Assembly: GCA_902763805.1 (NCBI GenBank)
Contig: CACWTN010000003.1
Span: 62,001 to 126,000 of the forward strand
DNA length: 64,000 nt
Source of the DNA: an uncultured bacterium
GTDB taxonomy: Bacteria > Cyanobacteriota > Vampirovibrionia > Gastranaerophilales > Gastranaerophilaceae
Reading direction: 5' to 3'
Positions 1 to 64,000 of the stretch are shown here, in pieces. The notes under the pieces were generated by a model that worked only from the letters and a program-made list of their open reading frames with translations, had not been told where the DNA came from and did no database searches. How positions within the stretch are numbered: the stretch's first letter is position 1; each line of letters begins with the position of its first letter. Position numbers and translations under genes: made by a program.

Positions 1-3000
1 CTGATGAAGGCGAATTCTCGGTTGCAAGGCGTATCAGAAAATCTTCTCAGGGTTTTGTGAGTATATACTATATGGATGACAAAATTGTCACCAAAGAAGA
101 TATCTTAACCAGACTTGAAAAATATAACATTACTCCAAACAGTTATAACGTTATGATGCAGGGTGATGTAATGAGTATTACTAACTGCACCTCTAACGAA
201 AGACGAAAGATTGTTGATGAAATTGCCGGTGTTGCAGATTTTGACAGAAGAATAGAACAGGCGACTAATGAACTTGAAACAGTTGAAAAAAGAGTTGTAA
301 ATTCTACTTTGATTTTAAATGAAGTTAACAACAATCTCGAAAAATTAAAGGAAGAAAAAGAAGTTGCGATTAAATATCAAAAATTAAAAGAAGAAAAATC
401 AGGTTTGGAAAGTCAGATAAGTACTGTTAAATTCTTTGATTTGAAAAGAAATCTTGAAAAAGCGCATGAAAATATTCTTGATTTTACAAAGAAGAAAAAA
501 GAAGAAGAAGTCAAATCCAAAGACTTAGAAGAAAGACTAAAGCTGATAAAAGAAGAACACGAAAAAATTTCTCTGACTATAAAAGAAAAAGGTGAGGGGC
601 ATCAGCTTGAACTTCAGAAGGATGCTGAGGAGAAAAAGGGTTTAATTGCAAGAAAAAATGCTTCAATAGATTATTCGGATAAACAGATTCAATCAAATCT
701 TAAGTCTATTGATAATGCCAAAAACGGTATTGAAGTACAGGAAGGCAAAATCAAAGATAATGAGATAAAGATTGAAGCAAAGCGAAATGAAATCAAAAAT
801 ACAGACGCTAATATAAAAGAGAAACAGGCGGAATTAGCCAAAATACTGTCAGATGTTTCGGGTTTAACGGAAACTGCTGATAAGCAGCTTGAAAAGCGTA
901 CAGCATTAAGAAAAGAGCTGGAAGATTATAAGGATAAGGAAACAAACCTGATTCAGAAACAGGCTCCTATGGAATCAGAGCTTATGTCTAAAAAGAAAGC
1001 TTTGCAGGATACAAAACAGAGCTTAACTGAGCTGGAGGATTTTAAGACAAATTACAATGAAAACAAAGCCTCAAAAGAGCTTATGATTGAGCAGCTTGAA
1101 AAAGAGGTTGAAGATTTTAAGAATATTATCAAGAATACAATGAATGAGCTTGATAAAACAAAGAACGAGCTGGATGATGTTAATTATGACTTGCAGGCAG
1201 CAAGCAGAAAAGTAATTGAACTTGAAGCTGCGAAACGTGCAAACGAGGAGGCTAATCTCGGACGTGCGGTAGATACTGTTATGGGAGCCGGTATTCGTGG
1301 TGTTCACGCTCCGTTAATGAAACTCGGTAAAGTTGATGAAGAATACGCAACCGCTATGGAAATCGCAGTTGGCGGAAGAATGGCTAATATTGTTGTAGAT
1401 GATGAGCATGTTGCCGCAACCTGTATTGAAGTTCTTAAATCGGCAGGAGCTGGACGAGTTACTTTTGTTCCTCTGAATAAGATTGTTAAATGCCCCAAAA
1501 GCCTGAATTTGCCAAAGGATAAAGGCGTTATTGATTTTGCAATAAACCTTATTGATTTTGATGATGAGTATCTTAATGCATTTTATTATGCAGTAGGTGA
1601 AACTCTTGTTGTAGAAGACAGAGAGACTGCACACAAACTTATCGGTAAATACAGAATGGTCACATTGTCAGGAGATTTGTTTGAAAAATCAGGTTCTATA
1701 ACGGGCGGCTCAATAAAGAAAACAGGACTTAAATTTGCACAAAACTCCGATTCTGAAATAGACGGATTTAAAAAGAAACAAAAAGAACTTCAGGACAAGT
1801 ACTCTGCTCTGCTTGCAAAGAGGGATTCTCTTGAGGCTAAGATAGAAGACGTGCGAAGCAGAAATTCAAACTCTGTGACAGAACTCAGCAAGGCAAAAAT
1901 AGAACTTGAAAGTGAAAAAGTTAAGTTTGAAAATACTCAAAAAACTATTGATGAAAAACTTGAGTTTATAAAAAATACAGAACCGGAGATATCGGCTTTG
2001 GAAAAAAGTCTGGATAAACTTGAAGCTGAACATGTTGATTTGACTGAAAAAATGGCTGTGGTTCAGACAGAAATTGAAGAAATAGAAGCTTTGATGAATG
2101 ATGCTGATTTGAAAGCTCTTAAAGAAAAGACTGCAGGGGTTGAGAATGAAATCAAGCGTTATGAAAAGATTAAAGCTGATACAAATAACGATATTGACGG
2201 TTTGCTCAGCATGAATGAGTTCCTTAAAACGACGATTAAGACTCATAATGAAAATATCTCAAACGCATTGGAAGATAACAGAAAACTTGCTGTTGATAAG
2301 GAAAAATTCAAGGCGGAGATTGAAGATATACAGAAGGAACTTGATGAACTTCAGGTAAAAATTGATGAAATAACCGAAAAACTGAAAGAGCTTCTGCAGC
2401 AGCGTGAATCAATACAGCAGGATTTGGTAAAACTTGAAACTTCAAAAGAGCTGAAACTGAAAGAGATTGAAAATATAGCAGAACAAATAGAATCGTTTAA
2501 GGCGCGCAGACGTGAGCTTGAACCGCTTTTGGAAGAAACAAAATCTTCTCTGATAGAAGCAGGTGTAAATGTTGATGAGCTTGCACCGATAGAGATGTCT
2601 GTAGATGAAATAACTGCAAAAATACAGCGTTTGCAAAAACGAATGGATGAATTGGGCGCTGTTAATATGAAGGCTTTGGAAGATTTTGAAAATGTTTCTG
2701 CCCGTCAGGCTGAACTCCAGGGACAGATAGAAACTTTATCAAGAGAAAGAGAGCAGATTCTCGAGAGAATGAAAGGGTATGAGGATTTGAAAAAAGAAAC
2801 ATTCCTCAAAACATATAATGCTCTTAATGAAAACTTTAAGGATATATTCCACAGATTATCCGAAGGTGAAGGTACTCTGATACTGGAAAATGAAGAAAAA
2901 CCGTTTGAAGGCGGACTTGATATTGAGGCTCAGCCGAGAGATAAAAAGAAACAACGTCTTGCAGGTATGTCAGGCGGTGAAAAAGCACTTACAGCTTTGG

Positions 3001-3245
3001 CATTTGTATTTTCTATTCAGAAGTATATGCCTGCACCTTTTTATGCGTTTGATGAAGTTGATGCGAGCCTTGACGGTATAAACGTTGAGAAGCTTGCTCA
3101 TATTGTTCAGTCACAGTCTGAAACAACGCAGTTTATAGTAGTAAGCCACAGAAAGCCGATGATTGAATCTGCTAACCGTACAATTGGTGTTACTCAGAAG
3201 GAAAAAGGCATATCTAAAGTAACGGGTGTTAAATTAAGAGATTAG
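1..3245 (+). CDS. smc: Chromosome segregation protein SMC (5' end outside window)
   Basis: This is the SMC ATPase of the condensin-like complex that compacts and segregates the chromosome with ScpA and ScpB. The reading frame is open from base 3, so the gene starts upstream and roughly 100 N-terminal residues with the Walker A motif are missing. What remains shows a long Lys/Glu-rich coiled coil, the hinge domain at about nt 1260-1720 (Gly-rich, ending near SGSITGGS), the second coiled coil, and the C-terminal ATPase half. That half carries the ABC signature LAGMSGGEKALTALAF, a Walker B segment FYAFDEVDASLD and a switch His in VSHRK. An internal GTG at 57 should not be taken as the start because homologous sequence continues upstream. 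Its partners scpA and scpB follow after a 205-bp gap with a separate promoter. Confidence 0.96.
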   Translation, partial: DEGEFSVARRIRKSSQGFVSIYYMDDKIVTKEDILTRLEKYNITPNSYNVMMQGDVMSITNCTSNERRKIVDEIAGVADFDRRIEQATNELETVEKRVVNSTLILNEVNNNLEKLKEEKEVAIKYQKLKEEKSGLESQISTVKFFDLKRNLEKAHENILDFTKKKKEEEVKSKDLEERLKLIKEEHEKISLTIKEKGEGHQLELQKDAEEKKGLIARKNASIDYSDKQIQSNLKSIDNAKNGIEVQEGKIKDNEIKIEAKRNEIKNTDANIKEKQAELAKILSDVSGLTETADKQLEKRTALRKELEDYKDKETNLIQKQAPMESELMSKKKALQDTKQSLTELEDFKTNYNENKASKELMIEQLEKEVEDFKNIIKNTMNELDKTKNELDDVNYDLQAASRKVIELEAAKRANEEANLGRAVDTVMGAGIRGVHAPLMKLGKVDEEYATAMEIAVGGRMANIVVDDEHVAATCIEVLKSAGAGRVTFVPLNKIVKCPKSLNLPKDKGVIDFAINLIDFDDEYLNAFYYAVGETLVVEDRETAHKLIGKYRMVTLSGDLFEKSGSITGGSIKKTGLKFAQNSDSEIDGFKKKQKELQDKYSALLAKRDSLEAKIEDVRSRNSNSVTELSKAKIELESEKVKFENTQKTIDEKLEFIKNTEPEISALEKSLDKLEAEHVDLTEKMAVVQTEIEEIEALMNDADLKALKEKTAGVENEIKRYEKIKADTNNDIDGLLSMNEFLKTTIKTHNENISNALEDNRKLAVDKEKFKAEIEDIQKELDELQVKIDEITEKLKELLQQRESIQQDLVKLETSKELKLKEIENIAEQIESFKARRRELEPLLEETKSSLIEAGVNVDELAPIEMSVDEITAKIQRLQKRMDELGAVNMKALEDFENVSARQAELQGQIETLSREREQILERMKGYEDLKKETFLKTYNALNENFKDIFHRLSEGEGTLILENEEKPFEGGLDIEAQPRDKKKQRLAGMSGGEKALTALAFVFSIQKYMPAPFYAFDEVDASLDGINVEKLAHIVQSQSETTQFIVVSHRKPMIESANRTIGVTQKEKGISKVTGVKLRD

Positions 3246-3277
3246 CTATAAAAAAGAATTTTACCGCTGTTACAATT

Positions 3278-3306
3278 TTGCGTAAAAAGCTTGTGCATGG
3301 TATAAT
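3278..3306 (+). promoter_or_regulatory. Sigma70-type promoter for scpA operon
   Basis: TTGCGT at 3278-3283 and a perfect TATAAT at 3301-3306 are separated by 17 bp. They lie in the smc-scpA gap, which suggests scpAB can be transcribed apart from smc. Known consensus only; no start site was mapped. Confidence 0.6.
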
Positions 3307-3341
3307 TTTCCTGTGGGAGGGGTTGGTTAGACCCGTTAAAA

Positions 3342-3360
3342 TACTCATTTTAGATGAGTA
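3342..3360 (+). promoter_or_regulatory. Inverted repeat in scpA leader
   Basis: TACTCAT and ATGAGTA form a perfect 7-bp inverted repeat with a 5-base loop, about 35 bases after the predicted scpA start of transcription. There is no T run, so it is not a terminator. It could be an operator or a leader hairpin. Confidence 0.35.
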
Positions 3361-3450
3361 CAGAAGAAAAGATATAAGATAAAATAATTATGAGATAATA
3401 GGCTGAATATTGCGGAACGTGTCTGCAAACCGGCTTTTCTCAAAGGTGAT

Positions 3451-4341
3451 ATGGCAATAAACAGTATAGATAGTATGAATATACCGAATCAGGAAAACTA
3501 TGTTCAGGAAGCTGAAGTTGACGGAATAGAGATTCTTGTCAATATGGCCAGACAGGGAAAAATCGATCCGTGGAATGTTAATATTGTTGACGTTACGGAT
3601 AAATATCTCATGCATCTTTTTAAGTCAAAAGCTCAAAACCTCAGACTTACGGGCAGAACTCTGTTGTTTGCGGCTATACTGTTAAAGCTGAAATCAAATG
3701 TTTTGGAAGGTCTTGATATTAACGACTTTGAACCTCACCATGATGATGAAATGTATTTCCCCGAAGATGAGGAACTTGATTACGGTGTTGAAGATTATAT
3801 TCCGACAAACAACGTAATTTCAATTGATGAAGTTTTGCAGAGAAGGACTTCCGTAAGATTAAATCATAACAGAGTGGTTACATTGCGTGATTTGATACGT
3901 CAATTGGAGTTTTATGAACAATTAGACAGAAAACAATCTCTGAAAAATTCTCTTGAAAGAGCTGCCAGACGCAGAGGTAACAGCATTTCAAGAATGACAA
4001 CGGAAGATATTTTCAAAATGCAGCATGACGAATATATAGCAGAAGGTGTTGCACGTCTGAAAGATAATCTGGAAGAAATTTTAAACAGACAGGATAAGAT
4101 AGAACTTAATGAACTTACTCTGCTAGGAATGGACAGAATAAGCGCATATATTTCACTGCTGTTTTTGACCGTGGACAGTGATTATGATTTGGTGCAGGAT
4201 GAGTTTTATTCTGATTTATATGTTGTAAAATGTCCGCATGTTGAAAATGCCGAAGAAGATTTTGAACAAAGTTTTGATAATGCAAAAAGTGTTATTGCTG
4301 AACAAGAGGTAGAGCATGGAGCAGTTGAAATCCAGAATTGA
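3451..4341 (+). CDS. scpA: Segregation and condensation protein A
   Basis: ScpA is the kleisin subunit that bridges the SMC heads. The 296-residue protein has the family N-terminus (DGIEILVNMARQGKIDPW followed by VNIVDVTDKYL), an acidic central linker around residues 85-125, and a C-terminal winged-helix region (LNELTLLGMDRISAYISLLF). This matches the usual 240-300 residue length. The ATG at 3451 follows AAAGGTGAT, a good ribosome-binding site. The 3' end overlaps scpB by 26 bases, indicating translational coupling. It lies downstream of smc, the expected partner. Confidence 0.94.
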   Translation: MAINSIDSMNIPNQENYVQEAEVDGIEILVNMARQGKIDPWNVNIVDVTDKYLMHLFKSKAQNLRLTGRTLLFAAILLKLKSNVLEGLDINDFEPHHDDEMYFPEDEELDYGVEDYIPTNNVISIDEVLQRRTSVRLNHNRVVTLRDLIRQLEFYEQLDRKQSLKNSLERAARRRGNSISRMTTEDIFKMQHDEYIAEGVARLKDNLEEILNRQDKIELNELTLLGMDRISAYISLLFLTVDSDYDLVQDEFYSDLYVVKCPHVENAEEDFEQSFDNAKSVIAEQEVEHGAVEIQN

Positions 4342-4900
4342 GGCAGTTTTATTTGTTACGGCAAAGGTTCTTCAGGTAAACGAAATTGCGGAAATTCTTG
4401 AAGAACAGCCTGAAGCTGTTGAAGAAGCTTTATTGGAGCTTATTATGGATTATGCTTCAAGAGAAGGCGCTTTGGAAATCGATGACGAAAACGGGTATAT
4501 CTTACAGGTTAAACAGGAACATCTTGATATAGTCGAAAAGCTTTGCCCTGTTGAACTCAAGCCTCCCGTTTTAAAAACGCTTACTGTTATAGCGCTGAAA
4601 GAACCTATCCGTCAGTCTTATTTGAAGGAATTAAGAGGTTCTAACGCCTATGAGCATGTTCAGGAGCTTTTGGAAAAAGGATTAATTTCAAGACATAAAG
4701 ATAAAAACGGACGTTCCTTTAATATTAAAACAACTCCTAAGTTTGCGGAATATTTTAAATTAAAAGGCGATATCAGAGCTTTGGTAAAAACGTTAAATAT
4801 TGATAACGGTGTAAAAGATGACCCTGAAGAAGAAAATAATGCAGAAAATAAAGGGGTAAACGAAGGGGTAATAAACAATTTAGATGAAGATTTGGGTTAA
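4316..4900 (+). CDS. scpB: Segregation and condensation protein B
   Basis: ScpB is the second accessory subunit of SMC-ScpAB. It has two winged-helix domains: the N-terminal one begins RIEAVLFVTAKVLQVNEIAEIL and the second contains KEPIRQSYLKELRG, ending with the RSFNIKTTPKFAEYFKLK segment typical of the family. After residue about 160 the protein runs into an Asn/Glu-rich tail whose codons include two tandem GGGGTAA-containing units (4853-4860 and just after), part of a motif found elsewhere in this window. The start overlaps scpA and the end overlaps the next gene by 17 bases, so the three genes look like one operon. Confidence 0.93.
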   Translation: MEQLKSRIEAVLFVTAKVLQVNEIAEILEEQPEAVEEALLELIMDYASREGALEIDDENGYILQVKQEHLDIVEKLCPVELKPPVLKTLTVIALKEPIRQSYLKELRGSNAYEHVQELLEKGLISRHKDKNGRSFNIKTTPKFAEYFKLKGDIRALVKTLNIDNGVKDDPEEENNAENKGVNEGVINNLDEDLG

Positions 4901-6350
4901 AATACTATTTTTCGCTTTAATCTTGGTATCGGCAGCAATTTCTGTTTTGTTTTATATGAACAGGGCGAATGTGTATGCTGCTTTGGGTGAATATTATACA
5001 AAACGCGATAATTATTCTTCTGCGCAGCATTATTACGAAAAGTCTTTTTTGCTGGGAAATCAGGACAGAGGTTTCAGAGAAAAGTATGTTAATCTGCTTA
5101 TAAACTCTCCGCTTACAATTGAGGCGCAGGAAAGGCTTGTAAATATAGCGGAGGATTCGAAAAAAGATTCGGCATCCGAATCCGCAAAATACTTTTTATA
5201 CAACTTAAAAAGAGAGATACATAATAAATATCCCGATAATTATATACAACAAGCTCCTTATAATGAGAAAATCGTGCATTGGGGCAAATTACCGATAACA
5301 TATACAATAAAGCAGCCAAAAGGTGTTCCGCATGAGCTGGTAACTGCAGTTAATGATGCCTTTGATACCTGGGAAAGAGCAAGCTCTGCACGTATAAGAT
5401 TTGAACGGACGGCTATAAATCCCGATATTGTGGTAAGTTTTACAAATTACACAATCAAAAAACCAAAAGAAGGCGAAAAATATGTTGTTGCATATACAGT
5501 TCCGTCTATATCTTCAAACAAACTAAACAGAATGGATATGGTCCTTAATATTTCCAATATTGACGGAAAGCTGTTTACTCCCAACCAAATATATAATACT
5601 GCGCTTCATGAAGTATTTCACACACTCGGTTTTATGGGACACAGCTTTGACAAGGAAAATGTAATGTATCTGGCACAGACTACAGATATGCTGAATGAAG
5701 ATGAGAGGAGAAATTTAACTGAGGCTGATAAATCAACACTTGAACTTTTTTATAAAATAAAACCCGATATAACAAATGCAAATGAGTTCAGGTATGAATA
5801 TATTCCTTATCCCGTAATCGGTGATAATGCAGATGTTAATTATGCAAAAGCTGACGAAGCAAAAAAATATATAAGAAAAGCGCCGAGAGTTCCTTCCGGG
5901 TATATTGATCTGGCTCAGACCCAGATAAACCAAAAAGATTTTTTAGGTGCTATGGACAGTCTAAAAAAAGCGTTATTCCTGTCAAACAATGATGAAACAA
6001 AATTTCTTGTACTGTATAATCTTGCAGTCACCTGTCTGCTGGACAAAGATTACATACTTGCAGAATTTTATGTAAAAAAGGCTATGGAAATCAAAGATGA
6101 AGATGATTTACACGTTTTATCTGCTCAGATATATACAGGAACAAAAGACAACAACGGGGCAATAAAAGAATATTCATATCTTTTAGCAAAGAACCCTGAC
6201 AACATTGATTATGTTTCAAATCTCGCTAATTTGTATCTGAAACAGTATGATTATATCAAAGCAAGAAAAATCCTAAAAGCTTATATCAGACGGAATCCGC
6301 AGGAAAAGAATAATCCACGTTTCAGACCTTGTAAGCTATTGTTATTCTAG
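4884..6350 (+). CDS. Membrane-anchored matrixin-like metalloprotease with TPR repeats
   Basis: The 488-residue protein starts with one transmembrane segment (about residues 4-25) followed by a TPR-like pair. Residues about 120-295 resemble the matrixin/metzincin fold: a VNDAFDTWERAS helix, a PDIVVSF strand, the zinc motif HEVFHTLGFMGHS with His242, Glu243, His246 and His253, and a later NVMY that fits the Met-turn. The usual metzincin spacing is HExxHxxGxxH; here one extra residue precedes the third His. The rest (about 330-475) is TPR repeats. Function and substrate are unknown; an envelope-located peptidase is inferred from the N-terminal anchor. It overlaps scpB and is probably co-transcribed with it. 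Confidence 0.7.
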   Translation: MKIWVKILFFALILVSAAISVLFYMNRANVYAALGEYYTKRDNYSSAQHYYEKSFLLGNQDRGFREKYVNLLINSPLTIEAQERLVNIAEDSKKDSASESAKYFLYNLKREIHNKYPDNYIQQAPYNEKIVHWGKLPITYTIKQPKGVPHELVTAVNDAFDTWERASSARIRFERTAINPDIVVSFTNYTIKKPKEGEKYVVAYTVPSISSNKLNRMDMVLNISNIDGKLFTPNQIYNTALHEVFHTLGFMGHSFDKENVMYLAQTTDMLNEDERRNLTEADKSTLELFYKIKPDITNANEFRYEYIPYPVIGDNADVNYAKADEAKKYIRKAPRVPSGYIDLAQTQINQKDFLGAMDSLKKALFLSNNDETKFLVLYNLAVTCLLDKDYILAEFYVKKAMEIKDEDDLHVLSAQIYTGTKDNNGAIKEYSYLLAKNPDNIDYVSNLANLYLKQYDYIKARKILKAYIRRNPQEKNNPRFRPCKLLLF

Positions 6351-6374
6351 GATTTATATGATATATTTACCCTT

Positions 6375-6587
6375 ATGAAAGTCAGTCCCGTTCACCCATC
6401 AATATTTACGCCAAAAACTACAGGTTATGCGTCTGCAGCGGCAATGGGTGCATGCGTATTAAGTGCCGTATCCAAAAATAAAACATTTAAAAAAATGCAC
6501 AAACCATTATCTCTGGCGGCGGTGTTATTAACAGTTTTTCATGTCGGTTTAACAGAATATTACAATTATAAATACAGGGTTAAGTAA
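6375..6587 (+). CDS. Small two-helix membrane protein, unknown function
   Basis: A 70-residue protein with two short hydrophobic segments (about residues 18-33 and 47-61) separated by a Lys-rich loop. The N-terminus MKVSPVHPSIFTPK resembles the short leader-like starts of other hypothetical proteins in this window. It lies 24 bases after the metalloprotease gene, in the same direction, with no clear ribosome-binding site. I cannot assign a function. Confidence 0.55.
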   Translation: MKVSPVHPSIFTPKTTGYASAAAMGACVLSAVSKNKTFKKMHKPLSLAAVLLTVFHVGLTEYYNYKYRVK

Positions 6588-6610
6588 ATAGAGCGGTTTT
6601 AACTATGTTA

Positions 6611-6675
6611 ATTTTGTAACAAAATACACTTATTATTGTTACAATTATATTTTCTTTGTATTGTTTATTATACAA
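6611..6675. promoter_or_regulatory. Cluster of inverted repeats upstream of NrtR-like gene
   Basis: Three small palindromes lie in the 142-bp gap: ATTTTG-TAA-CAAAAT at 6611-6625, ATTGT-T-ACAAT at 6635-6645, and TTGTAT-N8-ATACAA at 6656-6675. The last one also contains promoter-like hexamers. They are plausible operators for autoregulation by the adjacent NrtR-like protein; this is inference. Confidence 0.4.
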
Positions 6676-6729
6676 TTTATTAGAAAGAGTATACAAAGAG
6701 CAATCTTTAATAATGTTCAGAGGTGGTGA

Positions 6730-7410
6730 ATGTTTAATGAGGTAAAAACACACGAGATTACGGTAGATACGGTTATTTTGACCATAAAAAATAACGCATT
6801 GAACGTACTTCTTGTAAAACGTAACAACGAGCCGTTTAAAGATAAATGGGCAATCCCCGGCGGATATGTAAGAATGTCTGAAAACCTTGACGAAGCAGCA
6901 GTTCGTGTATTAAAAGAAAAAACAAATGTAGAGAATATTTATCTTGAACAGTTATACACATTTGGCGATCCGCTGAGACACCCTGTTTCAAGGGTAATAA
7001 CCTGTGCATATTTTGCATTGATACGTTCGGAAGATGTTGATGTTGTAACAACAGATGATTTGGCTTGGCATAAAGTTTCTGAGCTTCCGCCTCTTGCATT
7101 TGACCACAAAGAAATTATCGAATATGCTCTGAAAAGAACACGTGAAAGATTGGAAATGTGTCCTGTTGCATACCAGCTTTTAAACGAAAAATTTACGCTT
7201 ACAGAAATGCAGAAGGCTTATGAAATGATTATGGAGAAAAAACTCGATAAACGTAATTTCAGAAAGAAGGTTATTACAACTGACGGTCTGAGAGAGTTAA
7301 ATGAGTTTTCAAAATCATCTTCAAAAAGGCCGGCAAGATTGTACACATTTGAAAATATTAAGCTGAATTCAAAGCGTGCACATTTTATTAAAAAGGAAAA
7401 AAAGGGGTAA
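6730..7410 (+). CDS. NrtR-like Nudix/winged-helix transcriptional regulator
   Basis: Residues 1-140 form a Nudix domain (TVDTVILTI, LLVKRNNEPFKDKWAIPGGY) and residues about 150-226 a winged-helix tail, the architecture of the NrtR family that regulates NAD or sugar metabolism. The Nudix box reads GYVRMSENLDEAAVRVLKEK: the Glu of the RE pair is Val, one Glu of the EE pair is Lys, and the following Gly is Asn. Hydrolysis is therefore unlikely and a ligand-sensing regulator is favoured. The ATG at 6730 follows AGAGGTGGTGA. The stop codon lies within an AGGGGTAAA motif just upstream of secG, 6 bases away. Targets are unknown apart from the palindromes in front of the gene. Confidence 0.8.
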   Translation: MFNEVKTHEITVDTVILTIKNNALNVLLVKRNNEPFKDKWAIPGGYVRMSENLDEAAVRVLKEKTNVENIYLEQLYTFGDPLRHPVSRVITCAYFALIRSEDVDVVTTDDLAWHKVSELPPLAFDHKEIIEYALKRTRERLEMCPVAYQLLNEKFTLTEMQKAYEMIMEKKLDKRNFRKKVITTDGLRELNEFSKSSSKRPARLYTFENIKLNSKRAHFIKKEKKG

Positions 7411-7416
7411 ACAGAT

Positions 7417-7641
7417 ATGTTAAAATTACTTTGGACAATAATGGTTGTATCAGCAATATTAATGATAGTTCTTATCCTTATGCATTCACCTAAGGGTGAC
7501 GGAATTGCAGGGATAGGAAGTGCAGCTCAAATGTTTACATCACAGAAAAGCGCAGAAAAAGGACTTAATAAATTGACAGGCATTGTAGCTTTGATATTTG
7601 TAGTTTGTGTATTTATTCTGGGATTTGGAATTGTAAGCTAA
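7417..7641 (+). CDS. secG: Protein translocase subunit SecG
   Basis: SecG is the small accessory subunit of the SecYEG export channel. The 74-residue product has the family layout of two transmembrane helices (about 3-22 and 51-72) joined by a loop with IAGIGSAAQMFTSQKSAEKG, where the Gly/Ser-rich stretch is the usual SecG signature. It starts 6 bases after the NrtR-like gene; the AAGGGG there can serve as ribosome-binding site. A strong terminator follows. Confidence 0.9.
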   Translation: MLKLLWTIMVVSAILMIVLILMHSPKGDGIAGIGSAAQMFTSQKSAEKGLNKLTGIVALIFVVCVFILGFGIVS

Positions 7642-7649
7642 AAAGATAT

Positions 7650-7694
7650 AAAAAGAAAGCGGTCTGAACAATTTGTTCAGACCGCTTTCTTTTT
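7650..7694. terminator. Bidirectional rho-independent terminator
   Basis: A 16-bp perfect stem (7654-7669 with 7675-7690) around AGCGGTCTGAAC has a 5-base loop, an A run on the left and a T run on the right. It lies between secG and the convergent glycosyltransferase gene and can serve both. Confidence 0.93.
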
Positions 7695-8967
7695 ATTCAT
7701 TATTTTTAAACATAATTTTCAGCATTTCATCGACAGTTTTTTCCCAATTGAACAATTTTGCCCGTTCAAGTCCTTTCGCTGCATTCTCTTTTCTTAAAGC
7801 TTCATTGTAATAGTATTTTTCATAAGCGGCAATATGTTCATCGTCACTATAGCAGTTAATTTTTATCCCTGCGTCACCGATAACTTCCGGCAGTGAAGAA
7901 TTGTCTGATGTAATAACAGGACAGCCGCATTTCATAGCTTCAAGAACGGGAAGTCCGAAACCTTCATATTCTGATGTATATGTAAACCATTCTGCACAGT
8001 GATAAAGTATCGGCAGGTCTTCATCGTCAACATATCCTATCTGAAGAACATTGTCCATACTTAATCCGGCTGTTTCTTTGTTAAATTTTTTCTTAAAGGC
8101 ATTCCATTGTCCGCCGCCCATAACTAGAACCAAATCATTAATATTGTTCTTTTTTATAAACTCTATGAACGTTTTGACCATTCTGATTAGATTTTTTCTC
8201 GGTTCCATAGAACATAGGGAGAACAGGTATTTTTTGTCATTGGGAATATGGTATTTTGTTTTCACTTTTGTTAATAAGTCTGGATTATCGGAATATTTAA
8301 AGTCACAGCCAAGATATACTGTATGAATTTTATTGGGCTTAATTTGCGGTTTGTATTTCAGAAAATCCTGCCTTGCACTTTCCGAATCCGTAAAATAATT
8401 GTCATTTCCGTTGAGAGTCTTGAACAGTTTAAGAGCCCAGTGGTTGCAGTCTATTGAGTAGTAATGCGGGAATAAAATCAAAATCATGTCATACAGGAAC
8501 GTATAGCGATTTTTTATATTAATGTGTCCGATACATTCAGGAAATGCTGTATATGGCGAAAAGACTGCATCAAACCTGTTGAATGACAGTAACTTGCAAT
8601 ATAAATCAAGAGATAATTTTTGTAAATAATAACGTGAGTAAATGATAAAATTTAAAAAAGCTCTTGTTATAAAATTTTTATCCTGTGTGCAAATATAAGA
8701 TAAATTGTCAACGTATACTTTTTCAGGGGGTTGTTTTAAAACAATAGTTTTTAAAGCCGCTTTAGGAAAATATTGTTTAAGAACTTTTTTCAGATTATCT
8801 TTTCTGTCATGCGATATGTAAAGGGTAATTTTCAAATGATCTCTTTTTATCATGTATTTAAGAATGTTAAATGCCGTAAAATATATTCCCGAACGGTCTG
8901 TAGTTTTGTTGGCACCAGATGCGATGATTTTTGCATCAAATAATAATTTAAATTTTTTATTTTTCAT
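7693..8967 (-). CDS. Family 4 glycosyltransferase (GT-B fold)
   Basis: This is a retaining GT4-type glycosyltransferase, probably for surface polysaccharide or lipid-linked sugar. The C-terminal half has the nucleotide-sugar binding region: SLCSMEPRKNLIRMVKTF, then IGYVDDEDLPILYHCAEWF, then EYEGFGLPVLEAMKCG with the E-x7-E pair. I place the start at the ATG at 8967, preceded by GACAGGAAAAGT. A GTG at 8991 gives an 8-residue longer product but lies deeper inside the upstream gene and has a poorer site. It overlaps that gene's stop by about 10 bases, so the two are coupled. The substrate cannot be told from sequence. Confidence 0.87.
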   Translation of the reverse strand: MKNKKFKLLFDAKIIASGANKTTDRSGIYFTAFNILKYMIKRDHLKITLYISHDRKDNLKKVLKQYFPKAALKTIVLKQPPEKVYVDNLSYICTQDKNFITRAFLNFIIYSRYYLQKLSLDLYCKLLSFNRFDAVFSPYTAFPECIGHINIKNRYTFLYDMILILFPHYYSIDCNHWALKLFKTLNGNDNYFTDSESARQDFLKYKPQIKPNKIHTVYLGCDFKYSDNPDLLTKVKTKYHIPNDKKYLFSLCSMEPRKNLIRMVKTFIEFIKKNNINDLVLVMGGGQWNAFKKKFNKETAGLSMDNVLQIGYVDDEDLPILYHCAEWFTYTSEYEGFGLPVLEAMKCGCPVITSDNSSLPEVIGDAGIKINCYSDDEHIAAYEKYYYNEALRKENAAKGLERAKLFNWEKTVDEMLKIMFKNNE

Positions 8968-9736
8968 ACTTTTCCTGTCCCCAAACTTCACGCATTAGTG
9001 CAAAGAAACTTTTTGTAATCAAAGGTTTGACTTTTATATTGTCAAAGTAACTGCTTTTGATAATTTGGAGCATGGCAATATAAAATTTTATGGAAAGAAG
9101 AACTAAATCAGGTTTCAGATTATTTATTTCCTGGGGACTGCATACATTCCAGCCAAGGAATGTTTCACCGACTTGGTGCTTTTCAAATCTTTTATCGGCA
9201 ACTGCAATAATATCAAGTCCTGATAAATCAAAGTATTTGTTGATAAGCTCCAGCATTTTTCCTGCGCCGTATAAAACAACTTTTTTGCCTTTGCATTGTC
9301 TGATAAGCTTTGGCAGGGTTTTATCAAATTTGTGTTTGTATAGAAAGTTAAGATTAACCTGTTCTTCTTCGATTTCTTCAACGAATAAGGCTCTTATATC
9401 GCAAGTCAGCCTTAAAGTCTTTTTAAGGTATTTTATTATTTTTGTTGAGTATTCGTTCGTAACGAGAATAACGTCAAACGCTTCGTTAGGAATATTATTC
9501 GGTGATATTTTTCTTAACCCTCTGAATGGCTTTTTTGTGTCTTTTTCAAATTTTAAGTCGGCAATTCCTGTTATATTGAGCTTGTCTTTAAAATTATATT
9601 TTTTATCAAGGACTACAAATCCTTCCCCTGCACCGTATAAAAGAACTTTTTTATCTTTAAGTTCTTCAAAAATTGTACCCAGATTCTGTTTAAATTCGTC
9701 AGAAGCGGTCTTAATTTCAAAATATTTACTAACCAT
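8957..9736 (-). CDS. Tandem Rossmann-like domain protein, probable sugar-related
   Basis: The protein of about 259 residues contains two copies of a Rossmann-like module. Each begins with a Gly-rich nucleotide loop (KKVLLYGAGEGFVVL and KKVVLYGAGKMLEL), followed by a GIADLKFEKD or VADKRFEKHQVG strand-turn and a SPNNI or SPQEI element. Such modules occur next to or fused with glycosyl- and methyltransferases; the exact reaction is unknown. The start at 9736 is chosen because ACGGGGAG precedes it and because a strong promoter covers the upstream ATG at 9799, which would therefore lie before the transcript start. It is coupled to the GT4 gene downstream. Confidence 0.65.
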   Translation of the reverse strand: MVSKYFEIKTASDEFKQNLGTIFEELKDKKVLLYGAGEGFVVLDKKYNFKDKLNITGIADLKFEKDTKKPFRGLRKISPNNIPNEAFDVILVTNEYSTKIIKYLKKTLRLTCDIRALFVEEIEEEQVNLNFLYKHKFDKTLPKLIRQCKGKKVVLYGAGKMLELINKYFDLSGLDIIAVADKRFEKHQVGETFLGWNVCSPQEINNLKPDLVLLSIKFYIAMLQIIKSSYFDNIKVKPLITKSFFALMREVWGQEKYEK

Positions 9737-9770
9737 AAAACTCCCCGTATAATCTTTTAATTCCAAGACT

Positions 9771-9799
9771 ATAATACCATATACGAGGACAGGTGACAA
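9771..9799 (-). promoter_or_regulatory. Promoter for the minus-strand glycosyltransferase pair
   Basis: Read on the minus strand, TTGTCA (9799-9794), a 17-bp spacer and TATTAT (9776-9771) make a near-consensus sigma70 promoter. It ends about 35 bases before the chosen start at 9736, which rules against longer versions of the protein. Confidence 0.7.
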
Positions 9800-9842
9800 A
9801 TATTTTGGTTTGTTCCTGCTTGTTTTGTAGTAGAATTAATTT

Positions 9843-10553
9843 ATGCTAAATCAGTTTTCAAGAACAGAACTTTTAATCGGACAAGACGGCATTAATAAAC
9901 TGTCAAATTCACGCGTTGCAGTCTTTGGAATCGGAGGCGTCGGCGGGTATGTCGTTGAGGCATTGGTTCGCTCAGGTGTCGGTTCTTTGGATTTGATTGA
10001 CAACGACAAGGTTGCACTCACAAACCTTAACCGTCAGATTATTGCAACACATTCAACAATGGGAATGTATAAGGTAGATGCTGCGGAACAGCGAGCAAAA
10101 GACATAAATCCTGATGTGAAAATACGAACTTTTAAAACATTCTATACTCCAGAAACAGCAAAAGAGTTTGATTTCAGCGAATACGATTATGTGGTCGATG
10201 CAATTGACACGGTTATCGGTAAACTGGAACTTATAGAACAGGCAAAAAAAGCTGAGGCGCCGATTATTTGTTCAATGGGCGCAGGAAATAAAATGCATCC
10301 CGAGCTCTTTGAAATTGCGGATATTTCAAAAACTTCCGTATGCCCGCTTGCCAAAGTTATCAGACAGGAACTTAAAAAGCGCAGAATAAAAAACGTTAAG
10401 GTTGTTTATTCCAAAGAAATCCCTGTAAAACCGCTGCAAAGCGGAGAGAAAATTGAAGGTAAAAAACAGATTCCCGGTAGTAACGCTTTTGTACCCTCTG
10501 CCGCCGGTCTTATTATTGCGGGCGAAGTTGTCAGATATCTGATTTCTAAATAA
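9843..10553 (+). CDS. tcdA: tRNA threonylcarbamoyladenosine dehydratase (ThiF/E1-like)
   Basis: TcdA (CsdL) uses ATP to cyclise t6A37 of tRNA into ct6A. The 236-residue protein has the E1-like fold: the ATP loop VAVFGIGGVGGYVVEALVRSG region near residues 24-44, LIDNDKVALTNLNRQ that contacts ATP, and the family segment CPLAKVIRQELKKR. Length and start (LNQFSRTELLIGQDG) match the family. ThiF and MoeB are related but usually carry zinc CxxC pairs, absent here. The region immediately upstream is shared with the divergent promoter at 9771-9799. Confidence 0.88.
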   Translation: MLNQFSRTELLIGQDGINKLSNSRVAVFGIGGVGGYVVEALVRSGVGSLDLIDNDKVALTNLNRQIIATHSTMGMYKVDAAEQRAKDINPDVKIRTFKTFYTPETAKEFDFSEYDYVVDAIDTVIGKLELIEQAKKAEAPIICSMGAGNKMHPELFEIADISKTSVCPLAKVIRQELKKRRIKNVKVVYSKEIPVKPLQSGEKIEGKKQIPGSNAFVPSAAGLIIAGEVVRYLISK

Positions 10554-10617
10554 CTTTTAACATTTTAGTATATTTATGCCTTTTGTAGTACAATATCTAT
10601 GACAAGGAGTTTACCAA

Positions 10618-11610
10618 ATGCCAATACTTACACAGCAATCACAAAAAGAAGCAGATAAAAAATCAGCAATTGATACAATAAATTCTGAGATAGATACACT
10701 TAATCAGCTGAAAAATTCTCTGGATTCTGACTGTTTGTCGCAGGCTCTTGATTTAATGCAGAGTGCAACAAAAAATTCAGGCAGAATAATTGTTACAGGC
10801 ATGGGTAAATCTGGTCATATCGGCAGAAAAATTGCGGCATCTCTGGCATCAACAGGAAGTCCTTCCTTTTTTGTTCATCCTGCTGAAGCAAGCCATGGCG
10901 ATTTGGGTATGATTACCGAAAATGACGTTGTTGTTGCAATCTCAAACAGCGGTGAATCAAAAGAACTTATTGATATACTTAATTACTGCAAACGTTTTGG
11001 TATTACGATAATTGCGGTTACAAAAAATCCTGAAAGCTCTCTGGGTAAGGCAGGTAATGTAATTCTTGCTCTGCCGAATAACGGTGAAGCCTGCCCTCTG
11101 GGACTGGCACCAACAAGCTCAACAACTGCAACGCTTGTTTTAGGTGATATCCTTACCGTAGGGTTAATTGAACGAAACGGATTTTCAAAAGAAGATTTTA
11201 ATGACAGACACCCCGGCGGAAAACTCGGTTCAATACTTAAAAAGGTTTCTGATTTGATGCATACGGGAGCTGAAATGCCGATATTAGAAGAACATTCAAA
11301 TATGCAGGCTGTTCTTCTTGAGATGACCTCAAAACGATTGGGCTGCGTTGGTTTTATAAATAAGGCGGGAGAACTTACGGGTATTCTTACCGATGGTGAC
11401 TTAAGAAGATGTCTGTCGGCTGATATACTTAACTCCAAAGCGATAGATTTAATGACTAAAAATCCAAAAACAATATCTCCTGATGCAATGACAGCAGAAG
11501 CTTTGAAGCTTATGCATGATAAAAAAATTACAAACCTGTTTGTATTGGAAGGTAAAATGCCTGTCGGAGTAATCCATATCCACGATTTACTCAACAACGG
11601 TGTTGCGTAA
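10618..11610 (+). CDS. kdsD: Arabinose-5-phosphate isomerase (KpsF/GutQ family)
   Basis: This enzyme converts ribulose-5-phosphate to arabinose-5-phosphate, the first committed step to Kdo in lipopolysaccharide. Residues about 45-180 form a SIS sugar-isomerase domain (VTGMGKSGHIGRKIAASLAS, HPAEASHGDLGMI) and about 205-330 a tandem CBS pair (LTDGDLRR, MTKNPKTISPDAMTAEALK). The length of 330 matches the family. The ATG at 10618 follows AAGGAGTTTACCA. A Kdo-8-phosphate phosphatase lies 4 kb downstream, though not in the same operon, supporting a Kdo-containing outer membrane. Confidence 0.92.
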   Translation: MPILTQQSQKEADKKSAIDTINSEIDTLNQLKNSLDSDCLSQALDLMQSATKNSGRIIVTGMGKSGHIGRKIAASLASTGSPSFFVHPAEASHGDLGMITENDVVVAISNSGESKELIDILNYCKRFGITIIAVTKNPESSLGKAGNVILALPNNGEACPLGLAPTSSTTATLVLGDILTVGLIERNGFSKEDFNDRHPGGKLGSILKKVSDLMHTGAEMPILEEHSNMQAVLLEMTSKRLGCVGFINKAGELTGILTDGDLRRCLSADILNSKAIDLMTKNPKTISPDAMTAEALKLMHDKKITNLFVLEGKMPVGVIHIHDLLNNGVA

Positions 11611-11709
11611 GCAGTGTAAATTTTTGTAAATATACAAAATATATACACTTTGCATTTGTTAAAATATGGTTTATCATGGATGCAGAAGGCAAACCAGGAT
11701 TTCAATAAT

Positions 11710-12087
11710 ATGAGTATATTATCTTCCGTTGACATGTCTATGTATACAACCCCGTATTCCTCAGCGCTTGAAACAACTCCGTTTCAGTCTGTCAGAGAGC
11801 TTGATATTGCAAAGCAGGAAACTCCCAATGTTGCTGCTGAGGACACAGATACCCCGAAGGTTGATTTAAGTAATTACTATGCTAATGTTCAGCCGCAAAA
11901 CCTTAATTCGGATGTAATGTCAGATGTTGTACAGGCTGAGCATAATTTTAGTGATGCGGTTATGTCGGCGGTAACTAATGGTTTGGATCCTCAGTCTGCC
12001 GTAAATGTTCAGACAGCTAAAGCTGCTTATATAGCATCAATGAAGGTTGCAGAGGTTGCAAATTCAAATTTTGAGTTAATGATTTAG
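11710..12087 (+). CDS. Small protein of unknown function, weakly FliE-like C-terminus
   Basis: From the ATG at 11710 the product is about 125 residues. An open frame continues upstream to a TTG at 11650, but the ATG with AGGA 11 bases before it is more likely. The N-terminal half is Ser/Thr/Pro-rich and looks disordered. The C-terminal 60 residues (FSDAVMSAVTNG, then AVNVQTAKAAYIASMKVAE) look helical and vaguely resemble flagellar rod-type proteins such as FliE. No flagellar gene is nearby, so I do not claim that function. Confidence 0.55.
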   Translation: MSILSSVDMSMYTTPYSSALETTPFQSVRELDIAKQETPNVAAEDTDTPKVDLSNYYANVQPQNLNSDVMSDVVQAEHNFSDAVMSAVTNGLDPQSAVNVQTAKAAYIASMKVAEVANSNFELMI

Positions 12088-12100
12088 CTGTTCAGGAATT

Positions 12101-12148
12101 ACCACAATTTTGTTCCGGCAAAAAGTTCTTTTTGTCGGGAATTGTGGT
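12101..12148. terminator. Long hairpin between convergent genes
   Basis: ACCACAAT at 12101-12108 pairs with ATTGTGGT at 12141-12148, and the interior pairs further (CCGGCAAAAAG with CTTTTTGTCGG, one G-T). It lacks a classic T tail beyond the internal run but lies exactly between two convergent genes, so termination or transcript-end protection is likely. Confidence 0.6.
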
Positions 12149-12150
12149 GT

Positions 12151-12780
12151 CTAAAATCTTAGAGAGCTGAATATCCACTGATAAAAATTCTGTACTTCTG
12201 GGCTAAATATACACAAAATTTGTAATGCTATAAAAGCGAGTACTAATGCCACCATTAAAGGCATGTACATTTTATAATTGAAATATTCATGTACTTCCAA
12301 AACACGTTCTTTATATGTATCAATAAAATGAATTAAATATATAACATTGAATATTACAACATAATACGGATTTATTTCAGGAGTTACATCGTAAACCTCT
12401 TTTGTGTATTTTTGTATAATTCTCAGAGTTCTGTAAGTTAAAGTAATCAAAATAACTAATATCATCGCAGGAACGAGATATCTTGCAACTCCCATGTATA
12501 ACAAAATGAATAAAACGATTAATATTATCAGCCAAATATTGAGCTTAACAGAATCTTTTTTATTTGTTGTAAGTTTTGTGAGAGGTTTTGCGTTTATAAT
12601 AAACCAAAATATACTAAACAGTCCGCCTGTTAATAATGTAAGAGCCAGGAATACACTGAATTCCTGAAATTTGACATCAGGAAGCTGAGGTTCGGTGAAC
12701 AAAGCGCCGCAATGCGGGCATTTGTATGCATCGCTGTCAACTATATTTTCACAAAACGGACAATTAACTTTTTCGCTCAT
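12151..12780 (-). CDS. Zinc-ribbon membrane protein, unknown function
   Basis: The 209-residue protein starts with a zinc ribbon (CPFC at residues 7-10, CPHC at about 22-25) followed by about five hydrophobic segments spread over residues 42-200. This resembles DUF4234-type double-zinc-ribbon membrane proteins. The ribosome-binding site is weak. It is the last gene of the minus-strand run argS - small membrane protein - nth - this gene, 17 bases after nth. No function can be assigned. Confidence 0.6.
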   Translation of the reverse strand: MSEKVNCPFCENIVDSDAYKCPHCGALFTEPQLPDVKFQEFSVFLALTLLTGGLFSIFWFIINAKPLTKLTTNKKDSVKLNIWLIILIVLFILLYMGVARYLVPAMILVILITLTYRTLRIIQKYTKEVYDVTPEINPYYVVIFNVIYLIHFIDTYKERVLEVHEYFNYKMYMPLMVALVLAFIALQILCIFSPEVQNFYQWIFSSLRF

Positions 12781-12797
12781 ATATTTATTTTATCACA

Positions 12798-13433
12798 TTA
12801 TATAATTTTTGCGCAATAATCTGCAATTGGGCATTCAGAACAGCTTGGTTTTATCGGTTTGCAGACATTTTGACCGTGGGTGACGATAAGAGTGTTAATA
12901 TCTATCCAGTATTTTTTCGGAAGTTTTTCTCTGAGCGCAAATTCTGTTTCCTCAGGATTTTTTGTTTTAATGTATCCGAGCCTGTTAAATATTCTGTGAA
13001 CGTGAACGTCAACACAGATTGCCGGTTTATTAAACCCTCTTGCAAGAACGAGGTTTGCGGTTTTTCTTCCTACACCTTTAAATTTGCACAAATCTTCTAT
13101 CTCGTCAGGAACTTTACCGTCAAGCTCATCGCAGATTTGTCTTGAAAGCTCAATAATCTGATTTGCTTTGTTTTCATAAAAGCCTACGGGGTATATTGCT
13201 TTGGCTAAGCTTTCCGGTTTTACATTTTTCATTTCCTGCGGTGTTTTTGCAAGCTCAAGCATCCTGAGGGTCGCAGGATACGTTGTCCTGTCGTTTGTTC
13301 TCAGGCTGAGAATACAGCCGATAAGTACAAGATACGGGTCATTAAAACTGTCCATCAGATGAACAAACTCGCTTCTCGGCTGATTTGCATCTTTTAGTGT
13401 TTGTACGATTTTATCTATGTTCATTTTTGTCAT
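12798..13433 (-). CDS. nth: Endonuclease III (DNA glycosylase/AP lyase)
   Basis: Nth removes oxidised pyrimidines and nicks the abasic site in base excision repair. The helix-hairpin-helix CKFKGVGRKTANLVLARG carries the catalytic Lys, VDVHVHRIFNRLG carries the catalytic Asp, and the C-terminus has the four-cysteine [4Fe-4S] motif C-x6-C-x2-C-x5-C (VCKPIKPSCSECPIADYC). The usual LSAQTTD segment reads LSLRTNDRTT, a subfamily difference. I use the ATG at 13433; a TTG precedes it and another ATG follows at 13424. The start overlaps the end of the upstream small gene by about 20 bases. Confidence 0.92.
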   Translation of the reverse strand: MTKMNIDKIVQTLKDANQPRSEFVHLMDSFNDPYLVLIGCILSLRTNDRTTYPATLRMLELAKTPQEMKNVKPESLAKAIYPVGFYENKANQIIELSRQICDELDGKVPDEIEDLCKFKGVGRKTANLVLARGFNKPAICVDVHVHRIFNRLGYIKTKNPEETEFALREKLPKKYWIDINTLIVTHGQNVCKPIKPSCSECPIADYCAKII

Positions 13434-13674
13434 CAACCTGTTCGATTCCGAATAAACCTAAACAGGTTCCCGCAATGCCTAAAACAGATGCTATTGTATT
13501 CATAACAGTTACTGTGTTTTTGTTTTCCGGGTGAAAGGAATCTATTGCATTTGACAGCATAAATAAAGATGAGCTTGCGATAAGGGAGCCTATGCTGTAC
13601 CTGCAAACTTTATTTACACCGTGAAAATTTGTATTATTTTTATAATATTGATTACTGATGGGCATTACTTTCAT
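13411..13674 (-). CDS. Small membrane protein with NFHG N-terminal motif
   Basis: An 87-residue protein with two hydrophobic segments (about 26-44 and 58-78). The N-terminus (about residues 1-21, ending TNFHGVNK) belongs to the short Phe-x-(Gly/Ala) tail seen on several hypothetical proteins in this window. The ATG follows AGGAAGGATTTAAAC, a strong site. It sits between argS and nth in one direction and overlaps nth. Function is unknown. Confidence 0.6.
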   Translation of the reverse strand: MKVMPISNQYYKNNTNFHGVNKVCRYSIGSLIASSSLFMLSNAIDSFHPENKNTVTVMNTIASVLGIAGTCLGLFGIEQVDDKNEHR

Positions 13675-13700
13675 GTTTAAATCCTTCCTATTTATCTGTT

Positions 13701-15425
13701 TTACATACGTTCAGGTGCTGATACACCGAGAATATCAAGGGCATTCTTGAGTGTTATTTTAATAGCCCCGACTAAACCAAGTCTTGCATTCATAAGTTCT
13801 TTATCATCGCTGATTACACGGTTAGAGTTGTAGAATGAATGGAACTCCTGAGCAAGCTCCTGTACGTATCTGCAAATTGTATAAACAGTTCTGTTTTGAG
13901 CAGAAGATGTAATAACAGATTTAAATTCTTCAAGTTTAAGAATAAGCGGTTTTGCTGTATCAGCCGTCTTAAGAATAAGATTTTTGTCGAAGTTATTAAG
14001 CAGGTTGTCAAGCTCCGCCTGGGTTATCGGCGCAGGAGTTTTTTCTCCGGTTTCGGGATTCAGCTTTTCGCTAACTGCGTTTCTTAATATTGAACAAACT
14101 CTTGCGTATGCATACTGAACGTAGAATACGGGGTTTTCATCTGTTGAACGTTTTGCAAGCTCAATATCAAAATCAAGTGTCATATCAATATTTCTCATTT
14201 CCATCCAGTATCTTGTTGCATCAACGCCTACTTCTTCAATAAGGTCGTCTAACGTAACCATGTTTTTACGTTTTCCCATACGAACTTCGTTACCGTCAAC
14301 AAGAAGGTTCACAAGCTGTCCCAGAAGAACTTCAAGTTTATCGGGATTGTAGCCGAGAGCCTGCAGAGATGCTTTTACTCTCGGTATATATCCGTGGTGG
14401 TCTGCACCCCAGATGTCAATTAATCTGTCAAAGCCTCTGTCAAATTTGTCTGCGTGGTAAGCAATATCTGCGGTCAGGTAGGTATTTGAACCGTCAGCTT
14501 TTTTGATTACTCTATCCTGATCGTCGCCGTACTGAGTTGATTTAAACCACATTGCACCGTCCTGCTCATACAGATAACCTTTGTCCATAAGTTCTTTATA
14601 TCTGGCTTCAACTTTGCCTGACTTATGTAAATCAAGTTCTGAATAGAATTTGTCAAAATGAACTCTGAAGCCTTCAAGAAGTTTTCTCTGGCAGGCTTCC
14701 ATTTCTGCTTTAGCATAATCGCAAAGAATTTGAATATCACAGGTATGAACATCTACTTCAGGGTGTTCCTGTAAAAATTTCTTGGCAACAGGAACTAAAT
14801 AATCACCGGGGTAGAAGTTCTTGCGTTCAACCTCATCTGTCGGAAAATCAACTTTTTCTCCGAGCTCCTGCTGTATTCTTATCTTAAGAGAATTACCGAG
14901 TTTTTGAATTTGGCTTCCTGCATCGTTTATGTAGAATTCCTGATAAACTTCGTGACCGTAAAATTTTAAAAGATTGGCAAGTGCGCTTCCCATAGCTGCC
15001 CAGCGTCCGTGTCCGATATGGAAAGGACCTGTCGGGTTAGCTGAAACGTATTCAAGCAAAATCTTTTCTTTGTCTTTACCTGCGCCGCCTCTGCCGTAGT
15101 TTTCTTTTTTATTCAATATTTCTTCAATAGTATTTGAAAGCATAGTGTTGCTTATTTTGAAGTTAATAAAACCGCCGGCAACAGAAACCGTGTAGCTTTC
15201 TTTTGACAGCTTTTCAACAATAGCCTGAGCAATCATTGGCGGTGCAATTCTTGCCATACGGGCAAGCGATGATACGTTAACTGCGAAATCTCCAAAATCA
15301 GGATTTTTCGGTTTTTCTACTGCCAGCGAGTATTCGTCGTTTATCCCCATTTGACCGAGAGTTCCTGCTTTTATTGCTTCGTTTATTCCGTTTTCAACTT
15401 CTTTTAAGAAAAAATCTTTTAACAT
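13701..15425 (-). CDS. argS: Arginyl-tRNA synthetase
   Basis: ArgS charges tRNA-Arg with arginine. It has the N-terminal Add-1 domain, the HIGH motif in SANPTGPFHIGHGRWAAMG, a KMSK counterpart in RMGKRKNMVTLDDL, and the C-terminal anticodon-binding DALR domain (QELAQEFHSFYNSNRV, ALDILGVSAPERM). The ATG at 15425 is preferred because ATGAGGATTATT just before it gives a ribosome-binding site; an ATG four codons upstream would overlap that site. A promoter with an AGGGGTAAA motif in its spacer lies about 30 bases upstream. It heads a four-gene minus-strand run. Confidence 0.96.
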   Translation of the reverse strand: MLKDFFLKEVENGINEAIKAGTLGQMGINDEYSLAVEKPKNPDFGDFAVNVSSLARMARIAPPMIAQAIVEKLSKESYTVSVAGGFINFKISNTMLSNTIEEILNKKENYGRGGAGKDKEKILLEYVSANPTGPFHIGHGRWAAMGSALANLLKFYGHEVYQEFYINDAGSQIQKLGNSLKIRIQQELGEKVDFPTDEVERKNFYPGDYLVPVAKKFLQEHPEVDVHTCDIQILCDYAKAEMEACQRKLLEGFRVHFDKFYSELDLHKSGKVEARYKELMDKGYLYEQDGAMWFKSTQYGDDQDRVIKKADGSNTYLTADIAYHADKFDRGFDRLIDIWGADHHGYIPRVKASLQALGYNPDKLEVLLGQLVNLLVDGNEVRMGKRKNMVTLDDLIEEVGVDATRYWMEMRNIDMTLDFDIELAKRSTDENPVFYVQYAYARVCSILRNAVSEKLNPETGEKTPAPITQAELDNLLNNFDKNLILKTADTAKPLILKLEEFKSVITSSAQNRTVYTICRYVQELAQEFHSFYNSNRVISDDKELMNARLGLVGAIKITLKNALDILGVSAPERM

Positions 15426-15456
15426 AATAATCCTCATCTAATGTATTAGTAAGTTA

Positions 15457-15484
15457 ATTATAGAATAAACAGGGGTAAATACAA
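15457..15484 (-). promoter_or_regulatory. argS promoter with TTTACCCCTGTT in the spacer
   Basis: On the minus strand, TTGTAT (15484-15479), 16 bp, TATAAT (15462-15457). The spacer holds TTTACCCCTGTT, the same 12-mer found in the spacer of the agmatinase promoter. This placement suits a repressor site, by inference. Confidence 0.6.
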
Positions 15485-15485
15485 A

Positions 15486-15515
15486 GGGGGAAAATGTAAG
15501 GGGGGAAAATGTAAG
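15486..15515 (+). repeat. Two perfect 15-bp tandem repeats
   Basis: GGGGGAAAATGTAAG occurs twice head to tail (15486-15500 and 15501-15515) and is followed by another GGG. It lies between the argS promoter and kdsC. Two copies are too few for a CRISPR array. Confidence 0.85.
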
Positions 15516-15585
15516 GGGAAGATAAATTGGTATGATTAATAAATATGTATTTTTGTATTAAAATAAAACTATCGGAGGGTATCTT

Positions 15586-16122
15586 ATGGTTAAGGAAAAA
15601 GCTATAGATGCGGCTAAAAAAATTAAAATGCTTGTTTTTGATGTAGACGGGGTAATGACTGACGGAAGTATTACCTATGACGAAGACGGCAAAGAATATA
15701 AAACATTTAATGCGAAAGACGGGCACGGGATTGTGAGAATGAATAAATCAGGGTTCATTACCGCAATAATAACGGCAAGAAATAACGGAACCGTAGCTCA
15801 CAGAGCAAAAAATCTTAATTTTACAGAGTTATATCAGGGACATAAATACAAACTTCCTGCGCTGGAGGAACTTATTAAAAAATATAATTTAACGTATGAA
15901 AATGTATCATATATGGGGGATGACCTTCCTGATATATGTATTTTAGAAAAGGTAGGACTTGCCTGCTGTCCTAAAGATGCGGTGAAAGAAGTTTGTGATA
16001 TATGTAATTTTATATCAACACGCGACGGCGGAAAAGGCGCTGTCCGTGAACTTTGTGACTTTATACTTGATGCACAGGGAATCGAAAAAGATTACATTGT
16101 TGCAGAAGGTCCGAACAAATAG
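15586..16122 (+). CDS. kdsC: Kdo-8-phosphate phosphatase (HAD family)
   Basis: KdsC removes phosphate from 3-deoxy-manno-octulosonate-8-phosphate to give free Kdo for lipopolysaccharide. The 178-residue, cap-less type C0 HAD protein shows motif I VFDVDGVMTDG with nucleophile and acid Asp, motif II ITARN, motif III Lys within QGHKYK, and motif IV YMGDDLPD. Length is typical. The ATG follows TCGGAGGGTATCTT. A terminator ends the unit, so it is probably monocistronic. kdsD lies about 4 kb upstream on the same strand. Confidence 0.92.
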   Translation: MVKEKAIDAAKKIKMLVFDVDGVMTDGSITYDEDGKEYKTFNAKDGHGIVRMNKSGFITAIITARNNGTVAHRAKNLNFTELYQGHKYKLPALEELIKKYNLTYENVSYMGDDLPDICILEKVGLACCPKDAVKEVCDICNFISTRDGGKGAVRELCDFILDAQGIEKDYIVAEGPNK

Positions 16123-16132
16123 ATTATTCTTT

Positions 16133-16171
16133 AAAAAAAGAGGCGTGCAAATATTCGCACGCCTCTTTTTT
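16133..16171 (+). terminator. Rho-independent terminator of kdsC
   Basis: AAAAAAGAGGCGTGC and GCACGCCTCTTTTTT form a 15-bp stem with an 8-base loop and a T run. Confidence 0.95.
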
Positions 16172-16212
16172 ATTGATTTGTAAACATTTCTAACAAACAT
16201 ATATACTTAGTA

Positions 16213-16241
16213 TTGTTAAAACGGCTTTATACTTGTATAAT
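16213..16241 (+). promoter_or_regulatory. Sigma70-type promoter
   Basis: TTGTTA at 16213-16218, 17 bp, TATAAT at 16236-16241, about 40 bases before the TTG start of the next gene. Confidence 0.75.
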
Positions 16242-16282
16242 AGTGTACGGATTACACTAAGTTGAAGTATAGGGATTAGAAT

Positions 16283-18151
16283 TTGAAAATAGCCTCAATT
16301 AATAACATTCAACAGGCGAATAGTGCTGTCGGAAAAAGGGATGGAGTAAACTTTAAGGCTTCTTCTCTCGGCATGAATCTTTTGAGTGCCTCAGGTGCTT
16401 TAATGCAGGGAATAGAAAATAAAGGTTATGTCGTATCTTTCCTTATTCAGGATGGCTTAGGTATGACGCTGCCGAGAACTGCGACGGGGTTCTACAGAGA
16501 TAAAGAGGTCACAGGTGAATACAACCTGAAAGAAGGTTTTGAAGTTCTGGGACGAGAAGGAATGACAGGTCCGTTTATGATGTCAGTTGCACCGCTTATG
16601 TTGTGGCTGACAGGTAAATTCTGCAAATCGGCAGGTTCTAATACAAGATTGATTAAAATTATCGGTGATAATTTTAAAGCAATGCTGGAATCCACTAACT
16701 TTAACAAAGCAGTGAAAAAAGACAAAGATGCATTTAAAAAAGAATTTATCAGGTATAACATAGAAAAATTCTATAGGGATACTTTACCTGAAGACAAAAA
16801 TGCAGAAAAGACTATTGATTATATTGTAAAAGAATTTGAAAATTTCAATTCCAAAGATAAAAAAGTATCTGAACAAAGTTACAAAAATATCTTAAACAGA
16901 ATAAATGACAATATGGTTAAGGATTCTCCAAACTTGCAAAATATCTGCAGACTTACAGTCGAAGCCGGCGGAAAGAAACAAATATTTGCAGCAGGAGATG
17001 TTATAAAGGCAATTAATAATTTTGCAAAAGACGCAATTGAAAATAACGAAGCATTTAAGGATATAGATTCAAAAACTGCTGAAAACATAAAGAACAACTT
17101 TGCTGCAAAACGTTTAGGCTTCAATATTGCAACTGTTGCCGCAACTCTGGGCGGTTTATCGATATTGCCGAAAATCTACGCATATAATAATGTTGCTCCG
17201 GGAGCGCAGCACCTTGTTCAGCAGGACGGAGCCGATACGGATGCGGAACAAAATATATCATTCAAAGGTAAAGGTATAAACTCTGAGGGTATTTTGTCAA
17301 AAATCGGAGAATTTTTGACTAAGAAAGTTCCTGAATGGTTCCAAAAAGAGTTTGAATACAACGGTTATAACTTCACAATGAGCTTAATGGCGTGTCTGTC
17401 TCTGTTTGGACTGCTGCTGCCAAGAGGTTTGAGAGCTTATGACAGAGCGCTTGTCGATGAAAACGGCAAAAAAGATATGACGGAGATTAATGAAATTCTG
17501 TTGAGAGATACAATATCTTCTCTGGGTGTTGTTTATACGGTTCCTATTCTTCAGAAGGGTATTGTAAGCTTCTATGAAAATAAAAAAGGATATATTTTAA
17601 CCAACCGTGCATCAATGAATAAAAACGGGTTCCAGAAATTTATTGATGCAATTAATCCGTACAGCGATTTGAAATTGCTTTCAAATACAGAATTGCAGGC
17701 ATTGTACGGTAATATTGATTCAAAAGAAAAAATGGTTAATTTCGCTAAATTTATTGATAATAAAGGCGGAGATTTGAAAAAAGTGTTATCGCAATCTCAG
17801 ACAGTGAAAGATGTATTTAATGAAAATACATTTACACTTGAATCTTTGAGCGGAAAAACCGTAAAAGAAAATAACAAACGTATTATATCATTCTTTGAAC
17901 AACTTAAAGACAATACTGCGACGAAAGATTTAATAATAAAATTAATGAACGATAACGGTATCGGTAAAAAGAGTTCTATATCAAAGATGGCAAGAGGTTT
18001 GAGTTCAGTTCCCGGATTCTTGTCAACAGTTCTTATCTCTCCGATACTGCTCGGCTGGTTTATCCCGAGGCTTACGTACTCAAATACACGCAAAAAACAC
18101 GCAAAAATGAATATTTCTGCAGAAAATAACAGAATACAAGCTAAGTCTTAA
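16283..18151 (+). CDS. Large membrane protein with FKA/FKG motifs, unknown function
   Basis: The 622-residue protein starts with TTG at 16283, preceded by TAGGGATTAG and a strong promoter. The N-terminus MKIASINNIQQANSAVG then GVNFKASS is the short Phe-Lys-Ala tail shared in style with other hypothetical proteins here; a second copy, ISFKGKGI, occurs mid-protein at about residue 329. Hydrophobic segments appear near residues 95-115, 285-305, 365-385, 410-430 and 575-600. Between them are charged Lys/Asn-rich helical stretches. It is a single-gene unit. I recognise no catalytic motif. Confidence 0.65.
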   Translation: MKIASINNIQQANSAVGKRDGVNFKASSLGMNLLSASGALMQGIENKGYVVSFLIQDGLGMTLPRTATGFYRDKEVTGEYNLKEGFEVLGREGMTGPFMMSVAPLMLWLTGKFCKSAGSNTRLIKIIGDNFKAMLESTNFNKAVKKDKDAFKKEFIRYNIEKFYRDTLPEDKNAEKTIDYIVKEFENFNSKDKKVSEQSYKNILNRINDNMVKDSPNLQNICRLTVEAGGKKQIFAAGDVIKAINNFAKDAIENNEAFKDIDSKTAENIKNNFAAKRLGFNIATVAATLGGLSILPKIYAYNNVAPGAQHLVQQDGADTDAEQNISFKGKGINSEGILSKIGEFLTKKVPEWFQKEFEYNGYNFTMSLMACLSLFGLLLPRGLRAYDRALVDENGKKDMTEINEILLRDTISSLGVVYTVPILQKGIVSFYENKKGYILTNRASMNKNGFQKFIDAINPYSDLKLLSNTELQALYGNIDSKEKMVNFAKFIDNKGGDLKKVLSQSQTVKDVFNENTFTLESLSGKTVKENNKRIISFFEQLKDNTATKDLIIKLMNDNGIGKKSSISKMARGLSSVPGFLSTVLISPILLGWFIPRLTYSNTRKKHAKMNISAENNRIQAKS

Positions 18152-18324
18152 ACAAGAACTTTAGTTGATAAAAGTATGTTATTTTGTAAAATTTTGTAAA
18201 AATATTCAGCTTTCGGTTAAAGTTTTGCGGCTTTGTGCCGTTAATATATATATGCAAAGTTTTTCAGGAGTGAAGCGTAATAACAATGTTTTGATATAAA
18301 AACTTACAATATAGGTATACAAAA
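18152..18324 (+). other. Non-coding gap upstream of candidate small RNA
   Basis: AT-rich sequence with TTTTGTAAA direct repeats at 18183-18200, a CGGC/GCCG mini-hairpin at 18228-18240, and a weak promoter for the structured element that follows: TTGATA 18291-18296 and TATACA 18316-18321, with a long 19-bp spacer. No coding potential seen. Confidence 0.4.
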
Positions 18325-18431
18325 TCTGGAAAGGTTTTGACAGAGATTTCCGGGACAACATTAAGTTGAACAGCATGCCGGATTTATTATCCGGCAAAAT
18401 AAGGGGTCCAAACACTGGACCCCTTTTGTTT
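18325..18431 (+). ncRNA. Candidate small RNA with rho-independent terminator
   Basis: About 105 bases with consecutive potential hairpins: GGAAA with TTTCC (about 18328-18351), CAAC-ATTAA-GTTG (18356-18368), GCCGGAT-TTATT-ATCCGGC (18377-18395), and a 10-bp terminator stem AAGGGGTCCA/TGGACCCCTT (18401-18425) followed by TTTTGTTTT. It lies 170 bases after the upstream gene. The ctpA promoter starts after the terminator, so the element is neither a clear 3' tail nor a ctpA leader. It does not match 6S, SRP, RNase P or tmRNA signatures that I know. Folding and expression are untested. Confidence 0.4.
18401..18431 (+). terminator. Rho-independent terminator
   Basis: 10-bp stem with AACAC loop and T-rich tail; it ends the candidate small RNA. 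Confidence 0.9.
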
Positions 18432-18455
18432 TGTACCGATTTGGGTTAATCTGAT

Positions 18456-18487
18456 TTGAAAAATGTAAAATAATTGTGTAGTATAAT
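18456..18487 (+). promoter_or_regulatory. ctpA promoter
   Basis: TTGAAA 18456-18461, 17 bp, TAGTAT 18479-18484; an overlapping TATAAT lies at 18482-18487. It is located after the terminator and about 50 bases before the ctpA ATG. Confidence 0.6.
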
Positions 18488-18535
18488 ATAAAGAGCGCTT
18501 TTTATTCTATAATAAAGAGGAGTTTAGGTATAAAT

Positions 18536-19780
18536 ATGAAGAAACGGTTTATAAAATCAAGTTTAATATTACTAACGGCATTGCTCGCAATGTCGGGAAA
18601 TGCGTATTCGGCAACCCCGGATCAGCTTTATGATAATGTTTGGTCGTTAATTAATAAAAAGTATTATGACCCGACAGACAATTCTCAGGATTGGACAAGA
18701 TGGAGATACAAATACGAAAATAAGCTCAAGACAAAAGAGGATGCTTATGTTGCAATAGAAACTATGCTTGCAAGTCTGGATGACCCGTATACAAGATTTT
18801 TGGACCCAAAAGAATTTTCTGAGGAAAATCAGTCCATAAAAGGTTCTTTGAAGGGTATAGGTACTCAGATTGGAATTCGTGACGGTAAACTTGTTATAAT
18901 AGCACCGTTAGAGGATTCTCCTGCTGAACGTGCAGGACTTCTTGCAGATGATGAAATACTTGAAATTAACGGTGAAAGCACAAAGGGTATAAGCATTGAT
19001 GTTGCCGCAGATAAAATCAGAGGCGAAAAGGGTACTACAGTAACTCTTTTGATAAAAAGAAAAGATGTTCCGAATAAGTCTTACAGTATAGTTCGTGATG
19101 AGATTGAGGTCAAGTCGGTTTCTACAAAGCCTCCGTTTGAAACGCAAATACCCGAAGGAATACAGTATATAAGGTTAAGTTCTTTTATAAGTAAAAATGC
19201 GGCAGGAGAAATCGAAACCATATTAAATAATTCAGCAGATGCAAAAGGTTATATAATAGACCTTCGTTCTAATCCCGGCGGTCTTTTGACAAATGCCATA
19301 TACATTTCAGACATGTTATTAAACGGCGGAGTTATTGTAAGCACCGTTGACAGAGATAGTTATAAGACTACAACAAGAGCACGTAAACATCAGGTTACGG
19401 AAAAGCCGGTTGTTATATTAATTAACAAGGGTTCCGCATCAGCGAGTGAAATTCTGAGCGGTGCTTTGAAAGATAACCACAGAGCTGTTATTGTAGGAGA
19501 ACAATCTTTCGGAAAAGGATTGGTACAGGAAATTAACCGTCTGCCTGATGAAGCAGGTGTGAATATAACCATACAGAGGTATTTAACTCCGTCAGGTACG
19601 GATATCCATAAAAAAGGTATTACACCTGATGTTGTGGTAGAATTAAAGAAAGAAAATGCTGAAGCAAAGGATGATGTTCAGCTGAAGAAAGCAATTGAAA
19701 TACTGAAAGAAGCAACATGTCAGGGAGAAAAGAGTGGATCGTTAGCGGAGGTAAATCAGAAAACTCTGCCAAATCAATAA
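18536..19780 (+). CDS. ctpA: C-terminal processing peptidase (S41, CtpA/Prc-like)
   Basis: A secreted serine protease that trims C-termini of envelope proteins. It has a signal peptide (about residues 1-25, cleavage near NAYSA), an N-terminal helical region, a PDZ domain (about 95-175, LKGIGTQIG and SPAERAGLLADDEILEING), and the S41 catalytic domain. The Ser in GSASASEILSG (about Ser302) and the Lys in SFGKGLVQ (Lys327) are 25 residues apart, as in Prc. ATG follows AAGAGGAGTTTAGGTATAAAT. The 3' end overlaps recJ by 64 bases, an unusually long same-strand overlap. Confidence 0.94.
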   Translation: MKKRFIKSSLILLTALLAMSGNAYSATPDQLYDNVWSLINKKYYDPTDNSQDWTRWRYKYENKLKTKEDAYVAIETMLASLDDPYTRFLDPKEFSEENQSIKGSLKGIGTQIGIRDGKLVIIAPLEDSPAERAGLLADDEILEINGESTKGISIDVAADKIRGEKGTTVTLLIKRKDVPNKSYSIVRDEIEVKSVSTKPPFETQIPEGIQYIRLSSFISKNAAGEIETILNNSADAKGYIIDLRSNPGGLLTNAIYISDMLLNGGVIVSTVDRDSYKTTTRARKHQVTEKPVVILINKGSASASEILSGALKDNHRAVIVGEQSFGKGLVQEINRLPDEAGVNITIQRYLTPSGTDIHKKGITPDVVVELKKENAEAKDDVQLKKAIEILKEATCQGEKSGSLAEVNQKTLPNQ

Positions 19781-22056
19781 TAGACAGATTATTAGAAGTT
19801 AGGGGCGTTAAATCAGAGGAAGCAAAAAGAGAGTTCTTGAACCCTCTTGAGATAACTTTGATGCACCCTAACGCTTTTTGTGATATGCCAAAGGCTGTTG
19901 AGCGGGTAGTAAAGGCAATAAACGAAAAGGAAAAAATCCTTATTTACGGTGATTTTGATGCTGACGGTGTAACTTCTACTTCGCTTCTTGTCAAAACGTT
20001 TTCGTATCTTGGCGGTGATGTTGATTATTATATTCCTGACCGTGATGCGGAAGGACACGGGCTTAACTCAAAAGCGCTGGTAAAACTTTTGAGTCAGAAA
20101 AAACCAAAACTTATTATAACCGTAGATAACGGTATAAGCAGTGTTGAAGAAGTGAAGTTTATAAACAGTTTTGGGCGTGATGTTATAATAACCGACCACC
20201 ATGAAGCTCCTGATACAGTTCCGCCTGCGTACGCAATAATTAACCCGAAGGCAATGAATGCATTGGATGAAAATTTAACTCCGCTTCAAATAGAGTATTT
20301 AACCTCTCTTGCAGGAGTCGGTGTTGCATTTAAACTGGCTCAGGGGGTTTTGGAAAAGTACGATAAGCTAAGTTACAGCTACGATATTTTACCGTTTGTT
20401 GCTGTCGGTACGATTGCGGATTTGGTTCCTTTGATAGGAGAAAACAGGTATTTTGTAACAAAGGGGCTGGAACTTATAGCTAAAGGAAAACATTACGGTT
20501 TAAAACGTTTGCTTGATAGTGCCGGAGTTAATGTTGATAACGGATTAACATCGGAACAGGTGGCGTTTACCGTTGCTCCGAGGATTAATGCATCGGGAAG
20601 AATAGAGTCGGTAGACCCTGCCGTTAAACTTTTGATTTCGGATAACAAACAGGAAATAGAGCTTTCCATAATGCAATTGGAAAACCTTAATAAAATGCGT
20701 CAGCAAATGGTTGCGGACTTGTTTGCCGAAGCAGATGAGATGTGGAAAAACTCAAAAAGCAGAGATAATGCAATAGTTTTGGCAAATCCTAATTGGCATA
20801 TAGGAGTAATCGGAATAGCGGCATCGAAGTTTGTGGAAAAATACTATAAGCCGACATTCATAATGACATATTCAGAGGAAACAAAAACCTACCGCTGTTC
20901 TGCAAGAGGGGTTAAGGAACTCAGTATTTACGATATTATAACAAATATTTCGGACAAACTGGACGGATTCGGCGGACACCAGCTTGCAGGAGGATTTACT
21001 TTTTCTGCGGATAAGGCAAGCTTTGAAGATGTAAAAAAAGCTTTAAATCAAACTGTTGATGAAATGCTTAACGGCAAAAAGCTTATACCGTCACTTAATG
21101 TAGATTTAGAAATATCACCCGATGATATAAACACAGATTTAATAGATGAGATTTCAAAACTAGAACCTTTTGGAATGTCAAATCCTTCGCCGACATTTGT
21201 TATTAACAATTTGATATTAAAAGAAAAGAAGTTAATGGGTTCGACAAAAGAACACTTAAAACTTATTACAGAATGGGAAGGCGGCAAGCTTGAATGTGTC
21301 TGGTGGTCAAGAGGTGATATCCCGCTTCTACCCGGAGACAGGGTTGATATTGCATTTGCTCCTCAACTGAATGTTTTTAACGGAGTTACAAGTGTACAGC
21401 TGATTCTGAAGGACCTGCATTCTGACGGTTTGGAACAGGAAGAAGAAGTAAAACAAAAGTTCTTTGATAACAGAAAAAAAGTTAATCCGTATTCTCAGGT
21501 AAATGATTATATAAAAAATACGGAAAAAAGCGTTGCAGTTTTTGTGGAAAACAGGAATATATCCGAAGGTTTAAGACCGTATAAAAACATATACGAATCC
21601 ATAATTAACCGAATAAATGCCCGTAAATGCGATGTCCTTATGTTTTTTGACTATCCGGCAAACAATGATATTATGCAGACGGTTATGCAGACTACCGGCG
21701 CAGACTTTGTTCACTATATGCATTATGTCCCGGAAAGAAATCAGGAAGAAACAATGCTGAAAACTTTTTCAGGGATGATAAGATATACCTGCAATAATTT
21801 AAACGGAGAGTTTAATCTGACCCGTGCAGCGGCAGCACTTGGAGTTACAAATGTTGTCGTTGAAACTATGCTTGAGATGTTTGAAGATGCCGGCATGATT
21901 AAAATTGGCGAGCGTCAGGAAGATGTATTTGTAATTAAATTTATTAATACTGTTGAGATGTCAAAAGCTGTCGGCACAATTAAATATGAAGAATTTTCGG
22001 AACTGATGAATTCCGTAAACGAATACAAAAATCATTTTATGACAGCAGATATTTAG
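19717..22056 (+). CDS. recJ: Single-stranded-DNA-specific exonuclease RecJ
   Basis: RecJ is the 5'-3' ssDNA exonuclease of RecF-pathway recombination and mismatch repair. DHH motifs are complete: GDFDADGVTSTSL, TVDNG, ITDHHE, NPKA, VGTIADL; the DHHA1 part follows with RINASGR and FGGHQLAGGFTF; the OB-like domain and a C-terminal extension bring it to 779 residues. The start MSGRKEWIVSG fits the family, though it lies 64 bases inside ctpA. The last four bases overlap the stop of the convergent gene. The about 200-residue C-terminal tail beyond the OB domain ends in a helical, winged-helix-like region. Confidence 0.94.
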   Translation: MSGRKEWIVSGGKSENSAKSIIDRLLEVRGVKSEEAKREFLNPLEITLMHPNAFCDMPKAVERVVKAINEKEKILIYGDFDADGVTSTSLLVKTFSYLGGDVDYYIPDRDAEGHGLNSKALVKLLSQKKPKLIITVDNGISSVEEVKFINSFGRDVIITDHHEAPDTVPPAYAIINPKAMNALDENLTPLQIEYLTSLAGVGVAFKLAQGVLEKYDKLSYSYDILPFVAVGTIADLVPLIGENRYFVTKGLELIAKGKHYGLKRLLDSAGVNVDNGLTSEQVAFTVAPRINASGRIESVDPAVKLLISDNKQEIELSIMQLENLNKMRQQMVADLFAEADEMWKNSKSRDNAIVLANPNWHIGVIGIAASKFVEKYYKPTFIMTYSEETKTYRCSARGVKELSIYDIITNISDKLDGFGGHQLAGGFTFSADKASFEDVKKALNQTVDEMLNGKKLIPSLNVDLEISPDDINTDLIDEISKLEPFGMSNPSPTFVINNLILKEKKLMGSTKEHLKLITEWEGGKLECVWWSRGDIPLLPGDRVDIAFAPQLNVFNGVTSVQLILKDLHSDGLEQEEEVKQKFFDNRKKVNPYSQVNDYIKNTEKSVAVFVENRNISEGLRPYKNIYESIINRINARKCDVLMFFDYPANNDIMQTVMQTTGADFVHYMHYVPERNQEETMLKTFSGMIRYTCNNLNGEFNLTRAAAALGVTNVVVETMLEMFEDAGMIKIGERQEDVFVIKFINTVEMSKAVGTIKYEEFSELMNSVNEYKNHFMTADI

Positions 22057-23114
22057 TATTTGCCGCAGGCAACGATATTTCCGAAGCTGTCTCTGTTGTA
22101 TTCCATTTGATAGATATATTTACCTTCTTCGTTGTAAACAAGAGAACGTCCAATTGTCGGGTCGTAATAACATATTCTTTTAACTTTATTGCCCTGTTTG
22201 TCATATAATTTGACAAACTGCAGCATATCGCTTGCAGGAGAAGAAACTTTTACGCGTTCTTCCAGGTGTTTCAGAACTGAAGAAATGGCATCTTTATTTA
22301 TGTATAAATTTTTTGCATTTCCGAACCTGAATGCTTCAGCATAGAGCTTGTTATTATTCTTGTCTGCAACATCAGGAAGTTCTTCACTGACAGAAAGCTG
22401 TTCACGGTATGATGTTTCGGTTGGTTTTCTTATGAATAAGTTCATTGCGGTAGTAGTGTAACCAATAGCATTACCTCTGTCGTCTGTTTCAAATTTACAT
22501 ATTCTTAAGGTTGGATTTGTCTTTTCATATTTCTTTTGAGAAACATCGAGGCTGTATGCGGTTTTTTCAAGCTTATCATAATAGAATGCTTCGGAGTCAA
22601 TAAAAAACAAATCATCATGTTTAATTGTTTTTTTAGTTAAATTTGATAATTTAGAAGAAGCATAATATATCATTTCCAATGGTATATTAGGGTTCATTTC
22701 GTATGTATGAAGCTGTAGTCCTTTTTGAATGATGTCCTGACGTTTAAGGTCCTCAGTCATATCTTTGTAATTCAACAGTCCTCCAAAAGCGGTTCTGCCT
22801 TCTTTCAACAGACCTTGAACAAATATAGTCGGTATAGATTCTGAAGGCGTGTTATTAAATTTTAAAGAAAAGAAACCGCCGTTATATCCTGCTGCTGAAT
22901 ATATAGTTTCATCCTTTACGTTAAAGTAGGTTAATCCAAACTCACTTAATAATTCGGTAACTGCAACTGCCGATAAAATAGTACTTGCACCTTTAACAAA
23001 AGTATCATTTTTTGCTGCTTTTTTTATTGTTGGTTCAAGCATTTTCTTTGTAATATAGTCATTACGCTTAGCTCTGAATGCAAAATTTGCCGGTTGAATT
23101 TGGTTTATTCTCAT
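22053..23114 (-). CDS. Hypothetical protein with FRAK N-terminal motif
   Basis: A 353-residue protein with N-terminus MRINQIQPANFAFRAKRND, the Phe-x-Ala tail style of this genome. One hydrophobic stretch (about 43-62) is followed by a mixed, soluble-looking region. The C-terminus has strand-like KLYDKQGNKVKRICYYD and YNEEGKYIYQMEYNRDSFG, resembling short YD/RHS-type beta repeats. Its stop overlaps the recJ stop by four bases tail to tail. Function unknown. Confidence 0.6.
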   Translation of the reverse strand: MRINQIQPANFAFRAKRNDYITKKMLEPTIKKAAKNDTFVKGASTILSAVAVTELLSEFGLTYFNVKDETIYSAAGYNGGFFSLKFNNTPSESIPTIFVQGLLKEGRTAFGGLLNYKDMTEDLKRQDIIQKGLQLHTYEMNPNIPLEMIYYASSKLSNLTKKTIKHDDLFFIDSEAFYYDKLEKTAYSLDVSQKKYEKTNPTLRICKFETDDRGNAIGYTTTAMNLFIRKPTETSYREQLSVSEELPDVADKNNNKLYAEAFRFGNAKNLYINKDAISSVLKHLEERVKVSSPASDMLQFVKLYDKQGNKVKRICYYDPTIGRSLVYNEEGKYIYQMEYNRDSFGNIVACGKY

Positions 23115-23215
23115 ACTACTGCCTTATATTAGTTTTTACACTTATATAAAGGCGCTTAAAAAAGTTTTTTGCTAATACAAAGAATAAAATGTTACAAAAT
23201 TTTTACAAATAAAAA

Positions 23216-23968
23216 TTAATCTGTATAGACCTTGGTTATTTCAATAATTGTCCCATCATTATCAATATCTAAACGGGTTGTCTGGTTGACGTTTTTAGTT
23301 CCGTCATACATTACGACAGAGTTTCCGAGATTGTTTGTTAAAACCATTTTGGAACGGTTATTAGAAATATATTCATATTCAACAATAGTATCGAAGCAGC
23401 CGTTATCGTTTGTCAAAACGGCAGCCATAACATTTCCGTTTTTGTCCTTATATCTGATTTCGCTTTTTCCGTTAAATTGGTTTACGCTTCCGTCTTCAGT
23501 TGCCCAGTTGTTATATCTTGCCAAGTTTTGAACTTTGGTTCCGACTTCGCTTGGAGAGAAGCATTCCTGCTTTGGAAGAATATTTCCGAGGTTTTGCAAT
23601 CTGATTTTTTTATTTATAGTATCTATTTGAACAATAGCAACAATGGCGCCGTTTTTGTTTGTATATCTTATATTTCTGACAGCCTGGTTTGGATTAATAG
23701 TTCCGCCTACAATGTTATATCCTTCAAGACCAAAAATCTTTTCATAGTTAGAAATTGTAAGCTCTGATGAAAACAGATTTTCCAATAGTTTTGCAGAGGA
23801 ACGTTTTTCTTTGCATACGGACAGGAATTTAATTTCGGCATCTGACAAATTGCCTTCCGATTTAAGGCTGTTCATAAATTTTTCTACAACAAGTCTGTTA
23901 CTTTCTGCGGAAAAATCAAACAGAACATTTTCTGATAAATTTTTCGAAGAGGATGCCACTTCTACCAT
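23216..23968 (-). CDS. Hypothetical protein, beta-rich C-terminus
   Basis: A 250-residue protein with no signal peptide. The first 85 residues look helical. Three later stretches have the same shape (VRNIRYTNKNGAIVAIVQID, KSEIRYKDKNGNVMAAVLT, and RLDIDNDGTIIEITK), suggesting beta repeats similar to those in the neighbouring 22053-23114 product. ATG follows TTCAGGAGTTTTTTA. Same strand as the neighbour, 101 bases apart. Function unknown. Confidence 0.6.
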   Translation of the reverse strand: MVEVASSSKNLSENVLFDFSAESNRLVVEKFMNSLKSEGNLSDAEIKFLSVCKEKRSSAKLLENLFSSELTISNYEKIFGLEGYNIVGGTINPNQAVRNIRYTNKNGAIVAIVQIDTINKKIRLQNLGNILPKQECFSPSEVGTKVQNLARYNNWATEDGSVNQFNGKSEIRYKDKNGNVMAAVLTNDNGCFDTIVEYEYISNNRSKMVLTNNLGNSVVMYDGTKNVNQTTRLDIDNDGTIIEITKVYTD

Positions 23969-24182
23969 TAAAAAACTCCTGAATATTGTTGGTATTTTAT
24001 AAACTAATCAACTTGAACAATTATGTTATCGGCACATTTTTTTAAAACTTTAGGATTTTTATGGAAAAAAATGATTTTTTTTACAAATGTTTACATGAAC
24101 TTTTGTATTAGTCCCCCCAAACAGTGTATTTTCGTATAATTGGCTTGATTTTTTGAGAAAAAACCACTAGAATAACTGTATT

Positions 24183-26387
24183 ATGGAACAGTATAAGATT
24201 TCATTTGATGAAATAAAAGAACTTCTGGTTGAACAAAAATACCATGAAGAAGATATAGAAGAACTGGAGAAGGCTTTTGAGTTTGCAAAAAAACTTCATG
24301 CAGGGCAGTATCGTGTATCGGAAGAACCTTATATTATTCATCCGATGGAAGTTGTAAAAATATTAATAGGTCTGAGAGCCGACAAACATACTCTTATGGC
24401 AGGTTTTTTGCACGATATACTGGAGGATACGGATACTAAACCTGAAGATATACTTGAACTTTTTGGAGAAGATGTATTAAACCTTGTTCAGGGGGTTACA
24501 AAACTCGGTAAATTACAGTTTAAATCCACAGAAGAACGTCAGGCGGAAAACTTCCGCAGAATGTTTATTGCTATGGCTTCTGATGTGAGAATAATTTTTC
24601 TTAAACTTGCTGACAGACTGCATAATATGCGAACTCTTAATTATATGGCACCTGCTAAGCAGCAGAGAATTGCGCAGGAAACACTTGATATTTTTGCTCC
24701 GCTTGCAAACCGCTTAGGTGTCGGTAAAATTAAAGCAGAACTGGAAGATTTGTCGCTTAAGTATCTTCATCCCGATAAATATTATGAAATCGCCCAGCTG
24801 GTATCGCAGAAAAAAGCTGAACGTGAGATTACCGTAAAATTTCTTATAGACAGTATCTCAAAAGATGTAAAAGCGAGCGGAATTAATGCCACTATAACAG
24901 GAAGGGCAAAACATTATTACAGCATTTATAAAAAAATGAACAGGCTGAATGTTGCATTTCATGATTTGTATGACATTACGGCAGTACGTGTAATTGTTAA
25001 TACCGAAAAAGAATGTTATGAAGTTTTGGGTCTTATTCATTCAAGATTTAAACCTATTCCCGGACGATTTAAAGATTATATTGCAATGCCAAAGGGTAAC
25101 ATGTACCAGTCTTTGCACACATCTGTTATCGGTCCCCGTCAGAAACCGCTAGAAGTTCAGATTCGTACCTGGGAGATGCATGAGATTGCCGAATATGGTG
25201 TTGCTGCGCACTGGAGATACAAAGAGAAAGGTTCAGAAAAGGCAGATTCAGCAAATGATGTTAAATTCTCCTGGATGAGAAAATTGGTTGAATACAACAA
25301 GGATACAAAAGATGCTGCGGATTACGTGGATTCTGTAAAACTTGATTTGTTCTCCGACCAGGTTTTTGCTTTTACTCCGACGGGTGACGTTATAGATTTG
25401 CCGCAGGGTGCAACTCCCGTTGACTTTGCATACCGTATTCACTCAGATGTCGGGCACAAGACTGTCGGAGCTTTGATTAACGGACGTATTGCACAGCTTG
25501 ATACAAAGCTGAAGAATGGCGATATTGTTGAGATTATGACTTCAAAGGTCGCAGCTCCGCGTTTGGACTGGCTCCACTTTGTTGTTACAAAGCAGGCAGC
25601 TTCAAGAATTCGTACGTGGTATAAGAAGAACAAACGGGAAGACCATATTAATATCGGTAAGGCAAACCTTGAACACGAACTTACAAAGGCTATTTTTGAC
25701 GATTACGTAAAAGACGGCGAATTTGAAAAAGTTGCAAAACAAATGAATTATGTGAGCGCAGACGATTTGTTTGCAGCACTGGGTTATGGCGAAACAACTT
25801 TAAACAAAATTATAAACAGACTTAAAAAGCCGCCTAAACAGGAACAGGAAAGCGTTCATCAGCACAAGCCGAGAAAAGCTTCGGAGAAAGATATTGTCGG
25901 ACTGGAAGGCTTGCTTTATTCGTTTGCAAGATGCTGTTCTCCTATCCCGGGTGAACCTATTGTCGGCGTTGTTACCCGTTCAAAGGGCGTAACTGTCCAC
26001 AGACTTGACTGTAAAACTCTTGAAAATATACCTGTAGAACGGCTTATGGACATTCAGTGGTCAGGAAATAATGTTAATAAGACATACAGTACGACTATCA
26101 GAATTGAAACGGGCGAACGCTTGGGTATGCTCAAAGATGTTATCGGTGTTGTATCAGATAACAATACAAATATCAACTCAGCAAATGTTAAATCAAAGGG
26201 CAAAGTCGGTATTATAGAACTTGGTATAGAGCTTGATAATATAGATACATTAAGACGTGTTATGACGGCACTGCAGGCTATGCCTGATGTTTTAAGCGTT
26301 AAGAGAATACAGACATCATTTAATGCTGCACCTCAGCAGTTTACCAAAAAGAATAAACAAAAACAGCCGAAAAAGAGTACTCACTAA
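24183..26387 (+). CDS. spoT: Bifunctional (p)ppGpp synthetase/hydrolase (RelA/SpoT)
   Basis: This RSH enzyme makes and degrades the alarmone (p)ppGpp. Order: HD hydrolase domain (about 25-180, with GFLHDILEDTD and AMASDVRIIFLKLADRLHNM), synthetase domain (about 235-350, GRFKDYIAMPKGNMYQSLHT, QIRTWEMHEIAEYGVAAHWR), TGS domain (about 390-450, FTPTGDVIDLPQGATPVDFA), and a C-terminal ACT domain (about 645-715). R-F-K-D is the RxKD form found in bifunctional enzymes, and the HD motif looks intact, so both activities are expected. The ribosome-binding site is weak. A TATAAT at 24135-24140 without a clear -35 may be the promoter. It ends by a 4-base overlap with the convergent gene. Confidence 0.94.
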   Translation: MEQYKISFDEIKELLVEQKYHEEDIEELEKAFEFAKKLHAGQYRVSEEPYIIHPMEVVKILIGLRADKHTLMAGFLHDILEDTDTKPEDILELFGEDVLNLVQGVTKLGKLQFKSTEERQAENFRRMFIAMASDVRIIFLKLADRLHNMRTLNYMAPAKQQRIAQETLDIFAPLANRLGVGKIKAELEDLSLKYLHPDKYYEIAQLVSQKKAEREITVKFLIDSISKDVKASGINATITGRAKHYYSIYKKMNRLNVAFHDLYDITAVRVIVNTEKECYEVLGLIHSRFKPIPGRFKDYIAMPKGNMYQSLHTSVIGPRQKPLEVQIRTWEMHEIAEYGVAAHWRYKEKGSEKADSANDVKFSWMRKLVEYNKDTKDAADYVDSVKLDLFSDQVFAFTPTGDVIDLPQGATPVDFAYRIHSDVGHKTVGALINGRIAQLDTKLKNGDIVEIMTSKVAAPRLDWLHFVVTKQAASRIRTWYKKNKREDHINIGKANLEHELTKAIFDDYVKDGEFEKVAKQMNYVSADDLFAALGYGETTLNKIINRLKKPPKQEQESVHQHKPRKASEKDIVGLEGLLYSFARCCSPIPGEPIVGVVTRSKGVTVHRLDCKTLENIPVERLMDIQWSGNNVNKTYSTTIRIETGERLGMLKDVIGVVSDNNTNINSANVKSKGKVGIIELGIELDNIDTLRRVMTALQAMPDVLSVKRIQTSFNAAPQQFTKKNKQKQPKKSTH

Positions 26388-27223
26388 CTCATAGCCATAA
26401 GGAGTTCTCTTATAACCTTTGTTGCAACGGCAGTTGAAGCTCCGCTTGAATCATAATCGGGAGCAAGTTCAACTACGTCTGCGCCAATAATATTGAATTT
26501 TGAGATGTATTTAAACCAGCCTAAAAGCTCGTTAAATGTTAAACCGCCGACTTCTGGAGTTCCTGTTCCGGGCATTATTGATGTATCAAGCACATCAAGG
26601 TCAACCGTTACAAAAACAGGCTTGTCTTTTAATACATCAAGGTCTTCGTATTTTAAAGCTCTTGTGTTATATTTTTCCATAAGCTCAAACTCGTCTTTCA
26701 TACCTGAGCGGATACCTATTTGTTTAAGGTTCTCAAAGCCGATAATATTGCCGGAATGACGGATTACAGCAGAATGAGAAAGTTCTTCTCCTAAGTATTC
26801 TTCCCTGAGGTCTGTATGAGCGTCGAAATGTATAATTGCCACATCCTTGTAGTATTTTGATACAGCTTTTATTTCAGGTAAAGTTACGAGGTGCTCACCA
26901 CCGATTCCGAAAACTTTTTTGCCGTCTTTATAAATGTCTTCTACGTTTTTTTCAATTAAATCAAGTGACTTAACGGTATTTCCGAGCGGAAACTCCAAAT
27001 CCCCCGCATCGTGAAAGTTGCAGTCTTCAAGATGTTTGTCAAAATTAGGAGAGTATTCTTCAAGTCCCCAGCTTGCGAGCCTTATTTGCTCGGGTGCAAA
27101 TCTTGAACCGGGGCGGTAAGATACCGTGCCGTCAAAAGGAAGTCCTAACATTACTATCTCTGAAGATGTGTAATCCTTGTTTTCACCCATCCAATTTCTG
27201 TCTAAAAACGGTCCTCTTAACAT
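26384..27223 (-). CDS. speB: Agmatinase / ureohydrolase family enzyme
   Basis: A binuclear-manganese ureohydrolase, most likely agmatinase (agmatine to putrescine and urea). The 279-residue protein has all metal motifs: GIGGEHL, IHFDAHTDLR, and VTVDLDVLDTSIMPGTGTPE. The TGTPEVGG segment is typical of agmatinase rather than arginase. ATG at 27223 follows AAAGGAGAAAGT. The promoter at 27249-27277 carries an AGGGGTAAA motif in its spacer. Alternative ureohydrolase substrates cannot be excluded. Confidence 0.85.
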   Translation of the reverse strand: MLRGPFLDRNWMGENKDYTSSEIVMLGLPFDGTVSYRPGSRFAPEQIRLASWGLEEYSPNFDKHLEDCNFHDAGDLEFPLGNTVKSLDLIEKNVEDIYKDGKKVFGIGGEHLVTLPEIKAVSKYYKDVAIIHFDAHTDLREEYLGEELSHSAVIRHSGNIIGFENLKQIGIRSGMKDEFELMEKYNTRALKYEDLDVLKDKPVFVTVDLDVLDTSIMPGTGTPEVGGLTFNELLGWFKYISKFNIIGADVVELAPDYDSSGASTAVATKVIRELLMAMS

Positions 27224-27248
27224 ACTTTCTCCTTTTTTCTGTTATTTT

Positions 27249-27277
27249 ATAATACAACAGGGGTAAACAGGAGTAAA
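27249..27277 (-). promoter_or_regulatory. Agmatinase promoter with TTTACCCCTGTT in the spacer
   Basis: On the minus strand: TTTACT (27277-27272), 17-bp spacer, TATTAT (27254-27249). The spacer contains TTTACCCCTGTT, the same 12-mer and position class as in the argS promoter. Confidence 0.55.
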
Positions 27278-27297
27278 TAGGAGATAAATCAAGAGTG

Positions 27298-28716
27298 TTA
27301 TGCTACGTTATTACGTTCGTCCAGTTCATTTTTCATCTTCTGTTTCGCATCGTAGTTTTTTGCATAGTCTTTTTCTATAAATGCCTCTAATCTTGATGTT
27401 TTTAAATTTGAAAGCAGCTCATCATAAAAATCACCAACGGCCTTAATAATTAAAAATCTTTGTGACGTTTCATCTTTAAGTTTAAATTGTTCAATAGCAG
27501 TCTGTTCATCATATTGTGATACATATTCTTTGCCGGTAAATACGTCTTTTAAGGCTCTAAAATCACCGTTTTTAATAGCTTCTCTAAACTTTATTATTTT
27601 AATAGAATATGTTTCTACTTCTGATAATCCATTTGAATCTTCTTCTTTTTCGGCAGAATCTTTTTCTATTATATATTTTTCAGGTTCAGGTTCAAAATTT
27701 TGTAATATCTTCTGACTTTTTTCCATTGATTTTGCAACAACTTCCCGGGGGGCCTGTTTAAAGTTTCCGTTTTTATCTACTGCGGATTTTTCTCTTGTTT
27801 TGTCTTCCAGTATTTTAGAGAAACGATTGTTACTGGATTTTTCCAGCATTTCTATAATTTTGTTTTTATCGACATTAAATTCGCCGTCCGGAATACTTGA
27901 AATTATGTCTGCCATCCCTTCCAGATAGTTTTCATAACCCGGGATTTTCTTAGCATTCTGGTTTATACCGTATATGATTTCTTCAGCTTTGTCTTTTTTT
28001 TCTGGATTTGTTAAAACATCTTTTACAATAACTATCCTGATTTTAAGGCATTTGCAATATTCAAGAACGGCAGTTTTTTTATCTCCTTCAGGAAGTTCGT
28101 TAATTTTTTTGTTACGTTCTTCTTCTGAGATACCTTTTCTGAATAATTCTTCAATTATATCAGGGTATTTTTTGTAGATTTCTTCAGCTTTCTTTTCGTT
28201 TTCTTCGCTTAATTTTTCTGTTCCAGGAATCGATCTGAATTTAACAAGTTCGCTTTGAACTTTTGTATCCAAATCTTTAAATGTTTCATAAGTTATACTG
28301 TCAGCGCATTGTTGGCGTAATTTTTCATCTTCAAAACTTTCAAAGAACATTCTTATTAAATCCGGGCAGGAGCTAAAATCTTTTAAAATATCATTTATTT
28401 TAGCGGATTTTGTTTTGTCGTCCATTTTTTCAAGGATGGTTTTAAAACGTTGTTTTATTAAAGAAGCGGTAGATGATTTATTTTCTTGCAGTATCTCTTG
28501 CAGAGACCGTCCCGTTTCTTTTTCAATGGATGCTTTAAAATTATCTAGGGTAAGTTCTGTTTTAAGAAAATCATTATTTTCTGGGGTTTGTACTATTTCA
28601 GCAACTTCTTTATTTGTATTTTCAGTTTGTTTTTCTACTGCTTTGGTACTTAAAGTTTGAGTTGTTTTATCTGTCTTAGCAGCTAAATTGCCGCTAATGC
28701 TTAAAGAAGGTGTCAT
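27298..28716 (-). CDS. Charged helical protein, unknown function
   Basis: The 472-residue protein is Lys/Glu/Asn-rich and predicted mostly helical by eye. There is no signal peptide or membrane segment. The N-terminal 60 residues are Thr/Ser/Asn-rich and probably disordered. Repeated FxxILExxDxK-like helices suggest coiled coil or HEAT-like packing, but no clear repeat register. ATG follows AGAGGATAAAAGTAAG. No known family recognised. Confidence 0.6.
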   Translation of the reverse strand: MTPSLSISGNLAAKTDKTTQTLSTKAVEKQTENTNKEVAEIVQTPENNDFLKTELTLDNFKASIEKETGRSLQEILQENKSSTASLIKQRFKTILEKMDDKTKSAKINDILKDFSSCPDLIRMFFESFEDEKLRQQCADSITYETFKDLDTKVQSELVKFRSIPGTEKLSEENEKKAEEIYKKYPDIIEELFRKGISEEERNKKINELPEGDKKTAVLEYCKCLKIRIVIVKDVLTNPEKKDKAEEIIYGINQNAKKIPGYENYLEGMADIISSIPDGEFNVDKNKIIEMLEKSSNNRFSKILEDKTREKSAVDKNGNFKQAPREVVAKSMEKSQKILQNFEPEPEKYIIEKDSAEKEEDSNGLSEVETYSIKIIKFREAIKNGDFRALKDVFTGKEYVSQYDEQTAIEQFKLKDETSQRFLIIKAVGDFYDELLSNLKTSRLEAFIEKDYAKNYDAKQKMKNELDERNNVA

Positions 28717-28770
28717 CTTACTTTTATCCTCTGGAAATTTTTTAATTTAAATATTTATAACGAACATAAA

Positions 28771-28809
28771 TAAAAAAAAAAAAATAAGTGTACAAATTTC
28801 ACTTATTTT
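28771..28809 (-). terminator. Rho-independent terminator of the 28864-29715 gene
   Basis: AAAATAAGTG (28781-28790) pairs with CACTTATTTT (28800-28809). On the minus strand a long T run follows (complement of the A run at 28772-28784). Confidence 0.8.
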
Positions 28810-28863
28810 ATATTTTGTTACAAAACTTAATATTGTTATTGCCCAAAGTTTGTCCGAAAGAAA

Positions 28864-29715
28864 TTACTTGTTATTTGGGCTTACGGAATCCATCCACTTG
28901 TCATAATAGCTTTTTAAGCCGGTATATTTATCAAAGAAATTGTATTCGTTGAAGAAATTGCAGTTATCAAGTGTTTTTTCAAACATCATTTTATCTATTA
29001 TAAACATTTTGTATGCAATTAGTGATGATAGTGACATATTGTCTGTTTTGTCATTAATAACATTTCTTTCAAATTTACCTATTCTTAAACGGTATTGCAT
29101 GAGTTCATCTTCATTAAAATCAATTCTGTTTTCGGCGATATCATCCAGCTTTCTGGATAGTTCTCTTGCTGTTGGCTTATGGTCAAAAGATAGCAAATTC
29201 AGTATGACAGGTGTGTAATCTTCATTTAGCCACTTTTCTGCAACTTTACCATAATCATTAACACCTTTGTAAAAATTAGGTCCGATTTCCTTCACTTTTG
29301 CTGCTAAATCCGGGTTGACTTTTGCAAGTAAATCAGTATTTTTATTTAGCAAAAGAAATAATTGCTGCCTGTCCAATTCGTGCTGAATCTGGGCGCTTGC
29401 AAGAAATGTTCCGCAATTATCGTATATGACTTTTATAATATCATTTATTTGTTTAAGGTTTTCGTCATTGTCTGCAAATTTTTTGAAATTATTATCAAGT
29501 TTTTGATTGTGCACAGACGGGACAGATGCCTGTGTTACACCCTGCAGGCTGACGGCTCTCAAAGCTTCAGCACCGCTTTTTGATAAAACTTCCGTTTGGT
29601 TTTGTTTTGGAGCAGTATTTACGTTTGTTATCGGTTTTGTTGCATAAACTGCAGCAGAACCCATTAATAATGCGCTTAAAATGCTGGTTTTTGCAAATTT
29701 ATTAATCGTTATCAT
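28864..29715 (-). CDS. Secreted protein, paralogue A of a tandem pair
   Basis: A 283-residue protein with a signal peptide (about 1-26, LLMGSAAVYA) and a helical mature part. It is clearly homologous to the gene just upstream (29749-30603): both share N-terminal KPITN, NQTEV, SKSGAEAL-type blocks, a QHELDRQ versus QHEIDRR motif, a DYTPVILN versus DYTSALMS segment, and YKMFIIDKMMFEK versus YKMFLIDKLMFEK. It is 33 bases downstream of its paralogue and followed by a terminator. Function unknown, probably periplasmic or surface. Confidence 0.7.
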   Translation of the reverse strand: MITINKFAKTSILSALLMGSAAVYATKPITNVNTAPKQNQTEVLSKSGAEALRAVSLQGVTQASVPSVHNQKLDNNFKKFADNDENLKQINDIIKVIYDNCGTFLASAQIQHELDRQQLFLLLNKNTDLLAKVNPDLAAKVKEIGPNFYKGVNDYGKVAEKWLNEDYTPVILNLLSFDHKPTARELSRKLDDIAENRIDFNEDELMQYRLRIGKFERNVINDKTDNMSLSSLIAYKMFIIDKMMFEKTLDNCNFFNEYNFFDKYTGLKSYYDKWMDSVSPNNK

Positions 29716-29748
29716 ATGATTAACTCCTGATTTACAGTATTTTTATAC

Positions 29749-30603
29749 TTAAAATTTAACAGTTGTCGGGGAAACTGATTCCATCCATTCTCTGTAATAA
29801 TTAACCAGTTTTGGGAAACTACCTTCTCCATACAGAACGCTTACGCCATCCAGTTCTTTTTCAAACATGAGCTTATCTATTAAAAACATCTTATATGCTG
29901 CAAGTTTTGCCATAGACTGATTATCTGTTTTGTTCAAAAGAACTTTTGACTTATAACCGTTACTGTACGTGAAGTATTCAATTCTTTCGTCCAAGTTGAA
30001 CCCTGTTTTTTTTGTTGCAATGTCATCTAATCTGTCTATAACTTCTTCTGCAGTTGGTTTATAGCTGAATTGAAAATTGCTCATAAGAGCTGATGTATAG
30101 TCTTTAAACATCCAATCCAACACTTTTTCGTGTTTTGGTTTTATAGTTGCATAAAAATCAGGTCCGAATCCTTCAATTTTTTTTGCAAGCTCAGGGTTTA
30201 TATTACTTGTTTTATAAATTTTAGTATTGCCTGTCATAAAATGGTATAAAGCTCTGCGGTCTATTTCGTGCTGCATAAGGGCACTGCCCAAAAAAGCGCC
30301 CTGAACGTTATAAACATTGTTTATTAAATCATTCACGCCTTTTCTGTCAGCATCGGTCACAATAAATTTTTTGAGTCTTTCATCAAGCTGCGTATTGTGT
30401 GTGGTAGGAACAGTTGTTTGTTGAATACTTTGTAAATTTGCTGCTTTCAGTGCTTCTGCGCCAGCCTTTGATACAACTTCCGTTTGATTTTGATTTGGTG
30501 TTGTATTTATGTTTGTAATGGGGTTTGATGCTTTAACTGCAGCTGCTCCCATTAATAGTGTGCCAATGATGCCTACTTTTGCTATTTTGTGTATTGTTGT
30601 CAT
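29749..30603 (-). CDS. Secreted protein, paralogue B of a tandem pair
   Basis: A 284-residue signal-peptide protein (LLMGAAAVKA, cleavage about residue 26), paralogous to the downstream gene over its full length with similar size. Conserved blocks are NPITNINT, NQTEVVSKAGAEALKA, QHEIDRRAL, and AAYKMFLIDKLMFEKELD. The pair points to a tandem duplication followed by divergence. The 175-base gap upstream separates it from a divergent VWA gene. No catalytic motif was seen. Confidence 0.7.
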   Translation of the reverse strand: MTTIHKIAKVGIIGTLLMGAAAVKASNPITNINTTPNQNQTEVVSKAGAEALKAANLQSIQQTTVPTTHNTQLDERLKKFIVTDADRKGVNDLINNVYNVQGAFLGSALMQHEIDRRALYHFMTGNTKIYKTSNINPELAKKIEGFGPDFYATIKPKHEKVLDWMFKDYTSALMSNFQFSYKPTAEEVIDRLDDIATKKTGFNLDERIEYFTYSNGYKSKVLLNKTDNQSMAKLAAYKMFLIDKLMFEKELDGVSVLYGEGSFPKLVNYYREWMESVSPTTVKF

Positions 30604-30778
30604 AAATGTTCGGTTCCTAAAATAGTGTACTTATATATCCTAATATATATATAACATCTAAATAAATAATTTGCTTAAATTTATATAAAAGTTTACATTT
30701 TTTAATTATTTCAGAACAATTCCGTCTGAATTGCGTTTAATATGATGTATAATACTTTTATTACAGGAGTGAATTAAT

Positions 30779-31690
30779 ATGAATAAAAAAATACTGGCGT
30801 TAATAATCGCAGGAGCAACAATTGCGACAACGGCTGTATTTGCAGCTAAATATACAGTAAATAAATCAGGCACGGTTAAAAATCAAACAGGGCAGACAAT
30901 TACATCTCCGGCAAATACGGTTAATCAAAATTACTACAACAATTATTATGCCCAAAATTATGTAAACAATAACGTTGTTAACAAAACCGCAGTTGAAAAT
31001 ATTGAGATAGTTATGGATTTTTCGGGCAGTATGTCAAACTGGATTGTTGCCGCAAAACGCAGTATGTCTGCAATAATTGCTCAGATACCTTCAACGACAA
31101 AAGTCGGATTCCGAGTATTCGGACATGACAGTAACGGAAATAACCCGACAAGTATTCATACGCTGCAGGATGTGAAAAAGATCGTTAAAAATGGCAATAA
31201 GTTCACTGTAGTAACAGAAAAAAGTCCTCTTGGAACAACAAGGGGTGCGTGCAGTGCAACAAAACAGGTTTCACCGATGATTGCGGCTAACTCAAATTCT
31301 ATACTTGCCGGTATGAACTCTGTTGATATAGGCGGCGCAACTCCGCTTGTGTATGCACTCGACAGAGCCGCATATCAGGATTTTTCTTACCTTGATACAA
31401 CATCTCCAAAGAAAATAGTGCTTATAACGGACGGCGGCGAAAACTGCGGCGGTGATCCATGTGCATTTGCCCGTTCGCTTATGAGAAAACGTTCGGATAT
31501 TCATATTGATGTCGTTCTTGTTTCATCTTATTCAAAATCACTTTCCTGTCTTGCTTCAACAACGGGCGGTCACCTGTATAATGTTGATAACTTAGGTGAT
31601 TTTTCAAACACTATGACAAAAACGATTCTTTCTCAGCCTGCAACCCAACAAGAAATCAGGAAGCAAAGCTACGAATTTATTGCTGATTAG
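30779..31690 (+). CDS. Secreted von Willebrand factor A domain protein
   Basis: The 303-residue protein has a signal peptide (about 1-21, TTAVFA), an Asn/Tyr-rich linker (about 45-65), and one VWA domain. The metal-ion-dependent adhesion site is complete: DFSGSMS (DxSxS), GGATPL (Thr), and LITDGGEN (Asp). VWA domains bind protein partners or substrates; this one looks extracytoplasmic and closest to the stand-alone surface or periplasmic type. Four Cys may form disulfides. ATG follows ACAGGAGTGAATTAAT. It is divergent from the secreted paralogue pair, and an AGGGGTAAA motif immediately follows the stop (31696-31703). Confidence 0.78.
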   Translation: MNKKILALIIAGATIATTAVFAAKYTVNKSGTVKNQTGQTITSPANTVNQNYYNNYYAQNYVNNNVVNKTAVENIEIVMDFSGSMSNWIVAAKRSMSAIIAQIPSTTKVGFRVFGHDSNGNNPTSIHTLQDVKKIVKNGNKFTVVTEKSPLGTTRGACSATKQVSPMIAANSNSILAGMNSVDIGGATPLVYALDRAAYQDFSYLDTTSPKKIVLITDGGENCGGDPCAFARSLMRKRSDIHIDVVLVSSYSKSLSCLASTTGGHLYNVDNLGDFSNTMTKTILSQPATQQEIRKQSYEFIAD

Positions 31691-31728
31691 TCGCAGGGGT
31701 AAATTTTTGGCGTTAAATACTACAGCCA

Positions 31729-32904
31729 CTACAGAACTTCTACTATTTGTCTGATATTTTCACTTGTAATGTTGTTCAGAGCCTGTTCTTTGTGTGCCTG
31801 TGTAAGAGCCTGTTTGTCTTTTAGCGTGGTTAAAACCTTCAGCAGTAAAGTCTGGTTTGAGCTGTCCAAAAGTGTTTCAAGTTCTTCAATATCGTTAATA
31901 TAATCAACCGCAAAGAACACAAAGTCGCTTTCTTCAAAGAGTTCATCATATAACAGACTGTTTAGTTTGTTGACATTTAATCCTTTCAGAAACTTGTTGA
32001 TATTAGCAATTTCATCTTTTGTGTTTTTATCGCAATCAAACAGGTATTCTTCGTTTTCCTCAAATGATGCAAATTTTTCTTTTGCCATTCGGAGAAGAAG
32101 TGCGGATGCGCTTGTCAGCTTGTCATAATACAGATTTTCAAATATTTCGGCTAAATTGTAATCAATAGCTGACATAGGTGACAGAATCTCGCCTATTGCA
32201 TTAACAATGTTGCACAAAATAAGAACTGCATTTTCCGTATCATTTTCGAGCATTGTTTCAAGACTTGTCAAAAACGGAATCTCAGCCGCAATGTTTTCTG
32301 AAAGTGAGGATTTTTTCATAACATCTATAATCTGCGGTAAAGTGTCTTTTGCACCGTATGTAACAAGGAATTTGACCGCATTATATTGTTCAAACTCATC
32401 TTCCGCATCAAGCTGTTTAATCGCAAGTTCTTTTGATACGGTATCGTCGTTATGCGCCAATACTTCAATAGCGTTGCTGCTGACACTCTCGTCATCGGAA
32501 TTTGCGGCTTCTCTTATTTGCGGCATTATGTCATCAACTTTTCCCTTCGGAAGAAGCGACATATATTTTAGTGAATATGCTTTTCTCGCATTATTGCCTT
32601 CCGTAAAGAACGTTTTTATATCAGAAAGTAAGCTTTCGCCTTTGTACTCTGTGAGGACTTCTGCAAAAACACTGTCGTATGAAGGTGAATAATAATCAAA
32701 AAATTTTAATAAATTCAGGCAATTATTTTCATTACAGGTTTTTTTTATACGTTTTGCGACATTTGTTTTCACAAAATCAAACAGAAAATCGTCCTGTTTA
32801 ACGAGCTTTTTAAATAACTCAATATCAGGAGTGTCAACAAGAATTTTAGCTGCCTGTTCAAACTCGGCAGGATTTTTCCCTGTAAGCGCTTTAAATAAGT
32901 CCAT
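31729..32904 (-). CDS. HEAT-like helical-repeat protein
   Basis: The 391-residue cytosolic protein is made of helical pairs typical of HEAT/Armadillo repeats (ADSDDESVSSNAIEVLAH-like spacing, EQYNAVKFLVTYGAKDTLPQI). Such proteins are scaffolds; the partner is unknown. It lies 6 bases downstream of the DprA-like gene, so the two are probably co-transcribed. No signal peptide or catalytic residues. Confidence 0.6.
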   Translation of the reverse strand: MDLFKALTGKNPAEFEQAAKILVDTPDIELFKKLVKQDDFLFDFVKTNVAKRIKKTCNENNCLNLLKFFDYYSPSYDSVFAEVLTEYKGESLLSDIKTFFTEGNNARKAYSLKYMSLLPKGKVDDIMPQIREAANSDDESVSSNAIEVLAHNDDTVSKELAIKQLDAEDEFEQYNAVKFLVTYGAKDTLPQIIDVMKKSSLSENIAAEIPFLTSLETMLENDTENAVLILCNIVNAIGEILSPMSAIDYNLAEIFENLYYDKLTSASALLLRMAKEKFASFEENEEYLFDCDKNTKDEIANINKFLKGLNVNKLNSLLYDELFEESDFVFFAVDYINDIEELETLLDSSNQTLLLKVLTTLKDKQALTQAHKEQALNNITSENIRQIVEVL

Positions 32905-32910
32905 AACTGA

Positions 32911-33492
32911 TTAATCCAAATAGAAAACTGTGATAACTTTGTGATTTTCTTCTGCGTATTCAACTGCTCTGTGGAGCGTTTTACTTGTGTGAGAAAGGAA
33001 ACAAATCATCTGGTTGCAATCATCAATAATTTCTCTGTTACATACTCTTGATGCGTCAGCCAGAGTCATCATAGCTCTGTCAGAGTGTTCAACAATATTC
33101 GGAACACCGATTAACTGATCCTGAACGTCAGACGGTTGTTGTCCTATAGTCTGGGGTAAAATAACTTTTAATTTATCAGGGTTTGATTTCATAGCACCGC
33201 GGATAGCTGCTGCGTTTGTACCGCAGGAACCGCCGGAGGTGATTATAGTATTTCCCTGCTGAACAAGAGCGGTTGCTAATGTTTCTATCATCTGCTGATG
33301 AGTAATAGCAAGGTTTCTTGAACCAATGATTGCAATTCTCTTTGCCGGTTGTTTGATGGTAGCAAGCTCCATAGCAAGCTCATCAACCGTATCCGGTGCA
33401 TTATCAGCTGTATCCAAATCGTCAACGGGAACCATTATTGACGGTTGTTGTTCATTATTATTTTCATCAACGGAATCTGTAATTTCAATCAT
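32911..33492 (-). CDS. SLOG/DprA-like Rossmann-fold protein
   Basis: A 193-residue protein. Residues about 1-45 are acidic and disordered; from about 50 it shows a DprA/LOG-type Rossmann fold: RIAIIGSRNL, ITSGGSCGTNAAAIRGAM and a CFLSHTSKTLHRAVEYAEE motif. DprA proper is larger (about 290-380 residues) and loads RecA on ssDNA; this compact form could bind nucleotide or ssDNA. It is divergent from pcrA and upstream of the HEAT-like gene. Role unknown. Confidence 0.65.
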   Translation of the reverse strand: MIEITDSVDENNNEQQPSIMVPVDDLDTADNAPDTVDELAMELATIKQPAKRIAIIGSRNLAITHQQMIETLATALVQQGNTIITSGGSCGTNAAAIRGAMKSNPDKLKVILPQTIGQQPSDVQDQLIGVPNIVEHSDRAMMTLADASRVCNREIIDDCNQMICFLSHTSKTLHRAVEYAEENHKVITVFYLD

Positions 33493-33534
33493 TTGTTCAC
33501 CTTCTGTTAGTATATTGTCTTTTGTTTGTCTTTT

Positions 33535-33562
33535 TTGTATGCTTAGTATGATAGCATAAAAT
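33535..33562 (+). promoter_or_regulatory. pcrA promoter
   Basis: TTGTAT 33535-33540, 16 bp, TAAAAT 33557-33562, about 20 bases before the ATG. Confidence 0.55.
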
Positions 33563-33582
33563 TCAGATTTTGGGAATAGGGA

Positions 33583-36138
33583 ATGGAAAATATTTTAGAG
33601 GGGCTTAATAAAGAACAAAAGGAAGCTGCCCAAACAACACAAGGAGCATTGCTGATTTTAGCCGGTGCAGGAAGCGGAAAAACAAAGGTTCTGACTTCCA
33701 GAATTGCTTATATGGTTCAACACGGAGCTGTTGCAGGCAAAATATTGGCTGTAACGTTTACAAATAAGGCTGCACGGGAGATGAGAGAACGTCTTGCCAA
33801 AATGGTTGGCGAGAATGTTGTTAAATATATGTGGGTAGGTACTTTTCACAGTATTTGCGGTCGTATATTGAGGCAGGATATTGAGAATTATTCATTCCGT
33901 TCAGGTAAGAAACTTGATAAGAATTTTACTATATATGATGAAACAGATTCGCTGGCGATTATAAAACAGGCAATAAAGAAGATAAATCTTGATGACAAGG
34001 TATATCAGCCCAAATTGATTAAAGCTGTTATATCAAATGCCAAGAACAAAATGCAGGACGCATATACATTTGCGACGTTTGCACGTGATTTCAAATCTCA
34101 GAATATTGCAAAGGTTTTTGAATTTTATGAAAATACGCTTAATAACAATAACGCAATAGATTTTGACGATATGCTTCTGATTACGGTTAATCTGCTGGAA
34201 CAAAATTCTGAAGTCAGAGAAAAGTATTACAAGAAATTTCAGCATATACTTGTAGATGAGTATCAGGACACGAACCAGGCTCAGTATCAGCTTGTAAAGG
34301 CGCTTTATACTAATTTACAGCCTAAAGTTCCTGAAACACGCTCTCTTTGCGTAGTAGGTGATGTTGACCAATCTATTTATTCCTGGCGTGGTGCGGATTT
34401 CAGGATTATCCTGAATTTTCAGAATGATTTCCCGAATGCAAAAGTTGTTAAACTTGAGCAAAACTATCGTTCTACGGCTAATATTTTGAATGCGGCTAAT
34501 TCTATTATTGAAAATAATGAAGAACGTGTTGATAAAGTTTTGTATTCCCAAAAGGGTGACGGTGAAAAGATATCTTTGTATGAAGCGCAGGATGAAGCTG
34601 ACGAAGCAAACTATATTGTTAAATGTATAAGAGATACTTCTGATAATTACAACCAGTTTGCGATTTTGTACAGAACTAACAATCAGTCCCGTGCATTGGA
34701 AGAAGCACTTATCGCATCAGGCATACCCTACAGAATATACGGCGGTCTGAAGTTCTATGACAGAAAAGAAATCAAGGATGCTATTGCCTATCTGAAGCTT
34801 GTTTATAACCCTGATGATTCGCAGTCTTTAAGAAGAATAGTAAATGTTCCTAAGCGTGCAATAGGTGAAACGACACTCAAACATCTTCAGGAATACGCTG
34901 ATGATAATGATTTGAGCTTGTTTGGAGCAATAAAGGACGTCGATAATATTGAAACAATCAAATCGGGTACCGCTGCTAAACTCAAAGATTTTGCAACATT
35001 AATAGAAAAATTTAAAGAGGCAGAAAAAAGGTACTCACTTCCTGAATTTTTGGGATTAATCCTTGAAAGAAGCGGATATTTAAAGGAACTTCACGAATCA
35101 AATACCGATGAGGATGAAATCAGGATAGAAAACTTGCAGGAGCTTGTAAACGTAGCAAATGAGTTTGAACCTGAAGAAGACGATAATATTCTCGGAGAGT
35201 TTTTAACTCAGGTTTCTTTGGTATCTGATATAGACGGAATGGACGAAATCGCTAATAACGTTACATTAATGACGCTTCACGCATCAAAGGGTTTGGAGTT
35301 TCCGATAGTATTTCTTGCAGGTTGTGATGAGGGGATATTCCCGTCTGCAAGATGCTCAAATACGACATCAGAGCTTGAAGAAGAACGCCGTCTTATGTAT
35401 GTGGGTGTAACAAGAGCGGAAAATAAGCTTTATCTTACAACAGCAAAACGCCGTCAGATGTGGGGAGAATACAAGTATTACACTCCGAGCAGATTTTTGG
35501 ATGAAATTCCCGCTAATCTTATAGATGAAGAAGAATCCGCATATTCAGAATATTCATCCGACAGAAGTACGTTCAGAACTGCCGTTAAGTCAGTAAGGGG
35601 TAAATATAATGAATCCGAAACTGTTAAAAAAACGACCGCATCTTTTAATTCTGATGGTTATGTGAAACCTTCAACGGGGTTTGGCTCAAATTTTGTTGCT
35701 CCCGGCAGTAAAAAAACAACAACATCAACTTCAACGGGATTCGGTTCAAACTTCACCGCTCCGAAAGTTAATAAGACTACAACAGTGGTTAAAAGAACTC
35801 CTTCAAAAATGATTGTTAAGAAAAATCCGATTAACAAAGAAAAAGAAGATGAAAGAATGAGGGCTTTCTGGGAAAATAATCCGATTAAGCAAAAAATAGA
35901 AGAAGAAAAAAGAAAAGAAGCGGAAAAGGCTGAAGAGAAAAAACAGCAGGAAGAACTTAAAAACGCAACAACTCAATATTTCTTTAATGTAGGCGAGAGA
36001 GTTTTTCATGAAAAATTAGGTATAGGACATATAGCAGATGTTATCCAAATCGGTGACAGCACGATGTATACAATTGATTTTGGCAAATTGGGTAAAAAAG
36101 CGATGGATGCTGCCTATGCCCATTTGAAAAAATTCTGA
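33583..36138 (+). CDS. pcrA: ATP-dependent DNA helicase PcrA/UvrD
   Basis: A superfamily 1A 3'-5' helicase for excision repair and displacement of proteins from DNA. Motifs are in order: Walker A LAGAGSGKTKVLTSRI, AVTFTNKAAREMRER (Ia), DEYQDTN (II), VGDVDQSIYSWRGAD (III), EQNYRST (IV), TLMTLHASKGLEFPIVF (V), GVTRAENKLYLT (VI). The 851-residue length includes a C-terminal extension (about 660-800) with two copies of STGFGSNF-(V/T)-AP. The end (VFHEKLGIGHIADV and TIDFGKLGKK) is the Tudor-like RNA polymerase-binding tail of PcrA. The ATG follows GGGAATAGGGA. Promoter at 33535-33562. Confidence 0.95.
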   Translation: MENILEGLNKEQKEAAQTTQGALLILAGAGSGKTKVLTSRIAYMVQHGAVAGKILAVTFTNKAAREMRERLAKMVGENVVKYMWVGTFHSICGRILRQDIENYSFRSGKKLDKNFTIYDETDSLAIIKQAIKKINLDDKVYQPKLIKAVISNAKNKMQDAYTFATFARDFKSQNIAKVFEFYENTLNNNNAIDFDDMLLITVNLLEQNSEVREKYYKKFQHILVDEYQDTNQAQYQLVKALYTNLQPKVPETRSLCVVGDVDQSIYSWRGADFRIILNFQNDFPNAKVVKLEQNYRSTANILNAANSIIENNEERVDKVLYSQKGDGEKISLYEAQDEADEANYIVKCIRDTSDNYNQFAILYRTNNQSRALEEALIASGIPYRIYGGLKFYDRKEIKDAIAYLKLVYNPDDSQSLRRIVNVPKRAIGETTLKHLQEYADDNDLSLFGAIKDVDNIETIKSGTAAKLKDFATLIEKFKEAEKRYSLPEFLGLILERSGYLKELHESNTDEDEIRIENLQELVNVANEFEPEEDDNILGEFLTQVSLVSDIDGMDEIANNVTLMTLHASKGLEFPIVFLAGCDEGIFPSARCSNTTSELEEERRLMYVGVTRAENKLYLTTAKRRQMWGEYKYYTPSRFLDEIPANLIDEEESAYSEYSSDRSTFRTAVKSVRGKYNESETVKKTTASFNSDGYVKPSTGFGSNFVAPGSKKTTTSTSTGFGSNFTAPKVNKTTTVVKRTPSKMIVKKNPINKEKEDERMRAFWENNPIKQKIEEEKRKEAEKAEEKKQQEELKNATTQYFFNVGERVFHEKLGIGHIADVIQIGDSTMYTIDFGKLGKKAMDAAYAHLKKF

Positions 36139-36244
36139 TGAAATTTATTAAAACTTTTGTAACAATTCTTTACGATTAACCTCATAGAAAGTCAATTTCC
36201 CATAAAAAAAACCGTTTATATATATAGATGGGATATTGGATACT

Positions 36245-37351
36245 ATGAGCAACATTTTTAACAATTTTATGAACGGAGTAGCGTTCGGAATGTTATTAAA
36301 CAGTCCGTTCCTCGGCGGTTGCTTTAATTTTGGTTATCCAATGTACGGCAGATGTAATTTTGCCGGATTTGCTAATCCTTTCCCGTGTGTATTTGGTAAT
36401 CTGGGATATATGAATATGACGATTCAGCCAATGCCGACAACATTTGCAAATGCTGCATTCCCGACAGTTGATTTTACGGCGGCAGGTCAAACTATTTGGG
36501 ATAGCGTTACAAACCCTGATTCTGCTTATAACAGACAGATGAAAGAAATGTATGAGAGAATGGAAAAAATGGCTGAAAATAACAGAGATTCTTCAGACGA
36601 TAAACAATATATACCGCAAACGCAATATCCGTTCTCATCATTCTATATGCCGTCATCGGTTGCAGTAAATCCATGGGTAAGCGGATATTGGGGACAGTAT
36701 ACTGTATCATCGGCAAACAGTGATAAGAATTCAGATTTGGAAAAATGTGAAATTTCAACAAAAAAAGGAAAAAAAGATAAAAAAGTTAATGCAAATAAAA
36801 CATCAGATGAAAATGAAGAAAAAAATTCTAATATAAGTTCTGACGCAAAAACTTTAAAAGCTAAATGGTCGAAAAAACAACCGCAGTTAACTGACCAATT
36901 TTATTCACGTGTAATAGAAATATCTAACAATGTTAACTGTTCACCTGATGATTTGATGGCATTAATGAATTATGAAAGCGCACAATCGTTCTCACCTTCT
37001 AAAAAGTGTCCTATATCGTCAGCTACCGGATTAATTCAATTTACGGGAGAGACAGCAAAAACTTTAGGTACTACAATTTCTGACCTAAAGGAGATGAGTG
37101 CAGTTCAACAGCTGGATTATGTTGAAAAATATCTTTTATATTGGAAGAAAGAAAATGGATTTGGTAATGAACGATTATCTGTCGGCGACTTATATGCTTT
37201 GGTTGCATATCCCGGAAAGGCAAGACAAGAAGTGCTTATAACCAACGGAACAAAAGCATATGCAGATAATGCAAAGAATTGGGATTTAAATAATGATAAC
37301 AAGATAACAAAATCAGAATTAGCACAATGCTTAAAACCATATATGGCATAA
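36245..37351 (+). CDS. Lytic-transglycosylase-like protein with EF-hand
   Basis: From the ATG at 36245 about 368 residues; a TTG three codons earlier is an alternative. The first 60 residues are Gly/Phe/Asn-rich, then there is a long disordered Lys/Ser-rich linker (about 165-210). Residues about 220-335 resemble a lysozyme/lytic-transglycosylase fold: a possible catalytic Glu in MNYESAQSF, then SSATGLIQFTGETAKTLGTT. The C-terminus has one EF-hand (DLNNDNKITKSEL, calcium ligands D-x-N-x-D-x-K, Glu at the end). No classical signal peptide is visible, so how it reaches peptidoglycan is unclear. Single gene. Confidence 0.62.
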   Translation: MSNIFNNFMNGVAFGMLLNSPFLGGCFNFGYPMYGRCNFAGFANPFPCVFGNLGYMNMTIQPMPTTFANAAFPTVDFTAAGQTIWDSVTNPDSAYNRQMKEMYERMEKMAENNRDSSDDKQYIPQTQYPFSSFYMPSSVAVNPWVSGYWGQYTVSSANSDKNSDLEKCEISTKKGKKDKKVNANKTSDENEEKNSNISSDAKTLKAKWSKKQPQLTDQFYSRVIEISNNVNCSPDDLMALMNYESAQSFSPSKKCPISSATGLIQFTGETAKTLGTTISDLKEMSAVQQLDYVEKYLLYWKKENGFGNERLSVGDLYALVAYPGKARQEVLITNGTKAYADNAKNWDLNNDNKITKSELAQCLKPYMA

Positions 37352-37378
37352 AAAAAAGCCGTTTCTTAGAGAACGGCT
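37350..37378 (-). terminator. Rho-independent terminator reading minus strand
   Basis: AGCCGTT and AACGGCT form a 7-bp stem with an 8-base loop. The A run at 37350-37357 is a T run on the minus strand, so it ends transcripts from the rlmH direction. No such tail exists on the plus strand. Confidence 0.8.
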
Positions 37379-37440
37379 ACCAGACTTGGGGAGGAGGTAT
37401 GAAAAACCTCACTGAGGCTTTCCATACTGTCTATATCGGA
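37350..37440 (-). ncRNA. Candidate small RNA with anti-Shine-Dalgarno stretch
   Basis: Read on the minus strand: a hairpin GTATGGAAAGCC / GGTTTTTCATAC with loop TCAGTGA (37428-37398, two mismatches), then an unpaired ACCTCCTCCCC (37398-37388), then the terminator. A C-rich stretch before a terminator is a common design in riboregulators that pair with Shine-Dalgarno sites. It may be processed from the rlmH 3' tail or have its own weak promoter (TATAGA near 37438). Alternatively, plus-strand mini-ORFs use the same bases as ribosome-binding sites. Unproven. Confidence 0.35.
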
Positions 37441-37580
37441 AATTTTTTATTTTTCTTAAATATATAGAAAAGATTTCATCTAAATAGTGGAGGTGAAAAT
37501 CTTTTTAATGAGATATCGGATTTTTGCAAAAAATATTTAAAAATGCCCAAAATAATAATTCTTTTGTATTTCTTTACCCC

Positions 37581-38051
37581 TTACTTGTGGTACTTTTCGC
37601 CTTTCAGGATTTTGAACGCACGGTAAATCTGTTCAACTAAAATCATTCTTGCAAACTGATGCAGAAATGTCATTTTTGACATACTTAATTTAAAATCGGC
37701 TCTTGCACTTACTTTTGGAGAAATTCCGCAGGAAGAACCTATTACAAAAACAAGTTCTGAAACTCCGCTAATTGTTATATCGTTTATTTTTTGTGCAAGT
37801 TCTTCTGACGATAGTTGTTTGCCCTGAATTTCCATTGTTATTACGTAAGAATTATCTTTTATGTGGGATAATATATTTTCACCTTCTTCATCAAGAGCTT
37901 TTGAGGTTAAGTTTTCGTCTTTAATCTCAACGGGGTTAAGCTCAACAACTTCAAGCGAAGCGTACGGAGTAAGCCGTTTTAAGAACTCATCGATTCCGTC
38001 TTTCAGAAATTTTTCTTTGATTTTTCCAAGAGCTATTACTTTTATTTTCAT
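37581..38051 (-). CDS. rlmH: 23S rRNA pseudouridine-1915 N3-methyltransferase
   Basis: RlmH methylates pseudouridine 1915 in helix 69 of 23S rRNA. The 156-residue SPOUT protein has the family start MKIKVIALGKIKEKF, the SAM-binding VFVIGSSCGIS and the C-terminal LSMSKMTFLHQFARMILVEQIYRAFKI region, given here only by its key residues, ending in KYHK. Length is exact for the family. An AGGGGTAAA motif (37573-37580, minus-oriented) directly follows the stop. It is the last gene of a nifU-nifS-mscS-rlmH run. Confidence 0.94.
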   Translation of the reverse strand: MKIKVIALGKIKEKFLKDGIDEFLKRLTPYASLEVVELNPVEIKDENLTSKALDEEGENILSHIKDNSYVITMEIQGKQLSSEELAQKINDITISGVSELVFVIGSSCGISPKVSARADFKLSMSKMTFLHQFARMILVEQIYRAFKILKGEKYHK

Positions 38052-38097
38052 TAATATATTATTTTATATTTGGCATATAAAATCCCACCAAATATAT

Positions 38098-38952
38098 TTA
38101 CTCCTTTTCGATGTATACACTTGTAGACGGGAACGCAAAGCTTATTCCTTCTTCTCTGAATCTGTGTATAATCTCTTTTATTATGTTACCCTTTATAACC
38201 TTGTATTTAGCCCAGGCTGTTTCAGAGGTGTATCCGAAAAATCTTATGTTTATTGAACTGTCAGCGAGAGCTTCTATTGATGTGAACATTCCTGAACCGA
38301 TAATATGTTCATCATTAGTTGCGATTTCTTTCATAATTTCAACGGCTCTGTCCAGTTTTTCGTTTGATGTTCTGTATTCAACTCCGACTGTAATATCAAT
38401 TTTTCTTTTTTTACACATTGAAACGTTCGTGATAGCTTCGTTTGCGATGGTGTTATTCGGAACGTTAACGACAAAGTTGTCCAGTGTTCTTATAGAAGTT
38501 GAGCGGAGGTTAATTTTTTCAACGTATCCTTCAATGTTGTCAAACTTGATGTAATCTCCGATTTTGTATACGCTGTCACCAAGAAGTCCCATTGAACCAA
38601 AAACGTTTCCTATGGCTTCTTTAGCTGCAAAACCGACTGCCAAACCTGTGATACCGAAACCTGCAATCAGTGATGAAACATTGTACCCGAAACTTTGCAG
38701 AAATCCTGCAAGGAGCATAAATATGATGACGGCTTTAAGAACTCTTATTAAAACCGGCAGCAGATTTACGAATGAAGAATCCGAATGCCTTTCTCTCAGT
38801 TTTGCCGTTAATTTACCTTCTAATGTATTAATAATCTTATTGATTGCAATGATTATAATTAAGTTAATAATTATACCCAGTATAAAAGGTGAATGTTTTT
38901 CAAGAAATCCGATAATCGGTTTTACAATAAATTCAAAAGCGTTGTCAATCAT
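38098..38952 (-). CDS. Small-conductance mechanosensitive channel (MscS family)
   Basis: The 284-residue inner-membrane protein has three N-terminal helices. The pore-lining TM3 is rich in Gly/Ala (SSLIAGFGITGLAVGFAAKE), followed by the conserved IGNVFGSMGLLGDSVYKIGDY and the beta-domain VEKINLRSTSIRTLDN. Such channels release solutes on hypo-osmotic shock. It starts 2 bases after nifS and is transcribed with it. Confidence 0.92.
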   Translation of the reverse strand: MIDNAFEFIVKPIIGFLEKHSPFILGIIINLIIIIAINKIINTLEGKLTAKLRERHSDSSFVNLLPVLIRVLKAVIIFMLLAGFLQSFGYNVSSLIAGFGITGLAVGFAAKEAIGNVFGSMGLLGDSVYKIGDYIKFDNIEGYVEKINLRSTSIRTLDNFVVNVPNNTIANEAITNVSMCKKRKIDITVGVEYRTSNEKLDRAVEIMKEIATNDEHIIGSGMFTSIEALADSSINIRFFGYTSETAWAKYKVIKGNIIKEIIHRFREEGISFAFPSTSVYIEKE

Positions 38953-38954
38953 TT

Positions 38955-40145
38955 TTAGATTCCTTTGCGTTTTTTGAGTTCTTCAAGTTCCGTTTGGAAC
39001 GGTGATATTTTTGTTAATTTATCCATAATTTTAGGCATATTTTCAATAACAAAGTCAATATCTTTTTCTTTTGTAAATCTTGAAAGAGAAAATCTTATTG
39101 AACCGTGCAGAGCTGTAAACGGTATTCCCATAGCTCTGAGTACATGGCTGGGTTCAAGTGAACCTGATGTGCAGGCGCTTCCTGAACTTGCGCAGACTCC
39201 GATGTCGCTTAAATGTAATAAAATCAGCTCTCCTTCAACGTATTCAAATCCGATGTTTGTCGTATTCGGAACTCTGTTTGAGATACCTGTATTTAAACGC
39301 GCATTGAATACATTTTTCAGAATACCTGCTTCTAATTTGTCACGCAGTCTTTTTACTTCTGTTAATTCGTGATTCATATTTTCCATAGCAAGCTCGGCAG
39401 CTTTTCCCATTCCGACAATGTACGGAACATTTTCAGTGCCGGCTCTCATTCCTCTTTCCTGATGACCGCCGTTAATTAGCGGAGTTAAACGAACATCAGG
39501 TTTAACGTACAGCGCGCCAATACCCTTCGGTGCGTGGAACTTGTGCCCCGAAACTCCTACCATATCAATTTGAGTTTCTTTTACATTCATCGGGATTTTA
39601 CCCGCAGCCTGAACGCCGTCGACATATACTCTTGTTTCGGGTGAATGTGATTTAACGTACTCAGCAATTTCTTCAACGGGGTGAATAACGCCAGTTTCGT
39701 TGTTTGCCCACATAACAGATACGAGCGCCGTGTCTTTTCTAAGCTTTGATTTAAGTTCTTCAAAATCAAGCTCACCCTGAGCGTTAACACCGATATAATC
39801 TACTTCATATCCTAGTTTTTCATAGTATTTATAAGTATTTAAAACACACGGATGCTCAACTTTTGTGGTAATTATGTGACGTTTTTCTCTGTTGCAGTTA
39901 AGAACTCCCTTTATTGCCATATTAGCTGATTCCGAACCGCAGGAGGTGAAAAAGATTTCCTTTTCGTCTTTTGCACCGAAAAAGTCACGCATTTTTGCTC
40001 TTGCTTCACGGATAGCTGCGGCAGGTTTCTTTGCAAAATCGTACATACTGGAAGGATTTGCGTATTCTTCGCTCAAATATGGAAGCATTTCTTCCAAAAC
40101 TTTTTTATCTATTGCCGTTGTAGCATTGTTGTCTAAGTATATCAT
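38955..40145 (-). CDS. nifS: Cysteine desulfurase (NifS/IscS)
   Basis: A PLP enzyme that provides sulfur from cysteine for Fe-S cluster assembly. 396 residues: N-terminus MIYLDNNATT, PLP-lysine in VSGHKFHAPKGIG, His in WANNETG region, and active Cys in CASSGSACTSGS. Full length for group I desulfurases. Lies downstream of a full-length nifU-type scaffold gene (66-base gap), which supports a NIF-type assembly pair. ATG follows AGAAAGGCAAAT. Confidence 0.94.
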   Translation of the reverse strand: MIYLDNNATTAIDKKVLEEMLPYLSEEYANPSSMYDFAKKPAAAIREARAKMRDFFGAKDEKEIFFTSCGSESANMAIKGVLNCNREKRHIITTKVEHPCVLNTYKYYEKLGYEVDYIGVNAQGELDFEELKSKLRKDTALVSVMWANNETGVIHPVEEIAEYVKSHSPETRVYVDGVQAAGKIPMNVKETQIDMVGVSGHKFHAPKGIGALYVKPDVRLTPLINGGHQERGMRAGTENVPYIVGMGKAAELAMENMNHELTEVKRLRDKLEAGILKNVFNARLNTGISNRVPNTTNIGFEYVEGELILLHLSDIGVCASSGSACTSGSLEPSHVLRAMGIPFTALHGSIRFSLSRFTKEKDIDFVIENMPKIMDKLTKISPFQTELEELKKRKGI

Positions 40146-40211
40146 ATTTGCCTTTCTACCCTCGCCTCTTTTGGGATAAGGACTGGGGGTGATGTTTTGG
40201 TTTTACCCAAA

Positions 40212-41042
40212 CTACACCTGTTCAACTTCAAGATTTGAATCAACCTTGTCTTTTAAAATTGATTCGACGAACGTTTTAATTGTCATTCTTGAATTTTTAC
40301 AGCCCTGACACATACCTGTTAATTTTACTTTAACCTTATTTCCGTCAAGGTCGATGAACTCAATATCTCCGCCGTCTTTTTGAAGTTCGGGAGATATTTG
40401 CTGTTCAATAACTTTGCTTATTTTCAGAATTTTTTGCGTAGCTGTCAAAGGAGTTTCTTCCTTCTTCCCTGCGTTTTTCCAATAGGTATCAATGATGTCC
40501 TTGATTGTTCCTTTGCATCTTCCGCAGGCACCGCCGGCTTTTGTATAGTTTGTAACTTCTTCAACTGTTTTAAGGTTATTAACCTTTATTGCTTCCCAGA
40601 TTTGGTTTTCCGTTACGTTAAAGCAAGTACAAACAATTTTATCTTCTGTATTTTTCGGTAAATCTTCTTCAATTTCTTCGCCGTAGTATTTTTTCAAAGC
40701 ATCTTCAAGAGCTTCGTGTCCCATTACTGAGCAGTGCATTTTTTCCTGAGGAAGTCCGCCCAATTCGTCTGCAATATCTTTATTTGTAATTTTCTTTGCT
40801 TCGTCTAAAGTTTTTCCGATAATCATCTCTGTTAAAATGCTTGATGAAGCAACGGCTGAACCGCAGCCGAAGGTTTGGAACTTGGCATCAACGATTTTGT
40901 TTCCGTCAAGCTTTAAATATAATTTAAGTGAATCACCGCAGGCTAGTGAGCCGGCTTCACCGATTAAATCAGCGTTATCAATTTTACCTACATTTCTCGG
41001 GTTTCTGTAGTGATCCAATACTTTTTCCGAATAATCCCACAT
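40212..41042 (-). CDS. nifU: Three-domain NifU Fe-S cluster scaffold
   Basis: The 276-residue protein has an IscU-like N-terminal domain with three conserved Cys (LACGD, FGCGSAVASSS, MHCSVMGHEAL), a central [2Fe-2S] ferredoxin-like domain (VCTCFNV and GGACGRCKG), and a C-terminal Nfu domain with GMCQGCKNS (CxxC). It serves as scaffold and carrier with NifS. No nitrogenase genes are seen, so it is likely the general housekeeping assembly system. First gene of the run nifU-nifS-mscS-rlmH. Confidence 0.93.
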   Translation of the reverse strand: MWDYSEKVLDHYRNPRNVGKIDNADLIGEAGSLACGDSLKLYLKLDGNKIVDAKFQTFGCGSAVASSSILTEMIIGKTLDEAKKITNKDIADELGGLPQEKMHCSVMGHEALEDALKKYYGEEIEEDLPKNTEDKIVCTCFNVTENQIWEAIKVNNLKTVEEVTNYTKAGGACGRCKGTIKDIIDTYWKNAGKKEETPLTATQKILKISKVIEQQISPELQKDGGDIEFIDLDGNKVKVKLTGMCQGCKNSRMTIKTFVESILKDKVDSNLEVEQV

Positions 41043-41174
41043 ATTTTTACCTCGTATTTTCTTCTCTTTTATATTTAATTTTATATCAAAGAAATATTAT
41101 TTTATATTGTCTTATCAAAAATTTAATTATTTATTAATAATTACTTTTATCTCACTTTAAAAAAAGTATTGATA

Positions 41175-41183
41175 TGTTATAAT
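41175..41183 (+). promoter_or_regulatory. Extended -10 promoter element
   Basis: TGTTATAAT gives a TG-n-TATAAT extended -10 (TATAAT at 41178-41183), about 32 bases before the ATG of the next gene; the -35 region is weak. Confidence 0.5.
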
Positions 41184-41214
41184 ACAAACGGGAAAATAAC
41201 AGGTAATATGTGTA

Positions 41215-41835
41215 ATGACAGAAAGTATATATTCAACCGGCAATGCATCAATAAATGCGTTATCTGACCTTAAGTCGTTTTTTAGCGGCAGATACGGTAA
41301 CGAAGAAGGAAACGATGTTGAAAAATACGAAAAACGTTCTGATTTAACCAAAAAAGCGTTAGCGGATATGATGAATAAATATGGTAATTATAATGCCGAA
41401 TCAAACAGCCGTAATGCTTATAAGAATATACAGAATAATGAGACACAGACAAATCCGCTTAAGATTGATACCTCGTCTTTGTCGGAACAATCACCATTGG
41501 AGATTAACAGACCTGAGATAGAGTCTGAAGCCAATCCTTTGCAGATTAACATTCCGTCCGGTGAGGGACAGGCTGTGTTGGAAATAAAAGTTCCTGAAAC
41601 AAAAACAGATGAAGAATCGGGCTCTTATACCAATCCAAAAAATAAAAATTCAATTCTATATGAACTTCGGTCGAGTTTCTCAGGCTCAAAATTAACTGCG
41701 ATGGAAATTGCACAAAAATACGGTATTTCATATATTCAGGCACAGGACATCTTTGTCAGCCTTCATCAGGACTCAAACGGAATTGTAAAAGAGTTCAAAC
41801 TCCCGGAGAACTCTACCGTATCTTATCTTGTTTAA
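41215..41835 (+). CDS. Hypothetical protein with NPLxI repeats and HTH-like C-terminus
   Basis: A 206-residue, soluble-looking protein. Residues about 80-125 repeat a short unit (NPLKIDTSS, SPLEINRPE, NPLQINIPS, AVLEIKVPE), giving an irregular beta-like tandem. The C-terminal 60 residues (LTAMEIAQKYGISYIQAQDIF) resemble a helix-turn-helix. It stands alone between the divergent nifU and convergent zinc protein genes. Function unknown. Confidence 0.55.
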   Translation: MTESIYSTGNASINALSDLKSFFSGRYGNEEGNDVEKYEKRSDLTKKALADMMNKYGNYNAESNSRNAYKNIQNNETQTNPLKIDTSSLSEQSPLEINRPEIESEANPLQINIPSGEGQAVLEIKVPETKTDEESGSYTNPKNKNSILYELRSSFSGSKLTAMEIAQKYGISYIQAQDIFVSLHQDSNGIVKEFKLPENSTVSYLV

Positions 41836-42167
41836 TTAAGCTCTGCGTTATCCATTGCCTGTTTGCGTTTTTCTTCTTCTTTTATGAATTCGCAATCGGC
41901 TTCAAGACGCTTGTCTTCCATAGCATCAATAAGTTCGTGGATATCTTTAATCTGTCCGAGTTCAAACCCGACTTCAGCAAGCAGTACGCAGTCGTTACAC
42001 AACCTGTGATGTCCGTACAGAACTGAGCCTGCAAGGTCTTTTGTTGCTCCGCATGCGTCACAGGTAAAAAATTCGTGTTCGCAATCGGGATTTTCTTCAA
42101 TGTCGTCGAGCCTCATCTGTTCAACGACCAATTGCATTTCTTTAACAACTTCTTCTTTTGATTTCAT
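41832..42167 (-). CDS. Putative zinc-binding protein, unknown function
   Basis: A 111-residue, acidic helical protein with a central Cys/His cluster: CEHEFFTCDACGATKDL then HHRLCNDC, in the style of a zinc finger. Flanking helices are Glu/Lys-rich. Its start overlaps the pdxJ stop by one base (TAATG), so translation is coupled. It overlaps the convergent upstream-coded gene by 4 bases at its end. I do not know the family. Confidence 0.6.
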   Translation of the reverse strand: MKSKEEVVKEMQLVVEQMRLDDIEENPDCEHEFFTCDACGATKDLAGSVLYGHHRLCNDCVLLAEVGFELGQIKDIHELIDAMEDKRLEADCEFIKEEEKRKQAMDNAELN

Positions 42168-42886
42168 TATTTTGAACCCTCACATAAAGCTTTCATTTCT
42201 TTAACAGCTTTTTCAAATCCGACATAAATCGCACGGGATACAATTGAGTGCCCGATGTTCAGCTCAACGAGGTTAGGTATTTCATGCATTCTGTGAACGT
42301 TTTCATAGTTCAAACCGTGACCTGCATTTACTTTTAAGCCGAAGTTTTGTGCAAAAACGGCTGCGCCTTTGAGGTCTTCAAAAGCTCTTTCTTCTTCGGG
42401 GGTTCCGTAAACATTAGAGTATCTTCCCGTATGCAGTTCAATAAACGGTGCGCCCGTTTTTGATACGGCAGAGATTTGGTGAACATCAGGATCAATAAAG
42501 AAACTTACTTCGATACCTTTGTCTATAAGAGGTTTTGTAAACTCAATTGCCCATTTTAACTGTCCTGCAACATCAAGCCCGCCTTCTGTTGTAAGCTCCT
42601 GACGCTTTTCGGGAACTATGCAGACAGCGTGCGGTCTTACCTTGAGAGCAAATTTCTGCATCTCTTTTGTCATTGCCATTTCTAAATTCAGACGAACTCT
42701 CGGCATCATTCTTATTGCTTCTACATCAGCATCTTTGATGTGCCTTCTGTCTTCCCTAAGGTGGGTGGTAATAGAGGCAACCTGACAATCTTTGCAAATT
42801 CTGACTGCGGTCAGAATGTCAGGATCATTCCCTCCTCTTGCGTTACGTAATGTTGCTATATGATCAATGTTTACACCTAATAACAT
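42167..42886 (-). CDS. pdxJ: Pyridoxine 5'-phosphate synthase
   Basis: PdxJ makes pyridoxine 5'-phosphate from 1-deoxyxylulose-5-phosphate and 3-amino-2-oxopropyl phosphate (DXP-independent route absent). The 239-residue TIM barrel starts MLLGVNIDHIATLRNARGG, with HLREDRRHI, VPEKRQELTTEGG, ELHTGRYS, and LKVNAGHGLNYENV; all hallmark motifs. ATG follows AAGGAGTAAGCAAC, with a TATAAT on the minus strand at 42932-42927. Confidence 0.95.
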   Translation of the reverse strand: MLLGVNIDHIATLRNARGGNDPDILTAVRICKDCQVASITTHLREDRRHIKDADVEAIRMMPRVRLNLEMAMTKEMQKFALKVRPHAVCIVPEKRQELTTEGGLDVAGQLKWAIEFTKPLIDKGIEVSFFIDPDVHQISAVSKTGAPFIELHTGRYSNVYGTPEEERAFEDLKGAAVFAQNFGLKVNAGHGLNYENVHRMHEIPNLVELNIGHSIVSRAIYVGFEKAVKEMKALCEGSK

Positions 42887-43013
42887 GTTGCTTACTCCTT
42901 ATTACAGATTGTATTCAGACAGTAAGATTATACTATAAAAAATAATTAAAAAAAGTTTTACGGGGATAGTTGTGTTATTGATTTACAGGAAGCATTAACT
43001 ATATGGCCGTTAT

Positions 43014-43042
43014 TTGACTTAGGTCCTATTTCGTTTTATAGT
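43014..43042 (+). promoter_or_regulatory. Promoter of the surface-polymer operon
   Basis: TTGACT 43014-43019, 17 bp, TATAGT 43037-43042, about 22 bases before the first ATG (43065). Confidence 0.7.
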
Positions 43043-43064
43043 TTGAAAGGAATAGAGAGGGATT

Positions 43065-44363
43065 ATGGTTTTTAGGGGAACAGTGAAGATATATCCTGTT
43101 TGGGTGTTAATCACTTTATTGGTGTTTATCCAGCCTGCTTATGCATACATTGACCCCGGGACAGGCAGTATGTTGTTTTCGGTGATTTTGTGCTCAGTAA
43201 CCACTGTTTTCTTTTTGTTTAATTCTCTGATTTTAAAAATAAAATGCAAACTTTTTTCTAAAAATACTCTTTCGGAAACAACTCATAAATTTGTTATCTA
43301 TTCGGAAGGAAAGCAATATTATTGTGTTTTTAAACCCATAGCTGATGAGTTTGAAGCAAGACAAATTCCAGTTGTTTTGTATACTTCATCTCAGGATGAC
43401 CCATTTTTTAAAGAAAATTACAAATATGTAAAAGTTGAATTTATCGGAAAAGGTAATACGGCATATTTTAAACTTGCATTCCTGAGGGCGGATGTATGTT
43501 TACTGACTACTCCGCAGTTAGATGTTTTACAGCTTAAACGCTCAAGAAATGTTAAACACTATAGTCATATACTTCACTCAATTGGGTTTTCAATGGATTA
43601 TAAACTCTTTGCGTTGGATTATTATGATTCTGTTTTATGTGATGCGGAATTTCAGATTCCGCTAATCAGAGAGATTGAGCAAAAACGCAGTCTGCCTGCA
43701 AAAGAACTGGAGGTTGTAGGCAGTACATATATGGATTATTATGCAAAAAAACTACCCGAACTTAAGATTCAGCCTTCGGAATATACGGTTCTGGTTGCAC
43801 CGTCCTGGGGTCCGTTCAGTTTGTTAAACAGGTACGGACGGGAAATCCTGGATAAATTATCTGCGACTGATTATAATGTTATCGTCCGTCCGCATCCTCA
43901 ATCGCTTATTGTTGATAAAGAGCTTGTTGACAACCTGATGAACAAGTATAGGGATTGTAAAAATATCAGCTGGGATTTTTCATCCGAAAATATAAAGACA
44001 TTAGCTAAGGCAGATGTTATGGTGAGTGATTTTTCATGTGTCATGCTGGATTATGCTTTCTTGTTTAACAGACCTTTCGTATACGTTGATACGGATATAA
44101 ATTTAGAGGCTTTAGACAGCGTTGATTTAGATAAACAACCTCCGTGGCGGTATGGAATTATGGAGCAGCTTGGCAGAAAATTTGTTCCGGACAGGGATAA
44201 AATGGAAAATATTACGGAATTTATCAATGAAGTTATTCGTGATGAAAACTTAAAGCAAAAGATAAAACTTGCCGGCGATTATGCCTGGGAAAAACGTGAT
44301 TTTGCCGCAAAAAATGCAGTTGATTTTTTGGTTAAAATCCAGCAGGAGGTTAGTGAAAAATGA
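43065..44363 (+). CDS. CDP-glycerol glycerophosphotransferase-like protein
   Basis: The 432-residue protein has an N-terminal hydrophobic region (about 8-60, two segments) and a GT-B-type catalytic part resembling TagB/TagF (Glyphos_transf). Signs are VVGSTYMDYYAKKL, VLVAPSWGPFSL, VIVRPHPQS and the later VMVSDFSCVMLDYAFLFNRPFVYVDTD region. Such enzymes add glycerol phosphate from CDP-glycerol to a growing polymer. ATG follows AGAGAGGGATT. Its end overlaps the next gene by 4 bases (ATGA), so the two are coupled. Substrate is inferred from the TagD-like gene at the end of the operon. Confidence 0.78.
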   Translation: MVFRGTVKIYPVWVLITLLVFIQPAYAYIDPGTGSMLFSVILCSVTTVFFLFNSLILKIKCKLFSKNTLSETTHKFVIYSEGKQYYCVFKPIADEFEARQIPVVLYTSSQDDPFFKENYKYVKVEFIGKGNTAYFKLAFLRADVCLLTTPQLDVLQLKRSRNVKHYSHILHSIGFSMDYKLFALDYYDSVLCDAEFQIPLIREIEQKRSLPAKELEVVGSTYMDYYAKKLPELKIQPSEYTVLVAPSWGPFSLLNRYGREILDKLSATDYNVIVRPHPQSLIVDKELVDNLMNKYRDCKNISWDFSSENIKTLAKADVMVSDFSCVMLDYAFLFNRPFVYVDTDINLEALDSVDLDKQPPWRYGIMEQLGRKFVPDRDKMENITEFINEVIRDENLKQKIKLAGDYAWEKRDFAAKNAVDFLVKIQQEVSEK

Positions 44364-47092
44364 TGCATTTCTTGTATTGCCTAATAATTCAGCCTTTATA
44401 TATGCTGTTTGAATTTTTGTTCGAAAATATCATAGTACAGACAAATAACAATATATGCCTGACAATACTATTAATGAGTTTTATTGTTTCATTACTGTGT
44501 CTTCCTTTGTATTTGCGTGCAGATGCTCTTCAGCAGGAAGAAACGGATATACAGAAAAAATTATCTAAAAAAACAAAAATTATTAAGGATAATTATAAAG
44601 GCGATGAAAGAATATTTCTGCTCCAGACATTGTACCGACAGAACAACTATCATCCGATTATGGGATTGCGTTTGTCACTGAGCCTTTTGCTTCAAATCCC
44701 GATATTTATAGCTGCGTATACATTCTTTTGTCATTTGAACATGCTTCACGGTATGGATTTTGGTTTGGTAGAAAATTTGTCTAAACCTGACGGTATTTTG
44801 CGATTTCATAATCTGAGCATTAATGTTCTGCCTATTTTAATGACTGTTGTTAATATTCAGGCAGGGTATATTTATGCAGACAGCAAGAGTTTTAAAGATA
44901 ATAAAGTTTTGATAATTATAAGTCTGGTATTTCTTGTACTGTTGTACAACTCTCCGGCTGCGCTTGTTTTATATTGGTTATTTAACAATGTATTTTCTTT
45001 GTTTAAGAATATACTGCTCAGGGTTTGTACGCATGAAAATCTTATAAAGTATGTTTTTTCATTTGCACTGGTTACATATTATATTTATGAAAAAATATTT
45101 ATTCAGAAATATGATGTAATATGTCTTATTTTTGTTTTAGCCGTACTTGCATTTATGTATTTAAAACCCAAAAAGCTCAACTCATATAATTTTGATTTTG
45201 GTTATAAAAAAATATTTATACTCAGTATGTTGTCATTTTTGGTGTTTGTCGGCGTCCTCGTTCCTTCAAACGTTGTTTCTACATCTCCGGTTGAATTTAT
45301 TTTTGATGACAGCAGTCCCCTCAGAATTTTGCTTTATGCGGCAACGGTTATGACGGGATTTTCTTTTTGGGGGTTTTGTATTTACTATTTTTCAAGCACA
45401 AATTTAAGAAAATTGCTCTCTGTTCTGCTTTATTTTGTGTTGTTGTGTTCTATTGCAAATATTTATATTCTGAAATTGCCGGTTATGATTTTGACATCAG
45501 AGCTTACTTTTGAAGCTGCTATGGTTAAATTTAATATGTATACCGTACCTCAGTATTTATTATTTGCACTTCTTGTCGGAGCAGGAGTTTTGGTATTTAT
45601 ATATTCTGTTCTGAAAAAACGAGAGAATATTATCAGCAATGTATTATCAATATTTATTGTAACCTGTTTATCTATATCACTTTATAATTATTTTAATGTT
45701 TATCAAAAAAATGCTTTGTTTCTGAAAAACAATCCAAAAGTAAAGTTTAATTATGAACCGTATGTTAATCTGAGTAAAACGAATAAAAATGTATTTGTAA
45801 TATTTGTTGACAGGGCAATCGGTTCATACTTACCGATAATCTTTAAAGAACATCCACAACTGAATGAACAATTCCGCGGGTTTACGTACTATCCGAATAC
45901 ACTTTCATATGCAGGGTATACAATGGTCGGATATTTGCCGATATTGGGCGGATATGAATATGTTCCGTTTAATTTTGATTCAAGAGAAGGTGGTTTTAAC
46001 CAGAAACTTGATGAAGCAATAACAGTGCTTCCTGCAATATTCAGCACCCATAATTATAAAACACGTATTATTAATCCTATGGAAAACAGCTGGGGCAGTT
46101 CGGCTTTTGGTGCATTATCATTTAAACAAATCAAGAAGTTCACGCATAACAATATGTATGAACAATATAATATTGAACATTTAACTACACCAGAGTCTAT
46201 TATTGAGGGTTTAAAGGGTGACGTTGTAGTTGTTGACAGTTCATTAACCAAGAGAAATTTAATTTATTTCAGCTTTTTCTCCGTTGCACCGCCATTTGCC
46301 AGAGCGTATATATATAACAACGGAAAGTATCACAGTACTTCTGATAATGTGGAAATTAAATATAAACCGGATTTTCTGCAGAGTTATGCGGAACTGTTAT
46401 ATTTGCCAAAAATTACGGAGTTAAATGCAAAAACGAATACGTTTACCGTATTTAATAATTCTTTGCCGCATGCACCATGTTTGTTAAAATATCCGAATTA
46501 TGATTTATCGGAAAATAATTTGGATACGTACATTCCACCAATATTAATAAATGATGATAACTGGTCATTGAAACATTATCATGTGAATGTTGCTGCGCTG
46601 AAGCTTTTGGGCGATTATTTTGACTATTTAAGAAAAAATAACGTATACGATAATACAAGAATTATAATTGTTGCTGACCATGGGTACGGGTACAATTTGC
46701 AAAATCCGTATATGGGGCAATTTGAAGCCGATAATTATTTACCGTATAATCCGCTTTTAATGGTAAAAGATTTTAACAGTAACGGCAGATGGAAAACGAA
46801 TAAAGAGTTTATGACGAATGCTGATGTTCCGCTTATAGCAACAAAAGGCATTATAAAAAATCCGATAAACCCGTTTACTAAAAATGGTTTAGCGCCTGAT
46901 AAAGAACGAGGTGTTATAATAAAACACGACGTTGACTGGCAGCCGAATAATTATTTGGGAAAAGCAAAAATGTTAAAGAAAACGGATGTATTTAATTATG
47001 TAAAAGGTGATCCTTTGAATCATGATAACTGGAAGGTAAAATTATCTTATCAGGAAGCCTGGGATCTGTACAGACAAAGCGGAGGCAAATAG
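44360..47092 (+). CDS. Fusion of YidC/Oxa1-like domain to LTA-synthase/sulfatase-like domain
   Basis: The 910-residue membrane protein has two parts. Residues about 1-225 follow the YidC/Oxa1 plan: IIQPLYMLFEFLF, LLCLPLYLR, LYRQNNYHPIMGLRLSL, LLLQIPIFIAAY and SPAALVLYWLFNNVFSLF. The Arg that normally lies in the hydrophilic groove before LPL is Ser44. About 230-450 hold further helices. Residues about 478-800 form an alkaline-phosphatase-type hydrolase or transferase: VFVIFVDRAIGSYLP (Asp484), a probable nucleophile Thr521 in YAGYTMVGYLP followed by LGGYEYVPF, and VADHGYGYN (Asp773, His774). This fits a phosphoglycerol or phosphoethanolamine transferase. The gene is coupled to its neighbours on both sides. 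Confidence 0.75.
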   Translation: MMHFLYCLIIQPLYMLFEFLFENIIVQTNNNICLTILLMSFIVSLLCLPLYLRADALQQEETDIQKKLSKKTKIIKDNYKGDERIFLLQTLYRQNNYHPIMGLRLSLSLLLQIPIFIAAYTFFCHLNMLHGMDFGLVENLSKPDGILRFHNLSINVLPILMTVVNIQAGYIYADSKSFKDNKVLIIISLVFLVLLYNSPAALVLYWLFNNVFSLFKNILLRVCTHENLIKYVFSFALVTYYIYEKIFIQKYDVICLIFVLAVLAFMYLKPKKLNSYNFDFGYKKIFILSMLSFLVFVGVLVPSNVVSTSPVEFIFDDSSPLRILLYAATVMTGFSFWGFCIYYFSSTNLRKLLSVLLYFVLLCSIANIYILKLPVMILTSELTFEAAMVKFNMYTVPQYLLFALLVGAGVLVFIYSVLKKRENIISNVLSIFIVTCLSISLYNYFNVYQKNALFLKNNPKVKFNYEPYVNLSKTNKNVFVIFVDRAIGSYLPIIFKEHPQLNEQFRGFTYYPNTLSYAGYTMVGYLPILGGYEYVPFNFDSREGGFNQKLDEAITVLPAIFSTHNYKTRIINPMENSWGSSAFGALSFKQIKKFTHNNMYEQYNIEHLTTPESIIEGLKGDVVVVDSSLTKRNLIYFSFFSVAPPFARAYIYNNGKYHSTSDNVEIKYKPDFLQSYAELLYLPKITELNAKTNTFTVFNNSLPHAPCLLKYPNYDLSENNLDTYIPPILINDDNWSLKHYHVNVAALKLLGDYFDYLRKNNVYDNTRIIIVADHGYGYNLQNPYMGQFEADNYLPYNPLLMVKDFNSNGRWKTNKEFMTNADVPLIATKGIIKNPINPFTKNGLAPDKERGVIIKHDVDWQPNNYLGKAKMLKKTDVFNYVKGDPLNHDNWKVKLSYQEAWDLYRQSGGK

Positions 47093-47096
47093 AAAT

Positions 47097-48185
47097 ATGA
47101 CATTATTCACTTGCGGACCTGTTCAGATGTACAAAAGTACAATGAATGTCAGAAATAATGGGTACATTCATTTCAGAACGGACGAATACGGCGATATTGT
47201 AAAAACTACATTGGCAAGATTATCTGAATTAATAGGCAACCATAGGAAATTTGGAACAATATATCTGGCTTCATCCGGTACTGCTGTTATGGAAGCAACA
47301 ATAGAAAATTGTATATCTGATTTGGATAAATGTCTGGTTATAAACGGCGGCGGCTTTGGCAGAAGATTTTGTGAACTTTTAAAATATCATCAGAAAAATT
47401 ACACTTCAGTTGATATAAAATGGAATGAAAAACTGACGGAGGAGCATCTTAAACCGTATGAGGATAAAGGGTATACAGCATTATTCGTGAATATTCACGA
47501 AACAACTTCCGGGCAGTTGTATGATAAAAAAATGTTAAGTGATTTCTGCAAAAGAAACGGTATGTATTTTATTGTAGATGCAATGAGTTCTTTTATGGCA
47601 GATGAATATGATATGGACAAATATGGCATAGATGTTACGCTGATAACCTCTCAGAAGGGTTTGTGCTGCTCCCCCGGAATGGCGGTTGTATCTTTAAGCG
47701 AAAGAATGATAGAAAAAATTTATTCAGAGAAAAACAGAGTAACTTCAAAGTATTTTGATTATAAAGATTATCTGGACAATATTGACAGGGGGCAAACTCC
47801 ATACACTCCGCCGGTGTTCATGATTTATGAAGTCAGAGATGTGCTTAATCTTATTGAAGAAAAAGGCGGTTTAGACGCATGGCTCAACGATATAAAACAT
47901 AAAGGCGAGTTTTTCAGAAAAAGGGCTGAGGCAATTGATTTAAAACTTCCTGACTATCCTGTTTCGAATATGTTGACACCCGTAATATTTGATGATATAA
48001 GTGCTTATGACGTAATACAGGTCTTAAAAAACGAGTATTCAATATATGTAAATCCGTGCGGCGGTGAACTTGCTTCAAAGCTTGTGAGAATTTCGCATAT
48101 CGGAGATACAACGACCACTGATATAGAAGATTTAATGGAAAAATTAGTGTTATCAATTAATCAGGTAAGAAAGCAGATAAGATAA
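47097..48185 (+). CDS. Class V aminotransferase (2-aminoethylphosphonate transaminase-like)
   Basis: A 362-residue PLP enzyme of the AGAT/2-AEP:pyruvate transaminase clan. It has the GP-type start (TCGPVQMYKST), LASSGTAVMEATIENC, VDAMSSFMADEYDMD (PLP ring Asp), and the PLP Lys in ITSQKGLCCSPG. The usual chemistry is transfer between a small amine or amino acid and a 2-oxo acid, or the phosphonate analogue. Position in a CDP-glycerol-type operon (5 bases after the fusion gene) suggests it makes an amino substituent for the polymer or a phosphonate head group. The substrate is unknown. Confidence 0.75.
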   Translation: MTLFTCGPVQMYKSTMNVRNNGYIHFRTDEYGDIVKTTLARLSELIGNHRKFGTIYLASSGTAVMEATIENCISDLDKCLVINGGGFGRRFCELLKYHQKNYTSVDIKWNEKLTEEHLKPYEDKGYTALFVNIHETTSGQLYDKKMLSDFCKRNGMYFIVDAMSSFMADEYDMDKYGIDVTLITSQKGLCCSPGMAVVSLSERMIEKIYSEKNRVTSKYFDYKDYLDNIDRGQTPYTPPVFMIYEVRDVLNLIEEKGGLDAWLNDIKHKGEFFRKRAEAIDLKLPDYPVSNMLTPVIFDDISAYDVIQVLKNEYSIYVNPCGGELASKLVRISHIGDTTTTDIEDLMEKLVLSINQVRKQIR

Positions 48186-48223
48186 ACGGCATTATAAATA
48201 ACAGAAATGCGCAGGGGTGAAAA

Positions 48224-48685
48224 ATGATAGGAAATAAAACAGTTGTATATACATCGGGAACTTTTGATATGCTTCATATCAACCATTTAAAAATGATTGA
48301 GTATGCAAGAGCATTGGGTGATATTTTAATTGTAGGTGTGAATACGGATGAGCTTGTCGCAACGTATAAATCAATTCCGATTATTCCTTTTGAGGAGAGA
48401 ATAGCATTAATGAAAGCTATAAAGGGTCCGGATATTGTTATTCCCCAACATTCACTTGATCACAAGGATAAGGTGGAAAAACTGCATTTTGATATATTTG
48501 TTGTTGGTGATGACTGGGTTGGAAAGTATGATTATCTTAAAGGCATGGGGGTAGATGTCGTGTATTTTCCGTACGGTAAAGGTATAAGCTCCTCCAGCCT
48601 TAAAAAGAAAATTTATAATAATTATAAGAAACTTCAGGATAAAGCTAACAGCCATTTGCCAATAGAAGCTTTGACTGAAAATTAA
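48224..48685 (+). CDS. TagD-like nucleotidyltransferase (glycerol-3-phosphate cytidylyltransferase family)
   Basis: The 153-residue protein has the nucleotidyltransferase fold: GTFDMLHINH in place of the usual GTFDxxHxGH, and the ISSSSLKKKI element (family ISTTxI/L). TagD makes CDP-glycerol from CTP and glycerol-3-phosphate; relatives act on phosphoethanolamine or aminoethylphosphonate. The Asn instead of Gly in the HxGH motif could change activity or substrate. ATG follows AGGGGTGAAAA, a variant of the window's recurrent motif, 38 bases after the aminotransferase gene. Last gene of the operon. Confidence 0.78.
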   Translation: MIGNKTVVYTSGTFDMLHINHLKMIEYARALGDILIVGVNTDELVATYKSIPIIPFEERIALMKAIKGPDIVIPQHSLDHKDKVEKLHFDIFVVGDDWVGKYDYLKGMGVDVVYFPYGKGISSSSLKKKIYNNYKKLQDKANSHLPIEALTEN

Positions 48686-48789
48686 TGTAAATGTAAGCTT
48701 TTCTACATAATATACCACATCTGGTCTATGCGTTGTTTTCTTATATTCAGAATAATTTTCATGCAAATAACCGCAATGATGATAATAAA

Positions 48790-48818
48790 TTGTACAAACG
48801 TTATATTTAGTGTATAAT
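48790..48818 (+). promoter_or_regulatory. Promoter of AI-2E transporter gene
   Basis: TTGTAC 48790-48795, 17 bp, TATAAT 48813-48818. Confidence 0.75.
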
Positions 48819-48861
48819 TTAGCATATAATTTTTTAGTGTAAAAAAATAACGGGGGAAAAT

Positions 48862-49926
48862 ATGATAAGATTGTTTAATAATGAAATTCCAATAAATACT
48901 ATCCTTTTTGGAGTTTTTATTGTACTTTTTTTGTTTTTTATGTTCACAAATATTGATGTAGCGATAATGCTGTTTATTTCGTTGGTATTTGCATGTTCTC
49001 TAAATCCCATTGTTGATAAATTGGAAAAGAAAATGCCAAGACCTGCTGCAACCTGCATTGTTTTATTTGGTGCATTATCTATATTAGGTATATTACTTGC
49101 ATTTATATTTATGTTGGGTGCATATCAAATAGCCGAACTGATTAAAGAATATCCGAATTACGTCAAGAATTTGGATGAAGCCATTAAGGGCAGTGCTTTA
49201 TGTCATGCAATGGGTATAACCAAGCTGGACCTTGACGGATTAACAGCTTCTATGGCAAATTCTACCGAAAATGCAATAGATTATGTTGCAGGATTATTAA
49301 AGAATATGGGCTCCTGTTTCGCTTATTGCCTAACAGGTTTAATCTTTCTGTTTTTCTTTATGCAGGATAAAAAGAATATTAAAGAAACTGTTTTAAAATT
49401 TTTCCCTTCAAACATAAAAGGCAGAACGGAAGAAATTCTTGACAGCATATCATCAAAAATGGGCGGATATGTATTTGCTCAGGCAATGGCTGTATTAAGT
49501 GTATTTGTTGTAAACGCAGTCGGTTTATTAATTTTGCAAAATCCTTATGCAATTTCTGTTGCTATTATAGCCGCTATTTTGGATATTGTTCCTGTTGTTG
49601 GTCCGGCTATCGCAATTGTGATTTGTTTAATAGGTGTTTATGAATTTGGCTCAAAAGTGCTTATTACAACACTTATTGTAATGGTTTTGGCGCAAATTGT
49701 AGAAAATAATTTGGTTAGACCTTATGCATTCAGCAAATTAATGGATTTACATCCGACAATCATATTCTTGTCATTAATTTTAGGTGCGAAATATTTCGGC
49801 TTTATAGGTGTCCTTTTCGGACCTGCAATGGCGGCAACAATTTGTGTGTTGCTTGATGAATTATATGTTAAAAACATAACGGAAAAAGAAGAAAATGCTG
49901 AATTAACAACAAAGGAGAATAATTAA
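48862..49926 (+). CDS. AI-2E family transporter (PerM-like permease)
   Basis: A 354-residue inner-membrane protein with about eight helices. The pattern is typical of the PerM/AI-2E exporter family: LFISLVFACSLNPIVDKLEK, LIFLFFFMQDKKNIKE, ILDIVPVVGPAIAIVICLIG and LGAKYFGFIGVLFGPAMAA. Members have been linked to autoinducer-2 or ion export; the substrate here is unknown. RBS GGGGGAAAAT. It ends one base before the next gene. Confidence 0.88.
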   Translation: MIRLFNNEIPINTILFGVFIVLFLFFMFTNIDVAIMLFISLVFACSLNPIVDKLEKKMPRPAATCIVLFGALSILGILLAFIFMLGAYQIAELIKEYPNYVKNLDEAIKGSALCHAMGITKLDLDGLTASMANSTENAIDYVAGLLKNMGSCFAYCLTGLIFLFFFMQDKKNIKETVLKFFPSNIKGRTEEILDSISSKMGGYVFAQAMAVLSVFVVNAVGLLILQNPYAISVAIIAAILDIVPVVGPAIAIVICLIGVYEFGSKVLITTLIVMVLAQIVENNLVRPYAFSKLMDLHPTIIFLSLILGAKYFGFIGVLFGPAMAATICVLLDELYVKNITEKEENAELTTKENN

Positions 49927-49927
49927 T

Positions 49928-50959
49928 ATGAGAAAAATATTAAAAAATATTTGCGTAGTATCATTACTTGTAATGTTTGTGACATCTACAACTGCAAATG
50001 CAGCCGGCATGATTAAAGATTATTATGCATACAGAATAAAAGACCAAAATATAAGAACGGTTGTACCTATTGTAGATGACATTTTAAGTAAAGAAGTTCA
50101 AGTTAAGAAACTTGCAAGAAATGCGTATTATGCAACATACGGTGACGGACACTATTATATGAAATTCTACCCTGCTTTGCGTGATACAGATGTATATCTT
50201 GTAACAGATGAAGATTATGACAAAGAAAATAATGATGTTACGGAGTTCTTTAAAAGTCAAAATTACAAATATGAAACACTTGAGGACAAAGAAGCTTATC
50301 AGGAATATAAGTTTGATTTTATAGATTTTGCCAGATCTGGTGCTTTAGACGGTCTATTTACTCTTCCGGATGGTCTAAAACCGCTAAAACAAGGTGTAAG
50401 TAAGCTAAATGATAAAATGTCAAAAGGAAATGAAAAGACTTCTGCTATTCCCTATGCGGAAGATATGGATCCGATTGACTTAACTTGTATTGATGTAGAT
50501 GAATTTTATAATCAAGATGCTGATGTTTTTGTCACAATAAAAGAATACCGTTTAAAAAATAAAGAAAATAAATACGTTCATGCATTTGAATATATAGTAA
50601 AAAACAATTCAAATTCTGACATAAAAGTAGAAAAAGTATATTCAGAAAGACTCGCAGGATTAAAAGATGTTACAACGTCTACATTTGTCGATTTTGATAA
50701 ATTAGATGTTGCTGATACTTTGGCAGTTCCTTTAGCCGTTGCTACCTGCGGTTTGTCATTTGGTTTTACAATTGCTAACAATGTCAGACTTGCAAAAGTT
50801 GTAGCTGAATCTACAAGATTTGCTCATTCATTACCTGAAAATTATGACCTAAAGGCAAAAGCTGCAATGAGAATACTTTGTTTAAAATTTAAAGACGACC
50901 CTCAGCCGCTTCAATTTACGATTAAAAAGCAGGGACAAACTTATCAGTTTGCATATTAA
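49928..50959 (+). CDS. Secreted protein of unknown function
   Basis: A 343-residue protein with a signal peptide (about 1-25, TTANAAG). The mature part is Asp/Lys/Tyr-rich with a hydrophobic segment near residues 255-280 (LAVPLAVATCGLSFGFTIA). No recognised family. ATG follows AAAGGAGAATAAT, immediately after the AI-2E transporter gene, so the two form an operon ended by a strong terminator. Confidence 0.62.
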   Translation: MRKILKNICVVSLLVMFVTSTTANAAGMIKDYYAYRIKDQNIRTVVPIVDDILSKEVQVKKLARNAYYATYGDGHYYMKFYPALRDTDVYLVTDEDYDKENNDVTEFFKSQNYKYETLEDKEAYQEYKFDFIDFARSGALDGLFTLPDGLKPLKQGVSKLNDKMSKGNEKTSAIPYAEDMDPIDLTCIDVDEFYNQDADVFVTIKEYRLKNKENKYVHAFEYIVKNNSNSDIKVEKVYSERLAGLKDVTTSTFVDFDKLDVADTLAVPLAVATCGLSFGFTIANNVRLAKVVAESTRFAHSLPENYDLKAKAAMRILCLKFKDDPQPLQFTIKKQGQTYQFAY

Positions 50960-50970
50960 TAAATTTTTGC

Positions 50971-51012
50971 AAATATATGGTTGAATAACAATTATTCAAC
51001 CATATATTTTTA
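50971..51012 (+). terminator. Rho-independent terminator
   Basis: An 18-bp perfect stem (AAATATATGGTTGAATAA with its complement), loop CAA, T-rich tail. Confidence 0.92.
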
Positions 51013-51044
51013 TTATTTAAGATATTAGGGGATGATATTGATAA

Positions 51045-53669
51045 ATGAAAAAGTTTAAAATTTCGATTATAATTCTTTCAACGTTAATTGTACTGTATTT
51101 AGGGTTTATTTTTGCAGTTTCTTTGTTCTTAAATTCCGACAATTTTATTAAAATATCAAATAGCTTTTTTAAAACCAAATATAATATGAATTCTGATATA
51201 AGCGGTTTGAAAGTAGAATTATCCCCGTTATTATCCGTTAAAATAACGGCTAAAGACATTGTTATCAAAGATAATGATAAAGTCGGATTAAATATAAAAA
51301 ATTTAAATACATCTGTTGACAGATTAAAATTAAAAAATATAGATGCAGATTTAGTCTATGCAGATCTTGATATCTTAAAAAAACTAAAAAGTGAAAAGAA
51401 AAAAGATACAAAAAAGAAAAAATCTTTTGATATAAATAAAATACCTTATGCAAACATAAAAAAAATAGAAATTGTTCGAAACGAAGGCGAAAAATTATCA
51501 ATATCATCAAATCAGTTTGTAATTAAAGAAAGTAACGGAATAAAAAACCTTGATATTATTCTGAATATAACGCTTGACAGAGTTTTACACCCAATATTAA
51601 TAGGCGAGGTTGGAAGTTTATACACAGATAATAAAAAGTTGATGGCAAAAAACTTTCCGATTGCAGTCGGTAAAACGAAAGTTGTTATAGACGGCAGTAT
51701 TCTGAATGACAAAAAATTAGATAATTTTACGATTAAGGGGGATAAAGTTCCTGTAAATGAAACTCTTGGAACTGTACTATTTCTTCAAAAATATGGCATA
51801 AAAGAAAGAAAATTTATAGAGAATTTTACGGATTTTAAAGGTACTGCGGATATAGATTTGGTTTATAAAGACAATGATTTGTCAGGTGTAGTGACCGCAA
51901 ATGATTTGTTTGCCAAATTCCTTCCTTTTTATGTTCCTGTAACTTGTAAAAAAGCAGAATTTTTTATAAAAAACGGGGAAGTAAAATCTTTTGCCGTCGG
52001 AACATTCGGAACAGAGAAATTGACACATGAGCTGCTTATAAAGGAAATGTATGACAGGCAGAAAAAAGAAGTTTTCGGAAAAGTTAATTCAAAAATAACA
52101 ACGGCTTTGGCTAAAAAATACCTGCCTTCCAATATAAAGGTTAAAAATTATCTTGATATGGAAGTTGATTATTATATAAAGCAAAAGAAACCTAATGCCA
52201 AATATTTTATAAATATACCGGCTGATTCAGGTATAATGTTTAATGATTACTATGCAGGAATTCGAAACAAAAATAAAAAAATATTTGCGGAAACACAAAA
52301 AATAGATAATGAATTTTTCTTAAAAGATTACAGATTCTCTGTCCAGGAAAATAATGAGTTTAAAGACATATTGTCTGGGCACGGATATTTTAAAATCATA
52401 GACGGCAAAATGACTCCGCAATACATAACATTAAATACAAACGGCTATGTTCCAAACTCTTTTGTCGGCTCTTTTAAGCAATATGTTTTGGGCGGTAAAT
52501 TTAACGGTGCTTTAAAATATAATTTTGTTACAGAGCAAATTACGGGTAATTTTGAGGTTATTGATACTATCTTTAATCATTTCCATGTAAAATCCGCAAG
52601 TGTTAATGCAGATGAAAAAAATGCAAAAATTGAAGCAAAAGGAACATATAAAAAAGAAGAATTTAATTGTAAAACAGAGGTTAAAAATGATTTCAAAGAC
52701 AAAATTCATGTAAACTATATGGATTTATTCCTTGATAAATTTATTGTCAAAAAATCTGATAAACCGAATGCTGCAAACAAAAAATTTGATTTTAATTCCC
52801 CGAATAAAGAATTGAGTGCAGGGGTTAGAGATATCAACATGGATATTGATAAATATAATATTGCGGTTAATTCTATCATTGTTAAAGATTATCCTATAAG
52901 CAATATTAAGGTTTTCGGCAGTCTTAAAGATGCAATTTTTAAATATAATACATCTGAAATTGATTTTGCAAACGGCAAACTATCAGCGAGGGGAACTTAT
53001 GATTTTAATATAGATTCTTCAAACATTGATTTTATAGCAAAAAATATAGACTCAAATATTGTTGCGGAAAAAATCTTCAATATTAAAAATCAAATTCAGG
53101 GGAAAGCTAATGCCGAACTTCATTCTAAAACCGGCAAAAATTGGGAAAATTGGGATGCGACGGCAAAATTTGAAATCCAAGACGGAGCTTTGCCGGGACT
53201 TGAAGAACTGGAATTTTCTGTTGATAAAACCTTGAATAAAAAAGTAAAAGTTGCAGATTATGTAAAATTTAATGCAAAGAAAAAAGGAAATATAAGATCT
53301 AATATAAGCGGTTTCTTTAAATGTGATGATGTATTTATTCGTGATATAGATATCCGTATGCAGCACGAATTTACATCAGCATATATTGATGGTTTTTATA
53401 ATTATATAACACAGCAGGGAAATCTTGATATTTGGGGGAAATATGATAATTCAGCTGTAAAACAGATTAGAGTTTTACATATTCCTCTTAATTGGTTAGT
53501 AAATGTACTTGTTCCGTCAGAAAAGAAAAATGCTGAAATGCAAAACAATTTTGATAAGATTCCGTCAATAGGGATTGACAATTCTAAGGCAAAATATTTT
53601 AGAATAAATTTAAAAGCAAATGAAAAAGATCCGGCAAAAACAGATGTAACAACAAAATTAATAAAATAA
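51045..53669 (+). CDS. AsmA-like / DUF3971-type envelope protein
   Basis: The 874-residue protein has one N-terminal transmembrane segment (about 5-28) followed by a long beta-rich periplasmic region. The start (LSTLIVLYLGFIFAVS, FLNSDNFIKISNSFF, KLSPLLSVKITAKDIVIKDN-type layout) resembles AsmA/TamB-like proteins, which form groove-like tubes that carry lipids between membranes. Lys-rich stretches occur at about 115-130. Length is normal for this group. It stands alone after a terminator. An exact family assignment needs a profile search. Confidence 0.7.
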   Translation: MKKFKISIIILSTLIVLYLGFIFAVSLFLNSDNFIKISNSFFKTKYNMNSDISGLKVELSPLLSVKITAKDIVIKDNDKVGLNIKNLNTSVDRLKLKNIDADLVYADLDILKKLKSEKKKDTKKKKSFDINKIPYANIKKIEIVRNEGEKLSISSNQFVIKESNGIKNLDIILNITLDRVLHPILIGEVGSLYTDNKKLMAKNFPIAVGKTKVVIDGSILNDKKLDNFTIKGDKVPVNETLGTVLFLQKYGIKERKFIENFTDFKGTADIDLVYKDNDLSGVVTANDLFAKFLPFYVPVTCKKAEFFIKNGEVKSFAVGTFGTEKLTHELLIKEMYDRQKKEVFGKVNSKITTALAKKYLPSNIKVKNYLDMEVDYYIKQKKPNAKYFINIPADSGIMFNDYYAGIRNKNKKIFAETQKIDNEFFLKDYRFSVQENNEFKDILSGHGYFKIIDGKMTPQYITLNTNGYVPNSFVGSFKQYVLGGKFNGALKYNFVTEQITGNFEVIDTIFNHFHVKSASVNADEKNAKIEAKGTYKKEEFNCKTEVKNDFKDKIHVNYMDLFLDKFIVKKSDKPNAANKKFDFNSPNKELSAGVRDINMDIDKYNIAVNSIIVKDYPISNIKVFGSLKDAIFKYNTSEIDFANGKLSARGTYDFNIDSSNIDFIAKNIDSNIVAEKIFNIKNQIQGKANAELHSKTGKNWENWDATAKFEIQDGALPGLEELEFSVDKTLNKKVKVADYVKFNAKKKGNIRSNISGFFKCDDVFIRDIDIRMQHEFTSAYIDGFYNYITQQGNLDIWGKYDNSAVKQIRVLHIPLNWLVNVLVPSEKKNAEMQNNFDKIPSIGIDNSKAKYFRINLKANEKDPAKTDVTTKLIK

Positions 53670-53730
53670 TCAGTATATAATTTCACATTTACAATAGGAA
53701 AACTTGTACAATATGAAATTTAAAAAGTAT

Positions 53731-53745
53731 ACAATTAAGAATTGT
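53731..53745 (-). terminator. Weak hairpin between convergent genes
   Basis: ACAATT-AAG-AATTGT, followed on the minus strand by a T-rich stretch; a possible terminator of the cupin gene. Confidence 0.35.
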
Positions 53746-54161
53746 TATTCTTTATTAACGGATAAAGGTGTGCCTTTTTGTCCGAGATAAAAGACAATAA
53801 GTTCAACAGGTTCTTTCCCTGTGTTTTTACCGTAATGATATTTTCCTACTAATTCAGGTAAAACTTCTCCTTCGTGAAGAGTTATCTCTTTATTATCATC
53901 AGTAATAACTGTTAAAGTACCTTTTTTTACATAAGCAATATTGACTAAATCATGCCTGTGCATAGGCAATTCTTCACTAACACCTATGACAATCTTTAAT
54001 ACTGTAGCTTCAGGATTTTTAATTTTTAATTTTTTATATTCTGCATTGTCCCAGGTGGATGTTGTTTTTAGCAAAATCTCTTTTTCTGCTGAATATGATA
54101 CCGTTACCGTAAATAAAATCATTACGAAGAGCATAATTGCTGATTTTACCGTTTTATTCAT
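53745..54161 (-). CDS. Secreted cupin-domain protein
   Basis: A 138-residue protein with a signal peptide (about 1-24, TVSYSAEK) and one cupin barrel. The metal-binding motif is ELPMHRHDLVNIAYVKKG (His-x-His plus a later His in GKYHYGKNTG) with LHEGEVLPE. Stand-alone secreted cupins may bind a metal and a small ligand; a role is not evident. Single gene on the minus strand; a TTGTAT and TATAAT pair 18 bp apart lies upstream. Confidence 0.72.
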   Translation of the reverse strand: MNKTVKSAIMLFVMILFTVTVSYSAEKEILLKTTSTWDNAEYKKLKIKNPEATVLKIVIGVSEELPMHRHDLVNIAYVKKGTLTVITDDNKEITLHEGEVLPELVGKYHYGKNTGKEPVELIVFYLGQKGTPLSVNKE

Positions 54162-54254
54162 TCTTTCATTCCTTCATTTCCAAATATAATTCATAAATAT
54201 AACTATCATTATATATTATAAAAGTAATTATATACAATGTTACAGTAAAATTCT

Positions 54255-54294
54255 GTCATTCTGAACCCGACTATAAAATCAGGGTGAAGAATCT
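54255..54294 (+). repeat. Imperfect hairpin resembling a dispersed GTCATTCTGA repeat
   Basis: GTCATTCTGAACCC and GGGTGAAGAATCT form an interrupted stem. The GTCATTCTGA...GAAGAATCT pairing is like a palindromic repeat seen in many bacterial genomes. No second copy is evident in this window. Confidence 0.5.
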
Positions 54295-54369
54295 AAAAAA
54301 CAAATTTACAGAGGTATATAATTATTAAGATTTTTTATTGTGTGCAACTATATATTTTTTGTTCTATAA

Positions 54370-54384
54370 TACTCTAAAAGAGTA
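54370..54384 (+). promoter_or_regulatory. Inverted repeat near transcription start
   Basis: TACTCT-AAA-AGAGTA immediately downstream of a TATAAT at 54365-54370; candidate operator for the following gene. Confidence 0.4.
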
Positions 54385-54414
54385 GTATTATTAAAGAAGA
54401 GAAAGAGAAATATA

Positions 54415-55101
54415 ATGAAAAAATTTATATCTGTTGTATTAATTTTATTAATAAATTTCATGACAACAATACCTGCATTATCAGAAACAAATGAATACGG
54501 AGAAACAGACCAAAAAGTTCTTTCTACATCTGTTGAAGACGAAACTGTTTATTTAAGTCCAAAAAATGTATATGTATTAGAAACGGAGTCTGACATAGAT
54601 GTAAACGAAACAAACACAGGTGATGAAATATATTTCAGGCTGGTATCAAAAGTAAAAGCATCTAACGGAATGGTTCTGCCGGAACATACAAGGTTTATAG
54701 GCAAATTTAAAAAAGTAAAAAAGAGTGAACCTATGTTTAAAAGGGCAAAAGCATATATATTAATTGATAAAATAATTTTCCCGGATGAAAAAATTTATAC
54801 TGTCAGGATGGAGCCAAAAAGCGGAAGCGATTTAAAATCTTCTCAAATTTTAAATACTCTTAGGGCATTTCCTGCCGGTATAGGTATTCTGACATTTTCT
54901 ATAATAAGTGTTGCAGTGGTTGCTGTAGAATCTGTAACTGTTGTAGGTTTAGTTGTTGTTCCGAGGACTTGTAAAGGTTTCGGAATATTAATCAGCTCAA
55001 TGGCAAAAGGTTTGAATTATAAATTAAAAGCAGGAAGTAAAATTTCGTTTAAATTAAATACTCCTGTATATGTAAAAGCAAGCGATATAATGTCAAAATA
55101 A
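54415..55101 (+). CDS. Secreted protein of unknown function
   Basis: A 228-residue protein with a signal peptide (about 1-22, TTIPALSE), a hydrophilic domain with IYFRLVSKVKASNG and LPEHTRFIGKFKKVKKSE, and a hydrophobic segment (about 160-185, VVAVESVTVVGLVVV). The middle part has the shape of a beta-barrel conjugal-transfer or TrbI-like core (KLKAGSKISFKLNTPVYVK near the end), but this is weak. RBS AAGAGAAAGAGAAATATA. Function unknown. Confidence 0.55.
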   Translation: MKKFISVVLILLINFMTTIPALSETNEYGETDQKVLSTSVEDETVYLSPKNVYVLETESDIDVNETNTGDEIYFRLVSKVKASNGMVLPEHTRFIGKFKKVKKSEPMFKRAKAYILIDKIIFPDEKIYTVRMEPKSGSDLKSSQILNTLRAFPAGIGILTFSIISVAVVAVESVTVVGLVVVPRTCKGFGILISSMAKGLNYKLKAGSKISFKLNTPVYVKASDIMSK

Positions 55102-55200
55102 ACGAGCTGATAAAATATTCAGTGCAAAATGTTTTCTCATTTTTATTCTAAAACAACAGTAGGTTTGAGAATTTTGAACAGAGATTTTGAGAATTTTATA

Positions 55201-55229
55201 TTGACATGTTGTATGGTATAGCATACAAT
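55201..55229 (+). promoter_or_regulatory. Toxin-antitoxin promoter, probably leaderless
   Basis: A perfect TTGACA (55201-55206), 17 bp, TACAAT (55224-55229). Transcription about 7 bases downstream would begin at or next to the toxin ATG (55236), leaving no ribosome-binding site. Confidence 0.7.
55209..55228. promoter_or_regulatory. Palindromic operator within the toxin-antitoxin promoter
   Basis: TTGTATG-N6-CATACAA, 7-bp perfect arms, spans the spacer and the -10 element. It is placed so that antitoxin binding would block the promoter. Confidence 0.65.
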
Positions 55230-55235
55230 ATAATT

Positions 55236-55547
55236 ATGAAACAAATTGTTTATTATACAACCTTGGACAAGAAATGTCCTTATTTAGATTGGTACAATTC
55301 TCTTGACAAAAGCATCAGAAAGAGAATAGATATGAGAATTGATAAACTAGAAGAAGGGCATTATGGTGATTATAAATGTATATCAAATGATTTGTTTGAA
55401 CTCAGATGTAAATTTGGTTCAGGTTACAGAATCTATTTTACAGAAGAAGAAAATGTAATAGTTCTTATTTTGTGTGCAGGCGATAAATCGACACAAAAGA
55501 AAGATATACAAAAAGCAAAAGAAATAATTAAAGAAATAAAGGAATAA
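55236..55547 (+). CDS. HigB/RelE-superfamily toxin
   Basis: About 103 residues from the ATG at 55236. The pattern TLDKKCPYLDWYNSLDKS, ELRCKFGSGYRIYFTEEENV and LILCAGDKSTQKKDIQKAKE is that of Gp49-like/HigB mRNA interferases (RelE fold). The longer reading from 55206 would begin at the -35 and is rejected. It is followed 3 bases later by an XRE-type antitoxin gene, the toxin-first order of HigBA. Regulated by the palindrome in its promoter. Confidence 0.85.
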   Translation: MKQIVYYTTLDKKCPYLDWYNSLDKSIRKRIDMRIDKLEEGHYGDYKCISNDLFELRCKFGSGYRIYFTEEENVIVLILCAGDKSTQKKDIQKAKEIIKEIKE

Positions 55548-55550
55548 AAT

Positions 55551-55874
55551 ATGAAAATTAAGCAAGAAATATTAAATAGAGGTATTACTCATGAACAACA
55601 TATGCAAGAGGTCCTTAAGGATAATGAGTACCAAAAAGACTACTTGCGATTGAATATTGAAGAATACGCTAAAAATGGTGATTATGCGTTATTTTTCAAA
55701 TCGCTTGAAAGGGTTGTAAAAGTTCGTACAACAATAAGCCAGCTTGCAAAAGATTTGGAAATGAATCGTTCAAATTTGTCTAATATTTTGAAAGGTAAAG
55801 TCCAGCCGAGTTTTGATACAACAATGAAAATTCTGCGAGGCTTGGGTGCTGAAATAGAAGTAAAATTTGCATAG
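55551..55874 (+). CDS. HigA-type XRE-family antitoxin
   Basis: A 107-residue protein with a C-terminal helix-turn-helix (ISQLAKDLEMNRSNLSNILKG) and an N-terminal dimerisation or toxin-binding part. This is the addiction-module antidote form that usually follows a HigB/RelE toxin. ATG follows AAGGAATAAAAT. It most likely neutralises the toxin and represses the shared promoter. Confidence 0.85.
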   Translation: MKIKQEILNRGITHEQHMQEVLKDNEYQKDYLRLNIEEYAKNGDYALFFKSLERVVKVRTTISQLAKDLEMNRSNLSNILKGKVQPSFDTTMKILRGLGAEIEVKFA

Positions 55875-55880
55875 GAATGA

Positions 55881-56375
55881 ATGAGTAATATGAACACAGC
55901 TTTAATAATATTAATGTCAATATTTTTCTTTTTAGTTTTAGTATATATAACCTTAAAAATATTTGTAAAACTAAAAAAAAATCAAAATAAGAAATGGATT
56001 GTTGGTATTGTAATCATATTGGCTATTATGAGCTGTATTCAATCTATAATAACAGAGCCCATAAGCGAATTATGTGTTTGTGATAATACAAATTGTACTA
56101 TATCAAGGCATTATATATTTAAAAGAAATATAAGTGAACGTATTGATAAAAATACGGAAATAACAATAGTAACACATAATGGTAAATGGTTGGTATATGA
56201 ACTTAAACCAATATTTAAGTCTGTTTATATGGAAGAAATAAATGCAAAAAACGATATGTCAAAAATAAGCGATAATGCAAATATTAATATAAAGAAATAT
56301 AATTTCATTACAATATTATATAGCGTAGTTACAATTTTATTAATTTTTCTTTTTATAAAATTTTCAATAAAATAA
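55881..56375 (+). CDS. Small membrane protein, unknown function
   Basis: A 164-residue, AT-rich-coded protein with three hydrophobic segments (about 5-28, 39-57 and 138-161) and a Cys pair in ELCVCDNTNC. It starts 6 bases after the antitoxin stop in the same direction, so it may be co-transcribed. No known family. Confidence 0.5.
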   Translation: MSNMNTALIILMSIFFFLVLVYITLKIFVKLKKNQNKKWIVGIVIILAIMSCIQSIITEPISELCVCDNTNCTISRHYIFKRNISERIDKNTEITIVTHNGKWLVYELKPIFKSVYMEEINAKNDMSKISDNANINIKKYNFITILYSVVTILLIFLFIKFSIK

Positions 56376-56389
56376 TTTAAAACAAAATA

Positions 56390-56555
56390 TTTTCAAATTA
56401 CCTATTTTGTCCTTTTGCGTGATTTAGATTTTGTCGGCATTTGGGGGATAAATATATAAAACTTGTGACAAAAATTGGAATTTTGACGCCCGAAAATGAT
56501 ACTTTGAGGTAGTTTGAGATTTTTTGTTTTTAAAACTTCCGACCGCTAGGATTTA
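56390..56555 (+). repeat. Degenerate dispersed repeat, copy A
   Basis: It shares a near-identical 58-base core with 60663-60720, starting TTTTCAAATTACCTATTT and ending TTTGTCGGCATTTGGGGG, followed by related blocks (ATTGGAATTTTGA, GAAAATGA, TCCGACCGC). Confidence 0.85.
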
Positions 56556-56709
56556 GTGTTTATGGGGTAAATAAGGGACATCTCAAACTCTTCCAAAATC
56601 TCAAACTATCAAAAAAATTACACTCATTGTAAAAGCACAGGCGGTTTGAGAAGAAAGAACAAAGATATTGAAAATTTCTAATATAAAAACATTGTTTTAG
56701 CTTATTATT

Positions 56710-56726
56710 GTTGGGTTTCACCCAAC
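56710..56726. repeat. Short palindrome, GTTGGGT-TTC-ACCCAAC
   Basis: A 7-bp stem followed by CTAC. Related hairpins lie at 57657-57676, 57816-57835, 58101-58117 and a weaker one at 57979-57996; REP-like family. Confidence 0.8.
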
Positions 56727-56734
56727 CTACTTAC

Positions 56735-56945
56735 TATTTTTGTACTTTTGTATAATTTAGATTCTGTCGATATTTAAGACGAATATTTATTATTTCAAAT
56801 TTCCATTATTGGAATTTTGAAGACTGAAAATGTACTTTTGAGATAGTTTGAAAATTTTATTTCTGACCTAACAAAATCGCTAGGATTTACTAAAATTGGC
56901 ACTTTTGCTGTAAAGGCACAGTCAATTTGAGGGGAAAGAACACAG
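56735..56945 (+). repeat. Degenerate dispersed repeat, copy B
   Basis: It has GTATAATTTAGATTCTGTCG, ATTGGAATTTTGAAGAC, GAAAATG, TTTATTTCTGACC and AAATCGCTAGGATTTA blocks in the same order as copies A and 60663-60835, with more drift. Confidence 0.7.
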
Positions 56946-56960
56946 CTTTTGATAATTTTT

Positions 56961-56978
56961 GGTGCAAAAAATTGCACC
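56961..56978. repeat. GGTGCAA-AAAA-TTGCACC palindrome
   Basis: A perfect 7-bp stem followed by CTAC. An inverted, worn copy (GTAGGGTGTAATTTTTTGCA) lies at 60638-60657. Confidence 0.75.
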
Positions 56979-57179
56979 CTACTAAACTAAACTAAAGTCT
57001 ACCCTACGGGCTCTTGCCAAAATCCGCTAGCAAATTTTATTTTTATTAGTTTTATAATACATGTAAAAATTTGTAAAATCTAAATACAAAATCAGGCAAT
57101 TTATAAAACGTAAATAACTTTATTATAGTATAAGTGTAGATATAGTTGTATGCATAAATGTGCAGAAGGAGTTAATAAA

Positions 57180-57623
57180 ATGTCATTAAATATTCAAAAC
57201 AATGTGACAATGCCCCAAAATCAAATAGCTTTTAGTGCTAAAAAACCTAAACTTCCAAAAGGTAAAATTAGTTGGCTTGATGCGTCACCTGAAACGGTAA
57301 AAGAAAGTGGCTCGAAAACTACTCTCTACAATGGGTTGATTGAAGAATTAAAGAGTTTAAAAAAGCCAATACAAGATACACAACAACTAGAACATGAACA
57401 CACACAAGCTATGAGAGCTCAGGCTTTAGCACAAATCGATACAAAAACATTAACAACTCCAAATAGTTTATTGGATATACCTGCAGATAATGCTCATTTT
57501 ATAACTAAAGACCTTGAAACAGATGTAGCAGCTAATATCGGACGAAGATTGAAAGAACAATTGCTTCGTGAACAGGGATGGCGATTTGATGCAGCAAAGG
57601 ATATAGAAGGTTATAAAATTTAA
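57180..57623 (+). CDS. Hypothetical protein with FSAK N-terminal motif
   Basis: About 147 residues from the ATG at 57180, preceded by GAAGGAGTTAATAAA. A start at 57150 is possible but less likely. The N-terminus MSLNIQNNVTMPQNQIAFSAKK is the Phe-x-Ala tail seen on other hypothetical proteins of this window. The rest is helical and polar. It sits alone between degenerate repeats, with repeat copies on either side. No family recognised. Confidence 0.6.
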   Translation: MSLNIQNNVTMPQNQIAFSAKKPKLPKGKISWLDASPETVKESGSKTTLYNGLIEELKSLKKPIQDTQQLEHEHTQAMRAQALAQIDTKTLTTPNSLLDIPADNAHFITKDLETDVAANIGRRLKEQLLREQGWRFDAAKDIEGYKI

Positions 57624-57656
57624 AATTGCAATTTTTAAACAGTAGCCAGCTCGTAG

Positions 57657-57676
57657 GTTGGGGTTTCTACCCCAAC
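57657..57676. repeat. GTTGGGG palindrome
   Basis: GTTGGGG-TTTCTA-CCCCAAC, preceded by GTAG; member of the REP-like family in reverse orientation. Confidence 0.75.
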
Positions 57677-57749
57677 AATAGCTATTGAGTGCAAATATAT
57701 GCAAAAGTGTGCAAGAATAGTGCAAAAAATAAGTAAAAAGTGCAAGTAA

Positions 57750-57930
57750 AGTTACCTTTCGTCCGTTTTGCATTTTAAATTCTCAATCAACTTCCAACCG
57801 CTATGATTTAGTGTTGTTGGGCAAGTATGCCCAACCTACTCTTGTTTTCTTATTGTCAAAGCGGACAAAAAAATTGTAAAAGAACATTCGGGTTGAGAAG
57901 AAAGAACATATAAATTGAGAATTAAAAAAG
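57750..57930 (+). repeat. Degenerate dispersed repeat, copy C
   Basis: Blocks GTTACCTTTCGTCCGTTTTG, CAACTTCCAACCGCTATGAT and TTGAGAAGAAAGAACAT parallel those in copies A and B. Confidence 0.6.
57816..57835. repeat. GTTGGGCA-AGTA-TGCCCAAC palindrome
   Basis: A perfect 8-bp stem followed by CTAC; REP-like family. Confidence 0.8.
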
Positions 57931-58100
57931 TATATGTTGGCATTACTATGCTAACAAAAGGGGTAAATAATTATAGTCGGTTTGGTAAAACCAACCTATA
58001 AACTAAATCACAGTGAAATGTAAAATAACAATCGGTTTTAGAAGGCAAAACAGATAGTTTGACATTTTTATTGTATGAAAGATTGCTATGCTTTATTATC

Positions 58101-58117
58101 GTTGGGCTTCACCCAAC
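58101..58117. repeat. GTTGGGC-TTC-ACCCAAC palindrome
   Basis: A 6-bp stem; same family and same downstream CT as the 56710 copy. Confidence 0.75.
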
Positions 58118-58383
58118 CTTGCTTAGCGATTTTTTGACACCAGTTTGCGAAATTTAGGAAAGTTAACAAAAATTTTAGTTGATTTTTTGTAAAAAATGTA
58201 ACAATTTGTCCAAATTTGTTAAAGTTTTTTGAAAAAATGCCGATATACATGGAGAGAATGTGTAACTTAATAATTTATTCAGTTGCACTCGTAAGATATA
58301 GTAAGGATTGGCAGGATTTTTATATGACAATGCTTATTAAAGATTTATAAAATACTATTTATAGTATTTTAAAGGATAAAAAT

Positions 58384-60633
58384 ATGACAAACGGTAATAC
58401 AATAAAATTTCAAGGCAAAACATATAATCTTGACGATATAAGAGCCGGAATACAAAAGAAGGACTTTGAATCGACAGGAAATAGTGTTCTATTATCACTT
58501 TTTGATTCTTTGGATAAACAAGACAAATACGGATTTAAAAATAAAACATTAGATATAAATGAAACAAAAGAATTAATACAAAATCTTATTAAAGTTGCTG
58601 GAGATGATAAACTTTCAAAAAGAGAGGCTGAAAAATATCTTGCATCACTTGGTATTAAAGATGTGAAAGTTGCTGATTTAATGCAATTTTTAGATTTTGT
58701 TATAAAAAAATCAAATGATATAAAAGAAACTACATATAACCAAAAACGAAATTCTACTATCATAGAATACAAAGAGGGATATTATGATGAAGTTTTATAT
58801 GACGGCAGACACGCAGTAAAAGCAAAAGAATCAAAAGATACAAGTTTAGAGTCAAGTTTTGAACTTAATGTTCCATTTACTAAAATGGCAGATGGAGATG
58901 GTAATCTTATTGTAAATGATAAACAAAATGAACATGATTACCGCATTGATATTGAAGAAATAATCTCAAAGAATAATTTGGATAAATCAAAGGCTAAGAT
59001 ATCTTATGATAATAAATTTAATCCTCCAATAATGAATGGAATTACATATTATGACGATGATGGTAACGAGGTATTAAAAGTCAGTTATAAAGAAAGTCAA
59101 TTTAATAATTTATCAAAGTATTATGTCAATGATGACGGTAAGACTATTATTAGCTCAATAGAATATAAACAGGAGGATAATTGGACAAAATTAGGTATAT
59201 TCAGAGGTCAATACTTAACTTCTATTTCAACTCTTAATAATGATAGAAGTGTTGTTTTATCAAAGACAGTTTTTGATAATAAGAATCAAACAAGGATTGC
59301 ACAATATACATATAATCCTGAAACCAATCGTTCGACCGAAATTGAGTATGATTATATATCGGGCAGACAAAAAACATTAAAAGAGCTTGATGAAAAAGGT
59401 AGAGTAGTAAAAGTTAAACATTATGATAATAATGAAGAAATTGAAAATACTGAAATAAATGAATATATTGGAAATAGTCAGGAACCTTTTAAAACAAAAA
59501 AATTTGACAAAAATAATCAAATTGTTGATTTTAACAATAACTCAAATAAGGACAATATTAGTGCATTAGATATTCTAATATATGGTGAGAATTATAATTT
59601 ACTTAAAATTTTAGAAAAGGATATCAATGATTTGGCTGCAAGAGAACTTTTAAATGCAACAATTGAAAATATTAAAAATACGAAATTGAAATTAAATGGA
59701 GAATTATTATCATTTTTTGGTGATAAGTATAAAGTAGATATTAAAAATTTTATATTACAAATGCTTGATAAATGCAAAACTTCCATGGATTTTTATGAAA
59801 TTAAAAAGACTTTGAAATTATGTGAGATATCACCTAATAATGCATTATTAAGAAATAAATATTTGTATCCAATATTAAATCAACTATATAATAACCAGCC
59901 GGATGGTACATTAGATCAAGTTAATTATCAAGGTTTTGTAGGAGATTGTTGGTTATTAAGTGCAACCAGTTCAATATCTGAAGTGCCAGAAGGTGGCCAA
60001 GAATACATAAATTCATTATTTAAAAAAGATAAAAACGGAAAAATAGTTGATGAAGACGGAAATGTAACTGTTATTTTAAATAATGAAAAAAATAACTATG
60101 TTATTTATAGGCAGGAACGGGAAATTGAAAATACTCCATTTTCACTAGGGGAACCAAACATGAGAGTATTAGAAATTGCATTTGACAAATATGCAAAAGA
60201 GAATACATTAAATGAAAAAAAATATTTGGATGGAGGAAAATCACAATATGCATTTGAAGTATATAGTGGAAATAAAACAATATATGCTGAAAGAAAATGT
60301 GATAAACTGGGAGTTACAGTAGATGGTAAATTTATAGAAATCTCGCCAGAAAATGCAGATAAAATTGCAAATATTCCTATTGTAATAAATGATATAACAA
60401 TAAAAGATATACAAAATTTAGCCAAACTAAAAAAGAGAATGGCTTTTTGTTGTGATAGTGAAAATTATGGAGGAGGACATGCATATTACGTTAAAAATAT
60501 AAGAGAAAATAGTATTGAAGTTAAAGAACCATCAAATACAGAAAATGTTTCAACATATTCACATGAAGGATTCTTAGCAACCTACGAAAACGCAACAATA
60601 TTTATATTGCCTAAAAATATAAATAGCCAGTAG
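58384..60633 (+). CDS. Calpain-like cysteine protease
   Basis: The 749-residue protein has an N-terminal Asp/Lys-rich helical region with EF-hand-like acidic loops (about 35-100). A central beta-rich region with repeated DEKGR/DNNEE elements follows (about 110-400), and a C-terminal papain-fold domain similar to calpains: GFVGDCWLLSATSS (Cys522), GGGHAYYVKNI (His699) and EVKEPSN (Asn718, in place of the calpain RNPWG Asn). All three catalytic residues are present. No signal peptide is seen. Codons are strongly AT-biased relative to the neighbours, and the gene is flanked by repeats, which together suggest lateral gain. ATG follows AAAGGATAAAAAT. Confidence 0.72.
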   Translation: MTNGNTIKFQGKTYNLDDIRAGIQKKDFESTGNSVLLSLFDSLDKQDKYGFKNKTLDINETKELIQNLIKVAGDDKLSKREAEKYLASLGIKDVKVADLMQFLDFVIKKSNDIKETTYNQKRNSTIIEYKEGYYDEVLYDGRHAVKAKESKDTSLESSFELNVPFTKMADGDGNLIVNDKQNEHDYRIDIEEIISKNNLDKSKAKISYDNKFNPPIMNGITYYDDDGNEVLKVSYKESQFNNLSKYYVNDDGKTIISSIEYKQEDNWTKLGIFRGQYLTSISTLNNDRSVVLSKTVFDNKNQTRIAQYTYNPETNRSTEIEYDYISGRQKTLKELDEKGRVVKVKHYDNNEEIENTEINEYIGNSQEPFKTKKFDKNNQIVDFNNNSNKDNISALDILIYGENYNLLKILEKDINDLAARELLNATIENIKNTKLKLNGELLSFFGDKYKVDIKNFILQMLDKCKTSMDFYEIKKTLKLCEISPNNALLRNKYLYPILNQLYNNQPDGTLDQVNYQGFVGDCWLLSATSSISEVPEGGQEYINSLFKKDKNGKIVDEDGNVTVILNNEKNNYVIYRQEREIENTPFSLGEPNMRVLEIAFDKYAKENTLNEKKYLDGGKSQYAFEVYSGNKTIYAERKCDKLGVTVDGKFIEISPENADKIANIPIVINDITIKDIQNLAKLKKRMAFCCDSENYGGGHAYYVKNIRENSIEVKEPSNTENVSTYSHEGFLATYENATIFILPKNINSQ

Positions 60634-60960
60634 TTATGTAGGGTGTAATTTTTTGCAACAAATTTTCAAATTACCTATTTATGTCTTTTTGCGTAATTTA
60701 GATTTTGTCGGCATTTGGGGGTAAATTTTGGTATTTTAAAATTCTGAAATTGGAATTTTGAGGACAGAAAATGAACTTTTGGGGTAATTTGAAGGGGTAA
60801 ATAAATTTTATTTCCGACCGCACAAAATCGCCAAACTTACTAGATTTAGCATTTATGCCTACTATGTTTATTTACCCTTTCCGAGCAAATGTCCTGTTAA
60901 AAGGTAAAAATACACTCATCCCAAAATAAAAATCGGCATAACAAAAGTCATACCGATTTT
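60634..60960. repeat. Non-coding stretch with long repeat copy D
   Basis: About 330 bases between the calpain gene and tRNA-Ser. It contains repeat copy D (60663-60835), an inverted worn GGTGCAA palindrome (60638-60657), and AGGGGTAAA at 60718-60725 and 60794-60801. No coding potential seen. Confidence 0.7.
60663..60835 (+). repeat. Degenerate dispersed repeat, copy D
   Basis: Its 58-base core nearly matches 56390-56447; the next blocks (ATTGGAATTTTGA, GAAAATGAAC, TTTCCGACCGC) continue the similarity for about 170 bases. Together with copy A it brackets the 57180 and 58384 genes as direct repeats. Confidence 0.85.
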
Positions 60961-60964
60961 TATA

Positions 60965-61051
60965 CAGAGGGGATGGGATTCGAACCCACGGTGGAGTTGC
61001 CCCCACACAACCCTTCCAAGATTGCACCATCAACCACTCGGACACCCCTCT
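60965..61051 (-). tRNA. tRNA-Ser (anticodon GGA)
   Basis: Read on the minus strand: acceptor AGAGGGG pairs with CCCCTCT at the 3' end; anticodon stem CAATC/GGTTG holds loop TTGGAAG with anticodon GGA; a long variable arm (around GTGGGGGCAACTCCAC) and TGGGTTCGAATCCCA T arm follow. The discriminator base is G and CCA is not encoded. The 87-base length is right for a class II tRNA. It lies right of the repeat-flanked region, a position where integrated elements often end, but no att site was found. Confidence 0.95.
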
Positions 61052-61241
61052 ATAGTTGTTACTATATTATATATAAGACAAAATACGTTGTAAAGATTTT
61101 TGTTGTTTCTCTTCTTTTTTTATATTAATACCTTTATTCTTGATTTATACTTAGCCACTCAAAATACATTTGTCCCCCCTCTTGAAATAGGGTTATCCTG
61201 ATGATAAACTCCATGTTATAAGAAGAGAAAAGGAGTATAAT
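61052..61241 (+). other. Gap between tRNA-Ser and malQ
   Basis: AT-rich gap with a C-run (TTTGTCCCCCC at 61170-61180) and the malQ promoter. No other feature seen. Confidence 0.5.
61182..61210 (+). promoter_or_regulatory. malQ promoter
   Basis: TTGAAA 61182-61187, 17 bp, TAAACT 61205-61210. Confidence 0.5.
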
Positions 61242-63092
61242 ATGGTTTGTTTAACATTACAAAAAAATGACGCTAAACTTATAAGCGAAGCATTGAAAGT
61301 TTTGGGGAAAGATAATCTTGCTCTGATTATTCACGGAAGCAGTTTTCCTTCCTGTGACGGAGAAGATACAGGCTTCGGTACATTTAACTCGGCTGCCGGA
61401 CATTCTTTAATCGATTATGCATCAGGTATTTTTAATGCTCTGCAGTTAGGACCTGCAGGGAAAACAAAAAGCTCTGATTCATCACCTTATACAGGAACTA
61501 TTTTTTCAGGCAATCCGCTCTTTATTGATTTGAAACAGTTAACAGACAAAAAATGGGATCACATTTTATCTGAAGAAACTTTTAATAAAGTAGTTGCAAA
61601 TAACCCTAAGCAAAATACGGGAAGGACTTGCTATTCTTATATTTTCAAAGCTCAGAATGAAGCTTTGAAGGAAGCGTGGAATAATTTCAAAAACGGTAAA
61701 AAACTTCACAAAGAATTTGAAAAATTTAAAAAAGAAAATGCTTTCTGGCTTGATAATGATTCTTTGTATGAAGCTCTTTCAATAGAAAACGGAAATGATT
61801 ACTGGTACATTTGGAAAAATGAAACAGATAAGAGATTACTGAATCCGAAAAATGACGAAGAAAAGAAAGCTTTTGCAAAGAGAATTGATGAAATAAAGAA
61901 AAAATATTCTGATGAAATTGATTTCTACAAGTTCTGTCAGTTTGTACTTGAAGAACAAAACGAAGAAACAAAAAAATACGCTCTTAAAAAAGGTATCAAG
62001 ATGATAGCAGACCGTCAGGTCGCATTCTCTGACAGAGATGCTTGGGCATACCAGTCATTGTTCCTTGAAGGCTGGTTCCTCGGCTGCCCTCCTGATTACT
62101 TCTCAAAAGACGGTCAGGCTTGGGGCTTCCCTGTTATGGATCCTGACAAGATGTACAACAAAGACGGTTCACTGGGCGAAGGCGGAATTCTTATGAAAAA
62201 TCTTTTCAAAAAGATGTTCAAAGAAAACCCCGGCGGTGTCAGAATTGATCATATTGTAGGTCTAATTGATCCTTGGGTTTATAAAGTCGGTAAAAAACCG
62301 ATGTGCGAAGACGGTGCAGGCAGATTATATTCTTCACCTGAACACCCTGAACTTAAAAAGTATGCTATTGCAAGAGAAGAAGACTTAGACTGGACTCTTG
62401 AAGCCGATAAAGAAAAAAGAGTTAAAACACTCTCTGATGAACAAATCGCATTGTATGGCAGACTTATTGAAAAAATTGTTATCGGCGCAGCAAAAGAATG
62501 CGGTTTGGATAAGAATGCAATTGTTTGCGAGGATTTGGGTACTCTTACAAACCCTGTTGATGCCGTTATGAAAAAATACGGACTTCAGGGTATGAGATTA
62601 ACTCAGTTTGTTCTTCCTGAAAAACCTGAACATCCGTACAGATGCAAAAATATTACGGAAAATGTTTGGAATATGGTTGGCACTCACGATAACAATCCTA
62701 TTGAAAAATGGGCAGAGTCTATGATTAATACCCACGAAGGATATTTGCATGCCAAAAACCTTGTGGAAGATTTATTTGCTGATGCAGAGAACAAAGATGA
62801 TATTATCGTTAAGATGACAACAGATAAAGAATTTCTGAAGTTCGTTAAACTTGTTGAGATTTTTGCATCTAAAGCAAGAAATGTTCAGATATTCTTTACA
62901 GATTTCTTCCAGATTAACGAAACTTATAATACACCGGGAACTTCAGGTGATCAGAATTGGTCACTGAGATTGCCTAATAATTATAAGGATATGACTCCAA
63001 TCGACTTGCACGCAATTCTTAAACAGGCAATTTTGTCCCGAGGCAAAGAATTTGCAGATAAACATTCAAAACTTCTTGCTAAGTTGGGTTAG
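61242..63092 (+). CDS. malQ: 4-alpha-glucanotransferase (GH77, amylomaltase)
   Basis: MalQ moves maltodextrin segments between glucans in glycogen or starch-like metabolism. The 616-residue GH77 protein has GTFNSAAGHSLIDYASGIFN, FSGNPLFIDL, AWGFPVMDPD, the nucleophile in VRIDHIVGLIDPW (Asp336), the acid/base in CEDLGTL (Glu430), and GTHDNNPIEKW. It follows the type with direct substrate loops rather than extra N-terminal domains. ATG follows AAAAGGAGTATAAT. Its own promoter and a strong terminator make it a single-gene unit. Confidence 0.93.
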   Translation: MVCLTLQKNDAKLISEALKVLGKDNLALIIHGSSFPSCDGEDTGFGTFNSAAGHSLIDYASGIFNALQLGPAGKTKSSDSSPYTGTIFSGNPLFIDLKQLTDKKWDHILSEETFNKVVANNPKQNTGRTCYSYIFKAQNEALKEAWNNFKNGKKLHKEFEKFKKENAFWLDNDSLYEALSIENGNDYWYIWKNETDKRLLNPKNDEEKKAFAKRIDEIKKKYSDEIDFYKFCQFVLEEQNEETKKYALKKGIKMIADRQVAFSDRDAWAYQSLFLEGWFLGCPPDYFSKDGQAWGFPVMDPDKMYNKDGSLGEGGILMKNLFKKMFKENPGGVRIDHIVGLIDPWVYKVGKKPMCEDGAGRLYSSPEHPELKKYAIAREEDLDWTLEADKEKRVKTLSDEQIALYGRLIEKIVIGAAKECGLDKNAIVCEDLGTLTNPVDAVMKKYGLQGMRLTQFVLPEKPEHPYRCKNITENVWNMVGTHDNNPIEKWAESMINTHEGYLHAKNLVEDLFADAENKDDIIVKMTTDKEFLKFVKLVEIFASKARNVQIFFTDFFQINETYNTPGTSGDQNWSLRLPNNYKDMTPIDLHAILKQAILSRGKEFADKHSKLLAKLG

Positions 63093-63107
63093 TAAAAAAT
63101 ATGATTT

Positions 63108-63143
63108 AACAAAAAAGACGGATTTTAATCCGTCTTTTTTGTT
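63108..63143 (+). terminator. Rho-independent terminator of malQ
   Basis: AACAAAAAAGACGGAT pairs with ATCCGTCTTTTTTGTT, loop TTTA. A/T runs on both sides make it bidirectional. Confidence 0.94.
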
Positions 63144-63223
63144 ATTTTATAAGTGTTAATTATACCCATTGTAAATTTTTGTAAATCTTTTTGAAATCCC
63201 CCAAATTATATTTACCCCCACTG

Positions 63224-63252
63224 TTGACACTGATTTTTGTTTGATTTACGAT
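63224..63252 (+). promoter_or_regulatory. rpsJ promoter
   Basis: TTGACA 63224-63229, 17 bp, TACGAT 63247-63252. A TTTACCCC motif (63211-63218) abuts the -35 on its upstream side. Confidence 0.7.
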
Positions 63253-63258
63253 TAAAAT

Positions 63259-63360
63259 GCTATAGTCGAAAGTAATAGCATAATCTTGTGCGGTTTGATA
63301 GCAAAAAGCTTATCAGACTGCGGTTACAGGGTTAGGAAGTTAATACAAAAATAAAGGAAA
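63259..63360 (+). promoter_or_regulatory. Structured 5' leader of rpsJ
   Basis: Two potential hairpins, GCTAT/ATAGC (63259-63279) and TGATA/TATCA (63296-63315), lie in a leader of about 105 bases before the rpsJ ATG. In many bacteria r-protein operon leaders bind a ribosomal protein; ligand here unknown. Confidence 0.4.
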
Positions 63361-63365
63361 AAACA

Positions 63366-63686
63366 ATGGCAACAGATTCAAAAAGACAAAGAATTAGAGT
63401 TTGTTTAAGATCTTACGAACACAAATTGGTTGATGTATCAGCTGAAAAAATCGTAGAAACTGCTAAAAGAACAGACGCTAAAGTAGCCGGTCCTATTCCT
63501 TTACCAACCAAAAGACGTATTTATTGTGTATTACGTTCACCACACGTTGATAAAAAATCACGTGAGCACTTTGAGATTAGAACTCATAAACGTATTATCG
63601 ATATTTACGAACCTACTCAACAGACTACTGAAGAATTGAGTAGATTAGACTTACCTGCCGGTGTTGATATAGAAGTTAAATTATAA
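63366..63686 (+). CDS. rpsJ: 30S ribosomal protein S10
   Basis: S10 is a small-subunit protein also acting in NusB-dependent antitermination. The 106-residue product has the family motifs [49 protein letters not shown] follows AAAGGAAAAAAC. In cyanobacteria S10 is usually the last gene of the str operon; here it leads into rplC as in most other bacteria. Confidence 0.97.
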
Positions 63687-63908
63687 TATTTACTTTGTAT
63701 TCAAGCCGAAATTTGAAAACTTAATAATAGCATTATGCATATAATGTGAACTACAACAGGGGTGAACATATAAGGTAAGCAAGTATCCCCTGCGGGTTGA
63801 AAAACCCAAATGTTTGGTAAAGAGACTAAAGGTAGCGCTCGCAAGTTGAAAGGCATATTTGTACGACAGAGTTATTCTGTGCGTATGTATGTCGGAAAGG
63901 AAAGACAC
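63687..63908 (+). promoter_or_regulatory. Structured leader upstream of rplC
   Basis: Unusually long for the rpsJ-rplC gap (222 bases). It contains CATTAT-GCAT-ATAATG (63731-63746, overlapping a TATAAT at 63740-63745), an outer stem CAGGGG/CCCCTG (63757-63762 with 63787-63792), a GGGTT-GAAA-AACCC hairpin (63794-63807) and ACAGA-GTTAT-TCTGT (63866-63880). The layout suggests an autoregulated r-protein leader, perhaps with its own promoter. I know of no exact family match. Confidence 0.5.
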
Positions 63909-64000
63909 ATGACATTAGGTGTAATAGGTAAAAAAGTTGGAATGACTCAAATCTTTGATTCAGAAGGTTTGGCAGTTCCTGTTACAGTAATCAAAGTTGG
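63909..64000 (+). CDS. rplC: 50S ribosomal protein L3 (3' end outside window)
   Basis: The visible 30 residues (MTLGVIGKKVGMTQIFDSEG, then LAVPVTVIKVG) are the invariant L3 N-terminus. L3 is an early-assembly protein near the peptidyl transferase centre. ATG follows GGAAAGGAAAGACAC. The window ends inside the gene. Confidence 0.95.
   Translation, partial: MTLGVIGKKVGMTQIFDSEGLAVPVTVIKV

Follow-up and report, generated by a model that had tools for sequence, protein, structure and literature searches.

A YidC-fold domain fused to an LtaS-like enzyme beside a glycerophosphotransferase-like gene: a possible module for head-group transfer across the membrane

What could a YidC/Oxa1 domain be doing in the same chain as an extracytoplasmic enzyme, and does the loss of its groove arginine tell us that it inserts no proteins? 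The question is raised, in a gut bacterium, by an ORF of 910 amino acids (44360–47092, + strand) in the window, i.e. the whole stretch of 64,000 nucleotides that was analysed, which encodes a YidC-fold domain, transmembrane helices and an LtaS-like extracytoplasmic enzyme. The ORF starts with ATG, has no internal stops, and its predicted coordinates proved exact. A chance fusion or a frameshift is ruled out, since more than 100 full-length relatives share the same architecture in several phyla. The fusion was found in Clostridia, Treponema and others, including the named isolates Treponema berlinense, Treponema ruminis, Lachnospiraceae MA2020 and Lachnospiraceae XPB1003; similar fusions in Firmicutes, which the original prediction mentioned, are confirmed.

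Two domains in one chain

The YidC/Oxa1-fold domain (residues 1–222; 44360–45025, + strand) is composed of an EH1-like helix, TM1, the C1 hairpin and TM2–TM5. Pfam 60KD_IMP (PF02096) matches residues 34–220 (1.2e-21, 77.8 bits against a cut-off of 35) and TIGR03592 (yidC_oxa1_cterm) matches the fusion at 1.7e-22. The domain was also folded and searched alone, and its model aligns with the YidC of B. halodurans (3wo7) with Z 17.9 over 209 residues at 3.1 Å; a search with the whole chain gave enzyme-domain matches only among the matches listed. A five-TM core and the C1 hairpin are present in the AF2 models. The YidC/Oxa1 layout originally read from the N-terminal 225 or so residues is therefore confirmed, and neither of the outcomes named beforehand as refuting it, namely no YidC match or no Oxa1 core, occurred.

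Seven transmembrane helices with a positive-inside pattern are predicted for residues 223–465 (45026–45754, + strand), the last five of which may be the counterpart of the 5-TM part in PbgA-type enzymes; the alignment with PbgA (6xlp) covers residues 277–910, with a poor overall rmsd. The remainder, from about residue 469 to 910 (45764–47089, + strand), is a transferase domain of the alkaline-phosphatase/sulfatase fold, and the predicted helices together with the positive-inside counts would place it on the outer side, following several TM helices. The proposed profile check with Pfam Sulfatase gave a match at residues 499–779 that fell just below the cut-off of 25 in a single-protein scan (2.4e-5, 24.2 bits) and above it in a whole-genome search (27.2 bits). 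Foldseek matched the enzyme domain to 2w5r with an E value of 4.2e-7, and Z scores of 19–21 were obtained with many superfamily members. The presumed metal ligand Asp484 (45809–45811), the presumed nucleophile Thr521 (45920–45922), the presumed active-site His704 (46469–46471) and the presumed metal ligands Asp773-His774 (46676–46681), all on the + strand, are each invariant in 104/104 relatives, and include the alkaline-phosphatase-type residues first noticed in this half; they were assigned by motif, with only the D773-H774 stretch profile-aligned to LtaS (4uoo). LtaS-type transferases use a Thr nucleophile, and sulfatases a Cys or Ser that is converted to formylglycine. Taken together, the fusion is confirmed as a YidC-fold domain joined to an LtaS/PbgA/Ept-type extracytoplasmic enzyme with the alkaline-phosphatase fold. 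Its YidC half is the more conserved one, with a mean pairwise identity of 51% against 41% for the enzyme and 22% for the linker helices.

The groove of the YidC domain

Ser44 (codon 44489–44491, + strand) does occupy the position of the YidC groove Arg, as had been claimed. The family profile places it at the groove Arg of E. coli YidC (IIITFIVRGIMYPL over iillSlvvnllvLPL), and so does a phmmer alignment with B. halodurans YidC2. Among 104 relatives this position carries N in 62, S in 30, T in 5, Q in 3 and F in 1, with a gap in 3. Arg or Lys is found in none of the 101 with a residue there, and the groove Arg by which YidC/Oxa1 insertases are recognised is thus missing from all 101 fusion relatives.

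The further step, from Arg loss to a protein unlikely to be a general insertase, could not be kept. The R366N variant of E. coli YidC complements fully when residue 517 is aromatic, and the Arg is not strictly required when that residue is aromatic or polar, yet in S. mutans YidC2 the Arg is essential despite a Trp at the equivalent position (PMC8920935). The fusion has W206 at the position of E. coli YidC 517. Moreover, five standalone YidCs from fusion-bearing Lachnospiraceae-type genomes carry N or Y at the Arg position. Since the Arg is dispensable in some YidCs and lacking in several standalone Lachnospiraceae ones, its absence is weaker evidence than it seemed, and we dropped it as proof against insertase activity.

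The groove itself is polar and uncharged (N/S44, T162, N165, W206, N209, N210), and T162, N165 and N209 are family-specific residues almost never seen in standalone YidCs. The groove-lining TM2 to TM5 segments reach 60–61% mean identity, above the C1 hairpin at 48%, in which E83 and Y92 are nearly invariant; conservation of this hairpin is equally compatible with simple docking. A standalone YidC is kept in 20/21 genomes. The window's own genome has a separate one with the groove Arg present, which rules out the fusion as a replacement of the genome's YidC.

Neighbouring genes and a proposed module

Directly upstream lies a gene for a CDP-glycerol glycerophosphotransferase-like protein of 432 aa, here GPT (43065–44363, + strand), with an N-terminal YIDPGTGS membrane motif and a match above cut-off to Pfam Glyphos_transf (PF04464, 6.8e-8); it is presumed to be a cytoplasmic-face transferase. 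Its stop and the fusion start share 4 bases. When loci with the same fusion and the same neighbours were counted, as originally advised, GPT adjoined the fusion on the same strand in 50/77, with gaps of at most 30 bp in 50/51 and with both gene orders occurring (28 and 23). It lies beside the fusion in 10/10 other family genomes examined and in one more (G070), and was not found in the fetched flank of several fusion loci. A promoter and terminator scan performed no better than on shuffles.

The same parts have also been joined differently. YidC-GPT fusions occur in 4/46 fusion-bearing genomes; in three of these four an LtaS-like gene lies directly upstream, and the fourth encodes all three domains in a single chain, in the order LtaS-YidC-GPT that agrees with the membrane topology. 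In a FastTree tree the YidC of the YidC-GPT fusions clusters with Firmicutes YidCs, apart from the window type, which indicates at least two recruitments of the YidC fold. Some clusters hold up to four fusions, and every paralogue in them has its own YidC copy.

Downstream, a class-V aminotransferase gene (47097–48185, + strand) starts 4 bases past the fusion. It is of PhnW type but of a distinct subfamily, scoring 147.9 bits against the PhnW-AepZ model, below the equivalog cut-off of 360.8, and relatives with 39–42% identity lie near the fusion at loci L032 and L052, in whose genomes PEP mutase was not found. It is followed by a TagD/HldE-type cytidylyltransferase gene (48224–48685, + strand; TIGR01518, TagD, 1.7e-30, with 105.7 bits below the equivalog cut-off of 165.4), which presumably makes a CDP-activated head group; similar genes lie near the fusion at L035, L036, L095, L147, L150 and L151, and nucleotidyltransferases occur in 32 fusion loci. 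In relatives, PEP mutase, phosphonopyruvate decarboxylase and PhnW were identified near fusions by NCBIfam, one locus (G671) having the order fusion, GPT, Fe-ADH, Ppd, CYT-PepM. Genomes with the fusion are enriched in PEP mutase (5/13 vs 17/237, p 0.003; in a second set 6/11 vs 44/371, p 0.001), in tests that ignore shared ancestry. In the window's own genome there was no TIGR02320 (PEP mutase) match and only a weak PF13714 superfamily hit. A phosphonate as this organism's own head group is thus unsupported, and the group should differ from the phosphonate of many relatives.

We propose, with a probability of about one half for the steps as given, that the four genes at 43065–48685 form a trans-envelope module for phospho-head-group transfer. 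The aminotransferase and cytidylyltransferase would make a small CDP-activated amino or alcohol phosphate in the cytoplasm; relatives would instead make CMP-activated phosphonates, their loci holding PEP mutase, decarboxylase, and PhnW or alcohol dehydrogenase. GPT, judging from its family, would transfer the group from the CDP donor to a membrane-bound lipid or glycan acceptor at the inner face. The YidC-fold domain would dock GPT and bring this lipid-linked intermediate, by presenting or scrambling it, to the outer leaflet, where the LtaS-like domain, with its recognisable fold and active site, would attach the group, via a Thr phospho-enzyme, to a glycan or lipid of the cell surface. This reading is based on the GPT pairing, the domain re-fusion, the topology, the conservation of the YidC half and the head-group genes; both the positive-inside pattern and the orientation of YidC are consistent with an enzyme outside and GPT inside. 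The trans-membrane module as such is well supported, and it is the precise role of the YidC domain that we infer. That an Oxa1-like fold was recruited to surface phosphotransfer, as first suggested, gains from the gene pairing and re-fusion; the polymer-building part of that idea stays conjectural, the neighbours suggesting small phospho- or phosphono-head groups.

Perhaps two or more independent recruitments made the Oxa1/YidC fold a dedicated conduit or scramblase, which hands lipid-linked phospho- or phosphono-head groups from a CDP-dependent transferase in the cytoplasm to an LtaS-like one outside the membrane within one machine, although we hold this only tentatively. We know of no natural pathway in which lipid scrambling is the job of an insertase. 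Lipid scrambling in vitro is known for E. coli YidC and for other Oxa1 proteins (PMC10491306), an activity that does not single out the proposed role because it is reported as general to insertases. A docking scaffold, in which the YidC domain holds GPT through the C1 hairpin beside the outside enzyme and moves nothing, would account for the GPT pairing, the domain swapping and the well conserved hairpin; it is a rather doubtful explanation, as a pure dock needs neither the more conserved TM2–TM5 groove nor its family-specific T162, N165 and N209. Still less probable is a decayed YidC serving an LtaS-type enzyme as an extra membrane anchor, for which the lost Arg could be invoked: we consider it scarcely credible, because no part is better conserved than the YidC half and the coupling has arisen at least twice.

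A dedicated insertase acting in cis, which inserts or folds the downstream parts of the fusion or the membrane helix of GPT, is unlikely. Each paralogue in the multi-fusion clusters keeps its own copy, a standalone YidC is retained in nearly all of the 21 genomes, and the enzyme's relatives LtaS, EptA and PbgA have, to our knowledge, no YidC domain. The true YidC fold, the Arg-less standalone YidCs and W206 speak for such an insertase, W206 in view of the E. coli data and with the S. mutans result against it (PMC8920935). The C-terminal domain might also remove groups, acting as a sulfatase or phosphonate monoester hydrolase, as these enzymes tie with the transferases in fold (Z about 20); the Thr nucleophile in 104/104, as in LtaS-type transferases, and a biosynthetic operon context make this very improbable.

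If the conduit reading is true, the Oxa1 fold would act on a lipid-linked head group instead of a protein, and a YidC fold joined to head-group transferases inside and outside the membrane would provide a natural pathway for scrambling. The module would also be a candidate for the missing last steps of phosphonate surface tailoring in rumen and gut bacteria, and the named isolates that carry the fusion make it testable. That relatives occur in several phyla and that the three parts have been re-fused independently both suggest a YidC fold recruited to aid the attachment of small phosphorus-containing groups to cell surfaces.

Comparison with known systems

No published YidC-LTA synthase or YidC-glycerophosphotransferase system was found in the literature searched. 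With the YidC/Oxa1/Alb3 insertases (PF02096) the fusion has in common the five-helix core, the C1 hairpin and a polar groove, but its relatives never have a positive groove residue, T162, N165 and N209 are their own, and the domain is joined to an enzyme and occurs alongside a standalone YidC. The head-group genes beside many fusions are those of Pnt phosphonyl tailoring (PepM, Ppd, PhnW and nucleotidyl activation), whose published neighbourhoods hold LicD-like transferases or glycosyltransferases that serve later steps; here GPT and the YidC-LtaS fusion lie downstream, neither of which appears in the main text of that publication, and the window's own genome differs in having no PepM (PMC6697681). 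GPT shares the family match and a conserved RPHP motif with the TagB/TagF-type CDP-glycerol glycerophosphotransferases (PF04464), yet it has the N-terminal YIDPGTGS membrane segment, is a regular neighbour of the fusion and is itself joined to a different YidC in some genomes. Finally, the fusion resembles the LtaS, EptA/MCR, PbgA/YejM and OpgB-type transferases in its alkaline-phosphatase fold on the outside, its predicted multi-helix membrane part and its likewise invariant Asp/Thr/His/Asp-His set, whereas it differs from them in adding a YidC domain and in being paired with a CDP-alcohol transferase.

The YidC-LtaS fusion protein

The open reading frame at 44360–47092 (+) is real, encoding 910 amino acids with no internal stops, and the YidC/Oxa1 character that the original prediction gave to its N-terminal part was borne out by a Pfam profile search, in which residues 34–220 matched 60KD_IMP (1.2e-21). 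The proposed Sulfatase match was recovered at residues 499–779 (2.4e-5), slightly under the cut-off in a single-protein scan and over it in a whole-genome search, and the catalytic residues proposed for the C-terminal half (D484, T521, D773 and H774), as well as H704, were invariant in 104 full-length relatives. The AlphaFold2 model of the fusion (pLDDT 86, pTM 0.83; 81 sequences in the alignment) runs from a long TM1-C1 helix through CH2, TM2 to TM5 and seven further helices to an alpha/beta domain. Modelled separately (pLDDT 92.7), residues 1–230 adopt the YidC fold, with a Z of 17.9 against B. halodurans YidC (209 residues, 3.1 Å), and the best nine structure matches of this domain were YidC or OXA1L without exception. 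For the C-terminal domain, LtaS was the top Foldseek match (E 4.2e-7), and Z values of about 19–21 were tied among LtaS, PbgA, EptC, phosphonate monoester hydrolases and sulfatases; thus the fold alone does not decide the reaction. Positive residues were dense in predicted inside loops and sparse in most predicted outside loops, the TM6-7 loop being an exception, a charge pattern which argues for a predicted topology with a cytoplasmic C1 hairpin and an extracytoplasmic LtaS-like enzyme.

Distribution and gene neighbourhood

Scanning 84,980 species genomes gave 115 matches; among the best 80 of these we identified 77 fusion loci, whose hosts were nearly all rumen or gut Clostridia, Treponema and a few others. 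The distribution is patchy: the fusion was found in 13 of 250 species of one clostridial family and in 11/382 genomes (8 genera) of the window's own class, and is absent from most genomes in the window's genus. Clusters holding as many as four fusions occur. Mean pairwise identity among 69 relatives less than 70% identical was 51% for the YidC half, 41% for the enzyme and 22% for the linker helices.

In 50 of these 77 loci the fusion is adjoined, on the same strand, by a CDP-glycerol glycerophosphotransferase-like gene (GPT, PF04464), with gaps of at most 30 bp in 50/51 and the gene order occurring both ways; the N-terminus YIDPGTGS was present in 59/65 GPTs. The window GPT gene (43065–44363, +) overlaps the fusion gene by 4 bases. 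A GPT and a divergent fusion are also encoded on a contig labelled uncultured Acinetobacter (RUG672; observation on L094 and L005); their sizes are close to those of their counterparts in G018, which belongs to the window's genus, and their identities to the query are the same as there (32% and 21%), which makes the record's organism name doubtful.

Nucleotidyltransferases of several kinds, some fused to PEP mutase and some to a CobD-like enzyme, were found in 32 fusion loci, beside phosphonopyruvate decarboxylase (Ppd), PhnW and Fe-ADH. In G671, from the window's own family, the unbroken order is fusion, GPT, Fe-ADH, Ppd and cytidylyltransferase-PEP mutase. In two groups, PEP mutase was commoner with the fusion (5/13 vs 17/237 and 6/11 vs 44/371, shared ancestry being ignored). 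No PEP mutase was found in the window genome, and the window aminotransferase (47097–48185) and cytidylyltransferase (48224–48685) score well under the PhnW and TagD cut-offs, respectively. A reasonable guess for the putative head group in this organism is a CDP-linked amino alcohol, e.g. ethanolamine. In locus L139 (G070:C10), the host is not of the clostridial group, yet its PhnW, cytidylyltransferase-PEP mutase and Ppd share 68–77% identity with clostridial proteins, so the phosphonate locus was probably horizontally transferred. In L147, L150 and L151, a SAM-methyltransferase-like gene (about 211 aa, by eye) adjoins the cytidylyltransferase at the module, which suggests a methylated head group.

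Elsewhere in the window, the pair of small genes at 55206–55874 looks, by eye, like a toxin of the RelE/HigB type with a helix-turn-helix antitoxin. The 874-aa product of 51045–53669 has a membrane helix at its N-terminus and matched no Pfam family; from inspection by eye alone it is possibly AsmA-like.

Domain re-fusions and the role of the YidC fold

A module of CDP-donor transferase, YidC fold and LtaS-like transferase is well supported, and its strongest evidence is domain re-fusion, all from beyond the window. In 4/46 fusion-bearing genomes, a YidC domain is joined to GPT instead; in three of them an LtaS-like gene immediately precedes this one, and in the fourth the genome search found LtaS-like, YidC and GPT parts in one chain (L138:1-3060, single open frame, 1200 aa). 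This order is the one that the topology demands: outside, membrane, inside. In a FastTree phylogeny (local support only), the YidC domains of YidC-GPT fusions, which retain a groove Lys, group with standalone Firmicutes YidCs (0.94), and window-type domains form their own clade (1.0). The simplest reading of these separate positions is that the YidC fold was recruited twice.

The alignment confirmed Ser44 at the groove-Arg position of YidC; among the 104 relatives this column holds N, S, T, Q or F, a gap in three, and Arg in none. The original prediction argued from this against a general insertase, an argument which is not decisive: E. coli YidC with R366 removed and Trp at 517 still complements (PMC8920935), although the Arg is essential in S. 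mutans YidC2, whose residue at the equivalent place is Trp. Moreover, Lachnospiraceae-type standalone YidCs (L112, L113, L114, L115 and L120), the sole standalone copies detected in their genomes at E ≤ 1e-25, carry N or Y at the position of this "strictly conserved" Arg. The window-type groove is polar but uncharged, and its T162, N165 and N209 almost never occur in standalone YidCs.

With the CDP-donor transferase inside, the YidC fold in the membrane and the LtaS-like transferase outside, the YidC domain would present or move a lipid-linked intermediate. Lipid scrambling in vitro is reported for E. coli YidC, yeast Oxa1 and Get1 (PMC10491306), so such a role is chemically reasonable; alternatively, the domain may serve docking or self-insertion.

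The YidC-LtaS architecture and its gene module are real and conserved, and apparently undescribed, as our literature search found no published description of either. If the presenting or moving of an intermediate holds, it would be a new use of the Oxa1 fold.
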